From Pelosinus sp. UFO1 (GTDB lineage: Bacteria; Bacillota; Negativicutes; DSM-13327): DNA of 64,000 nucleotides. The stretch lies in assembly GCF_000725345.1 (NCBI RefSeq), contig NZ_CP008852.1, positions 3,092,001-3,156,000 on the forward strand. The letters are read 5' to 3'. The translations under genes were made by a program, and so were the position numbers. Shown here in pieces: positions 1-64,000 of the stretch. The notes beneath the pieces were generated by a model. That model made no database searches and was not told the DNA's origin. It saw nothing but the letters and a program-made list of their open reading frames with translations. Within the stretch, counting starts at the first letter, position 1, and the number at the start of each line of letters is the position of its first letter.

Positions 1-174
1 ATTCGAAAATACATCTAATGCCTTATCTTTTGCCTGTAAAATAGCAAGCTCATGAGGTGGCAAATTCTGTGTATTATCTTCTACCAGGGTACTAGTAATG
101 GTAATAAATTTACAGCCAACTTGTGTTAAAAGTTCACGGCGTCTTGGTGATGCTGACGCCAAAATAATTGCCAT
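1..174 (-). CDS. maf: Maf-family nucleotide pyrophosphatase, N-terminal part (runs off the left edge)
   Basis: The first 58 codons read MAIILASASPRRRELL and onward, the Maf/YhdE N-terminus with its S-x-S-P-R-R nucleotide-binding signature. Family members hydrolyse non-canonical or pyrimidine nucleoside triphosphates to the monophosphate and pyrophosphate in the cytosol and were first linked to septum formation. The start is the ATG at 174, with AGGAGG 8 bases upstream. The C-terminal two thirds lie outside the window. It follows the DUF4321 gene on the same strand by 24 bases, so the two are probably cotranscribed. The family call is secure; the exact substrate is not visible. Confidence 0.9.
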   Translation of the reverse strand, partial: MAIILASASPRRRELLTQVGCKFITITSTLVEDNTQNLPPHELAILQAKDKALDVFSN

Positions 175-198
175 GAGCAAGACCTCCTATGACATAAC

Positions 199-471
199 TC
201 AAACACGTCTAAATAGCAAAAGAGCTACCACCATGCCTAGAATACTAATTAAATTAGGCTGCAGTGCAAAACCTAACATAAATCTTACAACATACAAATT
301 GATGGTAACGGGTGGTACATCCAAAATAAGAAAGGTTTTTACTAAATAGGGAGCAAAACCAATTGCAATTTCTGAATGGGAAATGAGTTCTCCTAGAATA
401 CCCCCAAAGACTGCACCAGTAAGCAAAACTAATATTAACATACCATATCCATTACTTTTACCGCCTCGCAA
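199..471 (-). CDS. DUF4321 family small membrane protein
   Basis: A 90-residue protein with two hydrophobic helices (about residues 10-30 and 63-86) joined by a short polar stretch. Length, two-helix layout and position beside maf match the DUF4321 family of Firmicutes, whose function is unknown. The start is a TTG at 471 preceded by GGGGGTAAG at a good distance; the first in-frame ATG (residue 11) would cut into helix 1. It sits between the HepS-like gene and maf on the minus strand and is likely in the same transcript. Confidence 0.7.
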   Translation of the reverse strand: MRGGKSNGYGMLILVLLTGAVFGGILGELISHSEIAIGFAPYLVKTFLILDVPPVTINLYVVRFMLGFALQPNLISILGMVVALLLFRRV

Positions 472-536
472 TATTCTTACCCCCTGTATTTATTATAAGA
501 TAGTATAAATACATTGAACAATAGTAGTTTTTGCCT

Positions 537-1043
537 TTAGACTAACCTTGGAGCCTTCCTTAAGAAATAAACCACTATCATTCCAGTAGCCCAACCTGTC
601 GGCAAAGCAAATAGTAGAAGATAAGGTAAATACCATAATAAAGTTCCACTCGATACTATCAGAGCTGCAACCACAATTTGTGCTACATTATGCGCTACAG
701 CACCCAGTATACTTATGCCAATAAGAGAAAAAGCGGACCGCCAATGTTGATAGACATAAGCCATAACAACAGTACTACCGACTGCACCACTTAAACTCAT
801 AGCAAAGGCTGGTCCTAAAAAAACTCCTCCAAACAAAGATGCTAAAAAAACACGTACGACTACCACATATATAGCATCACGCCACCCCAAAGTTGCAATT
901 ATAACAAGAGATACAATATTGGCCAGTCCTAGTTTAATTCCTGGTACAGGAAGTGGAAATGGTATCCACGATTCTACTACATGCAATACACTGGCTATAG
1001 CTATAAATAAAGCCAATAGCACTAAACGTCTTGTTTTATTCAT
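537..1043 (-). CDS. Gx transporter / heptaprenyl diphosphate synthase component I-like membrane protein
   Basis: A 168-residue integral membrane protein with about five hydrophobic segments. The N-terminal part (residues 1-60, with VPGIKLGLANIVSL) carries the conserved P-G-x-K-L-G-L-A-N pattern of the Hpre_diP_synt_I / Gx transporter family. Older annotation calls this family HepS component I; newer annotation calls it a transporter of unknown substrate. In anaerobic Firmicutes it often sits just after the rnf genes, as here, and a role linked to quinone, isoprenoid or flavin cofactor supply is only inferred. The ATG at 1043 has AAAGG 11 bases upstream. The rnf terminator separates it from rnfB. 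Confidence 0.75.
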   Translation of the reverse strand: MNKTRRLVLLALFIAIASVLHVVESWIPFPLPVPGIKLGLANIVSLVIIATLGWRDAIYVVVVRVFLASLFGGVFLGPAFAMSLSGAVGSTVVMAYVYQHWRSAFSLIGISILGAVAHNVAQIVVAALIVSSGTLLWYLPYLLLFALPTGWATGMIVVYFLRKAPRLV

Positions 1044-1137
1044 ACTGTATCAGCCTTTGTTTTTATTACTTTGCAACCTTGTGAGTTAGTCTAGATTATT
1101 TTACCGCAAAAACCCCTAACTTGCAAATAAGAACAGG

Positions 1138-1173
1138 GTAAAAAAACCGCAGAAGATGTATTCTTCTGCGGTT
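1138..1173 (-). terminator. Rho-independent terminator of the rnf operon
   Basis: On the minus strand a 12-base stem (AACCGCAGAAGA pairing with TCTTCTGCGGTT, loop ATAC plus one base) is followed by a run of T. It lies 15 bases after the rnfB stop codon and ends the rnf transcript before the HepS-like gene. Confidence 0.85.
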
Positions 1174-1187
1174 AGCTACTATTCTTT

Positions 1188-2060
1188 CTATTTTGCGCAA
1201 GATGCACAAGCAATGGCGATACTTTCCTCATCTTCTGTACCAGGTACAATTCCTGTTACAAAAGGACGAATGGCCTTTGTTGGGCATTTACTTAAACATA
1301 CAGCATCTGAGCATTTTTCTTCACAAATTTTGGCATCTACAATGGCTAAATTATTTTCCATTTGTATAGCGCCATGTGGACATTGCCGCATGCATAAGGA
1401 ACAACCAATACAGGCAACACTACATGCCTTTTTAGCTACAGCACCTTTATCTTTTGAACTGCAGTTTACACGCACCCTCGCCCCTGTCGGCATAAGGGAA
1501 ATAACTTTTTTCGGACATACTGTTACACATTTTCCACAGGAAGTACACTTCTCAGGATCAATGATAGGTAATCCATCTTCACTCATAACCATAGCATCAA
1601 AAGGACAGCTTTTTACACAAGTTCCCATCCCTAAGCAGCCATATTTACAATTCTTAGGTCCTCCAAAGAGCAAGTTTGCAGCAACACAATCCTCTACCCC
1701 AGTATAGGCATACGATTTTCCCGCTTTTAGATTTGTGCCGGCACATTGAACTTGAGCAATTTGCGGCTCCATCGGAGCTGCTGCTTTACCTGTTAGTTCA
1801 GCAACTATTTTAGCGACTGCCTCTTTACCTGGTGTGCATAAATTAGGAGCAACATCAGGATTTAGTACAACTGCCTCAGCATAAGCCATACAACCGGCAA
1901 AACCACAGGCACCACATTGTCCTTTAGGCAAAACGTCTTCTACAATATGAATGAGTGGATTGACCTCAATAGCAAACTTTTTATTAGCAAAAGCCAGTAT
2001 AAAGCCAAAAATTAAACCTAATGCTGTCAATACCAACAATATCAATAACGACTTATCCAT
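1188..2060 (-). CDS. rnfB: Rnf electron transport complex, ferredoxin-like subunit B
   Basis: RnfB accepts electrons from reduced ferredoxin and passes them into the membrane Rnf complex, which reduces NAD and pumps Na+ or H+. The 290-residue protein has an N-terminal membrane anchor (residues 5-26), a 4Fe-4S domain with C49-x2-C52-x4-C57-x17-C75, and then further ferredoxin motifs including CTSCGKCVTVCP and CIGCSLCMRQCP. A last cysteine-rich segment (CEEKCSDAVCLSKCP) gives more clusters than the short proteobacterial RnfB, as is usual in clostridial Rnf. Last gene of the operon, 47 bases after rnfA. Confidence 0.95.
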   Translation of the reverse strand: MDKSLLILLVLTALGLIFGFILAFANKKFAIEVNPLIHIVEDVLPKGQCGACGFAGCMAYAEAVVLNPDVAPNLCTPGKEAVAKIVAELTGKAAAPMEPQIAQVQCAGTNLKAGKSYAYTGVEDCVAANLLFGGPKNCKYGCLGMGTCVKSCPFDAMVMSEDGLPIIDPEKCTSCGKCVTVCPKKVISLMPTGARVRVNCSSKDKGAVAKKACSVACIGCSLCMRQCPHGAIQMENNLAIVDAKICEEKCSDAVCLSKCPTKAIRPFVTGIVPGTEDEESIAIACASCAK

Positions 2061-2107
2061 TTATTCTCCCTCCGCTCTATTTTACAACAGTTTATAATAC
2101 TATCTAC

Positions 2108-2701
2108 TTATAGCGGAATCATGCCTGAAAAGCCGAAAAACGACAATGCCAGCATTCCTGCTAAAATAAAGGCAATACCTAATCCCTCTAGTGACTTAGG
2201 AACATCCGCATATTGCAATTTTTCCCGTAAGCTAGCCATTAAAATAATCGCTAGCGCAAAACCAGCACCAGAACCAATGGCATGCACAATACTTTTTCCA
2301 AAAGCAAAATTCGACTCAGCATTTAAAAGTGGCACACCCAGCACTATGCAGTTTGTTGCAATTAGTACTAAATAAATACCCCACATATTATATAAAGCTG
2401 GCGCATGCTTTTTAATTACCATTTCTAACAATTGTACGAAGCTGGCAATGAGCACAACAAACACAATTGTAGTCAAAAAGGTAAGACCAAAAGGATGCAG
2501 AACATAGTTATACACAACCCAAGCTAATATGGAGCTAATTGTCATAACAGACGTAACAGCCATCCCCATACCAATTGAGGCATTTAGACTTTTTGATACA
2601 CCGAAGAAAATACACAAACCGAGAAAACGGGTCAGTACAAAGTTATTCACAATTACCGCACCCATAAACAGCGTAAAATACTCACTAAACATTTCAGCCA
2701 T
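2108..2701 (-). CDS. rnfA: Rnf complex membrane subunit A
   Basis: A 197-residue protein with six predicted transmembrane helices and the RnfA/NqrE hallmark NNFVLTRFLGLCIFFGVS near the N-terminus. RnfA and RnfE form the pseudo-symmetric membrane core of the ion-pumping ferredoxin:NAD+ oxidoreductase and share a buried iron-sulfur site; the cysteine in this hallmark is the expected ligand. The ATG at 2701 overlaps the end of rnfE by eight bases, which points to translational coupling. GGGGTGA lies upstream at a usable distance. Confidence 0.95.
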   Translation of the reverse strand: MAEMFSEYFTLFMGAVIVNNFVLTRFLGLCIFFGVSKSLNASIGMGMAVTSVMTISSILAWVVYNYVLHPFGLTFLTTIVFVVLIASFVQLLEMVIKKHAPALYNMWGIYLVLIATNCIVLGVPLLNAESNFAFGKSIVHAIGSGAGFALAIILMASLREKLQYADVPKSLEGLGIAFILAGMLALSFFGFSGMIPL

Positions 2702-3353
2702 TTACTGCTTCACCCCTTTGTACAACAGCTTTCGCATTTGCTGTATTCTTTGCTTTTGCTTTATCTTGGTATTGCCCAATAATATTAAAGCTAGCAATTA
2801 ATAAACCAATAAGAATAAATCCGCCTGGTGGTAAAATCATAATTAACGCTGGATTATACCAAGAACCAAAAATTTGGTAGCCAAGGATAGCTCCCGTACC
2901 AAAGAGTTCACGGATAACACCAATAAAAACCATCGCCAGCGTAAATCCTGCTCCCATACCTAAACCATCAAAGAAAGACGGAATTACCGTATTCTTGGCA
3001 GCAAAAACTTCAGCACGAGCTAAGATAATCGCAAATACTACGATTAGAGCCAAGTAAATGCTAAGCTCCTTATACACTAAAGGCGCATAGGCTTGGAGCG
3101 TTAATTGTACCAAGGTAACAATGGTAGCAATCGAAGTAATGTAAACTGGAACACGTACTTTTGGGTTTACCCAATGACGAAATAGAGAAACAACAACATT
3201 GTTTAATGAGATAACAACCATAACGGAAAGCCCCATTGCCAATGCATTTAATGTAGTAGACGTAACCGCCAATGCTGGACATAGACTTAAAGCCAGGCGG
3301 AATATGGGGTTTTGCTCAAATAAACCTTTATAAAAAATATCCCATAACTTCAT
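2694..3353 (-). CDS. rnfE: Rnf complex membrane subunit E
   Basis: A 219-residue, six-helix protein of the RnfE/NqrD family, opening MKLWDIFYKGLFEQNP, with LSLCPALAVTSTTLNA as the conserved first-helix segment that mirrors RnfA. It forms the ion-translocating core with RnfA. A GTG at 3368 is in frame, but the ATG at 3353 is preferred because AGGTGTGAG lies 8 bases before it and the family starts there. The 3' end overlaps rnfA by eight bases; rnfG ends 11 bases upstream. Confidence 0.94.
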   Translation of the reverse strand: MKLWDIFYKGLFEQNPIFRLALSLCPALAVTSTTLNALAMGLSVMVVISLNNVVVSLFRHWVNPKVRVPVYITSIATIVTLVQLTLQAYAPLVYKELSIYLALIVVFAIILARAEVFAAKNTVIPSFFDGLGMGAGFTLAMVFIGVIRELFGTGAILGYQIFGSWYNPALIMILPPGGFILIGLLIASFNIIGQYQDKAKAKNTANAKAVVQRGEAVNG

Positions 3354-3364
3354 ATTCTCACACC

Positions 3365-3931
3365 TCACTTATTTTGAGAAGCTGCATAAGCAACAACTTC
3401 CTCTACAGCCTCTTTAATACCTTTGGTCACTGCACGAGACGTAATCGTTGCCCCTGTCAGTGCTTGAATATTCTTATCCGTCGGTACTTTTACTACTTCT
3501 AAATCCTCTGTAGATTTACCCGCAAATTGATTTTTAAATTTTGGCTCACTCGCCTTATCACCAAGTCCTGGTGTTTCATTATGTTGTAATATCTTGTAAT
3601 CCATTACTTTTCCTTCAGGCGATATGGCAGTTACTATTTTAATAGCTCCGCCATACCCCTTCGTTTCAGCGGGGACAACATAAGCAATTACTTTACCATC
3701 TTTCATAGCTGTATACCAATCGGTCTTACCAGCTATTGGTTTAAAATCTTGTGCCTCAGCGACTAATTCTACCATAGCCTTATTTTTAAGATTGATCCGT
3801 TCTTGCGCTGCTACTGGCTCCGTTACTGCATACGTGGCGGCAATTATACCACCTGATAATAAACAAGCCAATGTTAAATTAATTCCTATTTTAAAAATGC
3901 TATCATTTTTTTCATGTCCATCATGTGCCAT
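3365..3931 (-). CDS. rnfG: Rnf complex FMN-binding subunit G
   Basis: A 188-residue protein with one N-terminal membrane helix (about residues 15-37) and an extracytoplasmic FMN-binding domain. The flavinylation motif LTGATITSRAVTKGI (near residue 160) holds the threonine expected to carry covalent FMN. RnfG relays electrons between RnfD and the other subunits on the outer face of the cytoplasmic membrane. The ATG at 3931 follows GAGGAGGTAAGGCAT. It lies 5 bases after rnfD and 11 before rnfE, inside the operon. Confidence 0.95.
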   Translation of the reverse strand: MAHDGHEKNDSIFKIGINLTLACLLSGGIIAATYAVTEPVAAQERINLKNKAMVELVAEAQDFKPIAGKTDWYTAMKDGKVIAYVVPAETKGYGGAIKIVTAISPEGKVMDYKILQHNETPGLGDKASEPKFKNQFAGKSTEDLEVVKVPTDKNIQALTGATITSRAVTKGIKEAVEEVVAYAASQNK

Positions 3932-3936
3932 ATGCC

Positions 3937-4932
3937 TTACCTCCTCGCCCCGTATTTTACGGGTTTTACCACACGATCAATTAGTGGAGTTACACAGTTC
4001 ATCAATAAAATGGCATAACATACGCCTTCTGGATAACCGCCGAGTAAGCGAATTAACACAGTCAACATACCAGCCCCAACTGCAAATAGAATTTGTCCCT
4101 TAATTGTTATCGGAATGGTAACCATATCAGTAGCCATATAAAATGCACCTAAAATAAGTCCGCCTGACATCATATGCAAGATAGGATCGCCAGTGAATAA
4201 TCCTGCTTTTCCACCAAATGCAAAAGTTAAAAATCCAACAGTACCAATCATAAATACAGGAACTTGCCAGTTGATATATCCGCGATAAATGAGAAAGATT
4301 CCTCCAAGAATCAAAAGTACTGCTGAAGTTTCTCCCATACTACCGCTACGCGTACCAAAAAACATAGCTGTATATAAATCAGATTTGTCGCCAAATATTT
4401 GTACTAATTTGTCATAGCCTTGCAACTTTAAGATTCCTAGTGGTGTTGCTGATGTAACACCATCTAATTTACTAGCCATACTAGGCCAAGTCGTCATAGC
4501 AATCGGCCAAGAGGCTAATAAAAATGCACGACCGACTAATGCAGGGTTATAAATATTGTAACCCAAGCCCCCCATTGTGTGCTTTGCAATCCCAATCGCC
4601 GCGATAGAGCCGACAAGTGGTATATACCAAGGCACAGTAGCTGGAATATTCATAGCTAATAGTAAGCCTGTTAAAAAAGCACTGCCATCATTAATTACCA
4701 TAGGTTTTTCTTGCCATTTTAAAATCAGATATTCAGTAGCTACTGCTGCTATAATGCAAATCAACATGTTTGTTATAGCGGGTAGACCAAATTGATATAC
4801 TGAAAAAAGCGCCGCTGGTGCTAATGCTCCATTTACGCTCCACATAATTTTCCCAATCGACTCGTCACACCGGATGTGCGGTGATGCCGAAACCGTTAAT
4901 GTACCTACATCTATTTTTGCCTCTGCGCTCAT
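3937..4932 (-). CDS. rnfD: Rnf complex membrane flavoprotein subunit D
   Basis: A 331-residue, roughly nine-helix protein of the RnfD/NqrB family. The segment DGVTSATPLG (about residue 165) matches the conserved site where a threonine is covalently bound to FMN; NDGSAFLTGLLLAMNIP is another family landmark. RnfD carries electrons across the membrane and helps couple redox to ion movement. The start ATG at 4932 follows AGGAGGTGGCGGC. It begins 11 bases after rnfC and is followed by rnfG. Confidence 0.95.
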   Translation of the reverse strand: MSAEAKIDVGTLTVSASPHIRCDESIGKIMWSVNGALAPAALFSVYQFGLPAITNMLICIIAAVATEYLILKWQEKPMVINDGSAFLTGLLLAMNIPATVPWYIPLVGSIAAIGIAKHTMGGLGYNIYNPALVGRAFLLASWPIAMTTWPSMASKLDGVTSATPLGILKLQGYDKLVQIFGDKSDLYTAMFFGTRSGSMGETSAVLLILGGIFLIYRGYINWQVPVFMIGTVGFLTFAFGGKAGLFTGDPILHMMSGGLILGAFYMATDMVTIPITIKGQILFAVGAGMLTVLIRLLGGYPEGVCYAILLMNCVTPLIDRVVKPVKYGARR

Positions 4933-4943
4933 GCCGCCACCTC

Positions 4944-6266
4944 CTATTTCTTAACCGCCACAGCCGCATTCTGGGCTTTGGATAATTTAATATAATGTAC
5001 AATATTGCGTTTTGCTGGACATACATAGACACAAGATCCACATTCTACGCAGTCTAATAAATCATATTCTTCTTTTGCAACTTGGAATAAACCTCGTTCA
5101 CCTACTATGCTGAGCATACTAGGTATTAACCCCATTGGACAGGCATCTACACAACGCCCGCAGCGAATACAAGGACGTTCTGGACCAATATTCACATCAG
5201 TTTGACTTAATGCCAAAATGCCTGAGGTTCCTTTTATGATGGGTACATCGAGAGTACGTTGCGCCATTCCCATCATAGGACCACCCATAATAACTTTAGC
5301 TGGCACTTCCGTAAATCCACCACATAGTGCTGCAGCTTGGGAAAAGGTTGTACCGATCCGAAGCAGTAAATTTTTAGGATTCACTACAGCGCCACCAGTT
5401 ACCGTTGTCACTCTTTCAATCAATGGTATCCCTTTTTCGACTGCATCAGCAATAGCTACTACAGTACCTACATTCTGTACGACTACTCCAACGTCCATTG
5501 GCAATCCGCCTGTAGGAACATCCGTACCACAGATTACACCGATTAACGTTTTCTCCGCACCCTGAGGATATTTTGTTTGCAATGCAACTACCTCAAGACC
5601 AGTAATTCCACTACAAGCCTTATTCATAGCAGCAATAGCGTCAGGTTTATTTTCTTCTATTCCTATATATCCTTTAGTCACACCTAACACTTTCATTGCT
5701 ATTTGTACACCAGTTACAACTCTTTCTGACTGTTCTAGCATTACTCGATGGTCAGCTGTAAGGAAAGGCTCACATTCTGCTCCATTTAAAATAAATGTAT
5801 GAATCGGTTTCTCAGCAGGTGGTGCCATTTTTACATGGGTAGGAAAGGTTGCTCCCCCCATACCAACCATACCTGTCTGACGGATAATTTCCTTAATTTC
5901 GGTTATTTCAAGAGTTTTCCAATCGCGTTGTAAAGGTAACCCTTCAACCCATTCATCTTGGCCATCACTTTCAATAACTACAGACAAGCAAGTGCCAAAA
6001 ACCGGATGTGGATATTCTGCAATCTCTACTACTTTACCAGAAGTAGATGCGTGAATTGGACTCGAAACAAAAGCTTGTGCCTCTGCAATAACCTGTCCTT
6101 TTTTAACTAGATCTCCAACCTTTACCGTTGATGAACATGGTGCACCAATGTGTTGTCTCACAGGAATAATGACTTTTTCAGGTATCGGAGCTATTTCGAT
6201 TGGTTTACTTGCCGTATACCTTTTTCGGTCGTCAGGATGTACACCCCCACGAAAGCTTTTTGCCAT
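4944..6266 (-). CDS. rnfC: Rnf complex NADH-binding iron-sulfur subunit C
   Basis: A 440-residue soluble subunit that carries the NAD(H) reaction of the Rnf complex. Residues 1-110 form the barrel-sandwich (biotinyl-like) domain, then comes the Complex I 51-kDa-like FMN/NADH domain with GMGGATFPTHVKM (about residue 137), an SLBB-type segment, and two ferredoxin motifs, CIRCGRCVDACP and CVECGSCVYVCP, in the last 80 residues. The length fits the short Firmicute RnfC without the long alanine-rich tail seen in enterobacteria. It lies 40 bases after the RseC-like gene. Confidence 0.95.
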   Translation of the reverse strand: MAKSFRGGVHPDDRKRYTASKPIEIAPIPEKVIIPVRQHIGAPCSSTVKVGDLVKKGQVIAEAQAFVSSPIHASTSGKVVEIAEYPHPVFGTCLSVVIESDGQDEWVEGLPLQRDWKTLEITEIKEIIRQTGMVGMGGATFPTHVKMAPPAEKPIHTFILNGAECEPFLTADHRVMLEQSERVVTGVQIAMKVLGVTKGYIGIEENKPDAIAAMNKACSGITGLEVVALQTKYPQGAEKTLIGVICGTDVPTGGLPMDVGVVVQNVGTVVAIADAVEKGIPLIERVTTVTGGAVVNPKNLLLRIGTTFSQAAALCGGFTEVPAKVIMGGPMMGMAQRTLDVPIIKGTSGILALSQTDVNIGPERPCIRCGRCVDACPMGLIPSMLSIVGERGLFQVAKEEYDLLDCVECGSCVYVCPAKRNIVHYIKLSKAQNAAVAVKK

Positions 6267-6306
6267 AATTTCACCCCTCTTAAACTACTAAATGCTCTTT
6301 ATTTTC

Positions 6307-6729
6307 CTAGTTTGATAGAATGCGTATAATAATCGGCTGCATCTTAGCATCTGATCTAGCATTAGAATCAAAGAATTTAATATACAATACTGATAAAATA
6401 AAGGCAATTATACCACCTGCAATCTGAGGTCCTAATAGTGGATAACCGAAAGATTCTGCACAAAATCCTCCTGCTACCACACCAACGAAAACCATAAGAA
6501 GTGGTAGTATATACACTATAAAAGCAGCTTTTAGCATATTAATCTCTTTTATCTCTATTGCTACACGCTGACCCACTTTGGCCCCTATATCATTCCTAGC
6601 ATCTAGTACTAGTGCTGAATTCCCTGGACAAGCGCCACAGTTTTCACAATCATTATGGCGACTGGTCTTAACCCTTGCCATATGATTGCTAATGGCCTCA
6701 ATCACGATACCCTCCTGCTGCTTATCCAT
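6307..6729 (-). CDS. rseC: SoxR-reducing-system protein RseC-like, first gene of the rnf operon
   Basis: A 140-residue protein with a cysteine motif C28-x2-C31-x2-C34 in an N-terminal beta-rich domain and two transmembrane helices (about residues 68-90 and 98-120). This is the RseC/MucC layout. In enterobacteria RseC works with Rnf homologues to reduce SoxR; in anaerobes the partner is unknown, and a role in maturing or regulating the Rnf complex is inferred from its place at the head of this operon. The ATG at 6729 has AAAGGAG upstream. Confidence 0.85.
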   Translation of the reverse strand: MDKQQEGIVIEAISNHMARVKTSRHNDCENCGACPGNSALVLDARNDIGAKVGQRVAIEIKEINMLKAAFIVYILPLLMVFVGVVAGGFCAESFGYPLLGPQIAGGIIAFILSVLYIKFFDSNARSDAKMQPIIIRILSN

Positions 6730-6781
6730 ATAGAACTCCTTTCTACACCAGTTTCGATTAGAATATAAATCACATAAACTT

Positions 6782-6811
6782 ACTCTACACCAAGTAATTA
6801 GACTCTGTCAA
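6782..6811 (-). promoter_or_regulatory. Candidate promoter of the rseC-rnf operon
   Basis: Reading the minus strand, a consensus -35 TTGACA (6806-6811) is followed after 18 bases by TAGAGT (6782-6787) as a -10. It lies about 55 bases upstream of the rseC start, and no other gene lies between. The -10 is only a moderate match, so the start of transcription is a prediction. Confidence 0.5.
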
Positions 6812-6940
6812 TATTATGAGAACAGTTACTTTTTTCACTTTATTTCTACATTTTACCCTAATTTCACAATCAAATTTAACTGATTATTTGCTCAATTTTC
6901 AATTACCAATTACTGGTCAAAAAATTAAGTGTACTTATAT

Positions 6941-6967
6941 AAAGAAAATAAGGCTTACCCAAGCCTT
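6941..6967 (-). terminator. Second hairpin after the mmdC terminator
   Basis: On the minus strand AAGGCTT-GGGT-AAGCCTT is followed by a T-rich stretch (TTATTTTCTTTAT). It lies just downstream of the stronger terminator at 6994-7032, so the pair may act as a tandem stop that shields the rnf promoter. Confidence 0.5.
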
Positions 6968-6993
6968 TTAAATAGAATTAAAAAAGTAGACAT

Positions 6994-7032
6994 ACAAAAA
7001 AAATTGTGCAGTTATAAATAACTGCACAATTT
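6994..7032 (-). terminator. Terminator of the rex-mcm-mmd operon
   Basis: A 14-base stem (AAATTGTGCAGTTA paired with its complement, loop TTTA) is followed by a T-run on the minus strand. It lies 32 bases past the stop of the biotin carrier gene and ends the propionate-pathway operon. Confidence 0.85.
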
Positions 7033-7063
7033 CCCTTTTATAATTTATGTTAAATAAATTATA

Positions 7064-7450
7064 TTACTTAATAACAGCTAACACTTCGTTAGGTTTTACG
7101 CTTTGGTCAGCAGCAACATTAATGGATTTTACTGTACCATCAACAGGAGATGTAATTTCATTTTGCATTTTCATAGCTTCAAGAATCATTAATACATCGC
7201 CTTTTTTCACTGCTTGTCCAGCTTGAACAAGAACTTTTACGATTTTACCAGGCATTGGAGAAGGAAGACCAGTTTCACCGGCACCAACCACAGCAGCAGC
7301 AGGAGCGGCAGCAGCGGCAGGAGCAGCTGCTTTAGGAGCAGCTGGAGCGGCAGCTTTAGGAGCAGCAGCTGCTGCTACCTTAACTTCTTTTACTTCTTCT
7401 ACTTCTACCTGATATGCAGTACCATTTACAGTAATATTAAATTTCTTCAT
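7064..7450 (-). CDS. mmdC: Methylmalonyl-CoA decarboxylase biotin carrier (gamma) subunit
   Basis: A 128-residue biotin carrier protein. Residues 1-20 match the transcarboxylase 1.3S / MmdC N-terminus (ITVNGTAYQVEV), residues 26-54 are an alanine/proline hinge, and residues 62-128 form the biotinyl domain with EAMKM, where K94 is the biotin site. It shuttles carboxyl groups between MmdA and the membrane subunit of the decarboxylase. The start is the ATG at 7450, with GGAGG 9 bases upstream; a TTG at 7465 is in frame but lacks a site. Last gene of the operon, 34 bases after the small epsilon-like gene. Confidence 0.92.
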   Translation of the reverse strand: MKKFNITVNGTAYQVEVEEVKEVKVAAAAAPKAAAPAAPKAAAPAAAAAPAAAVVGAGETGLPSPMPGKIVKVLVQAGQAVKKGDVLMILEAMKMQNEITSPVDGTVKSINVAADQSVKPNEVLAVIK

Positions 7451-7484
7451 TGTACAAACCTCCAAATTTTTTTATAAATTATAT

Positions 7485-7631
7485 TTATGCGTTTTTACGA
7501 CCATCGACAGTCCATACTTCACTGTCACGTCTAATTTTTACAGCCTGAAAGCCTGTACCCATCATTTCATAAATAGCCGCAGTAATTGCTGCTATTACTT
7601 GAGGGGAAACACCTTTTGCATCTATTGTCAT
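7485..7631 (-). CDS. 48-residue OadG/MmdD C-terminal-like peptide (decarboxylase epsilon-like subunit)
   Basis: A very short gene coding 48 residues: MTIDAKGVSPQVIAAITAAI, then a charged tail ending in VDGRKNA. The segment V-I-A-A-I-x-A-A-I followed by K-I-R-R is the pattern at the C-terminus of OadG/MmdD subunits; Veillonella has a similar short MmdE described as a C-terminal relative of MmdD. Such peptides help hold the decarboxylase complex together. The ATG at 7631 has AAAGGTGTGG upstream. It lies between mmdA and mmdC on the same strand. There is no membrane helix, unlike full OadG. Confidence 0.75.
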   Translation of the reverse strand: MTIDAKGVSPQVIAAITAAIYEMMGTGFQAVKIRRDSEVWTVDGRKNA

Positions 7632-7654
7632 ACTATTCCACACCTTTCTTTAAG

Positions 7655-7830
7655 ACTGTCGCAAAACATCCATCTGCGTCGCTCTCCGCGCGTTCTACCC
7701 GCAAGGGGTAAGCCGAAGTTCTAAGGTGCTGAAGCACCAAGAACTACGCATTCTCTCAACGTACGACCTGTACGATTTCGCTCAAATGCTCGTCACGCCT
7801 AGCATCTGAATATTTTTCCCCAGTCTAATT
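7655..7830. repeat. Structured intergenic repeat-like element inside the mmd operon
   Basis: The 233-base gap between mmdA and the 48-residue gene holds a GC-richer stretch with nested palindromes: TACCC-GCAA-GGGTA near 7701, AGTTCT...GGTGCT-GA-AGCACC...AGAACT at about 7718-7755, and GTACGACCTGTAC near 7761. It has no coding frame and no T-run. This composition is typical of dispersed bacterial palindromic repeats, but only one copy is seen in the window, so the call rests on structure alone. Confidence 0.45.
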
Positions 7831-7864
7831 ACATTAAGGTTCTGTGTTTTACAACACATTCTTA

Positions 7865-9394
7865 TTATAGCGGAATATTGCCATGTTTCTTTTGTGGCCT
7901 TTGCTCGCGTTTGCTAGCCAACATGCTTAAAGCGGTGATAATACGTGGTCTAGTTTCTTTTGGTTCAATAACCTGATCAACAAAACCGCGTTCAGCTGCT
8001 TTATAAGGAGTGGCAAATTCTGCTATATATTGCTCAGTTTTAGCCTTTACATCTGGATCTCCACGGAAAATGATATTAGCTGCACCAGCAGGTCCCATTA
8101 CCGCAATCTCAGATGTTGGCCATGCCATTACTTGATCAGCGCCCAAATCTTGGGAACACATAGCCAAGTAAGAACCGCCGTAAGCTTTACGAGTAATTAC
8201 CGTTATTTTTGGTACAGTAGCTTCTGAATAGGCATACAGCATTTTAGCGCCATGACGGATAATGCCACCATATTCTTGGCTAACACCAGGTAAGAATCCT
8301 GGAACATCAACTAAGTTAAGTAAAGGAATGTTAAAAGCATCACAAAAACGAATAAAGCGTGCTGATTTATCAGATGCATCTACATCCAGACAACCTGCCA
8401 TTACGGATGGTTGATTTGCAATAATACCAACTGTTTGTCCATCAAAACGAGCAAAACAAGTAATGATATTTTGTGCAAAGAACGGTTGTACTTCGTAATA
8501 TTCGCCATTATCCACTATAGATGTAATAATGTCCTTCATGTTGTAAGGCTGATTTGGATTGTCAGGTAAAAGAGTATTTAACGATTCATCCATACGATTA
8601 ACATCATCTGTGTTAAGTGCAACTGGAGAACCTTCTAAATTGTTACCTGGTAAGAAGCTCATCAAGCAACGAATTTGTTCTAAGCAATCATCATCATTTT
8701 CAGCAACAAAGTGAGCAACACCAGAAGTAGTATTGTGAGTCATTGCTCCACCTAATACTTCAGCTGTAACTTCTTCACCGGTAACGGATTTAATAACTTG
8801 TGGACCAGTGATAAACATTTGACTGGTGTTTTTAACCATGTAGATAAAATCAGTCAAAGCTGGAGAATACACTGCGCCACCAGCACATGGTCCCATAATA
8901 ACTGAGATCTGAGGAATTACCCCTGATGCCAACGTGTTATTATAGAATATTTTTCCATATCCGGATAAAGCATCAACTGCTTCTTGAATACGTGCGCCAC
9001 CGGAATCATTAATACCAATAATAGGTGCACCCATTTTCATAGCTAGTTTTTGTACTTTAACAATTTTATTCGCATGCATTTCTCCTAAAGATCCACCTAC
9101 TACAGTGAAATCTTGGGCAAATACATACACCAAGCGTCCGTCAATTGTACCATAACCAGTAACAACACCTTCAGCAGGAGCTTCTACGGAAGCCATATCA
9201 AAATTCACACAACGGTGGGTAACAAACTGATCTAATTCCACAAAAGTATTAGGATCCAGTAATTTCTCCACACGTTCACGAGCAGTTAATTTGCCAATCG
9301 CATGTTGCTTGTCAATACGTTTTTGACCGCCACCTTGCTTTATCTTTTCCTGTCTCGCTTTTAAGTCTTCGATTTTCTCTTGGACTGTAGCCAT
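7865..9394 (-). CDS. mmdA: Methylmalonyl-CoA decarboxylase alpha (carboxyltransferase) subunit
   Basis: A 509-residue acyl-CoA carboxyltransferase of the MmdA / PccB / transcarboxylase 12S family. Two crotonase-fold halves are visible: N-terminal with [17 protein letters not shown] and [14 protein letters not shown]-terminal with [20 protein letters not shown] and [14 protein letters not shown]. It moves the carboxyl group from (S)-methylmalonyl-CoA to biotin on MmdC, yielding propionyl-CoA; in reverse it acts like propionyl-CoA carboxylase. The ATG at 9394 with GGAGG 8 bases upstream gives the usual length of 509. It lies 97 bases after the epimerase gene. Confidence 0.92.
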
Positions 9395-9491
9395 TTTACA
9401 CCTCCAACAACATTCAAATATCACTATATAGTAAGCCTATATATTATGCAATATTTTCTAATTGTATACATCTTATTAATCTACACAAATC

Positions 9492-9899
9492 TTATTTGCG
9501 CTGTGATAATTCAAGCAAAATCCCGCCAGTAGCTTTTGGATGAACAAAAGCAATACTCGCACCGCCAGCACCATAACGAGGTGTTTCGTCAATCATACGA
9601 ACGCCTTTTGCTTTAAGATCAGCAATGGCTGCTTCAATATTGTCTACACGAAGAGCAACGTGCTGCATGCCTTCGCCATTTTTTTCAATGAACTTAGCAA
9701 TAGGGCCATCTGGTGAGGTAGATTCAAGTAATTCTACTTCACTATCACCGCAAGGAATAAAGCAAACTTTTACTTTTTGTTGTTCTACTGTTTCCTCACC
9801 CATTACTTCCATACCAAGCACTTCGGTATAGAATTTTTTTGCTTGTTCTAAATCTTTTACTGCAATACCAATATGGTCTACTTTTAATGTTTTAAACAT
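9492..9899 (-). CDS. mce: Methylmalonyl-CoA epimerase
   Basis: A 135-residue glyoxalase-fold protein that interconverts (R)- and (S)-methylmalonyl-CoA between the mutase and the decarboxylase. Two beta-alpha-beta-beta-beta modules are visible: DHIGIAVKDLEQAKKFY at the N-terminus, with the metal-ligand histidine, and GMQHVALRVDNIEAAI in the middle. VHPKATGGILLEL is the typical ending. The ATG at 9899 has AGGAGGG 6 bases upstream and lies 17 bases after meaB. Confidence 0.93.
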   Translation of the reverse strand: MFKTLKVDHIGIAVKDLEQAKKFYTEVLGMEVMGEETVEQQKVKVCFIPCGDSEVELLESTSPDGPIAKFIEKNGEGMQHVALRVDNIEAAIADLKAKGVRMIDETPRYGAGGASIAFVHPKATGGILLELSQRK

Positions 9900-9916
9900 C
9901 AAAAATCCCTCCTAAC

Positions 9917-10858
9917 TTACTTTTGCAAAATAGTTGCCATTATATCATTGACAACACCATATGGATTCTTTTCACGACTTTCTACACTGGCTACTAGTTC
10001 ATCAAATTTTCCATAGTTCTCTAGCTGCTTTCTTACATACCGGCCAACTTGTTCATCAAGCATAACCAATAGCTCGCTTTTGGTGCGATCTGTACGACGC
10101 TCGACGAATTGACCGGATTGTCTCGATTGGGCAATCTGTTCTTCTATGGAGGCTAACAAATCGGTAATGCCTTCTCCCCGATTTGCAATGACACGTTTAA
10201 TTGGCGGACGCCAATCGGTCATTTTTTGATTTAGGTCTAACATCATTTCTAGTTCCGTATGTAGACGGTCTACACCATCATGGTCTGCTTTGTTAATGGC
10301 AAATACATCGCCAATTTCTAATATACCTGCTTTGATGGCTTGAATGTCGTCACCTAAGCCAGGTACAAGTACGACTAAGGTTGTATCCGCGGTTTTGACA
10401 ATGTCTACTTCCGATTGACCAACGCCTACGGTTTCCACTAGAATTACGTCTTTACCCGATGCATCTAGGATTTTTACGGCTTCGGCTGTTTTACGGGATA
10501 AACCGCCTAAACTGCCCCGCGTACCCATGCTGCGGATAAATACACCTTCATCTAATGTCAATTCATTCATGCGTATCCGGTCACCTAAAATAGCCCCACC
10601 CGAAAATGGGCTTGTGGGATCAATCGCGATGATACCTACTGTTTTTCCCTGCCGACGATATTCTTTTGCCAATTTATCGGTCAAGGTGCTCTTGCCTGCT
10701 CCCGGTGGACCGGTAATGCCTATTATATGAGCATTACCGGTATGAGGATATAGTTGCTGCATAATGTTTACTGCATCATCATATTCGTTCTCCACCGCTG
10801 TGATCGCCCTTGACAAGGCTAAGCGAGAGCCTTTTAATAATTCTTCTGCAATGTTCAT
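9917..10858 (-). CDS. meaB: Methylmalonyl-CoA mutase-associated GTPase MeaB
   Basis: A 313-residue G3E-type P-loop GTPase that loads and protects the adenosylcobalamin cofactor of methylmalonyl-CoA mutase. Visible motifs are the P-loop GITGPPGAGKST (residues 47-58), a switch-region ETVGVGQSE, and NKADHDG as the G4 guanine-specificity motif. The C-terminal 60 residues form the dimerisation arm. The ATG at 10858 has GAGGTGG upstream. It sits between mcmB and the epimerase gene, the common order in this pathway. Confidence 0.94.
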   Translation of the reverse strand: MNIAEELLKGSRLALSRAITAVENEYDDAVNIMQQLYPHTGNAHIIGITGPPGAGKSTLTDKLAKEYRRQGKTVGIIAIDPTSPFSGGAILGDRIRMNELTLDEGVFIRSMGTRGSLGGLSRKTAEAVKILDASGKDVILVETVGVGQSEVDIVKTADTTLVVLVPGLGDDIQAIKAGILEIGDVFAINKADHDGVDRLHTELEMMLDLNQKMTDWRPPIKRVIANRGEGITDLLASIEEQIAQSRQSGQFVERRTDRTKSELLVMLDEQVGRYVRKQLENYGKFDELVASVESREKNPYGVVNDIMATILQK

Positions 10859-10923
10859 TGGTTACACCACCTCATGTTACTATACACTCCCAAAACCGGG
10901 GGCATAGTGCAACATACAGCTAT

Positions 10924-11316
10924 TTACTTTACGTTTGCATTGATGTAATCAATGATGGTCGTAGTGGGTGTGCCTGGTGTAAATACTTCTGCGATACCAG
11001 CTGCTTTAAGCGTTGGAATATCGGCATCAGGAATAACACCGCCGCCAATCATGAGTACATCGGTCATACCTTTTCCACGAATTAATTCAACAATACGTGG
11101 GAACAAGTGATTGTGAGCTCCTGATAATAAGCTAAGTGCAATTACGTTTACATCCTCTTGCAAAGCCGCTTCTGCGATTTGCTCTGGGGTTTGACGTAAT
11201 CCTGTATAGATAACCTCAAATCCAGCGTCTCTGAGCGCACGAGCTACTACTTTCGCTCCGCGATCATGTCCATCTAAACCAGGTTTTGCTACTAATACTC
11301 TAACACGTTTTTCCAT
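10924..11316 (-). CDS. mcmB: Methylmalonyl-CoA mutase small subunit (B12-binding domain)
   Basis: A 130-residue cobalamin-binding Rossmann domain. GLDGHDRG (residues 13-20) gives the D-x-H-x-x-G motif, with H17 as lower axial cobalt ligand; [13 protein letters not shown] and [11 protein letters not shown] complete the pocket. It is the separate C-terminal domain of a two-chain mutase, with the catalytic barrel coded next to it. The ATG at 11316 follows TAGGAGGGGTAAC; an in-frame longer reading from 11367 overlaps the upstream gene and has no site. It starts 19 bases after mcmA. Confidence 0.93.
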
Positions 11317-11335
11317 TGTTACCCCTCCTATCCTC

Positions 11336-12982
11336 TTACAGTGTTGCATGCGCTTGGTATTCACCAAAGACTTTACGCATTACGCCACAAATTTCGCCTA
11401 GTGTTGCATAGGTCTTAACTGCTTCTAAAATAATTGGCATTAGGTTTACGCTCTCATCCTTACATGCAGCTTCTAGTTTGCTCAAAGCAGCAGTTACAGC
11501 AGCGTTATCACGTTTGGCTCTTAGATCAGCCAATTTTTTCTTTTGCAATTCGCCTACAGAAGCATCGACTCGTAAGAGGCCTTCTATTGGTTTTTCTTCG
11601 ATTTGGAATTTGTTTACTCCAACGATTACGCGATCATTGTTTTCCACTTCTTTTTGCCATTTGTAAGCACTGTCTTGGATTTCTCTTTGGATATAACCTT
11701 CTTCAATGGCAACAACTGCGCCACCGATATCATCAATTTTCTTAATATATTCCCAAGCAGCTGCTTCGATTTCATTGGTCATAGCTTCTACATAGTAGGA
11801 ACCGGCCAATGGATCGACAACGTCAGCAAGTCCACTTTCGTAAGCAACGATTTGTTGGGTACGAAGTGCTACACGTACAGAATCTTCTGTTGGCAATGCC
11901 AATGCTTCATCTTTGGAGTTCGTGTGCAAGGATTGTGTACCACCCATTACAGCTGCTGCTGTTTGCAAGGCAACACGAACGATGTTGTTTTCAGGTTGTT
12001 GTGCAGTTAGCATGGAACCTGCTGTTTGTGTATGTACGCGAAGCATCCAAGATTTTGGATTTTTTGCGCCAAAACGTTCTTTCATGACTTTTGCCCATAC
12101 ACGACGGGATGCACGGAATTTCGCTACTTCTTCTAATACGTTGTTGTGTGCGTTCCAGAAGAAGGATAAACGACCAGCAAAGGCATCAACGTCAAGGCCT
12201 GCTTTAATCGCTGCTTCACAATACGCAATACCATCCGCAATGGTGAAAGCGATTTCTTGGGCAGCAGTGGAGCCGGCTTCACGGATATGGTAACCGGAAA
12301 TGGAAATGGTGTTCCAGTTCGGTACATTCTTGGAGCAATATTCAAAGATGTTAGTGATTAAACGCATAGAAGGTTTTGGAGGGAAAATGTATGTACCACG
12401 TGCTGCATATTCTTTCAAAATATCATTTTGAATGGTACCGTTTAATTTGTCAGCTCCAATGCCATTCTTTTCAGCTACGGCAATGTACATGGCAAGTAAT
12501 ACGGATGCAGGAGCATTAATTGTCATGGAGGTGGATACTTTGCCTAAATCGATTTGATCAAACAAAATTTCCATATCTGCCAAGGAGTCAATCGCTACCC
12601 CAACTTTACCGACTTCGCCTTCGGAGATGATATCATCCGAATCATAACCAATTTGGGTTGGTAAGTCGAAGGCGCAAGAAAGGCCTGTGCTGCCTGATTC
12701 TAACAGGTAGCGATATCTTTTGTTGGATTCTTCTGCTGTGGAGAAACCTGCATACATACGCATGGTCCAGAAACGACCGCGATACATAGTAGGTTGTACA
12801 CCACGAGTGAAAGGATAAGAGCCTGGTAATCCTAGATCACGCTCATAATCTTGTCCCTCAAGGTCTAATGGAGTATAGAGTCTGTTATACTCCAGGTTTT
12901 TGCGTTCTGGGAATTTTGCACTTGCTTTTTCTACTTTGGCAGTATACTCCGCCACTTTTGCTTTCAAACTTTCATTATCCAT
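11336..12982 (-). CDS. mcmA: Methylmalonyl-CoA mutase large subunit
   Basis: A 548-residue catalytic TIM-barrel subunit. It rearranges succinyl-CoA to (R)-methylmalonyl-CoA by an adenosylcobalamin radical. Family landmarks are [20 protein letters not shown] near residue 55, [63 protein letters not shown] and [10 protein letters not shown]. The tyrosine in PTMY and the arginine in EYAAR fit a methylmalonyl rather than an isobutyryl substrate, though a related acyl-CoA mutase cannot be fully excluded. The B12 domain is on the separate McmB chain. It begins 19 bases after the CoA transferase gene. Confidence 0.92.
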
Positions 12983-13001
12983 ACTAAAAATCCTCCTTCA
13001 C

Positions 13002-14507
13002 TTACTTTTTCATGCTACCAGTTTCTAAGAAACGGGTATGCCATGAAAGGGCTTCTGATAAAATATGTGGTGTATGGGCACATTTGGTAGCTGCCTCGGC
13101 TCTTTCCAAATAGTCCATAAGCATTGGCTTATAGTCAGGATGAGCACAATTTTCTATAATTACCCGCGCCCGTTCTCTTGGACTGAGTCCACGGACATCG
13201 GCTACACCCAATTCTGTTACAAAGATATCCACGTCATGTTCGCTATGGTCTGCATGCGATACCATAGGCACGATGGAGGATATGGCGCCATTTTTGGCGG
13301 TGGAGGTACTAAAGAAGCAGGTTAAATAGGCATTACGAGCAAAGTCTCCTGAGCCGCCAATACCATTCATCATTTTGCTTCCCATAATATGTGTGGAATT
13401 TACATTCCCATATATGTCAAGTTCTATCGCAGTATTCATGGCAATAACACCAATGCGTCTAGCTACTTCAGGGCTATTTGCAATTTCTTGCGGACGCAGC
13501 ATCATGATTTTGCGATAGGAATCAATATTCTTGTAGAATCTTTCAAGGCCTGCAGGTGATGGTGAGAAAGAAGTACCTGAGGCAAACTTTAACTTCCCAG
13601 CATCCGCTAAGTCTAGCATTCCATCTTGGATAACTTCTGTATACACTTCTAAATCAGTAAAATCAGATTCAGCAAAGCCACTGACAACCGCATTGGCTAC
13701 CGATCCTACACCGGATTGTAACGGTAAGAGTCCTTTTGGCATACGTCCCGCTTTAATATCGGCTTTCAAAAAGTCAATGAAATGTTTACTCATGGCTCTA
13801 GCATCATCGTCAATGGCTGCTAAATCACGAACATCATCACGGATGTCGCAAGGAACGATATAAGTTATCTTGTCCAAACCACATGGAATATATGGAGTTC
13901 CAATACGATCATCTGCTTTTGCAATGTTAATGGGTAAACGATGAGGAGGATCAAGAGGAATATACACATCGTGCATACCTTCAAGAGCCAATGGCTGGGA
14001 TGTATTGATTTCAACAATAACAATATCAGCACTTTGTACAAAAGATGCAGAATTTCCCATAGACGTCGTTGGTACGATATGTCCTTCTTCGGTAATCGCA
14101 CACGCTTCTACAATGGCTACATCCACTTTACCGCCCAAAAATCCATATCTGGATAGTTGTGCTGTTTCGCTTAAATGCAAATCGCAATATTTAACGCCAC
14201 CGGAATTCAGTGACTTACGGATTTCGTTATTTGTTTGATAAGGTAATCGTTTATTAATCCCATTTACTGCTGCTAATGCGCCATCTAGCTCTTTACCGAC
14301 TGACGCACCAGTCCAAAGGTTGATTTGAAAATGATCTTTCTTGATTCTTTCAGCTAGAGCCATTGGTACAGCTTTTGGGTAACCAGATGGTGTAAATCCA
14401 CTGGTTCCGATATTCATTCCCGGCTTAATAACTGTCGCAGCTTCCTCTGCGCTTACAATTTTGGCATGAAGCGCTTTGTTACGCACACGATCTTTGATAT
14501 CAATCAT
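13002..14507 (-). CDS. Acetyl-CoA hydrolase/transferase family protein, probable succinate/propionate CoA transferase
   Basis: A 501-residue CoA transferase of the Cat1/ScpC/AarC class. VYTEVIQDG (middle of the chain) holds the expected catalytic glutamate, and GIGGSGDFARNAYLTCFFS and ADVRGLSPRERARVIIENCAHP are typical C-terminal landmarks. In this operon the likely reaction is propionyl-CoA + succinate to propionate + succinyl-CoA, which would feed the mutase and close the cycle; acetate could also be a partner. The ATG at 14507 is preferred, with GGAGG 11 bases upstream. It lies 20 bases before mcmA. Confidence 0.88.
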   Translation of the reverse strand: MIDIKDRVRNKALHAKIVSAEEAATVIKPGMNIGTSGFTPSGYPKAVPMALAERIKKDHFQINLWTGASVGKELDGALAAVNGINKRLPYQTNNEIRKSLNSGGVKYCDLHLSETAQLSRYGFLGGKVDVAIVEACAITEEGHIVPTTSMGNSASFVQSADIVIVEINTSQPLALEGMHDVYIPLDPPHRLPINIAKADDRIGTPYIPCGLDKITYIVPCDIRDDVRDLAAIDDDARAMSKHFIDFLKADIKAGRMPKGLLPLQSGVGSVANAVVSGFAESDFTDLEVYTEVIQDGMLDLADAGKLKFASGTSFSPSPAGLERFYKNIDSYRKIMMLRPQEIANSPEVARRIGVIAMNTAIELDIYGNVNSTHIMGSKMMNGIGGSGDFARNAYLTCFFSTSTAKNGAISSIVPMVSHADHSEHDVDIFVTELGVADVRGLSPRERARVIIENCAHPDYKPMLMDYLERAEAATKCAHTPHILSEALSWHTRFLETGSMKK

Positions 14508-14537
14508 TTTAATACTTTCCTCCAAACATTTGAGTGA

Positions 14538-15188
14538 TTAATTCGTTGGTATCTGCCTTGCTAAGTAAAAAGACAAACTACTTAGTCCGACAGACAAGTC
14601 CTCATTGATAATTCGGACACTATCAGGCACCCGTATTTTCCTTGGCGCAAAGTTCCATATCCCACGTATCCCATTCGCAACTAACTGATCTGCTACTCCT
14701 TGGGCATACGCTTCTGGTACGGCAATAATGCCAATATGAATTATTTTCTCCTCCATCACCTCTTTTAAACGGTCTAAATGAAAGACCTCTGTACCTTTTA
14801 TACATTGCCCAATTTTATTGGGGTCAATATCAAACATAGCAACTAAATTGAAACCTAATGAGTCAAAATTACGATAATTAGCTAATGCCCAGCCTAAATG
14901 TCCAACACCAATTACAGCAATGTGCCAATTATAATCTAGCCCTAGTATTTCTCCAATGTTGCGAATGAGTTCACTAACATAATATCCAACACCCTTTTTA
15001 CCAAATTGACCAAAAGATGCCAGATCTTTACGAATTTGTTCAGGAGTTACACCTAAACGTTGTCCCAACTCTTCTGAAGAAATAATCTCCATACCCTCTT
15101 CCTGGCTAAGTCTAAGAGTACGAAAATACAATGGTAAACGGTCTATAGTAGCCTTAGAAATGGCATTCTTATCCTTAATATCTCTCAA
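14538..15188 (-). CDS. rex: Redox-sensing transcriptional repressor Rex
   Basis: A 216-residue Rex. Residues 1-80 form the winged-helix DNA-binding domain (KATIDRLPLYFRTLR, then SSEELGQRLGVTPEQIRKDL), residues 85-200 the NAD(H) Rossmann fold with GVGHLG (94-99), and the end is the domain-swapped helix. Rex leaves DNA when NADH rises and so derepresses NADH-consuming fermentation genes. The start is taken as TTG at 15188, with GAGGAGG 8 bases upstream, which gives the normal family N-terminus; a TTG at 15218 would add ten residues unlike the family. It lies 30 bases before the CoA transferase gene. Confidence 0.93.
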   Translation of the reverse strand: MRDIKDKNAISKATIDRLPLYFRTLRLSQEEGMEIISSEELGQRLGVTPEQIRKDLASFGQFGKKGVGYYVSELIRNIGEILGLDYNWHIAVIGVGHLGWALANYRNFDSLGFNLVAMFDIDPNKIGQCIKGTEVFHLDRLKEVMEEKIIHIGIIAVPEAYAQGVADQLVANGIRGIWNFAPRKIRVPDSVRIINEDLSVGLSSLSFYLARQIPTN

Positions 15189-15449
15189 CTCAAAAGCCTC
15201 CTCTAATGTCAGTGGCAAGCGCTGCTAATAACATTTTTTTCTCTTTTCTCTAGTATGTACAATTTCTCACATAAACCAGAAAATCCTGCCTCAGAATTAG
15301 AGATTATTCAAATTTTATTTTATTTTTTTAATTATTATCTATATTTTTTTACTAATCATACCAATTTTCTCTTTTTTTTCCTGTATTTTATCTTAATATG
15401 CAATTAAGGCATAAACCGCATTCTTAAATACTTTCTTTTCCGTAATAGC

Positions 15450-15477
15450 AAAAATAGAGCGCAATCGCTCTATTTTT
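15450..15477. terminator. Terminator hairpin inside duplication copy 1
   Basis: AAAATAGAGCG-CAAT-CGCTCTATTTT forms an 11-base stem with A- and T-runs on its two sides, so it could act in either direction. It duplicates the terminator at 15837-15866. Confidence 0.7.
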
Positions 15478-15487
15478 TGAAACATCT

Positions 15488-15624
15488 TTATATTACTTTT
15501 CTTAAAGAATGACCTTGATCACAACGCTGCTGATTCTATTGCAAAAACCAGCGCAAGTTGAGTATATACTATATGCGTGAAAAATTTTAGTATTCGCATT
15601 ATTTATGAAAAAATCATAGTCAGA
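15488..15624 (-). pseudogene. Decayed copy of the 3' end of the O-antigen ligase gene
   Basis: On the minus strand the last codons match those of the intact ligase gene ending at 15875 (the segment ...GHSLRKVI and stop). An internal deletion then removes about 220 bases and joins the sequence to a part matching 16165-16233 (coding for the FFINNANTKIFH region). The fragment has no start and no intact frame. It arose by the tandem duplication described above. Confidence 0.8.
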
Positions 15625-16233
15625 TAACATTCTTTTCTCTAGTATGTACAATTTGTCACATAAGGCCAAAAATCCTGCCTCAAAATTAAAAATTATTCAA
15701 ATTTTATTATTTTTTTTAATTATTACTGATATCTTTTACTAATAATACCAATTCTTTATTTCTCTTCCTTTATTTTGTACTACTATGCAACTAAGGCATA
15801 AACCCCATTCTCAAAGACTTTCTTTTCCGCAATAGCAAAAATAGAGCGCAATCGCTCTATTTTTTGAAACATCTTTATATTACTTTTCTTAAAGAATGAC
15901 CTTGATCATAACGCTGCTGATTCTGTTGCCAAACAACAACAATCAGCGCATTTAACAACCAAAATAACATAGATAATTGTATATTAAACAGTACATAGTC
16001 TGTAAATCCGTTCACAATAAGGCCACAAATCGCTCCTACTATCCCCAGCATAACACCTGATGAATGATATGCTGCTCCTTTTACCGAGGACAAAGCTAAA
16101 CGAAAGTGTCCATACATCATAACTAAAAAAGCAAACAAACCTGGAATACCAATCTCAGCAGCAATATTTAAGTACATATTATGTGCGTGAAAAATTTTAG
16201 TATTCGCATTATTTATGAAAAAGTCATAGTCAG
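15625..16233. repeat. Tandem duplication, copy 2 (full length)
   Basis: Full-length copy of the block at 15228-15624. Its right-hand 359 bases are the 3' end of the intact O-antigen ligase gene and its left-hand part is non-coding. The two copies abut at the shared AACAT near 15625. The presence of the intact gene in copy 2 suggests this is the parent. Confidence 0.85.
15837..15866 (-). terminator. Terminator of the O-antigen ligase gene
   Basis: Stem AAAATAGAGCG / CGCTCTATTTT with loop CAAT, starting nine bases past the ligase stop codon and flanked by A- and T-runs. The sequence is the same as at 15450-15477. Confidence 0.8.
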
Positions 16234-17137
16234 GATATACCATCCAATAAGCACCCCAACCGATACCGAAAAAAGGTTTATCCATTATCATCGCAATCGT
16301 GCTTTCCCATAAGGCAATCCGCAAGGTAGATGAGGTATCTGTAGGATTTGTGATGGACATAATTCGCTCTAATAAGGCATCATGAGCAAAAAATCCAACA
16401 ATAGGTACTACCAGTAGCAACCAAAAGATTTTACGATTACACAACATGCCATACATGCCAACGATTGCTAATACACTGAGCCAAGCACCCCGTGAATAGG
16501 TAAGAACTAAACACCCACCAAATAGAATAACCAACGCAGCTAGGATCACTTTACTATTAATCGTAGCCGCTTTATATCCCATACCTGCGGCGATGGCCAT
16601 CATAGTTACTAAAAAACCAGCTAGTAAATTAGGATTTTCTAAGGTAGAAAATACTCTCATTTTAAGATCAGGAAATTGCGCTCCATCTACCCACTCAACG
16701 GCTGAAGCCGTTGCACCAAAGAAGTACTGATAAAATCCATATAAGGAAACTACTAAGGCTGATGCTAACATACTCCATACCAATCGTTTCACTTGGCCTC
16801 GAGAGCGAATGTTATTGACAGCTAAATAGTAAATTAATATGTATCTTCCCATTAAATTATAGTAATTATAAAAACTAAATCCTCGGTCAGGCGAAGCCCA
16901 TATGGAAGCCGCAGATAATGTAACTAACAAAGCGACCCCTAAATCAAAAGGAGTTGCCTTAAAATCCATCCTGCGCATTACAACCATTTTTCCTAGCCAT
17001 ACCAGTGCACCAAGGCCTAAAAACCCACTGCTGACCTTCAGTGACAGCGGCAAAAAAAAGGCCACCGCCAGAATGCAGTGCTCTATTATATATTCTAAAA
17101 AATACTGAGTTTGGGTCGTTCTATATGTTATATACAC
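15875..17137 (-). CDS. O-antigen ligase family membrane protein (Wzy_C)
   Basis: A 420-residue protein with 11-12 transmembrane helices. The Wzy_C region has LTYSRGAWLSV (with the conserved arginine) and, in the outer loop, HAHNMYLNIAAEIGIPGL (with the conserved histidine). Family members ligate O-antigen or other polymer chains to lipid A core, or polymerise repeat units, on the outer face of the cytoplasmic membrane. That fits a diderm host. The start is a GTG at 17137 with AGGTG five bases upstream. Its 3' end has been tandemly duplicated toward rex. Specificity cannot be read from sequence. Confidence 0.82.
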   Translation of the reverse strand: MYITYRTTQTQYFLEYIIEHCILAVAFFLPLSLKVSSGFLGLGALVWLGKMVVMRRMDFKATPFDLGVALLVTLSAASIWASPDRGFSFYNYYNLMGRYILIYYLAVNNIRSRGQVKRLVWSMLASALVVSLYGFYQYFFGATASAVEWVDGAQFPDLKMRVFSTLENPNLLAGFLVTMMAIAAGMGYKAATINSKVILAALVILFGGCLVLTYSRGAWLSVLAIVGMYGMLCNRKIFWLLLVVPIVGFFAHDALLERIMSITNPTDTSSTLRIALWESTIAMIMDKPFFGIGWGAYWMVYPDYDFFINNANTKIFHAHNMYLNIAAEIGIPGLFAFLVMMYGHFRLALSSVKGAAYHSSGVMLGIVGAICGLIVNGFTDYVLFNIQLSMLFWLLNALIVVVWQQNQQRYDQGHSLRKVI

Positions 17138-17250
17138 AATTTCACCTGTCTAATAGCATTTGCTATTTAATATTTTCTTTCAATACAATACTATTTACAA
17201 ATGCCAAATTCAATGCCATTTTTTATTATAACCAAGAACAAATCATTTGT

Positions 17251-18534
17251 CTACTTACATATTATTTTCCTAGCCTCACCAATTAAGTACAAAGAACCTG
17301 CAATGCAGATCACATTGCCCTCTCCAGCTAATAATTTGGCTTTATCTAAACCTTCACTAATAGAGTGAGCTACTTCTACATAAGCCGCTTGTATTTCCCG
17401 GGCAACATCCTCTGGCTTGCCCGCCCGCTGAGAGATAGGAGCTACTACAACAACCTTATCCGCAGGACGTATTAGGGTTGTAACAATTGTTTTCACATCT
17501 TTATCTTGTAAAATCCCCAATAAGAATACAATTTCCTTATGACCATAAAATTGATCTAAATTTTCACGCAGCGCTCTTGCTCCATCTGGATTGTGAGCAC
17601 CATCAATAATAATCGTTGGGCTTTTCGATACTATTTCAAATCTTCCAGGCCAACAAACCTTGCGCAAACCTTTTTCAATTGCTAGTAAATCAATTCTTTT
17701 TTCACTTTTCCCTAGGATCAATCCGGTCATAACAGCTACTGCACAATTATTAACTTGATGGCCACCTAGAAGATTAACAGCAAAGCTTCCAATTTCCCCT
17801 TGTTCTTTAAGCTTTACTCCCACTTTTTGATAATACTCATCCATTCCGAGAAAAGTCCCGGAAAAATCCTGTCCATATATATAACATGCTGTAGATTTCT
17901 CCTGAGCAGTTTTTATAATTACCTCTAAGGCGTGTCCTTTAGCTGCTGTAACTACGGGGACCCCTTGCTTAATAATACCGGATTTGTGATGCGCAATTTC
18001 TTCAATGGTGCTGCCACACTTATCCATATGATCTAATGTAACATTTGTAATTACAGATAAAATTGGCATAATAACATTGGTCGAGTCAAGCAACCCACCT
18101 AACCCCACCTCTATAACAGCATACTCTACTTCACACGATGCAAAATAGTAAAATGCTGCTGCTGTTAATACCTCAAACTCTGTTGGATGATCAAAACCTT
18201 GTGATACTATTCTATCCACAAATTGGCTTGTATACGCAATTGCTTGGGCAAATTCCTCTGGTGATGCCTCTTGTCCATCCACAATCATCCGCTCCGTATA
18301 TTCCGCCAAATGGGGTGAAGTATACATGCCCGTTTTTATGCCTCCACTACTTAAAATAGAAGCGAGCATGGCAGTTGTTGAACCTTTACCATTTGTTCCT
18401 GCCACATGAATACTTTTAAACTTTTTTTCTGGATGATCCATTAATTCCAACAGCTTTTCAATTCGCGCTAAACCCAAGTTAATGCCAAACTTATTTAAAT
18501 TTGCTAAGTAGTTTAAGGATTCTTCATATGTCAT
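17251..18534 (-). CDS. folC: Bifunctional dihydrofolate synthase / folylpolyglutamate synthase
   Basis: A 427-residue Mur-ligase-fold enzyme that adds glutamate to dihydropteroate and to folates with ATP. Motifs: P-loop HVAGTNGKGSTTAML (about residue 43), SPHLAEYTERM for the folate loop, NVTLDHMDKCG, and DGAHNPDGARAL in the C-terminal domain. The ATG at 18534 is preferred because AAAGGTGTG fits it; the GTG at 18543 lies inside that ribosome site. It lies downstream of valS in the same direction, the usual valS-folC pairing in Firmicutes, separated here by a palindromic repeat. Confidence 0.94.
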   Translation of the reverse strand: MTYEESLNYLANLNKFGINLGLARIEKLLELMDHPEKKFKSIHVAGTNGKGSTTAMLASILSSGGIKTGMYTSPHLAEYTERMIVDGQEASPEEFAQAIAYTSQFVDRIVSQGFDHPTEFEVLTAAAFYYFASCEVEYAVIEVGLGGLLDSTNVIMPILSVITNVTLDHMDKCGSTIEEIAHHKSGIIKQGVPVVTAAKGHALEVIIKTAQEKSTACYIYGQDFSGTFLGMDEYYQKVGVKLKEQGEIGSFAVNLLGGHQVNNCAVAVMTGLILGKSEKRIDLLAIEKGLRKVCWPGRFEIVSKSPTIIIDGAHNPDGARALRENLDQFYGHKEIVFLLGILQDKDVKTIVTTLIRPADKVVVVAPISQRAGKPEDVAREIQAAYVEVAHSISEGLDKAKLLAGEGNVICIAGSLYLIGEARKIICK

Positions 18535-18561
18535 CCTTGTCACACCTTTCTAATAAAAAAG

Positions 18562-18670
18562 CAATTGAACCACAAAGACACAAAGGACACAAAGGGAACT
18601 ATCATAAACTTCCTTCATACCTACTTTGTGTGCCGCCGCAGCGGCATTGTGCCTTTGTGGTTCTAATTTT
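18562..18670. repeat. Palindromic repeat between valS and folC
   Basis: The left arm AATTGAACCACAAAGACACA and the right arm GTGCCTTTGTGGTTCTAATT are near-complementary, and direct CACAAAG repeats lie inside. A central TGCCGC-CGCA-GCGGCA forms a GC-rich hairpin. There is no coding frame. The element fills the valS-folC gap and resembles dispersed extragenic palindromes; no second copy is in the window. Confidence 0.6.
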
Positions 18671-18700
18671 GCTTTAATATAAATTTTCTTGTTTAGAATA

Positions 18701-21379
18701 CTATAACGTAGACAAATAGGCTAATCTCTCGCGAATGGCTGTTTGTTTTTCTTGGTATTCACCTGCCTTGGCTTTCTCCTTGGCGATGACCTCTGCTGGA
18801 GCTTTGGCGACAAATCCTTCATTAGATAGTTTCCCCTCAATTCGAGCAATTTCTTTGTCCAATGTAGCCAATTCTTTATTCAAACGAGCTGATTCTTTTT
18901 CTACATCAATTAACCCTTTGAGAGGCAAATAGATTTCAACACCACTTACCACAGCAGTCATGGCATTTTCAGGTTTTGCTTCTGCATCACCTAATAATTG
19001 AATCGGTTCTGCAGCAGCCAAAGTTTTCAAGTATGGCAAGTTCGTTGCAAAAACTTCTTGTAGCTCTTTCGCAATAATTTGCAAAATAACCTCACTCTTT
19101 TTCCCTGGTGGCACATTGACTTCGGCGCGCATATTTCGAATGGACTTAATGGTTTCCATAATAGTATTCATTTGGGTTTCTACATCGTCATTCATCAATG
19201 CTGAACTGTCCAATGGCCAATCAGCTACCATAATACTTTGCCCTTCATGAGGCAAGTGCTGCCAGATAGTTTCTGTAATAAAAGGCATAAAAGGGTGTAA
19301 TAGTTTTAGTGTATTTTCAAGTACATACCATAGGACATATTGGGCAGTTGCACGCGCTGTAGATTCTTCTTTATTATATAATCTTGCTTTTGCCATTTCA
19401 ATATACCAATCGCAATACTCATTCCAAATAAACTCATACAGCAGACGAGCTGCTTCTCCTAATTCAAATCGTTCTAAATTACGTGTCACTTCATTCACGG
19501 TCTTTTCATAACGACTTAAAATCCACTTATCTGCTAAGGTAAAGTTGTCTTCCTGCTTTGCCCTTACTCCATAATTGGTTAATGTATCAACACTATCTAC
19601 ATCTTCCAAATTCATTAGCACGAAACGGGAAGCATTCCATAATTTATTGGCAAAGTTACGACTTGATTCTACTCTTTCCCAATAAAAACGCATATCATTT
19701 CCTGGTGTATTGCCAGTTACTAGGGTAAACCGCAAAGTATCTGCACCATTTTTATCGATAACTTCTAATGGATCAATCCCATTCCCTAAAGATTTACTCA
19801 TTTTTCGTCCTTGAGAGTCCCGAACTAAACCATGAATAAAAACATGTTTAAAAGGAATTTCCTTCTTAAACTCTAAACCCATCATGATCATTCTAGCTAC
19901 CCAGAAGAAAATAATGTCATATCCTGTTACTAATACACTGGTAGGATAAAATTGTTCTAATTCCTCGGTATCTTCTGGCCAGCCCATAGTGGAAAAAGGC
20001 CACAAACCGGAACTAAACCATGTATCTAGTACATCCTCATCTTGCTCAATCTTATGACTGCCACACTTTGGACATACGTTAACTTCTTCTCTAGTTACAA
20101 TGGTTTCACCACATTCGCAATACCACGCAGGAATTCGATGCCCCCACCAAATTTGCCGTGAAATACACCAATCCCGTATATTGCTCATCCAATTAATGTA
20201 CGTTTTTGTGAATCGCTCGGGAACAAATTGAATTTCACCTGAAGTCACAGTTTCAATGGCTGGTTCAGCTAGCGACTGCATTTTAACAAACCATTGCTTA
20301 GATACCAAAGGTTCTACAACTGTGGTACAACGTTGGCAATGACCTACTGCATGCATATGATCATCAATTTTCACCAAATACTCTTGCACTTCTAAATCTT
20401 TGACTAAGACCTTACGACATTCATAACGATCTAGTCCTGCATATTTGCCTGTACCTTCTGACATTTTGCCATCGTTATCAATGACTACAATTTGCGGTAA
20501 GTTATGACGTAATCCCATTTCAAAGTCGTTAGGGTCATGAGAAGGAGTAATCTTAACCGCACCTGTACCAAAAGCTTGATCAACATATTCATCGGCAATT
20601 ACGGGAATTAACCTTCCTACTAACGGCAAAATTAAATTTTTACCAATCAAATGGCTATATCTGGTATCCTCTGGATTAACTGCTACTGCGGTATCTCCCA
20701 AAATAGTTTCTGGCCGCGTAGTAGCTACTGTCAAATACTCACCTTCACTCCCCTCTACTGGGTAACGAACATGGTATAAATGACCTGGCTTTTCTTCATG
20801 TTCTACTTCAATATCACTTAAAGCAGTATTGCAGCGTGGACACCAATTGGTTATCCGATTCCCCTGATAAATAAGGCCTTTCTCATATAAAGAAACAAAG
20901 ACTTCTCGTACAGCCTTGGAACAACCTTCGTCCATGGTAAAACGCTCTCGCTGCCAATCACAAGAAGCACCCAAACTTTTCAGTTGTTTAATAATCCTGT
21001 CGCCATACTGTTCTTTCCATTCCCAAACTTTTTCAATAAACTTTTCCCGCCCCATATCATAACGAGAAATGCCTTCCTTTGCTAACATTTCTTCTACTTT
21101 AATTTGAGTAGCAATACCTGCATGGTCTGTTCCTGGCATCCACAATGTATTGTAGCCTTGCATACGGCGAAAACGAATTAAAATATCTTGTAATGCATTA
21201 TCTAAAGCATGCCCCATATGTAGTTGTCCCGTTACATTAGGAGGCGGAATAACAATACTAAAAGGTTTTTTCCCCTTATTTACTTCCTGATGAAAGAAAC
21301 CATTATCTTCCCAATACTTATACCATTTTGCTTCTACCGCTTGAGGGTCATATACTGTTGGAATATTTTTTTCTGTCAA
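18701..21379 (-). CDS. valS: Valyl-tRNA synthetase
   Basis: An 892-residue class I synthetase that charges tRNA-Val and edits misactivated threonine. It has the HIGH-type motif in [16 protein letters not shown] (near residue 45), the KMSKS motif in [14 protein letters not shown] (about residue 525), a CP1 editing domain with [12 protein letters not shown], zinc-type cysteine pairs (CPRC, CECG, CPKCG), an anticodon-binding domain with [12 protein letters not shown], and a C-terminal coiled-coil arm. Length is normal. Expression is set by the T-box leader directly upstream. Confidence 0.97.
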
Positions 21380-21399
21380 AATTAACTCCTCCTACTTTT

Positions 21400-21660
21400 T
21401 GAAAAATAAAAAAGCCCCTTCATCCTAAAAGGACGAAAGAGCATACTTTCGTGGTACCACCTTGTTTCTTCGAGTAAAGGCAAAATAAAGATTTACTCGA
21501 ACTCCAATACCATAACGGGGCATAACCGACTGCACCTACTATAAGTTCAATGCAATAACTCCAGGACTACCTTCCGTTACCCCATTCCGAGAGACCTTTC
21601 AGCCAAGGATCCCCTCTCTATTCGGCGGCAATAACGTACTCCTTCCTATCATCGCTTTTA
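21400..21660 (-). promoter_or_regulatory. T-box riboswitch leader of valS (specifier probably GUA)
   Basis: On the minus strand the leader has the T-box sequence AAGGTGGTACCACG (21450-21463) and a terminator hairpin GCTCTTTCGTCC-TTTTA-GGATGAAGGGGC followed by a T-run. Stem I closes with GCGATGA pairing to TTATTGC and shows the AGTA bulge. The loop opposite holds GGTAG, giving GUA (21568-21570), a valine codon, as the likely specifier. Uncharged tRNA-Val should stabilise the antiterminator and switch valS on. The folding is by eye. Confidence 0.92.
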
Positions 21661-21673
21661 ATATATATACCAT

Positions 21674-21703
21674 ACTATACCTATAATATACAGTCTTTGT
21701 CAA
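21674..21703 (-). promoter_or_regulatory. Promoter of the valS leader
   Basis: Minus-strand TTGACA (21698-21703), an 18-base spacer and TATAGT (21674-21679). It lies just upstream of the first T-box stem, at the position expected for its transcription start. Confidence 0.7.
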
Positions 21704-21734
21704 GATTAGTGAAAAAATACTATGTCGATACTAC

Positions 21735-22313
21735 TTAGGCAAAATCTTTTACAGGAAGCTTCAACAAATGCATCATCTGCAGAAAATTGTCAGCTTTTAA
21801 CTCTTGCCCCGCTAGCAGAGCAATTTTAGCACAAGTTCGTGCATCATGCAGAGCATTGTGATGGTCAAAATCAATCTGAAAGCGCTGAGCTAATGTATTA
21901 AGCTTATAGTTTTCCCCACCAGGCCATGCTTTTTTCGCAATTTGAACTGTGCAACTATGTTTAAAAACTGGCATAGGCAATGAATATTCCCTTAGGACAC
22001 CTCGTAGCACACTAATATCAAAAGTTGCATTATGGGCAATCACAATTTTATTTTCAAGATGCGGACGAATCCGTTCCCACAATTGATCAAAAGTTGGTTT
22101 ATTCACTACATCTTCTGGGTGAATGCCATGCACCTGTATATTACGATAGTCAAATTTAAGAACTGGCGGGCGTATTAAAGAGTAAGCCGATCGGACGATT
22201 TGTCCATTTTCCACTGTTACCGCAGCCATGCTACACACACTAGAACGACTCGCATTGGCCGTTTCAAAATCAATTGCTACGAAATTCATTCTTATTGGCG
22301 CCAACTCGCGCAC
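21735..22313 (-). CDS. DnaQ-like 3'-5' exonuclease
   Basis: A DEDDh exonuclease of up to 192 residues. The motifs are in order: Exo I AIDFETAN with D and E, Exo II VIAHNATFDISVL with D, and Exo III HNALHDARTCAKI with H and D. This is the single-domain form used in DNA or RNA proofreading and turnover; it lacks a polymerase, and the substrate is unknown. The start is unsure: a GTG at 22313 has GAGGAG close by, while the ATG at 22289 gives the typical N-terminus MNFVAIDFE but has no clear site. Stand-alone gene upstream of valS. Confidence 0.82.
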   Translation of the reverse strand: MRELAPIRMNFVAIDFETANASRSSVCSMAAVTVENGQIVRSAYSLIRPPVLKFDYRNIQVHGIHPEDVVNKPTFDQLWERIRPHLENKIVIAHNATFDISVLRGVLREYSLPMPVFKHSCTVQIAKKAWPGGENYKLNTLAQRFQIDFDHHNALHDARTCAKIALLAGQELKADNFLQMMHLLKLPVKDFA

Positions 22314-22457
22314 TTACTCCTCTCCATGATACATTATTTTCTTAGATACATATTCCTTAGTATATCATAATCTCGAGTAACATCGATAGCCTTAATTCAA
22401 CTACATTCTTAAATTGCACTAATACACAAATTACCCAAATTCGCATCCTAGTTAGAA

Positions 22458-23930
22458 TTAGAAGCCCTGAGAGTGAGTAAAGGATATTATAAAAGTACTA
22501 CCCCGCCCCTCTTCGGACTGTACCTCAATACTACCATTATGCTTATTTATAATGCTTTCACAGATTGCTAAGCCCAAACCAGTCCCATTATCCTTTGTTG
22601 TATAGAAAGGATTGAATATTTTCTCTAACTTTTCCTTTGCTATACCACTACCTGTATCAGAAATCGTTACTACAATTTGTTCGTCAACTAAAGTCGTCCG
22701 AATTGTCAACATACCGCTATCATCCATTGATTCAATGCCATTGCGAGTTAGATTAAAAAGTACTTGCTTAATTTCTTTCTCGCTTAATAATTGATCCGGC
22801 AGATTTTCCTCTAAACATAGATCTACTACTACATTATTTTTTGTTGCATCCGTTGCCACAAGAGGAAATGCTTGCCTAATAATAGTATTAATATTGTGTT
22901 TGTTTCGTTCAATTTTGGTATTTCCTGCTAAAGAAAGAAAATCCGTAATAATGCTTTCAATGCGAATTAATTCTCCTAAAACAATATCAAATTGTTCATT
23001 TAAACTAGCTGGTACTTTCGATCCTAAATATTGCAAATATCCCTTAATTACTGTCATTGGGTTACGTATTTCGTGTGCTACGCCAGTTGCCATTTCTCCG
23101 ATGAGATTCAATCTATCCATTTTATATAATGCATGACGCATTTGTTCATATTCTGTAATATCATGAAATATGGCTAGTGCCCCTTTATTTCGACCTTCCA
23201 TGTCTCTTATCGGAATTGCGTTAATCAACATTTGCTTATTCATTATATCTTTAGAGACATTTCTCACCGCGATTCCTCGCACCGCTTTTTGCAAAGGACT
23301 ATCTTTCCACTGAGTGCCAATGTGGGCTGTACGAAATTCAGGGTTTGCACCGATTAATTTTTCTTTTGTAAATCCAGGGAAAAATAAATCAATATAGGCT
23401 TGATTGCCATTTTTAAAATTACCAAGTTCATCTACCATAATAACCGAAAAAGGACAAAGATCAATGAGTTGATTAAAATCCCGAGCTGATTGCACAGCGC
23501 TCAATTGAGACAACTTTCGTATTGTAATATCTCTAACTGTGCATAAAACTGCCTCCACAATTCCCGCAGAACTATATAGAGGATAGAGATAATACTCAAA
23601 ATAGCTGATTCCATAACTTGTTACTTGCGGATCCTTTAACTCATTTTCCACTGGTTGTCCCGTTGAAAAAACAGTTGTAAGGTCCTGTTCTAATTGCTCA
23701 TTATGAGGTAACCCTATTTCTCTACGTTCCTTTCCTTCCATATCAGAAGGTTTTAAGCCGATATAACGTGCTCCAAATCCATTAACAAATAAGTACCTGT
23801 GTTGCTTATCAAATACACTTACTTGGTCTGGAAAACTACATTCCCTAACTGGATTATTAGCGATAATTTTTTCTAACTGTTCCTCTGTTGATTTTAAATT
23901 GCGGATGTACTCTTTAATTGCCCCTGACAC
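22458..23930 (-). CDS. Cytosolic PAS-domain sensor histidine kinase
   Basis: A 490-residue kinase without membrane helices. Two PAS domains (about residues 30-140 and 150-265) precede the HisKA domain with GVAHEIRNPMTVIKGYLQ (phosphoacceptor H286) and the HATPase domain with NLTRNGIESM (N box), SDTGSGI and GTGLGLAI. This layout is common among the orphan sporulation kinases that feed Spo0F/Spo0A, and no response regulator gene is adjacent, so a sporulation or stress input is a fair inference. The ligand is unknown. Confidence 0.85.
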   Translation of the reverse strand: MSGAIKEYIRNLKSTEEQLEKIIANNPVRECSFPDQVSVFDKQHRYLFVNGFGARYIGLKPSDMEGKERREIGLPHNEQLEQDLTTVFSTGQPVENELKDPQVTSYGISYFEYYLYPLYSSAGIVEAVLCTVRDITIRKLSQLSAVQSARDFNQLIDLCPFSVIMVDELGNFKNGNQAYIDLFFPGFTKEKLIGANPEFRTAHIGTQWKDSPLQKAVRGIAVRNVSKDIMNKQMLINAIPIRDMEGRNKGALAIFHDITEYEQMRHALYKMDRLNLIGEMATGVAHEIRNPMTVIKGYLQYLGSKVPASLNEQFDIVLGELIRIESIITDFLSLAGNTKIERNKHNINTIIRQAFPLVATDATKNNVVVDLCLEENLPDQLLSEKEIKQVLFNLTRNGIESMDDSGMLTIRTTLVDEQIVVTISDTGSGIAKEKLEKIFNPFYTTKDNGTGLGLAICESIINKHNGSIEVQSEEGRGSTFIISFTHSQGF

Positions 23931-24075
23931 AATATCTTACCCTCCAAAATTCACCTATCTATCAACATATTACAATATAACGATATGCACAATTTGTAAT
24001 TTTATGGTAATATTTTCATGGTTTTAATTATAATTTAAATTTTTGTGTCTTTAGGGGGAGAAATTTTAAAATTAA

Positions 24076-24130
24076 AAAGAAAAAGACCAAAATACAAGGC
24101 AGAAATAGCCTTTTTTGGGTCTTTTTGTCG
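24076..24130 (-). terminator. Terminator downstream of the permease remnant
   Basis: Nested stem AAAAAGACCAAAA / TTTTGGGTCTTTTT with an inner AAGGC / GCCTT hairpin (24080-24126). On the minus strand it ends in a long T-run. It lies directly after the broken permease gene, which suggests it was that gene's own terminator. Confidence 0.7.
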
Positions 24131-24169
24131 TATAGTTTATAGGTAAACAAAGTAAATATAAATGTGACA

Positions 24170-24298
24170 TAATTTTAAATAATAAAATAAAACTAGCACC
24201 TATAAGAGCAACTTTTGTCCTGTGAATTTTTTCGAAATAATCACTGCATAACATATTACAAACAAAATCAAAGCAATCCAAGCTTGTTCTGATAACAT
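24170..24298 (-). pseudogene. Remnant of an ArsB/SLC13-type anion permease (5' end only)
   Basis: Starting at the ATG at 24298, with AAGGAG seven bases upstream, the frame reads MLSEQAWIALILFVICYAV and then stops after about 31 codons. Shifting frame near the A-rich stretch at 24232 restores EKIHRTKVALIGASFILLF. Together these are the usual first 40 residues of ArsB/NhaD/CitM-type permeases. The other roughly 380 residues are missing, and the sequence passes straight into a terminator. It is a large internal deletion plus a frameshift of a once-functional gene. Confidence 0.7.
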
Positions 24299-24349
24299 GA
24301 TATTCTCCTTACATCTTATTTTAAAAATTTCTTTGGAATTTCTCTATCT

Positions 24350-24393
24350 TTTAAAAAGGCTAAAGGACAGTTTAACTGTCCTTTAGCCTTTTT
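24350..24393 (-). terminator. Terminator after the 77-residue gene
   Basis: AAAAAGGCTAAAGGACAGT pairs with ACTGTCCTTTAGCCTTTTT almost without a loop. There are T-runs on either strand, so it may be bidirectional. It lies about 70 bases past the stop at 24462. Confidence 0.8.
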
Positions 24394-24461
24394 AATCTAA
24401 TGTCTCATTCTATTAAAATCCGAAAAACATATTACTTTAACTTAAAACGTTCGAGCTAACT

Positions 24462-24695
24462 TTACCCTCTTATTAAATACTCTAACAGTATTTTAGTATC
24501 TTCTGGCTCTGAAGCAATAATTTCGATTTCATCAATTTTTGCTTCACTAAATATTTTTGATAATGCTAAGTACTGACACAATTTTGATTTTAAGTTTAAC
24601 CGATCACCTTCTGAAGTTACTAATTCAATCTTCCCCTGACACTTATCAAGGACTTCTAAAAACTTCTCTACATTAGTTATTCCTATAATTTTCAC
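24462..24695 (-). CDS. Conserved small protein, possibly HPr-like fold
   Basis: A 77-residue acidic soluble protein. The pattern of a short N-terminal strand, a helix (VEKFLEVLDKC), a strand pair (GKIELVTSEGD), then LNLKSKLCQYLALSKIF and EIEIIASEPEDTKILLEYL resembles the open-faced beta sandwich of HPr-type proteins. It lacks the phosphorylatable histidine of PTS HPr, so a sugar-transport role is unlikely. It is monocistronic, with its own terminator and AAGGAGG before the ATG at 24695. Function unknown. Confidence 0.6.
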   Translation of the reverse strand: MKIIGITNVEKFLEVLDKCQGKIELVTSEGDRLNLKSKLCQYLALSKIFSEAKIDEIEIIASEPEDTKILLEYLIRG

Positions 24696-24871
24696 AGTAT
24701 ATTCCTCCTTTTTATAAATGGAGCTCCTTAGACCAAGGTATGATAACTATCTCTTCGTCATGCCTCCATTTTTTTCCTGCCTAAAACTCATGCTGCTAGT
24801 TCACATACTACCAATAAAAAAACCGACATATTAACTATATTAATGTCTTATCGTAAGAGGTTATACAAGTA

Positions 24872-24907
24872 GAGCTATTACTCACGTTGTGAATAATAGC
24901 TCTACAC
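24872..24907. terminator. Hairpin downstream of the secreted repeat protein gene
   Basis: TAGAGCTATTA and TAATAGCTCTA form an 11-base perfect stem with a 13-base loop. The following minus-strand sequence is only mildly T-rich, so termination is probable but not certain. The rest of the gap 24696-24960 shows nothing recognisable. Confidence 0.45.
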
Positions 24908-24960
24908 CTAATTTATATTTCCCCTCCAAATTTATAATCTATAATTGATAGACTAGCAAA

Positions 24961-25731
24961 TTAAGGATTGTTTTTTTCTTTGTTGTGTTCGGAATGCATC
25001 GGCCTCTTACCGTTCATCATATCGGATACATGCTTTTCAATGTTTGCTTTCATTTGCTCCGCTTGATCAGCTGAAATTCGCCCTGCCTTCACACCTTTTT
25101 CAATACGCTGCAGCATTTGTTCAACCAAAGTTGTCTTAAGCGTCTCTTCTGATACACCCTGTTCTTTGGCGATCTCCACTAAGGTTTTACCAGTTTTTAT
25201 TTCATTTTTTAGGCTTTCATCACTCATTTTCAACAGTTCTAATAATTTCGTTTTATCAACGGGGGCATGGTGCATTTGTCCATGATTGTGATGCATATTC
25301 CCCTTACCATTCATCATATCTGATACATGTTTTTCGATATCGGCTCTAGTATATGATTTTTTGTTTTCAGGTAATTTACCCTCTTTTGCTCTTTCTTCCA
25401 TATGCTTGGTCATTTGCTCAACCATAAAGTCTTTTAGCACCTGTTCTGATATACCTTGTTCTTTTGCAATAGCAACTAAAGACTTACCTTCTTTCCTTGC
25501 TGCTTCAAAGGTTTGGGCATCTATTTTTAAGAATTGGAGTAACGCTACATGATCTGCGTGATGATCTCTCATGCCTTCTTTTTTACCCGAATCACTTTGA
25601 AAAGATGCAGTTGATTGATTCGTTCTTATGTTCTCTTCTTTATCTGGAGCAGAAGCAGCCATAACTAAACTATTTGCTGTAAGCATTGTTGCAACACTAA
25701 TTGCCAACATCCATTTTTTATTCTTGTTCAT
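24961..25731 (-). CDS. Secreted protein with two tandem 80-residue repeats
   Basis: A 256-residue protein. Residues 1-26 are a signal peptide ending MAASA. Residues 64-143 and 163-242 are two copies of one unit: LLxxLK, then GKxLVxIAKEQGxSEexLKxxxVEQM, a charged linker, and IEKHVSDMMNGK. Histidine-rich stretches (MHHNHGQMHH) lie between the copies. The LAEIAKEQG-type unit is common in secreted Firmicute proteins of unknown role. The ATG at 25731 has AAAGGTGG upstream. It lies about 100 bases after the histidine kinase gene in the same direction and may be a target of, or cotranscribed with, that system. Confidence 0.75.
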   Translation of the reverse strand: MNKNKKWMLAISVATMLTANSLVMAASAPDKEENIRTNQSTASFQSDSGKKEGMRDHHADHVALLQFLKIDAQTFEAARKEGKSLVAIAKEQGISEQVLKDFMVEQMTKHMEERAKEGKLPENKKSYTRADIEKHVSDMMNGKGNMHHNHGQMHHAPVDKTKLLELLKMSDESLKNEIKTGKTLVEIAKEQGVSEETLKTTLVEQMLQRIEKGVKAGRISADQAEQMKANIEKHVSDMMNGKRPMHSEHNKEKNNP

Positions 25732-25828
25732 TATAGTAACCACCTTTTCTTTATCTTTTGTAGTGAAGACCATAGTTGTATTATGAAGCGCTAATTTTAG
25801 AATAACTTTTGATTAAAGAAAAGATGGC

Positions 25829-27100
25829 TTAGTTCTCTTTTGATACTTTGTTAATTGGAATCGATACTGTGAACTTAGTACCCACTCCCAACTGACTTTC
25901 AACCTCTATCTCCCCTCTATGTTTCTCAACAATCCATTTTGCAATTGCCAGCCCAAGGCCTGTTCCCCCTTTATCTCGAGACCTGGCCTTATCTCCACGA
26001 AAAAAGCGATCAAACACTCGGGGTAAATTTTCAGTAGAGATACCACATCCCGTATCCTTCACAGAAAAGACAATATCTTTGTCCACTTTACAAGCAGACA
26101 CGAAAATAGTTCCTCCCTGGGTTGTATACTTAAAGGCATTGTCTAGTAATATAACGATTAATTGATGAATACGTTCTTGATCTGCAATAAGTTCTAACTT
26201 GGGCTCAACATGAGTGGAAAGATTAATTTTATTTAAGTCATCTAATGATCTAAAATGTTCGATTACAATTTGTATTACGTCACTAACATTAATCGGACCT
26301 AAACGCAGATCGGCTTTGTTCGCATCCGATCTTGCCAGGGTTAACAAGCTCGATATTAGTTTAGTCATACGTGCTGATTCCTTCATAATGTTATTAATTC
26401 GATAACTTTCTTGTGCAATCGTACGTTCTGGGTGCCTTAGCATCAACTCAGCATTACTATAAATTCCCGTAATTGGCGAACGTAATTCGTGGGATGCATC
26501 AGCAACAAACTGCTGCTGCTTTTCCCATGCAGCCTCAATAGGTATCATTGCCCGCCTAGCCAAAAGATGCCCAGCTAGTACAATGACAAGCATGCCAGCT
26601 ATTAGTCCCCCAATAATAATCCAGAGAAGATTATTAAGTAGTCCAACCTCAGAGTCAACAATGCTAATCGCGACTACCTCTTTGATCTTAAATTCTTCTT
26701 TAGGGTTCGAAGTCTTATCATTAGGGTAAGGTACGATCAATCCACGATATACATGATTCTCATATTCTATTGTTTGCAATTCCCCTGTACTAATTTGTGA
26801 AGCGATGGCAATAAGATTACTACTCTCTTCTGTCCTAAAGGGTGTTAGATTGACAATATGTCCTTCCTCATCACGCAAGATCAGAAAGATTCTTGGATCT
26901 AATATAGGACGTCCCCTAGGCTGAGAGACACGACCATTTTCAATTCGCACGGAAGAAGCTTGAAACCTCATAGCATCATCCACTTTATCATAAAGCCGAA
27001 ATGACAAATATCCATAAATAATTGAAGTAAGCGTAATAAATATGAGCAAAAATACTAGTGAATTTAAAGCTGTTAACTTACGAAGTGTTTTTTTAAACAT
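25829..27100 (-). CDS. Membrane sensor histidine kinase of a two-component system
   Basis: A 423-residue kinase with membrane helices at about residues 11-31 and 157-179 and a roughly 125-residue external sensor region between them. Then come HisKA (FVADASHELRSPITGIYSN), the N box (LLDNAFKYT), G1 (DTGCGIS), the F box (FDRFFRGDKARS) and G2 (GGTGLGLAIAKWI). A HAMP domain is short or absent. Its gene lies 3 bases after the response regulator gene, so the two form one unit. The signal is unknown. Confidence 0.9.
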   Translation of the reverse strand: MFKKTLRKLTALNSLVFLLIFITLTSIIYGYLSFRLYDKVDDAMRFQASSVRIENGRVSQPRGRPILDPRIFLILRDEEGHIVNLTPFRTEESSNLIAIASQISTGELQTIEYENHVYRGLIVPYPNDKTSNPKEEFKIKEVVAISIVDSEVGLLNNLLWIIIGGLIAGMLVIVLAGHLLARRAMIPIEAAWEKQQQFVADASHELRSPITGIYSNAELMLRHPERTIAQESYRINNIMKESARMTKLISSLLTLARSDANKADLRLGPINVSDVIQIVIEHFRSLDDLNKINLSTHVEPKLELIADQERIHQLIVILLDNAFKYTTQGGTIFVSACKVDKDIVFSVKDTGCGISTENLPRVFDRFFRGDKARSRDKGGTGLGLAIAKWIVEKHRGEIEVESQLGVGTKFTVSIPINKVSKEN

Positions 27101-27103
27101 CTT

Positions 27104-27778
27104 CTACTTCTCCTTAAGCATAAATCCAGAACCACGTACCGTTTGGATTATCGTATCTAAGCCGTAGGAGGCCAACTTTTTTCTCAAATAATGAATATAT
27201 AGGTCAACAATGGCAATCGTGGTTTCGGAATCGAACCCCCAGATCCGATCAAATATCTGGTCCTTAGTAAGAATTTGCTCCTTATTTAAGATGAAAAATT
27301 CTAAAACTTCATATTCCTTGGCAGTTAATCCTAAAGATTGTTCTCCAAAAAAACCATCCCGAACTTTACTCTTAAGCAATATCCCCCCAAATGCTAATTC
27401 ACCTTCAAACCCAACACTACTCTTACGACGAATTAGTGCTTTTATTCGAGCTAAAAGTTCTCTGATAGCAAAAGGTTTTACTAAATAGTCGTCTGCACCA
27501 GTCTCTAGACCAATGACACGATCGTCCACACTATCCCTTGCTGTAAGTAACAATATTGGAGTTTCATTTCCATTCGTTCTAAGGCTTTTAACTATGTCTA
27601 AGCCATTCACTTCAGGCAACATAATATCAAGTACTAGAAGATCATAGATACTTTGTTCCGCCATAAATAAGCCTTCATCACCTGTCGCAACCTCATCTAC
27701 GCTATACCCTTCTTCTTTTAAAAGCGTAACTACAGCCTCCCTCAGTATGCTATCATCCTCAACCACTAAAATTCTCAT
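27104..27778 (-). CDS. OmpR-family response regulator
   Basis: A 224-residue regulator. Receiver domain residues 1-118 have the acidic pair E7-D8-D9, phosphoacceptor D51 in LVLDIMLPEVNG, and lysine 101 in VKPF. The winged-helix DNA-binding domain covers residues 127-222 (GLTAKEYEVLEFFI, RKKLASYGLDTIIQTVRGSGFML). It is coded just before its kinase with a 3-base gap. DNA targets are not evident; the downstream secreted repeat protein is the nearest candidate. Confidence 0.92.
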   Translation of the reverse strand: MRILVVEDDSILREAVVTLLKEEGYSVDEVATGDEGLFMAEQSIYDLLVLDIMLPEVNGLDIVKSLRTNGNETPILLLTARDSVDDRVIGLETGADDYLVKPFAIRELLARIKALIRRKSSVGFEGELAFGGILLKSKVRDGFFGEQSLGLTAKEYEVLEFFILNKEQILTKDQIFDRIWGFDSETTIAIVDLYIHYLRKKLASYGLDTIIQTVRGSGFMLKEK

Positions 27779-27840
27779 AAAAACATCTCCTTACTCGCTA
27801 TTGATACCGTATATTTGATTGGACAACTTGTATGGAGCCA

Positions 27841-28158
27841 TCATTCACTCCTCCATGAAAGAGCATTTTTTATTGAATTATTTGTGAAATTTTTATTCCC
27901 CTCTCTTGTTTTGGATAGGGTCATTATGATTGGGTCATCAAGCAAATCAGGCTCCCAGTCCTTAACTTTTTTCTCAATCCAATCTGATTTTGCAAGGAAA
28001 AGTTCTTCTTGGCCCATAGAAACGTTTCTTATTGTGTCATTGTTCCCATCTATAGGTTCAGATATATATACGATTGCCGCTACGGGAGAAGCCATTAGGA
28101 TAAAGGTTGTAACTATACTCAATATATTGTGCAGTAAGCGTCTTAGTAAATTTTTCAT
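27841..28158 (-). CDS. Small secreted or membrane-anchored protein upstream of the two-component genes
   Basis: A 105-residue protein with a hydrophobic N-terminal segment (residues 10-30) that could be a signal peptide or anchor, followed by an acidic soluble region (LLDDPIIMTLSKTREGNKN). I recognise no family. The ATG at 28158 has AAAGGAG eight bases upstream. It lies 62 bases before the response regulator gene on the same strand and may be part of the same transcript, perhaps as an accessory to the sensor. Confidence 0.55.
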   Translation of the reverse strand: MKNLLRRLLHNILSIVTTFILMASPVAAIVYISEPIDGNNDTIRNVSMGQEELFLAKSDWIEKKVKDWEPDLLDDPIIMTLSKTREGNKNFTNNSIKNALSWRSE

Positions 28159-28336
28159 AATATACTCCTTTCTGTCTGAATTACATATATCACCCTATTA
28201 TGAACTAAAAGTTTTAGTTTTTATTTTGAAAGATCCCCACTTTACTTTATCCTAACCAACTGATTACTTTAATAAACGTAAAACCTTACCACCCATACCC
28301 TGCTCCTAGGGTTAGCAATAAAGATTCTGTTTACCC

Positions 28337-28372
28337 TAAAAAAAAGCCCTCGCATAACCTGCGAGGGCTTAC
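28337..28372 (-). terminator. Terminator of the cyclophilin gene
   Basis: AAGCCCTCGCA-GGTTA-TGCGAGGGCTT on the minus strand, followed by a run of T. GC-rich stem, about 50 bases after the stop at 28425. Confidence 0.85.
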
Positions 28373-28424
28373 ATGGTGAATATAAAGTTCAAATCACAAG
28401 GCGCACATAAATTATTGCATGAAG

Positions 28425-28856
28425 TTACCCTTGTTCTACTGTAACCTTATTCATTTTATCGCCTTTTTTAATTTGATCCACGACATCCATACCTTCAATG
28501 ACTTTACCAAAAACAGTATGAACACCATCTAAATGAGGTTGTGGCTCATAAACAATGAAAAACTGGCTACCACCTGTATTAGGACCAGCATGAGCCATAG
28601 ATAATGCGCCTCTGTCATTCTTATGAGGATTCCCCTTTGTCTCGCAAGGAATTTCATAGCCAGGCCCACCGGTACCGTTTCCTTTTGGGCAGCCACCTTG
28701 TGCCACAAAACCTTTAATTACTCTATGAAATGTAAGCCCATCATAAAAACCTTTGGTAATTAACTTTTCGAAATTAGCCACAGTATTTGGTGCTTCCTTG
28801 TCAAATAACTCAATTACAATATTACCCTTATCCATCTCAATAATTGCTTTTTTCAT
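28425..28856 (-). CDS. Cyclophilin-type peptidyl-prolyl cis-trans isomerase
   Basis: A 143-residue cytosolic cyclophilin. It has [14 protein letters not shown] (catalytic arginine in FHR), [25 protein letters not shown] and the short loops of bacterial PpiB-type enzymes. It catalyses proline isomerisation in folding proteins. No signal peptide. Monocistronic, with its own terminator; the ATG at 28856 has GAGGGAT upstream. Confidence 0.92.
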
Positions 28857-29013
28857 GATAATCCCTCATTTTTACATTATTTTTGCTATTATACCATAAT
28901 TGACTAAGGATTACCAAAATACCTTACCTCATACCCCTGCCTCATACGAAGCCCCATAAATAAACCGTCTCACCTCAGAAAGATAGATGACTACTTATAG
29001 TCTCTTAGATATT

Positions 29014-29223
29014 TTATTCTGGTGGTGGACCATCATCTACGATTTCAATTATATTGGTATTCTCATCGGAATCAATACCACAAATGACATATTTATCTTT
29101 ATATTTCTTACTGTCCGTAGAGGGTAAAACCACAGTTGCTTTTGTATTGTCCATGAAATCAACATCCACAAATGTTTTATTTTCTTTATTTTCAACGTTT
29201 GTTACCTTGCCAGTTTTAACCAT
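29014..29223 (-). CDS. Small hypothetical protein, mostly beta
   Basis: A 69-residue soluble acidic protein, MVKTGKVTNVENKENKTF and onward, with alternating hydrophobic residues suggesting an SH3- or OB-like small beta barrel. It ends in DDGPPPE. I recognise no family. The ATG at 29223 is preferred (AGGAGGTG 7 bases upstream) over a GTG at 29232. Flanked by minus-strand genes with independent signals. Confidence 0.55.
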   Translation of the reverse strand: MVKTGKVTNVENKENKTFVDVDFMDNTKATVVLPSTDSKKYKDKYVICGIDSDENTNIIEIVDDGPPPE

Positions 29224-29319
29224 CCAAAACACCTCCTTTATAATAGTATCTCCATTAAAACACTTTAATTAGACATATAAAAATTCCCTAAGTTGATTAA
29301 ACTTAGAGAATTTAAAACT

Positions 29320-29634
29320 TTAACTATTCGTAATAAGGTACAATAGTGCTAATCCACCAATCGTTCTCATTACCTCTTCATGATGCTCTTTTTCACGTTG
29401 TTGACGCTCATGCCATTGCCATTCTTCCTCATGATGACGTCGCTTCATTTCCCTTTCATGACGCTCTCTTTCTTCTTGTATCCGATGATCTCGATCTTTA
29501 TGGTGTTCGTATCGCTCTTCATAATCCTTATTTTCATGATGTCTTGGTGATGCTTCTATTACAGCCGTGCCTATACCTAATTGCATAATACCTATCATTG
29601 AGCAAATAATTCCTTTTTTTACTATACTATTCAT
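29320..29634 (-). CDS. Secreted histidine/glutamate/arginine-rich small protein
   Basis: A 104-residue protein. Residues 1-28 look like a signal peptide ending VIEASP, and residues 30-88 are a highly charged helix with many HHE, RHE and HEE units (14 or more histidines). The last 14 residues (GGLALLYLITNS) are hydrophobic. The charged region could bind metal ions or form a long helix. No known family is recognised. AGGAGGG lies upstream of the ATG at 29634. Weak T-rich sequence follows. Confidence 0.55.
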   Translation of the reverse strand: MNSIVKKGIICSMIGIMQLGIGTAVIEASPRHHENKDYEERYEHHKDRDHRIQEERERHEREMKRRHHEEEWQWHERQQREKEHHEEVMRTIGGLALLYLITNS

Positions 29635-29751
29635 GGAAGAACCCTCCTTTATTTTCTATTCTCATTATAATCTGGAAATGTGACAAAAATATGACTACAC
29701 AGTCAATTTTTACATGAAAATATAAAAAGGATAACTTATCCGATGACTAAA

Positions 29752-29898
29752 CCGCTCTAAGACTCCCATCTTCATCTCGTTAACAGCCTGTAATATCCTG
29801 CCCTCTGGTTAGGATAACAGTCTGTAAAACTCGAAGTAAGTTCGCTCTAAGGATTTTCGAATCCAAGGCTCACTTATATAAGTGGGAGTTAAGAGCGG
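29752..29898. repeat. Imperfect palindromic element between two genes
   Basis: The left arm CCGCTCTAAGACTCCCA (29752-29768) is nearly complementary to the right arm TGGGAGTTAAGAGCGG (29883-29898). Inside, CGCTCTAAGG and the AGCCTTGG complement add smaller arms, and TTCGAA lies at the centre. There is no coding frame. It fills most of the 320-base gap between the histidine-rich gene and lysE. A structured extragenic repeat is likely; only one copy is visible. Confidence 0.45.
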
Positions 29899-29924
29899 CT
29901 AAGTCCCTGGATAAGTGCGACTAA

Positions 29925-29956
29925 GATTCAGATGGAGTTAAAACTCCATCTGAATC
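29925..29956. terminator. Hairpin at the end of the LysE-type gene
   Basis: GATTCAGATGGAGTT-TTA-ACTCCATCTGAATC is a 14- to 15-base stem overlapping the stop codon region of the gene ending at 29955. No clear T-run follows, so it may protect the mRNA 3' end more than terminate. Confidence 0.5.
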
Positions 29957-30569
29957 AAGTCTTCTTTATCAGGCTTACTATGCCAAAGCAAGCTATTACG
30001 AAGCCTGAAATTTGATTAATCCACTTAAGTCTTTGAGAATCAATTTTCCCACGAAGTACATTCACTGTTCCACTTAATATCAACCACCAAAGCATTGAAC
30101 CAACAAAAACACCCAGAACTAACAAAGCTGCTAACACATAATCCCCACCAGTTGTTGCTATCCCTAATCCTGCAAAAACTGCCGCAAAAGACATAATAGT
30201 CATTGGATTCGTCAATGTTAAGAAAAAGGCTGAGACGTAGGAACTTAATTGACTTTTACCTTCTTCCTTTAAGGTTATTTCTGCTGGAGTAGCTTGGAAC
30301 GTTACATAGCCAAGATGAAGTAAAAATAGTCCGCCAATCAAACGAAAATAGACTTGATTATCTAGTAAAAAGGTGGAAATAACTGTTATGCCAAAGGCAG
30401 CAACTAAGCCATAAATACCATCAGCCGTTGCCGCACCTAACCCTGAAAGGAAACCATTAAAAAAACCATTTGCTAATGTACGCCTAATACAAAGAACTCC
30501 GATCGGCCCAACTGGTGCGGCTATCGAAAATCCGAGCAGTACTCCTTTAATGAAGAAGGGCATTTCCAT
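29955..30569 (-). CDS. LysE/RhtB-family amino acid exporter
   Basis: A 204-residue protein with six hydrophobic segments. The N-terminal GFSIAAPVGPIGVLCIRRTLANG carries the G-x-x-x-x-P-G-P-x-x family pattern, in the variant A-P-V-G-P. LysE-type carriers export amino acids or related compounds across the cytoplasmic membrane. It follows the Lrp-type regulator gene by 16 bases; such regulators often control the adjoining exporter in response to the amino acid. The ATG at 30569 has AAGGAGG upstream. Substrate unknown. Confidence 0.85.
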   Translation of the reverse strand: MEMPFFIKGVLLGFSIAAPVGPIGVLCIRRTLANGFFNGFLSGLGAATADGIYGLVAAFGITVISTFLLDNQVYFRLIGGLFLLHLGYVTFQATPAEITLKEEGKSQLSSYVSAFFLTLTNPMTIMSFAAVFAGLGIATTGGDYVLAALLVLGVFVGSMLWWLILSGTVNVLRGKIDSQRLKWINQISGFVIACFGIVSLIKKT

Positions 30570-30585
30570 CCTACTTTAAACCTCC

Positions 30586-31038
30586 TTACATTTTTATTGG
30601 TAATATTGGAGTTTCTTTAATGGTTGATAATATTATAGTGGTTCGCGTTTTAGCCCCTGGCAAAGCCTTTATTTCTTCACTGATTAACCGTTCTAGATCA
30701 CGAGTACCTGAACAACGCACTTTAATAATATAATCTTCCGCTCCAGCTATGTGATGGCACTCCATAATCTCGGGAGAATTATTAACTAAATGCAGGAATG
30801 CTGCCCTATTCTCAGGTTTATCCAATGTGACAGATATCAAAGCTCCTAAGCCACAACCTATCTTTTCAGGGTCTATCAATGCTGCGTAACCTTTTATTAT
30901 CCCCATTTCCTCTAACTTACGAACCCTATCAGCCGAAGCTGGGCCGGACAATCCGAGAAGCGTTCCAAGTTCTGCCCACGTTGTACGAGCATGTTCCATA
31001 AGTCGTTTAATAACTTTCAAATCGTTATTATCAATCAT
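30586..31038 (-). CDS. Lrp/AsnC-family transcriptional regulator
   Basis: A 150-residue protein. Residues 1-60 hold the HTH (LGTLLGLSGPASADRVRKLEEMGIIKGY) and residues 65-145 form the RAM ligand-binding domain (ECHHIAGAEDYIIKVRC). Such regulators bind amino acids and act locally. The ATG at 31038, with GGAGG 7 bases upstream, is chosen over a start at 31068 that lacks a site. It is the first gene of a two-gene unit with the LysE-type exporter. Confidence 0.9.
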   Translation of the reverse strand: MIDNNDLKVIKRLMEHARTTWAELGTLLGLSGPASADRVRKLEEMGIIKGYAALIDPEKIGCGLGALISVTLDKPENRAAFLHLVNNSPEIMECHHIAGAEDYIIKVRCSGTRDLERLISEEIKALPGAKTRTTIILSTIKETPILPIKM

Positions 31039-31110
31039 AATAAACCTCCACAATGAATGTAATAACACTATAATACATTTGATTATAATAAAAGTAAAGA
31101 TCGATTATAA

Positions 31111-31136
31111 AAGAAAAAGAGCCCGAAGGCTCTCCG
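31111..31136 (-). terminator. Terminator after the 128-residue gene
   Basis: AGAGCC-TTCG-GGCTCT on the minus strand followed by TTTTTCTTTT. A short but GC-rich tetraloop stem, 16 bases past the stop at 31152. Confidence 0.7.
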
Positions 31137-31151
31137 TTATTTTTTTAAAAT

Positions 31152-31538
31152 TTAGCGTAAAAATTTGATCGTAACGTCAGGCAAATATTTAGCAATTGAG
31201 CTAAATATTTCTGTCTTAATCTGATCATCTTTAACTAAAGTTTCGATTGCATTGCGTTCAATCACTATATAAGGTTTTACGACACCTAGCAATGGATGAT
31301 GAAGAGCAGAATCCAATGTTCCACTTTTCGCCTCAACAACGTGAACCCCGTCCATCATCAACGTATATGTGCCAACAATATTTCCGCCTTCTGTCACTTG
31401 TAGTCCCACCATATTTTTACGACCTGATAGCATATGATCCATTATTGAAAAAATATGGGGGTGTTGTTCTTTAAAACTAGTAAGCAATTCACGGCGAAAG
31501 TTAAGTAAATCTTCTTGAATTAAAGTGTCTATACTCAT
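31152..31538 (-). CDS. Conserved hypothetical protein (128 residues)
   Basis: A soluble protein, MSIDTLIQEDLLNFRREL and onward: an N-terminal helix pair, then strands (MVGLQVTEGGNIVGTYTLMMDG, VHVVEAKSGTLDS) and two C-terminal helices. The layout recalls the small SCP2-like lipid-binding fold, but no diagnostic residue can be named, so no function is given. The ATG at 31538 has AAAGGAGG 8 bases upstream; an in-frame longer reading from 31583 has none. Monocistronic, with its own terminator. Confidence 0.55.
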   Translation of the reverse strand: MSIDTLIQEDLLNFRRELLTSFKEQHPHIFSIMDHMLSGRKNMVGLQVTEGGNIVGTYTLMMDGVHVVEAKSGTLDSALHHPLLGVVKPYIVIERNAIETLVKDDQIKTEIFSSIAKYLPDVTIKFLR

Positions 31539-31752
31539 TCTTAATTTCCTCCTTTGCAATGTGCTAGGATTTAGGATTCCCACTACAAAGTAATCTTATC
31601 ATTTTAATTAATGGTATTATATCCAAGAAGACCCGAAAATTCGCTTATTCTGCAGAAGTATTTACGATCCTTCACTATACTGTTTTCTAATAATAAAAAA
31701 CATTCTTTGAAAGTCCAAAGGCTACTGCTTTCGATAAACTAGCCAAATAGTA

Positions 31753-32688
31753 TTACATCAATTTATTAATTTTTACTTGTTTTATGAAAGCTTCCACTTC
31801 AATCTTTTCTATCATTCCTGCGCCATGATGCAAAGCATTCGATGCCGCAGTAGCTGTAGCTAATTTGATCATTTCCTTTATTTCCATCCCCCGCGCCATC
31901 CCTACGGCAAATCCAGCTACAAGGGCATCACCACAACCAACAGGATTTATTGCATCGATATGAGGCGGAATTACTTGAAATACTTCTCCTTGATAACCTA
32001 CTAACGCGCCCCGTGAACCCATAGATAAAACAAATAATTGAATACCCTCATGCAAATAGTGTTGAATGGTAGCACAGATCTTAGCATCTGTATCCAGTGA
32101 ATACCCCAGTACCTTTTCTAACTCTTCTATATTAGGCTTTACCATATAGGGCCTACCCATTAAGCCCTCACTAAAAGAATCACCACTACTATCTAATACG
32201 GAATAAGCCCCATTTCTATTCGCTATTTCAATCATTTGTTTATAAATAGTAGGGGGAACTCCTCTAGGAATGCTACCTGACATAGCGACAACTCTAGCCT
32301 TTCGTGAAAGACTATCAAACTTTTCTAAGAATGCCATCAATTCTTCCGGTCTAATCTTGGGCCCATTTTCTAATATTTCTGTACTTGCATGATTGCTTAA
32401 TATATTAATGCATAACCTAGATTCTTCCCTTATTTCTTGAAGATCGCACTGGAAAGTTTGTTCACTTAAACTTTTGCCAATATATCTGCCGTTATATCCC
32501 CCAACAAAACCTGTAGCTACTACTTCCTCACCAAGAATACTTGCTACCCTAGCAACATTTATCCCTTTACCACCAGGAAGAGCAGTAACTTTTCTTGTAC
32601 GATTTACTTGTGTGAGTGCAAAGTGATCTACAGCATACGTTTTATCAATTGCTAAATTTAAAGTAACAGTTAGTATCACCATCTTCAC
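31753..32688 (-). CDS. PfkB-family sugar-phosphate kinase (1-phosphofructokinase / tagatose-6-phosphate kinase type)
   Basis: A 311-residue ribokinase-fold enzyme of the hexose kinase, 1-phosphofructokinase group. It has PGGKGINVARVASILG near residue 38 and the second signature NPVGCGDALVAGF with the catalytic aspartate. It phosphorylates fructose-1-phosphate or tagatose-6-phosphate. Tagatose-6-phosphate is favoured by context, because a GatD-like dehydrogenase and a GatY-like bisphosphate aldolase are coded in the same regulon. It lies 86 bases after the sugar kinase gene, beyond a terminator hairpin, so it may have partial independent expression. Confidence 0.82.
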   Translation of the reverse strand: MKMVILTVTLNLAIDKTYAVDHFALTQVNRTRKVTALPGGKGINVARVASILGEEVVATGFVGGYNGRYIGKSLSEQTFQCDLQEIREESRLCINILSNHASTEILENGPKIRPEELMAFLEKFDSLSRKARVVAMSGSIPRGVPPTIYKQMIEIANRNGAYSVLDSSGDSFSEGLMGRPYMVKPNIEELEKVLGYSLDTDAKICATIQHYLHEGIQLFVLSMGSRGALVGYQGEVFQVIPPHIDAINPVGCGDALVAGFAVGMARGMEIKEMIKLATATAASNALHHGAGMIEKIEVEAFIKQVKINKLM

Positions 32689-32704
32689 CCCAATGCTTAT
32701 TTTT

Positions 32705-32741
32705 TGAAAATGAGGACTACTAATGATTAGTAGTCCTCATT
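32705..32741 (-). terminator. Terminator hairpin between the fucose-type kinase and PfkB genes
   Basis: TGAGGACTACTA / TAGTAGTCCTCA with loop ATCAT, followed on the minus strand by TTTTC. It lies 34 bases past the kinase stop. PfkB lies beyond it without a visible strong promoter, so read-through is probable. Confidence 0.7.
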
Positions 32742-32774
32742 TGTATCGTCTACAGCAGCATAGAATTCTTACGA

Positions 32775-34235
32775 CTACACCAATGAAAATTTATAATAGA
32801 CATCTTCCCAATACGCCTTATCTTTCGGGCTATACTCTATTATCGTGCAGGAATTTTTCACGATTTGTCTCAGTTCTGACAACCCTTTAGCCTCTCCCAG
32901 TGCTTTCATTTGTGTTAATATATTTCCCATCGAACTAGCCTCTACCGGTCCTGCGATAACAGTTTTTTTCGTTAGATTCGCTGTGATTTCACATAATAAG
33001 GAATTTTGGGCACCACCGCCAACCATGTGGATAACTGATATAGGATGTTTGATTGCAGTTTCTAGTTCATCGACCATCTTTTTATAAGTACAGGCTAAAC
33101 TTTCAATAATACACCTTATCATTTCAGCTTTATTATTAGGAATATGTTGCTTTGTTTTTAGGCAATAGTCTTTTATTTTATTAGGCATATTCCCTGGAGA
33201 TAAAAATGTATGGTCACTTAAGTCAATGAAGGACTTATTTTCTTTAATTTTTTCTGCCATTTCAACCATGAAAGGATAACTAATCTCTTCACCATTACTT
33301 TGCCAATATCTTCTGCACTCTTGCAAAACCCATAGTCCTGTTATGTTTTTTAACAGCCGAACCGTATCATCAATTCCTCGTTCATTCGTGAAAAATACTT
33401 TACTTGTATATTCATCTATGATTGGCTCCTTAATTTCCACCCCGATCAAAGACCATGTACCACAGCTAATGTATGCTGAATACTCCTGAGATATCGGAAC
33501 GCTAACTACTGCCGACGCAGTATCATGAGATGCGGTAGAAATTACTTTTGTTGTATTGCATTTTGAATTCCCCAATATATTCGAAGACAATGCACCTAAT
33601 ACAGTCCCCGATGAAACAATCTCCGGTGTAAACCATTTTTCATTAAATCCCAGTTTGTTTAAAATTTCTATATTCCACTGGCGTTCATAAGGATCTAACA
33701 AGGAACTAGTACTTGCAATTGAATATTCAGTTGCTTTTATCCCCGTTAAAAAATAATTAATCAAATCTGGCATGAATAAAAGTTTATCTATGTGATCTAA
33801 TAAGGGTGAACGATTATACACCATGGAATATAACTGAAAAATGGTGTTGATTTGCATAGGTTGTATACCGGTCTTCTTGTATAATTCTTGCTCTGTTATC
33901 TTCTTATGCAAGATTTCTGGGATATGATTGGTTCTCTCATCTCTATAATGAATAGGATTACTTACCAATCGACCTCTTGTATCTACTATTCCAAAATCAA
34001 CACCCCAAGTATCGACTCCTAAAGATGCCACTTCCTCTTGTACATTACTCATACCTTGCTTTATCTCTTCGAAAATTAGCGGCATATCCCAGTATAGAGT
34101 ATGACTAAGAGTAATAGGATTATTGTCAAATCGATGTATTTCTTCTAGATTTATTTTGTTTCCATCAAACGTTCCTACTATGCATCTACCACTACTAGCC
34201 CCCAAATCGACAGCTAATAGGTTTAGGTTTTTCAC
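32775..34235 (-). CDS. Rhamnulokinase-like FGGY sugar kinase, probable L-fuculokinase role
   Basis: A 486-residue FGGY kinase. It has the phosphate-1 motif AVDLGASSGRCIVG near the N-terminus, GVDTWGVDFG, HDTASAVVSVP, SCGTWSLIG and the adenosine-site HMVGGGAQNSLLCEITAN. Overall it is closest to RhaB-type kinases. Its location right after fucI and fucA makes phosphorylation of L-fuculose to L-fuculose-1-phosphate the most likely job. The start is a GTG at 34235 with GGGGGG 8 bases upstream; a longer in-frame reading to 34325 would overlap fucI. Confidence 0.82.
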   Translation of the reverse strand: MKNLNLLAVDLGASSGRCIVGTFDGNKINLEEIHRFDNNPITLSHTLYWDMPLIFEEIKQGMSNVQEEVASLGVDTWGVDFGIVDTRGRLVSNPIHYRDERTNHIPEILHKKITEQELYKKTGIQPMQINTIFQLYSMVYNRSPLLDHIDKLLFMPDLINYFLTGIKATEYSIASTSSLLDPYERQWNIEILNKLGFNEKWFTPEIVSSGTVLGALSSNILGNSKCNTTKVISTASHDTASAVVSVPISQEYSAYISCGTWSLIGVEIKEPIIDEYTSKVFFTNERGIDDTVRLLKNITGLWVLQECRRYWQSNGEEISYPFMVEMAEKIKENKSFIDLSDHTFLSPGNMPNKIKDYCLKTKQHIPNNKAEMIRCIIESLACTYKKMVDELETAIKHPISVIHMVGGGAQNSLLCEITANLTKKTVIAGPVEASSMGNILTQMKALGEAKGLSELRQIVKNSCTIIEYSPKDKAYWEDVYYKFSLV

Positions 34236-34287
34236 AATATCCCCCCTTTTTGGGAACTTATAATGGGTAAGGACTAACTCCAGTATT

Positions 34288-36060
34288 TTAACTATACAGA
34301 GCACCAAATGTTTTACATGCCGCATAATCAGCCTGTTCTAAATTCTCCGTACCAAATGAATTCCAAACTTTTGGTCTAAAGATCCGCTCTTCAGAAACAT
34401 TATGCATATTAACAGGTATTCTTAGCATTGAGGCTAATGTTATTAATTCTGCACCTATATGTCCATAACTAATTGCTCCATGGTTTGCCCCCCAATTATT
34501 CATAACCGAATAAACATCTTTAAAAGCTCCCCTACCCGTTATGATTGGTGCAAACCATGTAGTTGGCCATGTTGGATCCGTTCTATCATCAATTTTATCG
34601 TGTACCTCTTTGGGTAATTCAACGCTATGGCCTTCAGCTAATTGCAATACAGGCCCCACCCCTTTAACAATATTCAATCGAATCATGGTTAAAGGCATAC
34701 CCCCTCGAGTTAGAAATTGGGTAGAGAATCCACCACCCCTAAAATATCCAAGATTGGCAGCTCTAAATCGCGTGGCTTTTAAACACGCTGTTACTTCATC
34801 ATCTGTAATCTCCCAATAAGGCTTAATTACTGGCTTATTTTCTCGTATTTCTCTCCCAGTACCATCTAAAGCCGCCGACCCAGAATTAATTAAATGTATA
34901 ATTCCTTTCTTACCATAGCCTTCTAGGTCATAGCCAGTAACACGTTTGACTGATTCAGGACTCCAATAAGTACGTACATCAGAAAAAATTTGAGCTGTAT
35001 TGGTTAATAAATTGCCTAGCAACATAGACACTCCATTTAAGGAATCATTTTCAGTTGCTATCAAATAGGGTGCTCTTTTGCCATTCCAATCAAAAGAGGA
35101 ATTTAATATGGTTTCCATAAAATCTCCATTAGGAAAATGATCAGTCCATTGTCGTTGTCCTTGAAAACCTGAAAGAATAGCATTATGCCCTAAAGCCTCT
35201 TCCCCAAATCCTAAAGCCTGTAACTTCTGATTTCCCACCATTAAATCTCTGCCAATTAGAGTCATCTTTACAATTGTTTCCCAATCCTTATCTTTCTGCT
35301 CCCGAGTAAGCTGTGCGTCTTTAGGGTTGTTGTCCGGGCCTTCTTGGCAATTTTCTTTAACCCAAGCTAAAGCTCTTTTATATTCATCTTTATCATATAT
35401 TTCTTTATCAATACGACGTATGAATTCTGACATATCAATATATTCATTGCGCATTCCTAAATAATCCTGAAAGAAGGATGCATCTACGATGGAGCCTGCA
35501 ATTCCCATGGATACAGACCCCATCGATAAATAGGATTTCCCTTTAATCGATGCAACAGCTAATCCAGCCTTAGTAAATTGGAGTAATTTGTCTTTTACAT
35601 CCTGGGGTATCGTTGTATCAGAAGAATCTTGTACATGTTGCCCATATATCCCAAAAGCAGGAATCCCTTTTTGTGCATATGCCGCTAATACTGCTGCTAA
35701 ATAAACAGCACCTGGTCGTTCTGTACCATTAAATCCCCATACAGCCTGAGGAATTTTAGAGTCCATATCCATCGTTTCTGACCCATAGCACCAACATGGC
35801 GTTACTGTTATAGAAAGCCCTACATTGTTTAGTTTAAACTTTTCTGCAGCTTCTGAAGCTTCTTTAACGCCACCGATGCAACTGTCAGCAACTACACATT
35901 CTACAGGTTTCCCATCTGAATAGGTTATGCTATCACTTAAAAACTTCGCTACACTCTTTGCCATATTCATCGTTTGTTCTTCTAAGGATTCCCTGACTCC
36001 GTTCCTCCTGCCATCAATTGTTGGCCGAATACCAATTCTTACATAGCTATTTTTGCTCAC
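34288..36060 (-). CDS. fucI: L-fucose isomerase
   Basis: A 590-residue enzyme, almost the size of E. coli FucI. It has the N-terminal [21 protein letters not shown], the central [16 protein letters not shown], the metal-ligand region with glutamate and aspartate around [16 protein letters not shown], and the C-terminal [16 protein letters not shown] with the metal-binding histidine. It converts L-fucose to L-fuculose (and D-arabinose to D-ribulose) with Mn2+. The start is a GTG at 36060 with GGAGGGG 6 bases upstream. Followed 52 bases later by the kinase gene and preceded by fucA. Confidence 0.95.
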
Positions 36061-36081
36061 TTTTTTCCCCTCCATCAGTAC

Positions 36082-36774
36082 TTATTTCTTTAAACATTTT
36101 TTACCTGGATGTCTTCCTACTACTTTGTATACCTTTTCCCTCAACTCTAGCAACTGTGTTACCTGTTCTGCCGATAATTCCTTAGGAGTTCCTATATTAC
36201 TAGATAAATACAAAAGTTTTGCATAAAACTCTAAAGACTCCATTTTATAATAAGCACTTACAACATTTTCCCCATAAGTGACTGCACCATGATTAGCAAG
36301 TAATACTGCATCATACTCTTCTAAATAAGGTAATAAAGAATCAGGTAATTCGGTTGTGGATGGTGCCCCATATTCTGCAATTGGAACAATTCCAAGTGCA
36401 ATCGTTGCCTCTGGCATAATTTGCTTATCCAATTGTTTATGACATATAGCGTGAGCTGTCGCATGTAAAGGATGGGCATGAACTACAGCGCTAATATCCC
36501 CTCGCTTCTCATATATTTTAAAATGCATCTTAATCTCAGAAGATGGTCGCAAACCTTGAAGGTTGTCTTCAATAAGTTCCCCATTTCCATTAATTTTGCA
36601 GAGCATTTCTGGCGTCATAAAGCCTTTCGATACACCAGTTGGCGTGCAAATAAACGAACCTTCCCCTAACTTAGCTGATATATTCCCATCATTCGCAGCT
36701 ACCATATCTTTTAGATACATCCTTCTTCCCATGTCGCATATTTGATCACGTAAAAGTTTTTCTCTTGTATCCAA
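36082..36774 (-). CDS. fucA: L-fuculose-phosphate aldolase (class II aldolase/adducin family)
   Basis: A 230-residue zinc aldolase. NDGNISAKLG binds the phosphate, HAHPLHATAHA supplies two zinc-ligand histidines, PEATIALG holds the catalytic glutamate, and ANHGAVTYG supplies the third histidine. It splits L-fuculose-1-phosphate into DHAP and L-lactaldehyde. The start is taken as a TTG at 36774 because GGGGG lies 8 bases upstream; an ATG pair at 36789-36792 has no site. It ends 22 bases before fucI. Confidence 0.9.
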   Translation of the reverse strand: MDTREKLLRDQICDMGRRMYLKDMVAANDGNISAKLGEGSFICTPTGVSKGFMTPEMLCKINGNGELIEDNLQGLRPSSEIKMHFKIYEKRGDISAVVHAHPLHATAHAICHKQLDKQIMPEATIALGIVPIAEYGAPSTTELPDSLLPYLEEYDAVLLANHGAVTYGENVVSAYYKMESLEFYAKLLYLSSNIGTPKELSAEQVTQLLELREKVYKVVGRHPGKKCLKK

Positions 36775-36836
36775 CGTTATATCCCCCATCATTATCTATA
36801 TTTAAAATATTCTCGCAATTTAAATTTATAAAGAAC

Positions 36837-37703
36837 TCAATGAGAAATCCTAGTTACTTTATCCGCTGAGCCAACTAGATTAATTTTGTTTTTAACAACT
36901 GCTTTCATCGCATCAATCGCTGGAGTAAAAAGTTTGCGGGGATCATTTTCGGCAGGTTTTTCATAATATACGGTTTGGACAGCAGCAGAAAATGCAATTT
37001 TAAGTTCTGTCGCGATATTGACCTTACTAATACCTAATTCGATACATTTTTTCACACTCTCATCAAGTAAATCAGAAGCACCATGCAACACTAGAGGAAT
37101 GGATACTAACTTGCGAATTTCTGCCAACCTTACATAATCCAATTGTGGCTTCTTTTTATACAAACCGTGGCAAGTGCCAATTGCAACTGCCAAAGAATCC
37201 ACTCCTGTCTTTTCGATAAAATCAAAGGCTACTTCTGGATTGGTATACACACCATCCCCCATGATACTCAAATCATCTTCTACACCGCCAATTGTCCCCA
37301 GCTCAGCTTCAACGGGAACCCCTAGGGCGTGGGAAAGTTCTACCACTTTTTTTACAATAGAAATATTCTCGGTATAAGGATGCTTGGAACCATCAATCAT
37401 GATGGAGGTAAAGCCAGCTCTAAGACACTCCAGAACCATATTGTAATCTTCACCATGATCTAAATGCATAACAATCGGGATATTGTATTTGTCGGCAGCC
37501 GTTTTAGCCATAGCCACTAGGTAATCTGCACCAGCAAACCGTACTGTGCCTGGCGTTGCTTGCAAAATAACAGGAGAGTTACTTTCAAATGATGTACTAG
37601 TTACGGCTTTTAATGTTTCTAAATTATGAATGTTAAATGCACAAATAGCATACTTGTTATCTCTAGCATGTAGGAGATACTTTGTTGATGTTACTAATCC
37701 CAT
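36837..37703 (-). CDS. Class II bisphosphate aldolase, GatY/KbaY (tagatose/fructose) type
   Basis: A 288-residue zinc aldolase with MHLDHGEDYNMVLECLRAGFTSIMIDGSKHP (ligand histidine and catalytic aspartate), VEAELGTIGGVED, GTCHGLY and PLVLHGASDL. It cleaves tagatose- or fructose-1,6-bisphosphate to DHAP and glyceraldehyde-3-phosphate. KbaY-like length and the GatD- and PfkB-type neighbours favour tagatose. The ATG at 37703 has GAGGTGG upstream. It is the first gene of the unit preceded by the palindrome at 37773-37784 and is followed by fucA. Confidence 0.86.
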   Translation of the reverse strand: MGLVTSTKYLLHARDNKYAICAFNIHNLETLKAVTSTSFESNSPVILQATPGTVRFAGADYLVAMAKTAADKYNIPIVMHLDHGEDYNMVLECLRAGFTSIMIDGSKHPYTENISIVKKVVELSHALGVPVEAELGTIGGVEDDLSIMGDGVYTNPEVAFDFIEKTGVDSLAVAIGTCHGLYKKKPQLDYVRLAEIRKLVSIPLVLHGASDLLDESVKKCIELGISKVNIATELKIAFSAAVQTVYYEKPAENDPRKLFTPAIDAMKAVVKNKINLVGSADKVTRISH

Positions 37704-37772
37704 ATACTCCACCTCTTAAATTTACATATTTTCATCGCTACCTTATAAAAGATAGACTCACGCCCCAATAAA

Positions 37773-37784
37773 TGAAACGTTTCA
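37773..37784. promoter_or_regulatory. LacI-type operator before the aldolase-fucAI unit
   Basis: The perfect 12-base palindrome TGAAACGTTTCA lies 69 bases before the aldolase start, close to the promoter. The same core recurs at 38894, 43113, 47012 and (one mismatch) 47122, always upstream of a transcription unit of this sugar locus. It is probably bound by the LacI protein coded at 37811; a general catabolite protein is a rival. Confidence 0.75.
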
Positions 37785-37810
37785 ATATTGCTCAAAAAAA
37801 TACTGACTCT

Positions 37811-38818
37811 CTAATACAGCTTTTTTACAGAATCAGTTACTATTATTTCTGTTTTTAATCGATTTACATGGGGAAATCCTGTTTGGTCACCTTTCATTCT
37901 GCTAATTAATGTTTCAGCAGCTTTCCTGCCAATCATCTCCATTGACTGAACAACAAAAGAAATCGGCGGCACAATGATTTGCGATAATTCCATTTGATCA
38001 TAGCCAAAAAAAGAAATATCTTCACCAATAGCGACGTTGTGCTCATTTAAAAATTTAATGGCACCGATGGTCATTTCATAGTTGGAAGTAAAGATTACCG
38101 TAGGTAACTCTTTCAATTGATAAAGTTTTGCGGTAGCCTGATATCCGCCCTCTTTGGTATAGTCGCTATAAAAGATAAAATTATCATCTACTTCAATATT
38201 GTAATCTTTTAGAGCACGCAAATATCCTTCAAGCCGTTCTTTGGCAGTATAGATATTTTTAGGCCCAGCTATCATACCTATTTTGCGGTGACCCCGATTA
38301 ATAATGGCTTCTACTGCTTGATAAGCACCGTTCACGTTATCAGATACAACACCATCGCAAGCTAAATTGGTGACAAGGCGATCCATTAATACGATTGGCA
38401 TACCTTCTTCTAGCATTTGCTGTATATGTTCTCCAGAATCTTCTACCGGCATCAAGATGATACCATCGACGAGTTTTTCCTTAAATAATTTCAATTTCTC
38501 TTTTTCTTTTTCTAAACAATTTCGAGAATCACAGACCAAAATGCTATAACCAAATTCGTCAAATGCTCGCTCCATACCCTCAATAATGTGAGTACTAAAT
38601 ATATCGGCAAGCTTTGGTATCAATATTCCGACGGTAAAAGTCTTGCTGGTCTTGAGTCCTCTGGCAATAGAATTAATACTAAAGTTAAGATGCCGAATAG
38701 CATCTTCTATTTTTTCACTGTTAACAGACTTTATTTTATAGCCGTTTAAATATCTGGACACAGTACCAACAGAGGTTCCAGATAATTTAGCAACATCTTT
38801 TATTGTTGACATTAGCAC
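37811..38818 (-). CDS. LacI-family transcriptional regulator of the sugar locus
   Basis: A 335-residue repressor. The HTH STIKDVAKLSGTSVGTVSRYLN is at the N-terminus, followed by the hinge helix (FSINSIARGLKTSKT) and a periplasmic-binding-protein-like effector domain (residues 62-330). It sits in the middle of the sugar genes and has the shared palindrome in its own upstream region, so it probably represses all units and itself until its sugar or sugar phosphate binds. The start is a GTG at 38818 with GGAG 6 bases upstream; the ATG at 38812 is an alternative. Confidence 0.9.
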   Translation of the reverse strand: MLMSTIKDVAKLSGTSVGTVSRYLNGYKIKSVNSEKIEDAIRHLNFSINSIARGLKTSKTFTVGILIPKLADIFSTHIIEGMERAFDEFGYSILVCDSRNCLEKEKEKLKLFKEKLVDGIILMPVEDSGEHIQQMLEEGMPIVLMDRLVTNLACDGVVSDNVNGAYQAVEAIINRGHRKIGMIAGPKNIYTAKERLEGYLRALKDYNIEVDDNFIFYSDYTKEGGYQATAKLYQLKELPTVIFTSNYEMTIGAIKFLNEHNVAIGEDISFFGYDQMELSQIIVPPISFVVQSMEMIGRKAAETLISRMKGDQTGFPHVNRLKTEIIVTDSVKKLY

Positions 38819-38893
38819 TCTTCACTCCAATGAAACAATTTATCTGAATAAGCTTCTAGAAAACCCTATATACTTATAGGATTATCTGCAATA

Positions 38894-38903
38894 GAAACGT
38901 TTC
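38894..38903. promoter_or_regulatory. LacI-type operator upstream of the regulator gene
   Basis: GAAACGTTTC in the context AGAAACGTTTCA, 76 bases before the lacI-type start. It shares the core of the other operators and so suggests autoregulation. Confidence 0.7.
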
Positions 38904-38984
38904 AATTGTTCTTCTACTATTTTACTTGCTTGAGCCACTATTTGCAATTGTTTTTTTGAAGCAGGTGCTAACTACTCTGCTGAT

Positions 38985-40019
38985 TTATAGTGGTGTAATT
39001 TCGCCCGTAATATCCCATAGATCTTGCCATGTCTGACCGTCTTTCCACAAAAATACCTGCCCTTTAATTAGGCGGCAATTTTTATCACTACCCTCAATTT
39101 CTTTCATTTCTTCCTCTGTGAGCAAATCGCTTACTGCTGCCTTAAGATTGCTAGCGTACTCATTGCGATGGATGGAAAAGGGTATTGGTATCTGTCCACG
39201 TTGTACTCCCCATTTTACACAAATAACTGCTGGATGAACCTTATGTTCTTGAGCGATTCTAACAATTACTGGGTCCTGAATATCAACTACATCATCCGCT
39301 GTTTTATCACGATCGGGGCGAGTCGGAGAACCAATGGGACAAAAACCGATTGGCACAATATTATTATCTATTACAAATTTAAAAAATTCTTTTTGCTGGA
39401 AGCATGGATGAAGTTCCATTTCATTGGCTGCCGGCTTAATTCTAGCATCACGCAGAACTAACTTTAATTTGGGAATTGTCATATTAGAGGTACCAATATG
39501 CCTAACTAAACCTCTGTCGACTAGTTCTTCCATCTGTCTCCATGTTTTCATATAATTTTCATGAATATATCCAGTTGCATCAGGACTACGAGAATCCACA
39601 CTGCAACCTTGCGCATGGAAATTCGGAAAAGGCCAATGTACTAGAAATAAATCTAAATAGTCAAGCTGTAACTCTTTGAGTGTCTTTTCGCAAGACTCTA
39701 TTACGTTATCATGCATATCATTCCAAACTTTAGAGGTAATAAATAGCTCTTCCCGCTTAATTCCTGTCGCCAAAATATCTTGGAAAACCTGGCCAATTAA
39801 ATGTTCATTTTCATAAACAGCTGCACAATCAAATAGTCTAAATCCTACTTCGGCAGCCCCTCTTACAGCTGCTGCTATTTGCTCTGCTGTGAAACGGTCC
39901 GAGCCAAATGTCCCCATACCTATTGCTGGAATTTTCGCACCAGTATATAGTGTTCTCTGGGGAACTGTACTTGGATCAATACTATCGCTACCAACATGAG
40001 TCAATATTTTTTCTTCCAT
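38985..40019 (-). CDS. Aldo/keto reductase
   Basis: A 344-residue (beta/alpha)8 oxidoreductase using NAD(P)H. The catalytic tetrad is visible: D in FDCAAVYENEHLIG with the tyrosine, K in ITSKVW, H in LVHWP. The C-terminal cofactor segment is less typical (IPIPFSIHRNEYASN). Reduction of lactaldehyde from the fucose branch, or of the sugar itself, would fit; neither is proved. It follows the GatD-like gene by 45 bases and is the last gene of that unit before the regulator. Confidence 0.82.
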   Translation of the reverse strand: MEEKILTHVGSDSIDPSTVPQRTLYTGAKIPAIGMGTFGSDRFTAEQIAAAVRGAAEVGFRLFDCAAVYENEHLIGQVFQDILATGIKREELFITSKVWNDMHDNVIESCEKTLKELQLDYLDLFLVHWPFPNFHAQGCSVDSRSPDATGYIHENYMKTWRQMEELVDRGLVRHIGTSNMTIPKLKLVLRDARIKPAANEMELHPCFQQKEFFKFVIDNNIVPIGFCPIGSPTRPDRDKTADDVVDIQDPVIVRIAQEHKVHPAVICVKWGVQRGQIPIPFSIHRNEYASNLKAAVSDLLTEEEMKEIEGSDKNCRLIKGQVFLWKDGQTWQDLWDITGEITPL

Positions 40020-40064
40020 AAATCAATTCACTCTCCCTCTACGTTTATTCTTAAAATAGCTTCC

Positions 40065-41111
40065 TTACTCATTAACAAACATAACTTTTCCTTTTACGAG
40101 TCCAGGTGTCTTATACATAGCAAAGCCATTCTTACTCTCACTAAGTGGCAGTTTTTTATAAATTAGACTTTCATCAAATTTCAATGCCCCTGTGCCAAAA
40201 TAATGAGCCGTCAACTGCCACTCCTGGCCAGGAAATGGAGCACTATAAGACATCCAAGAACCAGTTAGTGTAAACTCTTTACGATTCATATTTTCAAATA
40301 GAGCTGGCGTAAAGATCAACTCCTTACTTGGGGTTCCAATAAAGCAAACACTAGCTTTGTTAGCTGCTATCTCAAAAGCTAGCTTCATTGTTACATCGAC
40401 ACCTGCTGTTTCAAATACAAAACCAAAACCTTTATTACGGGTAAGTTTATTGATGGTTTCTTTAAATTCCTTATCTAAGGTATTCATCGTTATATCCGCA
40501 CCTAATTTTTTAGCTAAAGCTAATCTAGCATCATCAATGTCAAAAACGAATACTCTCTTGGCTCCATAGATTCTAGCCCATTGCGCTGTAAACAAACCAA
40601 TAGTGCCTCCACCAAGAATAGCTACATCTTCTCCACCATGATATCTCGCACAATTAATACCATGTAACGCTACTGTTGACGGTTCGAAAAAAGCCCCCTG
40701 TTCGTAACTGATCGACGGATCAAATTTTATCGCATGCTTTTCTGGCAGTTTGACATACTCGGCAAAACTGCCCTGTATTCTTGAGCCAATAAATGTATAT
40801 TTTCTACACTGGGAATAATTGCCTTGCTCACAATCATCACATTTCATACATGGCACTAAGGGGGCTCCAGAAACGCGATCCCCTACTTTTACCCCTGTTA
40901 CTTCTTTACCAACTTCCACCACATCACCTGAAAACTCATGTCCTAATACAATTGGATAGCTATGAGCCGCATTACCCAAGACTCTTGAGATGTCGGAACC
41001 ACAAATACCAGTAGCCCTTACCTTAATTAAAACTTCCCCATCACTTAACTGGGGCATGGGAACTTCTTCATACCGCAAATCTTCTTTTCCATGTAAAACT
41101 GCAGCTTTCAT
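40065..41111 (-). CDS. Zinc-dependent alcohol dehydrogenase, galactitol-1-phosphate 5-dehydrogenase-like
   Basis: A 348-residue MDR dehydrogenase. The catalytic zinc site is GICGSDISR with GHEFSGDVVEVG and FFEPSTVALHG; the structural zinc lobe has C-x2-C-x2-C-x7-C (PCMKCDDCEQGNYSQC); the Rossmann motif is GGGTIGLF. FIGSRIQGSFAEYV and the overall pattern resemble GatD, which oxidises galactitol-1-phosphate to tagatose-6-phosphate. Related polyol dehydrogenases cannot be excluded. It starts 2 bases after the xylulokinase-like gene. Confidence 0.83.
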   Translation of the reverse strand: MKAAVLHGKEDLRYEEVPMPQLSDGEVLIKVRATGICGSDISRVLGNAAHSYPIVLGHEFSGDVVEVGKEVTGVKVGDRVSGAPLVPCMKCDDCEQGNYSQCRKYTFIGSRIQGSFAEYVKLPEKHAIKFDPSISYEQGAFFEPSTVALHGINCARYHGGEDVAILGGGTIGLFTAQWARIYGAKRVFVFDIDDARLALAKKLGADITMNTLDKEFKETINKLTRNKGFGFVFETAGVDVTMKLAFEIAANKASVCFIGTPSKELIFTPALFENMNRKEFTLTGSWMSYSAPFPGQEWQLTAHYFGTGALKFDESLIYKKLPLSESKNGFAMYKTPGLVKGKVMFVNE

Positions 41112-41113
41112 TG

Positions 41114-42643
41114 CTAAACCTCACCTTTTGCAAAAGTATCTTTTAATTTTTCATATATTTCACGATATACTTCGTAATATTTCTGATACACCCTATGTGC
41201 CTTCATATCTGGTTCATGAACCCTAGTAATACTAACAGTGCGGTGTACTGCTTCTTTAAAATCTCTATATAGTCCCGTTCCTACTCCCGCCAACATAGCT
41301 GCTCCTAATGTAGTTGCAGTATCCGATGATGGTACTTTTATCACCTTTCCGGTTACATTTGCTTTAATTTGTGTCCATAAATTGCTATTCGCTGCTCCAC
41401 CCATAGCAATTAATTCATTAACCTGTACGCCTACTTCTTCAGCTGCATTCAAATTATGATGAAGTGCATAAGCGCAGCCTTCTAATATAGAGCGCACCAT
41501 ATGCCCCCTAGTCTTGTCATAGCCAAGACCAAAGAATACACCTTTCGCATTTTTGTCCCAAATTGGTGATCTTTCTCCTGCCATATATGGTAAGAAAATT
41601 ACCCCTTCTGAGCCATCCTTAATACCTGCTGCTTGGTTAACCAGTAGATCAAAAGCATTTTCTCCCGTGGTTTTCTCTTGCAGGGCTTCAAAAGCTCCGA
41701 GCTCCTGCTTAAACCATTTCAGACTACCACCGCCCACCGTTCCCCCTTGCAAGAGCCAAGCATTTGGAATTACATGACTACTTAATATAAGTTTTGGATG
41801 AGCTAACGCTTGGTTTAAGCAGATACTCATGCCACCAGCCTGACCACCTTGTTCTTGCGTCTGTCCAAATTCAATAACTCCAGCGCCCAAAGTCCCACAT
41901 GCAGCATCCAGTCCACCAGCCACAACCGGAATACCCATTACTAAACCTGTTGCCTCTGCTGCCTGCTTCGTAACGTGACCAATGACATCATGACAATTGA
42001 ATATGTCTGGAAGCTTTGAGAGTTCTATTCCCATATCCTCACATAAATCTGAGTCATAAGTACCGGTCTTCACATTAAAAACATGAAAACCATAACCTTG
42101 TGATAAATCTTGCGTCATTGTACCTGTTAATTTAAAAGCTATATAGGCATTACTTTGCAGAAATTTATAGGTATTGTCATAAACACGTGGCTGATTTTCT
42201 TTCAGCCATAAAATTTTTGGTGTAATATAGGTAGGATCAAAGGAGTTGCCACTAACAGCAAAGATCCGCTTAAAACCAAGTTTATCAACAGTTTTTTGTG
42301 ATTGCATCACTGCCCGCCTATCCATCCAAATCATAGCATTTCGCAGTGGTTTTCCTTCACGGTCTACTGGTAAACAGGACCAACTTTGTCCATCAATACC
42401 TATACCAGCAATAGAACCAGGTTGAATAGCGCCTTTATGCAATACTTCTTTAATGGCCTCACAAATAGCTTGCCACCATTCCACAGGATTTTGTTCTACA
42501 AAATCTGGTGCTGGATAATACACTGGATAAGGTTTACTTGCTTGCCCAATTACTCTGCCATCAAGATTAAATATACATACCTTACATGCTGACGTCCCAA
42601 GGTCTATACCGAGTAATAACTTATCTAAACTTGTAGTGTTCAC
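41114..42643 (-). CDS. Xylulokinase-like FGGY carbohydrate kinase
   Basis: A 509-residue FGGY kinase. LLGIDLGTSACKVCIFN is the phosphate-1 loop, GIGIDGQSWSCLPVD, PVVAGGLDAACGTLGAG (catalytic aspartate), LPYMAGERSPIWD and AMGGAANSNLWTQIKANV follow in the family order. XylB is the nearest named relative, but such enzymes phosphorylate many ketoses and polyols. In this unit, after an ABC importer that delivers unphosphorylated sugar and before a sugar-phosphate-type dehydrogenase, it probably makes the first phosphate ester. The start is a GTG at 42643. Confidence 0.85.
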   Translation of the reverse strand: MNTTSLDKLLLGIDLGTSACKVCIFNLDGRVIGQASKPYPVYYPAPDFVEQNPVEWWQAICEAIKEVLHKGAIQPGSIAGIGIDGQSWSCLPVDREGKPLRNAMIWMDRRAVMQSQKTVDKLGFKRIFAVSGNSFDPTYITPKILWLKENQPRVYDNTYKFLQSNAYIAFKLTGTMTQDLSQGYGFHVFNVKTGTYDSDLCEDMGIELSKLPDIFNCHDVIGHVTKQAAEATGLVMGIPVVAGGLDAACGTLGAGVIEFGQTQEQGGQAGGMSICLNQALAHPKLILSSHVIPNAWLLQGGTVGGGSLKWFKQELGAFEALQEKTTGENAFDLLVNQAAGIKDGSEGVIFLPYMAGERSPIWDKNAKGVFFGLGYDKTRGHMVRSILEGCAYALHHNLNAAEEVGVQVNELIAMGGAANSNLWTQIKANVTGKVIKVPSSDTATTLGAAMLAGVGTGLYRDFKEAVHRTVSITRVHEPDMKAHRVYQKYYEVYREIYEKLKDTFAKGEV

Positions 42644-42645
42644 TA

Positions 42646-43071
42646 TTATACAACACCCTTTTTTAGAATGATGTTAGCATATAATGCCCCTTCACTAGTA
42701 GCCACTACCACATATGCTTTTTTCGCACGTTCATAGAAGGCAAAACGTTCAATCTTTTCAATCTTGATTCCTTTTTCATGTCTATCAATTATGCGTTTGT
42801 AGTCCTCCCATATAACGGGTTTTACATTGTCACCCGGCACAACTTCCATAAGTGCTACAGGAGCTTCCACATAAGGATCCAAAGGAAATAATGATAAGAT
42901 CGCATCTAATATCTCTGGCACATTATGTCCGTCACATCTCACCAAATAGTTAGTTGCACAAGTACCGGCCGGAAAATTACCATCAGCTATAACAATTTCA
43001 TCGCTATGTCCCATCTCCATTAATACTTTCATCAGCTCAGGTGAAATAATCTTTGGAATTCCTTTTAGCAT
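42646..43071 (-). CDS. fucU: L-fucose mutarotase / D-ribose pyranase family protein
   Basis: A 141-residue RbsD/FucU protein opening MLKGIPKIISPELMKVL, with MGHSDEIVIADGNFPA (catalytic histidine) and CDGHNVPEILDAIL. FucU interconverts alpha and beta anomers of L-fucose so the isomerase receives the right form. Length matches FucU (about 140). The ATG at 43071 has AGGAGTGG upstream; a longer in-frame reading to 43149 runs through the operator and is rejected. First gene of the unit controlled by the palindrome at 43113. Confidence 0.9.
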   Translation of the reverse strand: MLKGIPKIISPELMKVLMEMGHSDEIVIADGNFPAGTCATNYLVRCDGHNVPEILDAILSLFPLDPYVEAPVALMEVVPGDNVKPVIWEDYKRIIDRHEKGIKIEKIERFAFYERAKKAYVVVATSEGALYANIILKKGVV

Positions 43072-43112
43072 AAAATACCCACTCCTACTCTTAGCTATGT
43101 AAATATACATAA

Positions 43113-43124
43113 TGAAACGTTTCA
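43113..43124. promoter_or_regulatory. LacI-type operator before fucU
   Basis: Perfect palindrome TGAAACGTTTCA, 41 bases before the fucU start codon. It matches the site at 37773-37784 exactly, so the FucU/kinase/dehydrogenase unit is likely under the same repressor. Confidence 0.75.
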
Positions 43125-43239
43125 TAATTATTCTAATAAAAATGATCACTAGTTTAAAATAATCTTGGTTTATTAAACGAATGATCGTTATGGAGCTGTA
43201 ACCTATATTAATACTAGAATAAACACATTACTTGTTCTT

Positions 43240-43280
43240 TGTACAATAAGTTAGCATGAATTATACTAACTTATTGTACA
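43240..43280. terminator. Long hairpin between the binding protein gene and fucU
   Basis: TGTACAATAAGTTAG and CTAACTTATTGTACA form a perfect 15-base stem with an 11-base loop. There is no strong T-run. It lies 16 bases after the substrate-binding protein stop, where such hairpins often stabilise binding-protein mRNA and weaken read-through. Confidence 0.55.
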
Positions 43281-43296
43281 TACGTACTATAATGAA

Positions 43297-44292
43297 TTAT
43301 TTTTTACCAGTTGGATATAATGCTTTTTCACTTTCTGGGCTAGTCATATTTTCAGGAGTAACAAGGGTAAACCCAGTATCTACTTTCTTTTCAACAGATT
43401 TACCAGCTAATATATCAACAATTGCTTGAACACCTTTAAAGCCCATATTGTATGGCATCTGAACTACAGCTGCTTTACAATAGCCTTCCTTTATAAGTGG
43501 AATAACATCATCAGAAGCATCAAAACCAACTTCAATAATTGTTTTGTTATTTTTTTCTTTTAATGCTCTACCAACACCAACTGTACCTGGTTCATTACAA
43601 GCATAAACTGCAGCTAAATCAGGATTTGCAGTCATTAAGTCCTGGGTTAAAGAGAGTGCCTTTTGTTTGTCGGAACTATAGAATTGAGTTGGCAATACTG
43701 TTATGCCAGGATATTTGGCCATAACATCTCTAAAGCCTTTTTCACGCTCAATAGCAGTCTGAGCACCTGGTACAAAGTTTACAATAGCTACTTTCCCTTT
43801 GCCATCCAGCATTTTAGCCAAAGATTCGCCAACTGCTGCAGAAGCAGCTACATTATCAGTTGTAAGAAAGCTTTTATATTTATCTGTATTAAGACCTGAG
43901 TCAATAATAACTACAGGTATACCTGCCGCAATCGCTTTTTCAGTAACAGGTACCAATGCTTTTGCATCTGACGCAGCAAGTACGATACCAGCAACTTTCT
44001 GATTAATCGCATTCTCAATCAAATTAACCTGACCATTGATATCAGATTCCCCACCGGGTGCACCTGTGAATGTCATTTCGACTCCACCAGCTTTTGCTGC
44101 AGCTTCAGCACCAACTTTAACAGACTGCCAGTATACATGTTCTGTTCCCTTTACAATCACTGCAACTTTCTTCTTCACACCAGAATCTGCACCTTTCGTA
44201 GCATCTGCTGCTTTAGTATCTGACTTTCCACACCCCACTAATAACAGGGCTACCATAAAGACTGTTAAGAAAATACTAGCTACTTTTTTCAA
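43297..44292 (-). CDS. Sugar ABC transporter substrate-binding lipoprotein (RbsB-like)
   Basis: A 331-residue lipoprotein. The signal has lipobox LLVGC with C21. The mature part is a type-1 periplasmic-binding fold (KKKVAVIVKGTEHVYWQ, VAGIVLAASDAKALVPV, IPVVIIDSGLNTDKY, NFVPGAQTAIEREKGF, VYACNEPGTVGVGRAL, VEVGFDASDDVI). It presents a monosaccharide to the permease. The expected ligands from context are L-fucose, another 6-deoxy sugar, or a tagatose/polyol. Last gene of the importer unit. Confidence 0.9.
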   Translation of the reverse strand: MKKVASIFLTVFMVALLLVGCGKSDTKAADATKGADSGVKKKVAVIVKGTEHVYWQSVKVGAEAAAKAGGVEMTFTGAPGGESDINGQVNLIENAINQKVAGIVLAASDAKALVPVTEKAIAAGIPVVIIDSGLNTDKYKSFLTTDNVAASAAVGESLAKMLDGKGKVAIVNFVPGAQTAIEREKGFRDVMAKYPGITVLPTQFYSSDKQKALSLTQDLMTANPDLAAVYACNEPGTVGVGRALKEKNNKTIIEVGFDASDDVIPLIKEGYCKAAVVQMPYNMGFKGVQAIVDILAGKSVEKKVDTGFTLVTPENMTSPESEKALYPTGKK

Positions 44293-44404
44293 ACAAATCT
44301 CCCCCTCTTTATTTTAGTGACTACAACTATCCTCTACGTTCCTTTATTCCCCCTTTCAAATTACGAGAATTCCTCCTAATATTATGGTATAAAATAGCAC
44401 TAAT

Positions 44405-45376
44405 TTATTTTCTTCTTATTTTATCAATATACACGGCAACAATAATTACCAAACCAATCGCGATTTGTTGCCAGAAAGCGTTAACGCTCAATAAATTAAG
44501 TCCATTGCGCAAAATTCCCATAATACCTGCACCGATCATCGTACCTAAAATTGTCCCTGATCCCCCTAAAGGACTTGTACCGCCGATAATTGCGGCAGCA
44601 ATTGCATCAAGTTCGTACCCAATACCTGCTTGCGCCTGTGCTGATACGAGCCTTGCTGTTAACATGACACCGACCAAACCAGATAATAAACCTGATACGA
44701 TATATACACCATTCAGTGTTTTAGCAATATTAACACCCGATAATCTGGCTGCATCTTCATTACTACCTAATGCATAGATATATCTTCCGAACGCCGTTTT
44801 GTTAAGTATAAATCCAAATAATAATGCCATGATAATGGTTATTACTACAGGTACTGGAATAATACCTAGGATAGTTCCACCACCTATAAAATAGAAATCT
44901 TCTGGCAGTCCAGATACAGGTAACGAGTCTGTTATTACATAAGCAATCCCTCTGGCGATGCTCATCATGCCTAACGTCGCAATAAAAGGTGCTATCCCTA
45001 ATCTAGTAATAGCTAATCCATTAGCCAGGCCGCAGACACCACCAACTAATACTCCTGCAAGCACGCTTAGCGGTATTCCAAAACCAGCTAATAAGGTTTT
45101 ACCACAAACGATACCAGCTACAGCTAGTATCGAACCAATTGAAAGGTCAATACCTGCGGTTATTATTACATAGGTCTCTGCCATTGCCAGCATAGCGACT
45201 GCTGCAGTCTGTAATGCCACGGTTAATAGATTATTTACCGTAAGAAATGTATCTGTTGCTATGGAAAACACAAAACTTAATAATAATAATCCTGCAAAAG
45301 AGCCTAACTCATTGTATAATTTTTTATTAAATACTGTTTGTTTTCCTGACTGAACTTTAACTATATCTACACTCAC
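44405..45376 (-). CDS. Sugar ABC transporter permease (RbsC-like)
   Basis: A 323-residue permease with about nine or ten hydrophobic helices. It has the BPD_transp_2 landmarks TAAVAMLAMAETYVIITAGIDLSIGS near residue 65 and YELDAIAAAIIGGTSPLGGSGTILGTMIGA, the coupling-helix region. It imports a monosaccharide with the ATPase coded upstream. The GTG at 45376, with GGAAAGGGTG upstream, is favoured over an ATG at 45421 that overlaps the ATPase gene and has no site. Confidence 0.9.
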   Translation of the reverse strand: MSVDIVKVQSGKQTVFNKKLYNELGSFAGLLLLSFVFSIATDTFLTVNNLLTVALQTAAVAMLAMAETYVIITAGIDLSIGSILAVAGIVCGKTLLAGFGIPLSVLAGVLVGGVCGLANGLAITRLGIAPFIATLGMMSIARGIAYVITDSLPVSGLPEDFYFIGGGTILGIIPVPVVITIIMALLFGFILNKTAFGRYIYALGSNEDAARLSGVNIAKTLNGVYIVSGLLSGLVGVMLTARLVSAQAQAGIGYELDAIAAAIIGGTSPLGGSGTILGTMIGAGIMGILRNGLNLLSVNAFWQQIAIGLVIIVAVYIDKIRRK

Positions 45377-45407
45377 ATTATCACCCTTTCCAACAATGTC
45401 TTTCCTA

Positions 45408-46898
45408 TTACTGGACAGCATGAGCCAACAATTTTTCCTGGGTAGCTACTTCTCTTATTGCCTCACCAGTAATACGTCCACCACGCATGACTAGTATTCG
45501 ATCACTCATCCCCAATACTTCAGGTAACTCACTAGAAATCATTATGACCCCTACTCCTAATGCCACAAGCTTATTCATAAGCTCATAAACCTCAAATTTA
45601 GAACCTACATCAATTCCTCTTGTAGGTTCATCAAAAATTAATACATGAGATTTACGGCATAACCATTTTGCCAAGATAACTTTTTGCTGGTTACCACCGC
45701 TTAAAAATTTGGCTTTTTGCTCAAGATTAGGAGTTTTAATTTTAAGATCTGCCGTGTAACGTTCGGCTATTTCACGGCATTCTTTAACATTCACTACGCC
45801 CATCCTACATAGTTCAGGGATATTTGCTAAGACCATATTATCCTCAACCGATAACCCTAATGCTAAGCCATCTCTTTTTCGATCTTCTGTTAAATATCCA
45901 ATGCCATTTTTTATGGCATCTCTAGGACTTTTAATTTTTACATTTTCTCCATGAATTTTAACAGTCATAGTAGCAGTTTCATCGGCACCAAATAATGCTC
46001 TTGCAAACTCCGTACGACCAGCTCCCACCAACCCATATATTCCCAAGATTTCTCCCTCATATAGTTTGAAATCTTTAATATCGTGGATAGTTTTACTAGC
46101 CATATGCTCAACTTCAAGTATAACTTTTCCTTTACTGACGTTATGATGAGGCGGGAATTTATCTTCTAGGCTTCTACCAACCATTGACGCTATCAAATCT
46201 TCGAGTAATGATTCATCATAATCAACAGTCTTAATATACCGACCGTCACGCATTACCGTTACTCTGTCTGCTATATGTTTTAATTCTTCTAAACGGTGGG
46301 AAATATATACAATACCAATTCCACGGCTTTTAAGTTCTTTTATAACTCGAAACAATTCTTCTACTTCTTTTTCAGTAAGAGCAGCTGTTGGTTCATCCAT
46401 AACCACAACTTCTGAATTCATGGACAATACACGTGCTATTTCTACCATCTGCTGCTGTGCTACGCTAAGGTCTTTAACCAAAGTATCAGGGTCAATGTTG
46501 AGGTGAAGAGATTCCAAGATCTCTCTGGTTTTTTGTTTTAGTTTTTTTTCCATTATTACAAAGTTAAAGACTTCATTTCTAGGCTCACGACCGATAAAAA
46601 TATTATTGGATACACTAAGATCAGGAAATAAACTAAATTCCTGATGAATAATATTAATCCCCAAACTTTGTGCGTCTTTTGGTTTCCTTATACTAACTTC
46701 TTCACCTTTAAAGATGATTTTTCCCGAATCACAAGTATATACGCCAGTTAGAATTTTCATTAGGGTGGATTTCCCCGCACCATTTTCACCTAACATCGCA
46801 TGAAGTTCACCTTTTCTAAGATCAAAACTTACATCGGTTAATGCCTTAACTCCAGGAAAAGTCTTATAAATATTCTCCATCTTTATTAATTCAGCCAA
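45408..46898 (-). CDS. Sugar ABC transporter ATPase with two nucleotide-binding domains (RbsA/MglA-like)
   Basis: A roughly 496-residue double ATPase. Domain 1: Walker A GENGAGKST, signature LSVAQQQ, Walker B VVMDEPTAAL. Domain 2: degenerate P-loop GLVGAGRTE, signature FLSGGNQQK, Walker B VLIFDEPTRGID. The C-terminal degenerate first or second site is typical of ribose-type importers. A TTG at 46898 with AGGTGGTG upstream is the likely start; two GTG codons at 46907 and 46910 overlap the ribosome site. First gene of the importer unit, downstream of two operator palindromes. Confidence 0.88.
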   Translation of the reverse strand: MAELIKMENIYKTFPGVKALTDVSFDLRKGELHAMLGENGAGKSTLMKILTGVYTCDSGKIIFKGEEVSIRKPKDAQSLGINIIHQEFSLFPDLSVSNNIFIGREPRNEVFNFVIMEKKLKQKTREILESLHLNIDPDTLVKDLSVAQQQMVEIARVLSMNSEVVVMDEPTAALTEKEVEELFRVIKELKSRGIGIVYISHRLEELKHIADRVTVMRDGRYIKTVDYDESLLEDLIASMVGRSLEDKFPPHHNVSKGKVILEVEHMASKTIHDIKDFKLYEGEILGIYGLVGAGRTEFARALFGADETATMTVKIHGENVKIKSPRDAIKNGIGYLTEDRKRDGLALGLSVEDNMVLANIPELCRMGVVNVKECREIAERYTADLKIKTPNLEQKAKFLSGGNQQKVILAKWLCRKSHVLIFDEPTRGIDVGSKFEVYELMNKLVALGVGVIMISSELPEVLGMSDRILVMRGGRITGEAIREVATQEKLLAHAVQ

Positions 46899-47011
46899 AT
46901 ATTTCACCACCTAATTTTTTAAATAGTTTATTGAGTCGCCGTTGTGCGTCATCACCCCTTTGCTTAAACTATCAAAAACAGATCTACCTAACTCTCATAC
47001 AACTGCATTTT

Positions 47012-47023
47012 TGAAACGTTTCA
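47012..47023. promoter_or_regulatory. LacI-type operator before the ABC importer
   Basis: Perfect TGAAACGTTTCA, 113 bases before the ATPase start. Together with the site at 47122 it makes a pair 110 bases apart (centre to centre), a spacing that would permit looping by a tetrameric repressor. Confidence 0.72.
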
Positions 47024-47121
47024 TAATTTGTCATAAAAAAAGCAAGTAGCTCTTTTTTTGCAGTATTTTATCAGAATAATTCAATCATTCATCACGCAGT
47101 AAAAGAAATACTTAGCCGTTT

Positions 47122-47133
47122 TGTAACGTTTCA
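47122..47133. promoter_or_regulatory. Second, imperfect operator upstream of the importer
   Basis: TGTAACGTTTCA, one mismatch to the palindrome. It lies in the 475-base gap 46899-47373, which holds no gene. A further half site (ATCGTTTCAAT) lies near 47256. Beyond these, the gap is AT-rich without other structure. Confidence 0.6.
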
Positions 47134-47373
47134 ATCTTGTATTATTTGTATAGTAACCCATTTTCTAGTAAACTGCAATAGGTTTTTTTCAATATTGCAT
47201 GAAAATTTTGTTAATTATTCTTTACTTTGAAATTATCACTATTATCAACTGATATATCGTTTCAATTTATTTATTTCACAGATTATAGCGTATTTAATTG
47301 GCTAAATGGTATTTCCCTTGAGAATACTTGCTAAACTTATATCTAATTATGAAGCAATAAACATATACATAAT

Positions 47374-48312
47374 TTAAAACAATGATGATTGCCTAATTTT
47401 TAGTGAATATGCCTCTCTGACTTTCATGATTTCGTCCCCACGAGGATGACCTACTAACATTGGTGAGTGAGGATCATGCAGATACATATTTTTTCGTATC
47501 ATGTGTTCGTTGGTAGTAGCATAACAATATACACAGCCATTGGAGCAGCAGTCATAGGCTCCAATATCAATACTTCTGATGCAGCCACAGACCGGCCGCT
47601 GATTAGGGTCTTTTTTCCCATGAATCGGATATCCTATGATATTCTCAATCAGATTTAGGTCAATACAAGATGCGTGATGAATACCATACTGACTTAGATC
47701 GATGGCCTCAGCACAGGTTTCTAGCAAGACATTGTATTTTTTCGCAATGTCAGAAAACCTCTGAGAAATTTTATTCATATCTATCGTGTTTACCTCAGAA
47801 CTCACAACATTTTTTGCATTTCGGAGGACCTGGGTGTATAGATCGACAAAACTAATAATGCACTTGTTTGTATAATCACCCAAGATATCAATCATTTTCC
47901 CAAAAGCATCAAGATGATACTGCACTGAAAACGTTTCATTGACGATTACTGGGTCATAGCGCCAAATCACACGTTGTTTTCCAATTTTATTACTTAATTG
48001 TTTAAAAGTTTCCATAATCTCCGTTTTCCTAGGCAGGCCTTTTTCTACTTTATGCCCATAGGGCGTAATCGTAAACTGAAAATAATATGGATACCCCATT
48101 TTATCAATGCTTTCTAACTTACTTAGCATTGGCTTGGGATTTTTGGTCCAGAATACAATACAATCAACCACATCATTGTTCAGCAATACACTTGTCATGC
48201 GATTTGGATTCTGCGGGTTTTTAACGTAGGCAAAACCTGCCTTTAGACGATTAATAAACCATTCCGAATAAAATGCTGGAATGTCCGTTCGTCTGCTAGC
48301 GCTTATAATCAT
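47374..48312 (-). CDS. DUF1848 family protein with C-terminal CX3CX2C motif
   Basis: A 312-residue protein of the DUF1848 family: it opens with MIISASRRTDIPAFYSEW, then FVYVKNPQNPN-type and FWTKNPKP segments and a TIM-barrel-like run (YYFQFTITPY, RVIWRYDPV). Near the C-terminus lie cysteines in PVCGCIRS and then CSNGCVYCYA, giving C256-x3-C260-x2-C263 with an aromatic residue before the last cysteine, which is the cluster pattern of radical SAM enzymes. Its function is undescribed. The start overlaps the adaA stop by 4 bases (ATGA), so the two are translationally coupled. Confidence 0.85.
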   Translation of the reverse strand: MIISASRRTDIPAFYSEWFINRLKAGFAYVKNPQNPNRMTSVLLNNDVVDCIVFWTKNPKPMLSKLESIDKMGYPYYFQFTITPYGHKVEKGLPRKTEIMETFKQLSNKIGKQRVIWRYDPVIVNETFSVQYHLDAFGKMIDILGDYTNKCIISFVDLYTQVLRNAKNVVSSEVNTIDMNKISQRFSDIAKKYNVLLETCAEAIDLSQYGIHHASCIDLNLIENIIGYPIHGKKDPNQRPVCGCIRSIDIGAYDCCSNGCVYCYATTNEHMIRKNMYLHDPHSPMLVGHPRGDEIMKVREAYSLKIRQSSLF

Positions 48313-48872
48313 TTCTTATCACCACTACTTTGCTTCCGGTATTTGCTCGGAGTAAGCTTGGCCTGTCTTTTGAAGAATTCATAGAAATTCGAGAGGCTAC
48401 CGAATCCACATAGTAATGCGATGTTTAATATATTGATATCCGTATTTATAAGCAAATACATGGCCTTTTGTACACGCAATTGATTCATGTATTCCGTAGG
48501 TGTCATATGAAATTGCTGACGAAACAAATAGATGAGATGATTTTGGCTAACACCTAACTCTTTTATTTCAACTGAAAGCTTCTCTCGATCAGCAAAATAG
48601 GTATCGAAAATATTTTTTGCTTTTTTAATTAGGACTAACATCGGATTAAACTCAATTAAATCCGGTCGGCATCTTTTGCAAGGCCGTAATCCATAGGAGT
48701 AAGCTTCTTCGATTCCGTCAAAAAACTCAACATTATTTATCTTAGGTTCTTTCGATTTACAGGATGGCCGGCAAAAGACGCCAGTTGTTTTCACACCGTA
48801 TAAGAACACACCATCATAGGAACTGTCGCAATGAACAACTGCATTCCACTTTTCCTCTTTGCTTAGTGCCAT
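48309..48872 (-). CDS. adaA: AdaA-like methylphosphotriester repair protein and transcription activator
   Basis: A 187-residue protein. The N-terminal Ada zinc domain has C34, C38, C65 and C68 (GVFCRPSC and RPCKRC); C34 is the expected methyl acceptor from DNA phosphotriesters. The C-terminal AraC-type double HTH follows (ELGVSQNHLIYLFRQQFHMTPTEYMNQLR and IALLCGFGSLSNFYEFFKRQ). When methylated it activates the adaptive response to alkylation. The ATG at 48872 is preferred over 48887. It lies 77 bases after ogt and overlaps the DUF1848 gene by 4 bases. Confidence 0.9.
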   Translation of the reverse strand: MALSKEEKWNAVVHCDSSYDGVFLYGVKTTGVFCRPSCKSKEPKINNVEFFDGIEEAYSYGLRPCKRCRPDLIEFNPMLVLIKKAKNIFDTYFADREKLSVEIKELGVSQNHLIYLFRQQFHMTPTEYMNQLRVQKAMYLLINTDINILNIALLCGFGSLSNFYEFFKRQAKLTPSKYRKQSSGDKK

Positions 48873-48949
48873 AATTATCACCGCCATACTTATAATGATA
48901 AATTTCAACGATAAAACGAAGCAATTGAACGTAAGAAAAAAATTTTATT

Positions 48950-49408
48950 CTACTGCTCCAACTTCAAAAGATGTTCTTTAACGTTGAGTCCTGCAGCATA
49001 TCCGACTAGTTTTCCATTTGCCCCTACTACACGATGGCACGGAATAAATATCAAAATAGGATTTTTGTTATTTGCCATACCTACTGCACGAGCAGCGTTC
49101 GGCTGACCAATCCGCTTTGCGACCTCTCCATAGCTTCGTATTTCACCACAAGGAATGTCTTGTAACGCTTTCCACACCTTTTGCTGAAATTCTGTACCTT
49201 CGGGAGCAAGAGGCAGTGCGAATGACCTACGCTTTCTTGCTAAATAATCATTTAGCTGCTGGCTGGCTTCCTTTATTAATGAGGTTTCCTTTACAGTAGC
49301 ATCTTGGAGGACGTTATCTTCTTTTAAAAAAACATTTGTAATTGCCTTTCCATCTTCCATAATCCCAATCTTACCAATGGTTGTTTGATAGAAAAATATA
49401 CTTTTCAT
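48950..49408 (-). CDS. ogt: Methylated-DNA-protein-cysteine methyltransferase
   Basis: A 152-residue suicide enzyme that takes the methyl group off O6-methylguanine. The active site IPCHRVVG has the acceptor C124, preceded by the DNA-binding RSYGEVAKRIGQPNAARAVGMANNKNP. The ATG at 49408 has GGGAGG 8 bases upstream. It is the first gene of the alkylation-repair cluster with adaA and the DUF1848 gene. Confidence 0.94.
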   Translation of the reverse strand: MKSIFFYQTTIGKIGIMEDGKAITNVFLKEDNVLQDATVKETSLIKEASQQLNDYLARKRRSFALPLAPEGTEFQQKVWKALQDIPCGEIRSYGEVAKRIGQPNAARAVGMANNKNPILIFIPCHRVVGANGKLVGYAAGLNVKEHLLKLEQ

Positions 49409-49514
49409 GGGTTTACCTCCCAAGCTCTTATCTGGTATTGCTTGCCTTTATTTTACGCTATAGAATAACTATTTGTCTTTCTAAATATCACTTTCTAATT
49501 CTTCGTAAGTTATT

Positions 49515-49552
49515 AAAAATGGGCATCACCCTTTGCGAGTAAGCCCATTTTT
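49515..49552. terminator. Terminator hairpin between ogt and the acetyltransferase gene
   Basis: AAAAATGGGC / GCCCATTTTT with an 18-base loop; A/T runs on both sides allow action in either direction. It ends the minus-strand acetyltransferase transcript before ogt. Confidence 0.65.
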
Positions 49553-49636
49553 TAATCAACATTATATCACCGTTAAGGCAAGTCGTTCTTTCTTATGCCA
49601 AGCCCATGGTAAAATTATTGAATCATCCCTATTTAG

Positions 49637-50089
49637 TTATATTTCTATCTTTAGAGCAATTTCATCACAGTTAGGAAATTTTGTACAGTTTATACATTCT
49701 TTCCATACCTTATGCGGCAATTGGTCTTTAGATAATTCGATAAAACCTTGTTTAACAAAAAAATTAGGCTGATATGTTAACGTAAATATCGTCTTAATCT
49801 CTAAAGCTTTCGCTTCTTCAATTAGGCCTTGCACAATATTACGGCCGATACCCGATTTAATAACATGGGGGGCAACTGCCATTGCTCGGATTTCCGCTAG
49901 TGAATCCCATACTAAATGCAATGCCCCAATACCAACAACTTCTCCATTATCTTCTGCCAAAATAAAATCTCGCAACGTTTCATATAACATATTACGCGAA
50001 CGCCCTAACATCAGACCCTGTTCAGCATAAGCGTTAATTAAATTATACATACTTTCTACATCTTTAAATGTAGCTTTACGATAAATCAC
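49637..50089 (-). CDS. GNAT acetyltransferase, ArgA-like N-acetylglutamate synthase type
   Basis: A 150-residue single-domain GNAT. Residues 1-20 (YRKATFKDVESMYNLINAYA) and the middle part (EIRAMAVAPHVIKSGIGRNIVQGL) give the acetyl-CoA site. The C-terminus VWKECINCTKFPNCDEIAL has the cysteine pattern found in short stand-alone ArgA-type synthases of bacteria without the fused kinase domain. The likely reaction is acetyl-CoA + glutamate to N-acetylglutamate for arginine synthesis. No arginine gene is beside it. The ATG at 50089 follows AGGGAGTGG. Confidence 0.8.
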   Translation of the reverse strand: MIYRKATFKDVESMYNLINAYAEQGLMLGRSRNMLYETLRDFILAEDNGEVVGIGALHLVWDSLAEIRAMAVAPHVIKSGIGRNIVQGLIEEAKALEIKTIFTLTYQPNFFVKQGFIELSKDQLPHKVWKECINCTKFPNCDEIALKIEI

Positions 50090-50196
50090 TTATACCACTC
50101 CCTTAATGTATAATTTCACATTATACATTAATAAAAATACTGGCACAATACATTTTTAAAAAGCTTATCCTATTTCTAAGAATGTACCTCATTCAC

Positions 50197-50358
50197 CTAT
50201 CCAGCTTTTTGAATGGGGTCTACTCTATATAATTCATTTATTGCTTCGTCTAGTCTTTGACTAACGAATAACACATCTGGATGTGATATTCCTTTTTTGA
50301 GCGCCATTACGTGCATTTCATGCCGCAAGTACTCTATCTTACACCATAAATTTTCCAC
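50197..50358 (-). CDS. Spo0E-like aspartyl-phosphate phosphatase (53 residues)
   Basis: A short gene for 53 residues: a helix with KIEYLRHEMHVMALKKG, a turn ISHPDVLF, and a second helix VSQRLDEAINELYRVD. The S-Q-x-L-D motif is the signature of Spo0E-family phosphatases, which dephosphorylate Spo0A~P and so delay sporulation. The start is a GTG at 50358 with AAGGGA about 9 bases upstream. It supports a spore-forming host. It lies alone between the acetyltransferase and methyltransferase genes. Confidence 0.8.
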   Translation of the reverse strand: MENLWCKIEYLRHEMHVMALKKGISHPDVLFVSQRLDEAINELYRVDPIQKAG

Positions 50359-50450
50359 GACAAAATCCCTTCATTCTTTCTTTATTTTCAGCACATTATC
50401 CATTATATGTAAAACATCTTGCAAATTGTGTCGAACTAAAGTTCTAAAAT

Positions 50451-50480
50451 AAACTTTATTTCATTAAATAAAGTTTTTCT
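50451..50480. terminator. Terminator hairpin downstream of the methyltransferase gene
   Basis: AAACTTTATTT-CATT-AAATAAAGTTT followed by TTCTT on the plus strand and a less T-rich stretch on the minus strand. It lies about 115 bases after the methyltransferase stop. Confidence 0.5.
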
Positions 50481-50592
50481 TATCCTTATGTCGAAGATAC
50501 AGGTTCTTTAGTGCGCTTTAACTCCACTGGCACCCATACAAAGGAAACTATTGCAGCATAATAACAAACCAAGGTGCTGCATGCAACAAATT

Positions 50593-51339
50593 TTATTTAC
50601 TCTTCTTTGCTCGCAAAAAAAGAAATTGAGGTTTCTGGGTTAGTTTTTCGTATACTTTAGGATGTAATTCTTTGAATTTTTCTGTTGGCATAGGTTCTAT
50701 TAACTTTTCAATGGTAAATCCTGCATCTAAAATAGGCGAGACTATTTTAGATAAAGGTCTTCTGTAAAATTGAACTTTTACTTTCCCCTTATTTGTCTCC
50801 CACTCATCTTCTATAATCTCTGTTAAAAAGTAGTTTTCTCTATTAAAATATGTAAAATCCATAAATGGATGATGTACAGACAGTATTAAAGAACCTAATG
50901 GCTTTAATACTCTAATAAATTCAGCCATCACAAGATTCCAATCTCGAACATAGTGAAGTGTTAAAGATGACAATATGATATCTATGGATTTATCTTTTAT
51001 AAAATTAAGAGGTTCATTGAGATCAGCTCTTATAATATCAGCTTTATCGCCAATTCTTTTCTTTGTCATTTCTATCATTTTGGGACTAAAATCTATCGCT
51101 GTTACATTAGCTCCCTTAGTAAGTAACCAGTTACTATACCATCCTGCAGCACACCCAGCATCTAGCACCTTTTTTCCTGCAACATCAGGAAGCAATGATA
51201 AGGTAGCTGGTCTTTCATAGTAGGCATTAAATGGTTTCGTATCAACACACTCAAAATAATACTCTGCCATTGTCTCATAGGAATCATAAGAAATCGAATT
51301 TTCATTTACTGTTCGTTTATTTTCCAATAAATTCGTCAA
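50593..51339 (-). CDS. Class I SAM-dependent methyltransferase
   Basis: A 248-residue methyltransferase of the UbiE/MenG-like superfamily. Motif I is VLDAGCAAGWYSNWLL (about residue 57), followed by VTAIDFSPKMIEMTKKR, IIRADLNEPL, DIILSSLTLHYV and FIRVLKPLGSLILSVHHP. The substrate cannot be told. The gene is alone, with hairpins on both sides. Confidence 0.82.
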   Translation of the reverse strand: MTNLLENKRTVNENSISYDSYETMAEYYFECVDTKPFNAYYERPATLSLLPDVAGKKVLDAGCAAGWYSNWLLTKGANVTAIDFSPKMIEMTKKRIGDKADIIRADLNEPLNFIKDKSIDIILSSLTLHYVRDWNLVMAEFIRVLKPLGSLILSVHHPFMDFTYFNRENYFLTEIIEDEWETNKGKVKVQFYRRPLSKIVSPILDAGFTIEKLIEPMPTEKFKELHPKVYEKLTQKPQFLFLRAKKSK

Positions 51340-51524
51340 TATTATCTCCCCCTAATATGTAATGAAATTAAAGCTTCTCACAATTTCACAAAATTCTTAA
51401 TGAACTATAAAATGTACTTAAATGAACGAGTAGTGTACCCACTTTATCGTTATTAAAGAAACTAAACCCTCAACGTTCTTTTAAAAAGGTTGCTACTATA
51501 CAACGCCATATTTAGTATATACAA

Positions 51525-51555
51525 AAAACGTAACAGCATTACGCTGATACGTTTT
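51525..51555 (-). terminator. Nested terminator hairpin downstream of ribB
   Basis: AAAACGTA / TACGTTTT outer stem with inner CAGC / GCTG, followed on the minus strand by TTGTAT. It lies 170 bases after the ribB stop, beyond the long inverted repeat. Confidence 0.6.
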
Positions 51556-51629
51556 CCTTAACTAATCCTACAAGTAGTCTTCCTGCTATACTTATTTTTC
51601 TTATCACATAATTCCCCACGAAATAACAT

Positions 51630-51676
51630 AATGCCAAACACCTGCAAGCTAAGCTGCTTTGCAGGTGTTTGGCATT
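51630..51676. repeat. Perfect 18-base inverted repeat after ribB
   Basis: AATGCCAAACACCTGCAA and its exact complement TTGCAGGTGTTTGGCATT, separated by 11 bases. No strong T-run on either side. It may be a terminator that relies on stem strength, or an extragenic repeat. Confidence 0.7.
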
Positions 51677-51727
51677 ATATATTATCCGCAGGATCTTTCA
51701 TCCTAGGTCCGAGGTTCGGACTAGACT

Positions 51728-52381
51728 TTATGATGCGAATATTTCTCTACTTTTTCGATACGCAATTACATCGTCAACCGTAACCACAGGCATATTATTC
51801 TTCTCTGCAAATGCAATGATTTCGGGTAGCCGTGCCATTGTACCATCAGGATTTGTCAATTCACACAATACGCCAAAAGGTTTCAAACCAGCAAGTCGCA
51901 TTAAATCAACGTTGGCCTCTGTATGTCCAGGTCGCTCCAGTACACCGTCCCGTTTGGCCTTTAATGGGAAAACATGTCCCGGACGCACAAGTTGCTCTGG
52001 ACTTATAGGATCCGCAATCGCTGCTTTCACTGTAGTAACCCGATCGGCAGCAGAGACACCTGTAGTAACTCCATTTGCTGCTTCAATAGAAATTGTAAAA
52101 GGGGTTCCAAAACTGCTTGTATTAATATCTACCATCATCGGTAATTCTAATGCCTGCACTCTTTCCTCAGTCAAACATAAACAGACAATTCCACTGCCCT
52201 CACGAATTAACATTGCCATTTGTTCGTCTGTTAAAGACTCTGCTGCAAAAAAAATATCACCTTCGTTTTCCCGATCTTCATTGTCGGTAACTAAGATACC
52301 ACGACCACTGCGCAATGCAGTAAGAGCGTTTTCCACCCTTTTGTCAGCGTTTCCAAAATGAGTTAGTAAAGTTTGATTCAT
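51728..52381 (-). CDS. ribB: 3,4-dihydroxy-2-butanone-4-phosphate synthase, stand-alone E. coli type
   Basis: A 217-residue enzyme that makes the four-carbon unit of riboflavin from ribulose-5-phosphate. The opening [22 protein letters not shown] (acidic metal site), [46 protein letters not shown] and [12 protein letters not shown] follow the E. coli RibB closely in sequence and length, whereas most Firmicutes have a RibBA fusion. AGGAGG precedes the ATG at 52381. Controlled by the FMN riboswitch upstream. Confidence 0.95.
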
Positions 52382-52455
52382 AGTATATTCCTCCTAATAA
52401 TTTAGTAGGACTTACCAGAATCAGGGCACAGAAAAAGACAGTTCAACTTTAAACA

Positions 52456-52487
52456 TAAATAAAAACTTGATTCCTTCTAAGAATCAA
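52456..52487 (-). terminator. Attenuator terminator between the FMN riboswitch and ribB
   Basis: TTGATTC-TTAGAAG-GAATCAA on the minus strand followed by GTTTTTATTT. It lies between the FMN aptamer and ribB and is the likely expression platform: FMN binding should favour this hairpin. Confidence 0.7.
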
Positions 52488-52502
52488 TTGGTTGACTGCC
52501 TT

Positions 52503-52640
52503 ACTCTCTTTCATCCGGACTATACCGTCGGCACTGGCTTCTCACCAGTTCTGCTGACCTCTTCCTATAGAAGAGCGCTCGCGGGCTCCTCAGTAAAACT
52601 GAGATACCGCCGGTGGGGATTTTCACCCCGCCCTGAGAAT
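52503..52640 (-). promoter_or_regulatory. FMN (RFN) riboswitch upstream of ribB
   Basis: Minus-strand RFN landmarks in order: AGGGCGGGGTGAAAATCCCC, ACCGGCGGTATCTCAG, AGCCCGCGAGCGC, GCAGAACTGGTGAGAAGCCAG, and TGCCGACGGTATAGTCCGGA with the trailing AGAGAG. All paired elements of the six-stem aptamer are present. It senses FMN and controls ribB by transcription termination. Confidence 0.97.
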
Positions 52641-52863
52641 AAGTCGCTATTTAAATAATATTCTTAAAGGTTTATATTGTCAAGCTTGCAATCGTCTTGT
52701 GTCCGTCAAGAGGGACGAATCCTCTAATTCTCTGCCTTTTTTGCTTTTTCTGGATTCTATTATAAAATTATTACAAATTTCGATAATTTTCACCGTTTTT
52801 TTTAAAGGTTTTTTGTATTTTGATATAGAATTGATAATCTGAAATTGTTAGGAGGTAGTAAAT

Positions 52864-53700
52864 ATGGAGCAACTCACCAACGAAAAAATACTTGAGGCTT
52901 TTAAAATTGTTCTTCCCTACTTAAACAAAATTGTCCGGGAAGATATGGCTGTTGGATTAACAGACAAAACGGCATACTTATCCTACTACCGTGCAAAAGA
53001 GTTTGAGCTTGATTTACCTGCTGGTAAGCCTATCAGAGGAATTAGTACTATCGAAGACTGTATTAACACAGGTAAAGAAACGTTTGCAGATATTCCACCT
53101 GAAGTGTATGGTCGTACTATAAAGACTATCTTCACTCCAATTTATGGCGTTAATAAAGAAATTATTGGGACTCTAAGCTCTGGAATCGATTTAAATGATA
53201 GCCTTAAATTAGTTGATACTGTTGAAAAATTAGCGAATTCAACTGGATTAGCCTCAGCAAGTGTTGAGCAAGTTGCTCAGAGTGCAAGTGAACTAGCAAG
53301 CGCGGGGCAAAAAGCAATTCAGCTAGCAGGAGATTTGATAAAACGGAATGAAGAAACAGTTCAGGTCATTAGTTTTATACGTACCATAGCGCAGCAAACA
53401 AATCTCTTAGGACTAAACGCGGCGATTGAAGCAGCCAGAGCAGGAGAACAAGGCAGAGGATTTGCTGTTGTAGCTGAGGAAGTTCGAAAACTTGCTGATC
53501 AATCGCAAGAAGCAACAAAGAAAATACAGTTAACATTACAAGAAATGAGTAAGGCTGTTTCCGATATCTATAAATCAATCGAAAATACTAGCTCTATTAG
53601 CCAAGAACAGGCAGCATCTACTCAGGAGATCGCAGCTAACTTAGAAGAAATAAATAAAGGCGCGAGCAATTTAGGAAAATATGTTGAGCGGTATAAATAA
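52864..53700 (+). CDS. Soluble methyl-accepting chemotaxis protein-like receptor
   Basis: A 278-residue protein without membrane helices. Residues 1-115 form a small cytosolic sensory domain ([53 protein letters not shown]); residues 120-278 are a shortened MCP signalling domain whose tip has [38 protein letters not shown]. It should signal through CheA/CheW. The adaptation helices are short. A strong AGGAGG lies before the ATG at 52864. This is one of two plus-strand genes and is transcribed away from ribB. Confidence 0.86.
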
Positions 53701-53709
53701 ATAATTAAA

Positions 53710-53760
53710 AAGTAAGAAGTGATATCTTACCGCAAAGATATCACTTCTTACTTTTTTTCC
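53710..53760. terminator. Bidirectional terminator between convergent genes
   Basis: A perfect 19-base stem, AAGTAAGAAGTGATATCTT and its complement, flanked by A-runs and T-runs. It lies between the plus-strand receptor gene and the convergent minus-strand membrane-protein gene and serves both. Confidence 0.9.
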
Positions 53761-53767
53761 TTATCTA

Positions 53768-54094
53768 CTATTCAATCATCTTACTCCTAGTAACTTTGGA
53801 ATAAAGCCACATGAACCAAGTACGCAACACAAAAAAACTTTCTACAGCTACGAACATACTATAGAGAGCTAAAAATAAAATACTAATTCTTTTTACAAAT
53901 TCATTTCCTATAACTAATTGAAATAAATATTTAGAAACATCAATTACATCGTTACCAATCGGCGCATTTACAGCATGGGGTACGTGTTCCATAAAAAAAA
54001 CTAAACGTGTTGCAATCAATAAATATAAGTACATTTTCCCTAATTTCTTTATAGACCGATATCTTTCATTCGGCAATTCCTTAGATGTTGACAT
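53768..54094 (-). CDS. Small hypothetical membrane protein
   Basis: A 108-residue protein with two hydrophobic segments (about residues 22-42 and 70-98) and a basic N-terminus and C-terminus, so both ends are probably cytosolic. I recognise no family. The ATG at 54094 has AAGGGAGG 9 bases upstream; a start at 54145 lacks a site. Shares the bidirectional terminator with the receptor gene. Confidence 0.55.
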   Translation of the reverse strand: MSTSKELPNERYRSIKKLGKMYLYLLIATRLVFFMEHVPHAVNAPIGNDVIDVSKYLFQLVIGNEFVKRISILFLALYSMFVAVESFFVLRTWFMWLYSKVTRSKMIE

Positions 54095-54438
54095 GTAATG
54101 TACCTCCCTTTTGAAATAAGAATAGTAATATTTATGATAGTCCACTTATTATTTTAGGATAACTACATAAAACTATAATAGGAATCTCTAGCCTTGGCAT
54201 TACCCCTATTATGACACAGCATAGCCTAGGATAACAATGTATACTTATTTCCTATTTTACTTTATGTTCATCATCCACTACCCCGCAGAGGTCAGCGAAC
54301 CTGTCCCTTGACACCGTGAGTCTTGACACAAGTTCTATTATTTATGCACGATATATTTAACAACCCTTCAGAGGTACTGCAGGAATCTAATGTAATTTTG
54401 TGGTATATGAATCTATATGATAAGAGCGGGGAGGATTT

Positions 54439-54948
54439 ATGAAGATTTCTAAGCTACAAGGTCCAGCAGCAACTTATAAACACGACGATCATGTTATAAA
54501 AAATATAAACAAAGAATTTCGCATTCAACTGACATATGGTCAACGTATAGCCGATTGGTTAGCTAAAGTGGTTGGCAGTTGGCCCTTTATTATTTATCAG
54601 AGTGTTGTAATTGTGATTTGGATGGCAACAAATGTGTATTTGACTTATAAGGCGGTTAATGACACAGATTTTTTTCATTCTTGGGACCCATATCCTTTTA
54701 TACTGCTTAATCTTGTTCTAAGTTTTCAAGCTGCGTACACTGGTCCAGTAGTAATGATGAGTCAAAACAGGCAGAATGAAAAAGATCGGTTGGCAGCAGA
54801 GCATGATTATGAAATAAATATAAAAGCGGAAGAAGAGATAAAAGTAATTATGGACCACTTAGTTCATCAAGATATTATATTGAAAGAACTTATAGACCAT
54901 ATAGCAAAATTAAATGTAGAGTCTCTAATAACAAAGGATCACCGCTAG
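54439..54948 (+). CDS. DUF1003 family membrane protein
   Basis: A 169-residue protein. Residues 30-45 hold the amphipathic QRIADWLAKVVGSWPFI; two membrane helices lie at about 48-70 and 88-108. The segment FHSWDPYPFILLNLVLSFQAAYTGPVVMMSQNRQ is the DUF1003 signature. A charged helix follows (residues 112-169). The function of the family is unknown. The ATG at 54439 has GGGGAGGA upstream. The 293-base gap before it (54146-54438) shows no other gene. Confidence 0.88.
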   Translation: MKISKLQGPAATYKHDDHVIKNINKEFRIQLTYGQRIADWLAKVVGSWPFIIYQSVVIVIWMATNVYLTYKAVNDTDFFHSWDPYPFILLNLVLSFQAAYTGPVVMMSQNRQNEKDRLAAEHDYEINIKAEEEIKVIMDHLVHQDIILKELIDHIAKLNVESLITKDHR

Positions 54949-54959
54949 TAAAATTAGCC

Positions 54960-55036
54960 TGAAAAAAACAAAACCATGTCCTAGAGTTTTTCTCCTCAGA
55001 CATGGTCTTAGATGTTATTGCAATACATCCTTTAAT
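54960..55036 (-). ncRNA. Candidate Fur-controlled small RNA
   Basis: A minus-strand transcript predicted from a strong promoter (-35 at 55066-55071, -10 at 55043-55048) to a terminator: ACCATGTC / GACATGGT closing a 18-base inner hairpin region (GAGGAGAAAAACTC) followed by TTTGTTTTTTTT. Length about 75-80 bases. It holds no convincing frame; only ATGTATTGC, with a 6-codon reading, is present. GAGGAG in the loop is exposed like an antisense seed or an internal ribosome-binding-like site. Neighbouring genes are not read through. Confidence 0.55.
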
Positions 55037-55042
55037 GATTAT

Positions 55043-55071
55043 ACTATACTCCATTTGATAATCATTGTCAA
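55043..55071 (-). promoter_or_regulatory. Consensus promoter with overlapping Fur-type box
   Basis: -35 TTGACA, a 17-base spacer and -10 TATAGT on the minus strand. The 7-1-7 palindrome TGATAAT-C-ATTGTCA (55056-55070) overlaps the -35 and spacer with one mismatch to the Fur consensus TGATAATnATTATCA. Fur with iron would block it. Identity is by match to consensus only; PerR or Zur boxes differ at key positions. Confidence 0.65.
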
Positions 55072-55191
55072 TTAAATCAATATCCATCCCCTTTTATATT
55101 AATTTAGGTATTTCTACTACCTAAATTGAATGTATGCTAAATAATTTCATTATTGTTATTCTGTTTAAGCCACCAAACAATAAAAGGATAT

Positions 55192-55229
55192 GACCAAAAA
55201 TGACAGGCTATATAAAATAGCTTGTCATT
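55192..55229 (-). terminator. Terminator hairpin downstream of the chemoreceptor gene
   Basis: AATGACAAGCTAT / ATAGCCTGTCATT (13 bases with one G-T pair) followed by TTTTGG on the minus strand. A second hairpin AAAGCCCT / AGGGCTTT lies at 55238-55268. Together they end the chemoreceptor transcript. Confidence 0.7.
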
Positions 55230-55432
55230 TTATCTTTGAAAGCCCTCACAGAATACGCAAGGGCTTTCTTATTTAAGAGTACTTATCATTCTAGAGAATA
55301 ATATTTATGCTTAATTTATATTTCACGCATAGATAGGTTAAGTTGTATACTCAGACAATCGAAGGTGATGAGCAAATAGTAAGCTTAAACAAAAGGAGTC
55401 AACATCATGGAGAACTGTCCACTATACCAATT

Positions 55433-57463
55433 TTATACCTTGAACTTCTCCACTGCTATTTGTAAGTCACCCGCCAAATTAGCCAAACTTTTGCTGGCTG
55501 AGGCAATTTCCTCCATTGCCGCTGACTGCTCTTCTGTCGCAGACGATACGGTCTCTGTCTCCATTGCATTTCCTTTGCTTACCTTATCAAGCTCATGACT
55601 GGCTGTTACCAATTTACGATTACCTGTAACTATCCCATTGATAGCATTAAAAACATCTTGAATCTGTTCCGAAAGCTGCGTAATACTTATGACAATGCGA
55701 TCGAAGGTTTCACCCGTGGAATTCACAAACTCAACACCTGCTTTAACACCTGCCGAACTTACTTGCGCTGCTTCGACAGCTTGATTTATATTGGCCTGAT
55801 TATGATTAATCAATCTCCCGATTTGCTGTGCAGCACGATTGGACTCTTCAGATAGTTTTCTTACTTCATCCGCTACCACCGCGAAACCTCTACCATGTTC
55901 ACCAGCTTTAGCCGCTTCAATGGCAGCATTTAATGCCAATAAGTTAGTTTGTCCGGCAATTGTCGAAATAAGGTTAACAATGTTACTAATTTCGTGAGAG
56001 CCTCTAGCAAGCTCGCTAATCGCTTCGTGTACAGCTTCAGATCCTTGATGAATTTGCTGCATTTGCTGGATAACCTGTTCTAAGCCTCGTTTACCTTGCG
56101 TGGCTTCATCAGAAGCATGTTTGGCAGTTTCTGACGTTTCATTCATTACTACTAAAATTTGCTGAGTTCCAGCCGAAATCTTCTCAGCCACTGCTGTTAT
56201 TTGCGCAAGCCCAGTCACCTGTTTCCTGGTTCCCTGCGCCATTTCAGTAATTGAAACGGCTACTTGATTTGCCGCCTGTGCTGACTGCTCTGCACAGGAT
56301 GTTAATTCTTCACTTGACGCGGCCACCTGCTCTGCCTTACCTTGTACTTTATTTACTAATAAACATAGATTTGTCTTCATATCCCTAAAGCTTTGCGCCA
56401 ATTGTCCGACTTCATCTGCAGAGTTTATCTTTGCCGGTCGATCTCTAAAATCTCCCTGAGCCAACAGTAGACATTCATCGCGGATAATCCGAATAGGTTT
56501 GGCAAATAACTTGCTTATATAAAAGATAAATAATATGGCAAAAGTGATAAAGATCACCGATACCACTAACATCGTCCGAGATAGAATGGCCACCTCTTTG
56601 GTAGCTTCCGCTTCTGCAACAGTTACTATCATCACCCAATGCATACCATCGGGCAGTTCAATGGGCGTAAAAACAGCCCTATGACTAACACCATCAATAT
56701 ATGTATATCTCCCCTGAACCTGTCGACCGTTTTCAACTGTCGTTTCAAATAAGTTGATCAACCGGTTATCTAGTTCGGCTTTTGGCAATTTTAGTTCGGC
56801 ATCTATATTACTTTCGCTCAATTTTAACTTAGTAATTAATTCCGTCCTTGGATGAGCAATAACAACTCCCGCACTATCTGCTAAATATCCGAAACCACTA
56901 TCCATAAATCTCAGACTCCCCATTATATCCGATAACTTCTCCAATGAGCATGAACCACCTAAAATCCCCACCAATTGGCCATTATATACAACGGGTACAG
57001 TTAGATTAATAGCTAATTTGCCGGTAGTTTTGGAATACAATGGATTAGAAACATAAGCCGTTTTAGTTTCAACTACCCTTTTAAAATAATCACGATCATT
57101 GTGCTTACCAAGACTACCATCCGATCGAACCCCTGAGCCATCAGGAGAAATAAAGAAAATAACATCAAACATCCCCATCCTCTGTTTTGCTTGCGCCATT
57201 AATGTAACAAGCTCACTTTTATCGCTGCCTTTTTGAATAGCAGGAACACTAGCAAGATCCTCTAGACGAACTATTCTGTCCTGTATCATATTTTCAATTC
57301 GGTTGGCATAATCAGTACTAGTAGCTCTGGCAGTATCGTCTATGCTCTTTTCCAGTGATCCACTAGACAGATAATAACTGAGACAAGATAGTATGCCTAG
57401 GGACAAAATAAACACTGGCAGCAAAATAATCAGTAGTCTTGTTTGAATACTTGTTACTTTCAC
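55433..57463 (-). CDS. Transmembrane methyl-accepting chemotaxis protein with Cache sensor domain
   Basis: A 676-residue chemoreceptor. Membrane helix 1 is at about residues 8-30, a large double-Cache-type external domain runs from about 35 to 275 ([53 protein letters not shown]), helix 2 is at 285-307, then HAMP ([22 protein letters not shown]), and the signalling domain has the tip [36 protein letters not shown]. It senses small ligands and signals to CheA. The start is a GTG at 57463 with AAAGGTGAG upstream. Confidence 0.92.
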
Positions 57464-57557
57464 TTTTTTCTCACCTTTCAAATTTTATGTAAATCTATGA
57501 TTTTCAAATTACTTCTCACGCCAAATACAATATTTGAATAGTGTCAACCCTTACCGT

Positions 57558-57609
57558 GTCAGAAAAGCACAACTTTACCTTATGGCAAACCTGTGCTTGA
57601 TTCTGACAT
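57558..57609. terminator. Hairpin downstream of the lactonase gene
   Basis: TGTCAGAA and GCACA arms pair with TGTGC and TTCTGACA across a roughly 20-base loop. No strong T-run follows. It lies just after the lactonase stop and may be a weak terminator. Confidence 0.4.
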
Positions 57610-57626
57610 ATTAATTGTTTACGCCC

Positions 57627-58895
57627 TTATTCAACAGCAAATATAATACATACTGGGCTACCGGTTTTTATTACCTGACCAGTTGGCGTTACTTTTCCCG
57701 TTTTAGGATTTATTTGAAAAGTGACGATAGTATCGCTATTTTCGTTAGCTGCATACAAAAATTTACCTGATGGATCAAAAGTGAAGAAGCGAGGGCCTTT
57801 GCCCTGTGAAGACTCCCAACCGACGGGTGACAAGGTACCATTGGCTTGATCAACAGCAAAAGTGCCAATGCTATCATGCCCACGATTAGATACATATACA
57901 AACTTTCCCGAAGGCCCTATCATAATTTCAGCTGCCGTATTGTCACCAGTATAAGTGCTGGGAATACTAGGTATAATTTGCAGCGGTTTCAATTCACCGT
58001 TTTGCGCATTATAACGATAGGTTGTAATGGTAGAATCCAGTTCATTGGAAACGTAGGCAAAGGGGCTATTGGGATGAAAAGTTATATGACGGGTGCCTGC
58101 GCCTTCACGGGCAGTAACAACCGAAGTTTCTCCCGGAATCAGCTTGCCATGTTCCGCATCAATTTTAAAGGTAAATACTTTGTCCAATCCTTTGTCAGGA
58201 ACCAAAAGAAATTTTTGCGTAGGATCAAACATTATCTGATGAGGATGAGAACTGCCCTGTTGGGTACGGTGCGGACCTGGTTTGCCAGGAAGCTGCGCCT
58301 GATCAACAATTGGCGACAAGGAACCATCAGGATTAATTGGTAATGAAACCAACGATCCAGTTGCATAATTAGCTACCAACATGAACTTATTAGAAGGATC
58401 AGTCACTAAATATACCGGATTTTTCCCATTCGTGGATTGTTGATTCAAAAAGGTTAACTTCCCGGTTTGTTTATCGATCGCAAAGGCACTGATTTCACTA
58501 AAATCGCCATGTACTGTATACAAGTAATCTTGACCTCGATCTAATGCTAAAAATGAAGGGTTTTCCTGAGATGTTTTTACAAGTTCCACATGTGTCCATT
58601 CTCCAGTTACAGGATCAACACGATAAACATTAATTCCCTCACCACGGGCATTACGTTCTTTTGTGGTACGAGAACCTACATAAGCATACATTACACCGTT
58701 TTTTTTCATCGTTGCACTAGCTAATGGCTTAGCTGGTGATTCCGTGGCCGCTGCAACTAGCGGCAAAAACGTGAATACCAAAAGAAGTACCATACTGATT
58801 ATAACTTTGGGTAAATCTAGAAATAATCTCTTATTTAAAAGATTATTTCTAGCAATTTGGAAAGAGTATTTGCTATTATAAGCAGTTAATCTCAT
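57627..58895 (-). CDS. Exported beta-propeller lactonase family protein
   Basis: A 422-residue protein with an N-terminal hydrophobic signal (about residues 30-52, VIISMVLLLVFTFLPLVAAA). The body has seven propeller repeats of the form FAY(V/A)SNxxDxTITTYR...G and FLYAANENSDTIVTFQI, matching the lactonase/YncE-like 6-phosphogluconolactonase fold (Pfam lactonase). It may hydrolyse sugar lactones outside the cytoplasm. It is next to a ketodeoxygluconate-type permease gene, so sugar-acid use is a possible link. The ATG at 58895 follows AGGGAGG. Confidence 0.82.
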   Translation of the reverse strand: MRLTAYNSKYSFQIARNNLLNKRLFLDLPKVIISMVLLLVFTFLPLVAAATESPAKPLASATMKKNGVMYAYVGSRTTKERNARGEGINVYRVDPVTGEWTHVELVKTSQENPSFLALDRGQDYLYTVHGDFSEISAFAIDKQTGKLTFLNQQSTNGKNPVYLVTDPSNKFMLVANYATGSLVSLPINPDGSLSPIVDQAQLPGKPGPHRTQQGSSHPHQIMFDPTQKFLLVPDKGLDKVFTFKIDAEHGKLIPGETSVVTAREGAGTRHITFHPNSPFAYVSNELDSTITTYRYNAQNGELKPLQIIPSIPSTYTGDNTAAEIMIGPSGKFVYVSNRGHDSIGTFAVDQANGTLSPVGWESSQGKGPRFFTFDPSGKFLYAANENSDTIVTFQINPKTGKVTPTGQVIKTGSPVCIIFAVE

Positions 58896-58936
58896 ATATA
58901 CGTCCTCCCTCTTTTCTTTAAAATCAAAGAAAATAT

Positions 58937-59908
58937 TTACGACTGGAGTGCTAAGGTATCTTGTTTTTCTTTTCCTGACCCATATCGCTTAACTACAAAT
59001 TTGGTAACCATAGGTACAACGACGGCAGTAAGTAGCACCGCTGTTGCAAGTTGTATAGTCGAAGCTGCTACATATTGTTGCATGGATGGATCAGCCAGTG
59101 CAATTGCGGCCGGCGTAGCCATGGAAATCCCCGCCGTACCAGCTGTAGCTATACCAGCATAACCAGGTCTTCTACAAATCCACCGATCTGCCAACAGCGC
59201 AGGAAGAGCACCACAGACTATCATAATAAAGCCTAAAATAATACCAGAAATTCCTCCTTGGATAACTGTCATTAGATTTACACCTGCTCCTAAAGTAAAG
59301 GCAAAACAAGGTATAATGGGCTCTACTCCTTTTCCTAATAATTTACGTAAATCTTCATCCATATTTCCTAATATAACGCCTACTATCATTGGTGCGATGG
59401 CCGCGATCAAACTTGACATCGGGATGGTAGCCATGCCAGATGCTCCTAGTGCAATCAAGGCCATAAATGGTCCAGATTTGATGGCCAATACGCTCATAGC
59501 CCCTAAATCAACGTCATCACCATATTCCGAAACTAAGGCCATGTACAATCCACCGTTACCACTAGTAAGCGCACTTATAATGGCTATTACGGAAATTCCC
59601 CAGAATCCGTCCATGCCGAATAGTTTAGCTACAAGCATCCCAAAGACAATACCGGTTATAAATTTCATAGCTAACAGTACTGAGCCCCTTTTAAAAGCTT
59701 CCGGTGCACTTTTAAGCCTCAGTTGGCTGCCTGCGAATAAAAAAGATACGCCTACCAAGCTTTGCGCTCCTTTATTAGAAAAAACACCTGTCATATACCC
59801 ACCCATGTCCAATACCTGAGGAAAAAACGTGTTTACAATTGCTCCCAGAAGCAATGGCACTACCATTACCCCTCCTGGAATTTTTTTTACATTTGATAAT
59901 ACTTTCAT
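58937..59908 (-). CDS. 2-keto-3-deoxygluconate permease family transporter
   Basis: A 323-residue, roughly ten-helix permease of the KdgT family. KKIPGGVMVVPLLLGAIVNTFFP at the N-terminus, ISALTSGNGGLYMALVSEYGDDVD and AGIATAGTAGISMATPAAIALADP are family landmarks. KdgT imports 2-keto-3-deoxygluconate with H+. No kdgK or kdgA gene is in view, so the substrate is inferred from the family. The ATG at 59908 has GAGGAGG upstream. It lies between citG and the lactonase gene. Confidence 0.87.
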   Translation of the reverse strand: MKVLSNVKKIPGGVMVVPLLLGAIVNTFFPQVLDMGGYMTGVFSNKGAQSLVGVSFLFAGSQLRLKSAPEAFKRGSVLLAMKFITGIVFGMLVAKLFGMDGFWGISVIAIISALTSGNGGLYMALVSEYGDDVDLGAMSVLAIKSGPFMALIALGASGMATIPMSSLIAAIAPMIVGVILGNMDEDLRKLLGKGVEPIIPCFAFTLGAGVNLMTVIQGGISGIILGFIMIVCGALPALLADRWICRRPGYAGIATAGTAGISMATPAAIALADPSMQQYVAASTIQLATAVLLTAVVVPMVTKFVVKRYGSGKEKQDTLALQS

Positions 59909-60023
59909 ACTAATTATCCTCCTCGTACAAAATATAATATTAAGATTGATGGGGTTTATATTGATTAAATCAACAGACCAAGAATGTTAACCTTTATCAT
60001 GCGTAGATTACCGGTAACGAGCA

Positions 60024-60908
60024 TCACATTCTTTGCTTTAAAAAATATAAAAAATAAGTAACTGCTAACATATCTGCTGATCCTCCCGGACTAATCTTTT
60101 TAAGCGAATATTCCGAATCTAATTCTTCAATTTGCTTTCGGCCACTCTCTGTGAGCATACCTCCTGCCGCCAAAATCGATCTAGCAGATTTTTGAACAAG
60201 AACAAGGGTAGGCATATCATGCCTGTTCAAAATAGTTGTGTCTATGGTTTCGGTCATGATTCCAATCAGGGAATGTATTAATGCATCATTGAGTGAAAGA
60301 CTGGCAGCTAATGCTTCGTTTAAACAAGGCAAACCTTTGGTTTTTATAACAGGTAAACCTGCTGCAATTTCACCACGTATACCTGTAATACCAAATGTCA
60401 AATAAAGCTGTTCCCCTGCAGTAAGCTTTCTATTTGGCAATGTATTGTTCAAAACGGCAAGCTCACGTTCCACAATGCCGCGGCATATTTGAGAAGCTTC
60501 CTGCAATGTTCCCTCAATAATGCAGCCTTTATATCCCTGCTGCACGCATCTTGCTGCTGCAGCCGTCAGAATCCCCAGCAGAAACAGTAAACCTTTTTGC
60601 GTATTAACGCCATTTGTTGCTTCAAACATAGCCTCTTCCGCATTCTTGCCAATATTACGTAAAGCTGTCAGCAATTCTTCTGCCGGACCAATATGTTCCC
60701 AACCGGCCAGTGCACAACGCTGCATGGCTGGACCTAGGGTGCTGCTACTTTTTAAGAAAGTAAAGATGTCCATATCTTGATGAGCTCCAGAATTAAACCG
60801 GTCAACTAAGCCAGGAGCAGGAGCACATGCTGCCTCCATTAGCATAGCTTCTAGTGCGATTATCCCTATTCTTTCAATGGGTTCCAACCAACAGTCCCGC
60901 AGATTCAT
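60024..60908 (-). CDS. citG: Triphosphoribosyl-dephospho-CoA synthase (citrate lyase cofactor)
   Basis: A 294-residue CitG. It makes the 2'-(5''-triphosphoribosyl)-3'-dephospho-CoA precursor of the citrate lyase prosthetic group from ATP and dephospho-CoA. Visible landmarks are LMEAACAPAPGLVDRFNSGAHQDMDI near the N-terminus, GVNTQKGLLFLLGIL, and SPGGSADMLAVTYFL at the end. The ATG at 60908 has AGGAGTG upstream. It follows citF and a broken citC-like gene; citX was not seen. Confidence 0.92.
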   Translation of the reverse strand: MNLRDCWLEPIERIGIIALEAMLMEAACAPAPGLVDRFNSGAHQDMDIFTFLKSSSTLGPAMQRCALAGWEHIGPAEELLTALRNIGKNAEEAMFEATNGVNTQKGLLFLLGILTAAAARCVQQGYKGCIIEGTLQEASQICRGIVERELAVLNNTLPNRKLTAGEQLYLTFGITGIRGEIAAGLPVIKTKGLPCLNEALAASLSLNDALIHSLIGIMTETIDTTILNRHDMPTLVLVQKSARSILAAGGMLTESGRKQIEELDSEYSLKKISPGGSADMLAVTYFLYFLKQRM

Positions 60909-60934
60909 TGCCTTTCACTCCTTGCTGTAATGTT

Positions 60935-61329
60935 AATGACGCGATACAGAATTCCTGATTGTTTCTATAATTTCTTGTGCTGCAACTGAAGTCAAATACT
61001 CAAATGTGGTATCGGGAACCATTTTCCGCAATATACGGCTCCTAGCAATTTCCTTAAAGCCGAGGGCTATAATCTAGGCTGGTTTCGTGGGTTTGGTAAA
61101 AATGAAATAATGATATCTTCCGCGCCTTGCTACCGCTTGCATTAAGGCTGTAACAATTGCACTAGCAAGTCCTACCCTCTGAATATTCTCATCAATTGCG
61201 AAATTTCCGAGTATTTTCTGGCAAAAGAACCTGTTCCAACCAGTCTGCCATCATCATCTTGGCGCAACACTACGGTATATTCTACCTCACGGTCAAGCAA
61301 TTTGTACTCCTCTAAAGCTATGGAAAAAC
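60935..61329 (-). pseudogene. citC: Broken citrate lyase ligase (CitC) N-terminal GNAT domain
   Basis: In minus-strand frames, fragments read LALEEYKLLDREVEYTVVLRQDDDGRLVGTGSFAR, then, in another frame, GNFAIDENIQRVGLASAIVTALMQAV, YHYFIFTKPTKPA, a stop, and ALGFKEIARS. This order is the GNAT-type N-terminal domain of the acetate:SH-citrate lyase ligase CitC. At least one frameshift and one stop break it, and the nucleotidyltransferase C-terminal domain is missing. It lies between citF and citG, where such genes are found. Confidence 0.7.
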
Positions 61330-61381
61330 GCCTTCTGTGCTTATGAATCTCTCTAGCAAGTATCTTAAAAGCACAGAAGGC
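61324..61381 (-). terminator. Terminator hairpin after citF
   Basis: GCCTTCTGTGCTT / AAGCACAGAAGGC (13-base stem) with a 26-base loop, followed on the minus strand by GTTTTTCC. It lies 24 bases after the citF stop and ends in the remnant of the citC-like gene. Confidence 0.7.
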
Positions 61382-61404
61382 ATCACATTTAAGCTTTGCT
61401 TTAA

Positions 61405-62964
61405 TTAGTCAAGCTGTAGAGGTTTTATCTTGCGCACTACGTCAAGAATCGTACCATCTCTAGCTTCCACAATAGCAATTACTTTATCTTCCCATTCTAG
61501 ATCATCTGGTGTTCCGACAAGGCTATACGCCTTTTCCTGAAGTGACTCAACCGTTACATGAGCTATACCATCTTTATCCAAGCACTCAATAAGATCTGGA
61601 CGCAGAGGATTCACTGCTATGCCATAGTCAGTAACCAATACATCTACACAATCTCCAGGAGTAGTCACAGTAACCACGTTTTTACATACAGTAGCCATGC
61701 GTCCACGAACAAGCGGTGTAACAATGATACAACATTTGCTGCCAGCAGCTGTATCCGGATGTCCGCCCGGAGCACCACGCAAAACACCATCCGAGCCTGT
61801 AATAACATTAACATTAAACTTTGTATCTATTTCCAATGCTGCTAAAACGACAAAGTCCAATTTATTTACATAAGCACCTTTATTGGCCGGATTTGCATAT
61901 TGGCTTGTACAAATTTCATGGTGATTAGGATGCGTGGCAAGATGTTCAATAGCTCCCTTGTCAAAATCCTGTGTATCCAAAAGATGCTTCACCAAACCCT
62001 TATCCTGTAACTGGCAAATTGCACTGCCCATTCCGCCAAGGGCAAATCCCATAGTGATATCCTTTTCCACCATATGCTTTTCCAAAAAACGATTTACTGC
62101 TAGCGAAGGGCCGCCAACACCTGTTTGAAACGAGTACCCCGCTTTAAAATACGGAGTTGCAGCAATAACATTGGCAACATTCTCAGCCATCATCAATTCA
62201 CGCGGGTTGTCTGTCATACGTGCTTCCAGAGTAGAAATCTTTGCGGGATCGCCAACAGAATCCACGATACATACGCAGTCAACGTCAATAGAAGAAATCG
62301 TCGCCGGATGGTTTGGGAAATCCACGAGGGTATCTGTGATGACCACGACATGATCAGCGTAATGCGAATCAGGAACGGCAAACCCCATTGAGCCACAATT
62401 GTTTTTACCGCCAGTCCCTTTTGCATTACCATAACAATCGGAGGTAGACGCCGCCAAGAATGCGATGTCAATATGCACTTCACCAGCTTCAATTGCGCGC
62501 GGCCGTCCACCATGGCTGCGAATAATTGCAGGTGTTTTAAGCTTTCCTGCGGAAATCACTTCGCCAATACGTCCACGAACGCCAGAAGTCTGTATGCCGA
62601 TAACCTTCTTGGCTTCAATATATTCTGCAATAAGATCCTGTGCGCTTCCCAGAGAAGTTGCAGCAATCGTAAGATCCTTTAACCCCATCTCTTCAACGAG
62701 AACCTTTGCGACCATACTCGCTACATAATCACCATTACGGAAATCCGAATGGAACGAAAAAGTCATCCCGTCATGTGCGCCACATTTCTCACATGCTTCG
62801 CGGATGCTTTTGAATATCTTACTCTCTCGCGGCGTTTCATATCGTTTTGTCCGCGGAGAATCTTTTTTGACATATTTTCCGTCCATGTAAAATTTCCCCT
62901 GATAAACCTCTTTTTCGTCCTTCAGAAGTTCATCCGGAATTTCTCTACCTACTGCATTTATCAT
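61405..62964 (-). CDS. citF: Citrate lyase alpha subunit (citrate CoA-transferase)
   Basis: A 519-residue subunit that swaps acetyl for citryl on the acyl carrier of citrate lyase. GREIPDELL at the start, MTFSFHSDFRNGDYVASMV, IIRSHGGRPRAIEAGEVHIDIAF, GSMGFAVPDSHYADHVVVITDTLVDFPN, and SGSDGVLRGAPGGHPDTAAGSKC are family landmarks. The ATG at 62964 has GGGGGC 12 bases upstream. It lies 17 bases after citE in the standard D-E-F order. Confidence 0.95.
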   Translation of the reverse strand: MINAVGREIPDELLKDEKEVYQGKFYMDGKYVKKDSPRTKRYETPRESKIFKSIREACEKCGAHDGMTFSFHSDFRNGDYVASMVAKVLVEEMGLKDLTIAATSLGSAQDLIAEYIEAKKVIGIQTSGVRGRIGEVISAGKLKTPAIIRSHGGRPRAIEAGEVHIDIAFLAASTSDCYGNAKGTGGKNNCGSMGFAVPDSHYADHVVVITDTLVDFPNHPATISSIDVDCVCIVDSVGDPAKISTLEARMTDNPRELMMAENVANVIAATPYFKAGYSFQTGVGGPSLAVNRFLEKHMVEKDITMGFALGGMGSAICQLQDKGLVKHLLDTQDFDKGAIEHLATHPNHHEICTSQYANPANKGAYVNKLDFVVLAALEIDTKFNVNVITGSDGVLRGAPGGHPDTAAGSKCCIIVTPLVRGRMATVCKNVVTVTTPGDCVDVLVTDYGIAVNPLRPDLIECLDKDGIAHVTVESLQEKAYSLVGTPDDLEWEDKVIAIVEARDGTILDVVRKIKPLQLD

Positions 62965-62981
62965 TGTGTGTAGCCCCCTTA

Positions 62982-63893
62982 TTATAAATTTCCCTCATAT
63001 ACGCCACATGCCTTAGCTAACGCCAAAATTCGTCTTGCATCCTCAAAAAATGGAATATCTACCATTTTTCCGTCTACAGTGTAAACGCCAACACCAGCAT
63101 CCGCCTGTTCATTGAAGGAGCGAATCAGTTTCTCTGCGTAAGCAATTTCTTTCTTGGTCGGAGCAAATGTTTCGTGAACAAAACGGATTTGCTTTGGACT
63201 TACGATGCTTTTTCCATCAAAGCCCATTTCTCTATTTTGCAGCACTTCCGCTTGGAAACCTTCCATATCATCGATGTTAGGATACATCGTATCAAAGCAT
63301 TGCACACCAGCTGCACGAGCTGCAAGCAACATCTGGCCTCTGGCAGCCAACATCTCAATGCCGCCTTTGACTATCTGTACATGCATACTCTTTCTGAAAT
63401 CCCCGCCAGAAATTGCACAGCCAAACATTCTCGTCGATGCCGTAACGATTTCATACGCATTCATAATACCTTTTGGACTTTCTAATGCAGCCATTAGAAG
63501 TGTCCTGCCCTCTTCCATTCCGAACTCTCGTTCTGCCGCAAGTACATGTTCTTCAACAGTTTTTACATCCTGTGCACTTTCGCATTTTGCAATGCGGATG
63601 CCGTCAGCACCTCCTGCAACAACACAACGAATATCCTCTTGCCAGTGGGGTGTATCAAGTCCATTGATCCTTACGATAACTTCGGTATCACCGTAATCAA
63701 TTGTTTTAAGTGCATGATACAGCGAAAATCTCGCCGCATCCTTCTGATTTTCAGCAACCGCATCTTCCAAATCCAAAATAATGCTATCGCTGCCATAAAT
63801 ATATGCATCCTTAATTAGACCTGGTTTTTGCGCATTCATGAACATCATTGTCCGCCGGAGACGATCTTTTTTGGGCTTTGCACGTGAAATCAT
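62982..63893 (-). CDS. citE: Citrate lyase beta subunit (citryl-CoA lyase)
   Basis: A 303-residue TIM-barrel lyase that splits citryl-ACP into acetyl-ACP and oxaloacetate. RRTMMFMNAQKPGLIKDA, LDLEDAVAENQKDAAR (metal-binding acid), EVIVRINGLDTPHWQEDI, MAALESPKGIMNAYEI and GGDFRKSM are typical. The ATG at 63893 overlaps the citD stop by 3 bases (ATGA), showing translational coupling, and follows GGGGAGG. Confidence 0.95.
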   Translation of the reverse strand: MISRAKPKKDRLRRTMMFMNAQKPGLIKDAYIYGSDSIILDLEDAVAENQKDAARFSLYHALKTIDYGDTEVIVRINGLDTPHWQEDIRCVVAGGADGIRIAKCESAQDVKTVEEHVLAAEREFGMEEGRTLLMAALESPKGIMNAYEIVTASTRMFGCAISGGDFRKSMHVQIVKGGIEMLAARGQMLLAARAAGVQCFDTMYPNIDDMEGFQAEVLQNREMGFDGKSIVSPKQIRFVHETFAPTKKEIAYAEKLIRSFNEQADAGVGVYTVDGKMVDIPFFEDARRILALAKACGVYEGNL

Positions 63894-64000
63894 TTTACAA
63901 TACCTCCCCAAGGAATATTTTCTTCAGAAATTCCGGCACTTCTAAATACAGCACATTCAACGCGAGCATTCAGCGTGCATTCTAGCGCCCCTTTATCGAC
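63890..64000 (-). CDS. citD: Citrate lyase acyl carrier protein subunit, C-terminal part (runs off the right edge)
   Basis: The last 36 codons read VDKGALECTLNARVECAVFR and onward to PWGGIVK and stop. DKGALxCTLxAR is the conserved C-terminal segment of CitD, the gamma subunit that carries the phosphoribosyl-dephospho-CoA group. The stop TGA overlaps the citE start. The N-terminus, with the prosthetic serine, lies outside the window. Confidence 0.9.
   Translation of the reverse strand, partial: VDKGALECTLNARVECAVFRSAGISEENIPWGGIVK

Follow-up and report, generated by a model that had tools for sequence, protein, structure and literature searches.

Spore photoproduct lyase (SPL) is described as a radical-SAM DNA-repair enzyme in PMC3742179, and its lesion, the spore photoproduct, is not an alkylation lesion. 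DUF1848 (PF08902) is a protein family without assigned function, for which our literature search on DUF1848 found no paper. Its Pfam text presumably already likens the C-terminal cysteines to a radical-SAM cluster; new beside that remark are, as described below, the proposed permutation, four more cysteines and a group linked to repair genes. The radical-SAM enzymes RlmN and MqnE carry the cysteine motif ahead of the remaining barrel. ThiC carries a radical-SAM-type cluster at its C-terminus, where DUF1848 has its own motif, but differs from DUF1848 in cysteine spacing and is not known to be a rotated canonical barrel. In the passages of the literature on circular permutation and radical SAM that our search returned, we found no earlier report of a permuted radical-SAM barrel, the permuted proteins in the passages on circular permutation being methyltransferases or lipoate ligases.

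Results

The ogt-adaA-DUF1848 gene row

The window (the whole stretch of 64,000 nucleotides of Pelosinus sp. UFO1 analysed here) carries three minus-strand genes transcribed in the order ogt, adaA and DUF1848 (Table 1). The DUF1848 start lies within the adaA stop codon (ATGA, 48309–48312), and 77 bases (48873–48949) separate adaA from ogt; this arrangement, described in an earlier note on the sequence, was confirmed by coordinates and Pfam. The start of adaA was set to the ATG at 48872, which is common to the relatives L002 and L286 (the longest ORF begins with TTG at 48908), and that of ogt to the ATG at 49408, in an ORF that itself extends to 49423. The ogt product contains PCHRV, which we take to be its active-site motif. 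The PF08902 match of the window protein is full-length (profile positions 1–262 of 262), includes all conserved residues and scores 358.2 bits against a curated cut-off of 30.5; in NCBIfam, no family matched the protein at E up to 0.001. At E values up to 0.001, the host genome (5.1 Mb, one contig) holds a single DUF1848, and the window adaA is its sole Ada_Zn_binding match.

Table 1 Features of the ogt-adaA-DUF1848 row and of the DUF1848 coding sequence, in window coordinates.
Feature	Coordinates	Strand	Remarks
DUF1848 gene	47374..48312	-	312 aa; PF08902 E 4.3e-107 over residues 2-265
adaA	48309..48872	-	alkylation-response regulator; Ada metal-binding domain and AraC-type HTH; PF02805 Ada_Zn_binding 1.3e-29, PF12833 2.7e-24
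ogt, O6-methylguanine-DNA methyltransferase	48950..49408	-	PF01035 1e-34, PF02870 1.3e-7
Codons of C256-x3-C260-x2-C263 (with Y262)	47524..47547	-	radical-SAM-type cluster motif; 187/188 relatives
Stretch with codons of C200, C216, C242, C244	47581..47715	-	each cysteine in 188/188 relatives
Codons of S6-R7-R8-T9-D10	48283..48297	-	would correspond to the GGE loop that follows strand 2 in canonical barrels; T9 186/188, D10 184/188
Codons of T56-K57-N58-P59	48136..48147	-	matches TKS of SplB-like radical-SAM proteins; K57 181/188
Conserved block 5' of ogt	49449..49503	-	aligns with the same region in two other genomes of the genus

The block upstream of ogt is, speculatively, a candidate promoter and AdaA-binding region. 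It contains a promoter-like AAGACA-N18-TAAAAT (49479–49450), a kind of match that occurs at chance level here (11 found, 10.3 expected). No terminator-like site was found in the region.

Conserved cysteines and other fixed residues

We compared 188 proteins: those of the window and 80 further loci (81 rows), of 100 loci from a sample of the phylum (the 94 strongest non-window matches, less G157, which lies at a contig end, and six weaker ones), and seven from the family. The cysteines of the window protein stand at positions 51, 151, 200, 216, 242, 244, 255, 256, 260 and 263. C256, C260, Y262, C263 and Y264 are conserved in all but one of the 188 proteins, the remaining row having a gap there; being kept so widely, the motif is more than a chance arrangement. 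In the 81-row set it is present in 80 rows, the exception being L051, whose contig stops ahead of it. The motif ends 49 residues from the C-terminus, so that its earlier description (tyrosine before the last cysteine, about 50 residues from the end) is correct.

C200, C216, C242 and C244 are invariant, and the signature of the family therefore comprises seven cysteines rather than three. To judge from the sequence, these four probably form a second, auxiliary Fe-S site, of the [4Fe-4S] kind. The earlier note had overlooked them. Beyond the cysteines and the residues of Table 1, T81 (182 of 188), E90, R118 and P121 (188 each) and Y159 (187) are fixed. T9, D10, K57, T81 and E90 align, as we take it, to the neighbourhood of the SAM site in SPL. 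Residues peculiar to the repair-linked group described below pointed to no active site.

A predicted barrel that resembles radical-SAM enzymes

The AlphaFold2 model of DUF1848, built from 78 sequences, has a mean pLDDT of 95.0 and a pTM of 0.92. In its VIA-align search, radical-SAM enzymes fill the ten best rows (Z 9.6 to 7.8), among them MqnE (Z 9.6, rmsd 3.2, 190 aligned), RlmN (Z 9.2, rmsd 3.8, 182 aligned) and PFL-activating enzyme (Z 9.0, rmsd 2.7, 163 aligned); these values are moderate, since models that lack a clear match usually reach a Z of 7–8 in their best row. A fucosidase stands in row 11 (Z 7.7), followed by radical-SAM enzymes (anSME, Cfr, PqqE) mixed with other barrels. Foldseek ranked dihydroorotate dehydrogenases first and other barrels ahead of PFL-activating enzyme, which stood at rank 14; it did not single out radical-SAM enzymes and was dropped as an identification by itself. 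Because the Z values are moderate and the Foldseek E-values favour other barrels, the fold match taken alone is suggestive.

The register of the match is more specific. In PFL-activating enzyme (8fo0, 3c8f, 3cb8), it is residue 71 that aligns to residue 1 of the model, so the structural match begins at the point that we take to be strand 2 of the radical-SAM barrel. The chain of PFL-activating enzyme has its cysteines at 29, 33 and 36, N-terminal to the rest of the barrel in the alignment, and GGE at 77–79 (counted on the alignment), whereas DUF1848 starts at strand 2. Judged by the aligned range rather than by residue pairing, SRRTD near the N-terminus of DUF1848 would be the counterpart of the GGE loop. 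The letters GGE are absent from DUF1848, which has RRTD at this presumed place, and the SPL rows show SDP in what appears to be the matching region.

Swapped homology to SplB-like proteins points to circular permutation

At locus L029, the gene 27 bases 5' of DUF1848 encodes an ordinary SplB-type radical-SAM protein (PF04055 E 1.3e-14), which also weakly matches PF08902 (62–116, E 0.0052). This protein and 28 relatives were combined into a canonical SplB-like profile of 29 rows. Against it, unrotated DUF1848 gave two matches in swapped order, one of residues 248–277 to profile positions 14–52, the N-terminal cysteine loop (P 1.8e-7, score 58.0), and one of residues 52–125 to positions 101–177 (P 1.1e-4, score 39.0). 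Rotated DUF1848 gave a single path (score 69.9, P 3.1e-9), all of these P-values being approximate and both profiles shallow (Neff 3.7 and 5.0). Among 17 rotation points, the eight from residue 131 to 253 scored 69.9–70.1 and the other nine at most 58.0; as controls, 40 column shuffles reached at most 23.5 and the reversed alignment 18.7. DUF1848 thus has in common with SplB-like proteins, which together with PF20903 we take to be of the COG1533 type, the cysteine loop and strands 3–5 with TK..P, F-T-x-T, E-x-x-x-P and DPI; it differs in the swapped order of these parts, in its extra four-cysteine site and in leaving PF20903 unmatched.

True SPL matched the same two parts in hhalign (P about 2e-4 each) with no score raised by rotation, and was set aside as too weak to serve alone as evidence of permutation. 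On four DUF1848 proteins, unrotated and rotated, no radical-SAM Pfam model reached its cut-off: the best PF04055 scores were 14.6 bits as is and 14.9 bits rotated against a gathering score of 29.5, and sub-threshold matches comprised PF19238 (E 0.0023, window protein) and PF04055 (E 0.037, one relative). PF20903 was not listed for these proteins in either form at E up to 10, a range in which the HMMER filters drop most matches above 0.1. When solved structures were searched by sequence, neither the protein nor a 78-row profile found a convincing relative; Bcs3 came closest (E 0.0023) and was rejected, the matched stretch being without the cysteines. A PDB sequence search with the canonical L029 neighbour likewise returned no radical-SAM enzyme.

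Together, profile and model suggest that DUF1848 is a radical-SAM barrel of SplB-like ancestry that has undergone circular permutation. Fold register and swapped homology agree that the break in the chain would lie between helix 1 and strand 2, with the four-cysteine stretch joining the former ends. Such a permutation would account for the C-terminal place of the cysteine motif, which in DUF1848 follows the equivalent of strand 6, whereas in the radical-SAM superfamily it belongs to strand 1 and precedes the other strands of the barrel. Put back into canonical order, the four-cysteine stretch would come after strand 6, where the auxiliary clusters of other radical-SAM enzymes sit. The earlier note had called the protein radical-SAM-like from its motif and named structure prediction as a check. 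The model does resemble radical-SAM barrels in its ten best rows, at moderate Z, and together with the rotated profile it points to homology beyond a look-alike motif.

Linkage to alkylation repair is real, facultative and grouped

We counted a DUF1848 gene as linked when an ogt, adaA, alkD or HhH glycosylase gene (one seed each) lay on its strand no more than about 1.4 kb upstream. By this measure 11 of the 188 genes are linked (10 of the 181 loci, plus L286), including 5 of the 100 loci in the phylum sample alone. The arrangements are ogt and adaA in the window and in L286 (94% identical to the window protein), ogt-HhH-adaA in L002, adaA-ogt in L003, ogt-alkD in L004, ogt-alkD-adaA in L005, alkD in L125, L130 and L163, an HhH glycosylase in L119 and ogt in L126. 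The adaA stop codon overlaps the DUF1848 start in the window and likewise in L002 and L286. An ogt lying 2.5 kb downstream in L029 was excluded from the count. The Ada metal domain was found, among the 181 loci, only in the window, L002, L003 and L005, and we took the remaining matches of the AdaA seed to be AraC-type regulators.

In a tree of all 188 rows, the 11 linked rows fall into one 16-row group (FastTree local support 99), the other five of which, by distance and by a 60-row tree, are the host-genus copies L280–L284. The linkage label requires two changes on the tree, whereas shuffled labels need 10.8 on average and in none of 500 shuffles as few as two, and outside the group none of 172 rows is linked by the same upstream criterion. 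The 60-row tree, made with a better model, recovered exactly the same 16 rows with a support of 46; the grouping is clear and the branch weakly supported.

The linkage does not hold throughout the group. In the host genus it is seen in three of eight genomes; the other five carry a DUF1848 that is 59–61% identical and lies away from repair genes, with adaA elsewhere and, in three of them, beside alkD. For two further close relatives, L309 (60% identity) and L325 (50%), the 1.5 kb upstream contain no match to any of the four seeds. Together with the unlinked host-genus copies, they speak against a universal linkage to repair, an idea that was dropped. Paenibacillaceae, the family of L003, has DUF1848 in 15 of 394 genomes, and only the genome of L003 has ogt and adaA adjoining it (four seeds, within 1.5 kb), L309 being without them. 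In the family of G386, two of six close matches lie beside alkD, namely L125 and L130, which are already counted. The linkage beyond this genome that the earlier note had anticipated therefore stands in part: it extends to four kinds of repair gene and several families, and is confined to one group (11 of 16 rows). We conclude that the repair linkage of DUF1848 is real, facultative and grouped in one set.

AlkB (PF13532) was absent from all 15 genomes examined (five unlinked and 10 linked, the latter without that of L004), an absence that is consistent rather than telling, Bacillus subtilis, one of 14 controls, also being without a match.

Other genomic contexts of DUF1848

In the phylum sample, 126 of 398 genomes carry DUF1848, many of the copies being fragments, and the gene is also present on six plasmid and eight phage records, in each of which sets two are versions or twins of one. 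A Pfam scan covered 117 upstream same-strand neighbours (123 of the 181 loci qualified; the window and, by length, five others were left out). Among the first 25 of 131 neighbour families, the commonest were EIIA-man, DNA_alkylation and GNAT (4 each), SIR2 and Macro (3 each), and then Ogt, Ada, DpnI_C and others (2 each), with no dominant family.

The commonest neighbour that we found is a class I methyltransferase-fold protein, with 34 ORFs in 32 of the 181 loci, of which 21 immediately precede DUF1848 in the same orientation; the iterated profile behind these counts may take in some ordinary methyltransferases. Two other methyltransferase seeds returned 36 and 26 ORFs, much the same set. This neighbour family is hardly seen by Pfam. 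Its predicted structure (pLDDT 77) matches class I methyltransferases at Z 15, the tied rows at that value including Bud23 and one chain from an assembly intermediate of the mitochondrial small subunit. PADLOC labelled three of the six proteins tried as C3a159 methyl transferase (L020, L122 and L043; not L007, L035 or L120). An apparent fusion protein at one locus was discarded as an artefact of a masked run.

Macrodomain and sirtuin genes, presumably of the Zn-macrodomain and SirTM types, flank DUF1848 at some loci, and like defence reverse transcriptases they are rarer neighbours than the methyltransferase-like protein. An RT profile built from two UG25/UG35-type reverse transcriptases found eight ORFs in the 181 loci, and at six loci an ORF from the methyltransferase search also matches this profile; the one that was scanned, in L189, is UG25-like. 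The window protein itself matches the PADLOC model RTasDUF1848 (PDLC03815, DRT-associated) with an E of 1.1e-52. The PADLOC type is defined by a UG25/UG35-type reverse transcriptase next to DUF1848, whereas the RT profile found none in the 14 kb around the window gene, and a defence role for the window copy was dropped for this reason.

Discussion

The partners of DUF1848 share a theme of nucleic-acid modification, repair and defence, which makes a radical reaction on nucleic acid the natural reading of the family. For the repair-linked group, the findings are best read as pointing to a radical nucleic-acid enzyme that was recruited to the alkylation response. We propose, with about an even chance of being right, that DUF1848 is here a permuted SplB-like radical-SAM enzyme that acts on a product of alkylation damage and is made together with Ogt and AdaA. 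Its chain would start at the equivalent of strand 2, run through strands 2–6, pass the four-cysteine site and end with strand 1 and the CX3CX2C loop. This loop would hold the SAM-binding [4Fe-4S] cluster that generates a 5'-deoxyadenosyl radical, and the second cluster may serve in electron transfer. In the repair-linked group the radical would act on an alkylation-damage product in nucleic acid, most likely a lesion outside the reach of Ogt, AlkD and the HhH glycosylases, and co-production with Ogt and AdaA would place the enzyme in the cell once AdaA senses methyl damage.

The absence of AlkB from the 15 genomes leaves the O2-independent handling of N-alkyl lesions as an open niche. Repair-linked DUF1848 could be an O2-independent radical-SAM counterpart of AlkB that directly reverses N-alkylated bases, its 5'-deoxyadenosyl radical taking a hydrogen from the methyl group of, for example, 1-methyladenine or 3-methylcytosine in DNA or RNA and the auxiliary cluster taking the electron. 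We regard this narrower version as rather improbable.

Radical-SAM chemistry at these loci need not concern DNA lesions. DUF1848 might work with a methyltransferase in modifying RNA or a nucleotide and be merely co-induced in the adaA group, an idea that draws on the methyltransferase-fold protein as commonest neighbour (32 of 181 loci) and on the RNA modifiers RlmN and Cfr among the structural matches. The repair-linked loci themselves tell against it, as none of the 10 searched (L286 not included) has the methyltransferase and their DNA-repair neighbours are of four kinds; we consider it doubtful, though a possibility to be taken seriously. A purely incidental association, in which a gene that moves among genomes came to lie downstream of repair genes but has no part in their function, would suit the spread of DUF1848 over 126 of 398 phylum genomes, many copies being fragments, its occurrence on some plasmid and phage records and its unlinked state in five of the eight host-genus members. 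Chance landings sit poorly with different repair genes in several families, with the upstream, same-strand position in 11 of 11 cases, with a single tree group and with the stop-start overlap with adaA at three loci, and we think such a passenger quite improbable.

Very improbable, in our judgement, is a protein whose seven cysteines hold zinc or clusters in a purely structural or electron-transfer role, without SAM chemistry. Sequence cannot tell the identity of a metal, the GGE letters are missing and the PF04055 cut-off was not reached, all of which would fit such a protein; against it stand the CX3CX2C motif with an aromatic residue before the last cysteine, the radical-SAM-type barrel, the SplB-like homology and the conservation of T9, D10, K57, T81 and E90, which line up with what we take to be the surroundings of the SAM site in SPL.

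With the reading of a permuted radical-SAM enzyme, a large function-less family would become a testable enzyme class, that of a rotated radical-SAM barrel with, probably, a second cluster. The place to seek its function is the alkylation response of bacteria without AlkB (none of the 15 genomes checked has it), where it could reveal an O2-independent route for handling alkylated nucleic acids; were the AlkB-counterpart version true, this would be a direct reversal of N-alkyl lesions without O2 by a naturally permuted radical-SAM barrel. Profile libraries built on the canonical order can miss permuted radical-SAM enzymes; the four proteins tried all stayed below the cut-off of every radical-SAM model in Pfam. 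The host genome also encodes a separate true SPL elsewhere (E 7e-144).

Gene neighbours of DUF1848

The commonest neighbour found across the 181 DUF1848 loci searched was a cysteine-rich class I methyltransferase-fold protein, barely detected by Pfam and represented by 34 ORFs in 32 loci (21 of these ORFs directly upstream of DUF1848). Methyltransferase-like domains were also seen joined to reverse transcriptases; in L189, the one such locus covered by the PADLOC scan, the reverse transcriptase ORF matched UG25 (E = 9.5e-123). In L048, L050, L056, L063 and L151, genes for a Zn-macrodomain and a sirtuin both lay no more than two genes from DUF1848, a proximity that suggests a link with ADP-ribosylation. 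The canonical (SplB-type radical-SAM) and rotated (DUF1848) forms are encoded by adjacent genes in L029. The Cas6-like assignment in L132 was made by eye only.

Within the window, the block upstream of ogt is conserved across three genomes of the genus and is possibly an AdaA-controlled promoter.

Features near DUF1848 (L, DUF1848 loci from other genomes, with positions within each locus)
Feature	Locus	Position	Placement
Cys-rich class I methyltransferase-fold protein (examples; further loci too)	L020	31-918	
	L122	3969-4991	
	L007	4891-5832	
Methyltransferase-like domain joined to reverse transcriptase	L189	2323-4971	directly upstream of DUF1848
	L198	5837-8608	directly upstream of DUF1848
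Unpermuted SplB-type radical-SAM gene	L029	5104-5970	27 bases upstream of DUF1848
Cas6-like	L132	4232-5005	directly upstream of DUF1848
Conserved block (candidate promoter)	window	49449-49503	upstream of ogt

Fragments and mobility

Many genomes of the phylum sample (e.g. G179, G020 and G324) contained partial or broken DUF1848 matches, some adjoining intact ones, as expected of a gene that is frequently lost or moved. Relatives with 31-51% identity were found on six plasmid and eight phage records, among them OY725880, NZ_LR882935 and MT835780.
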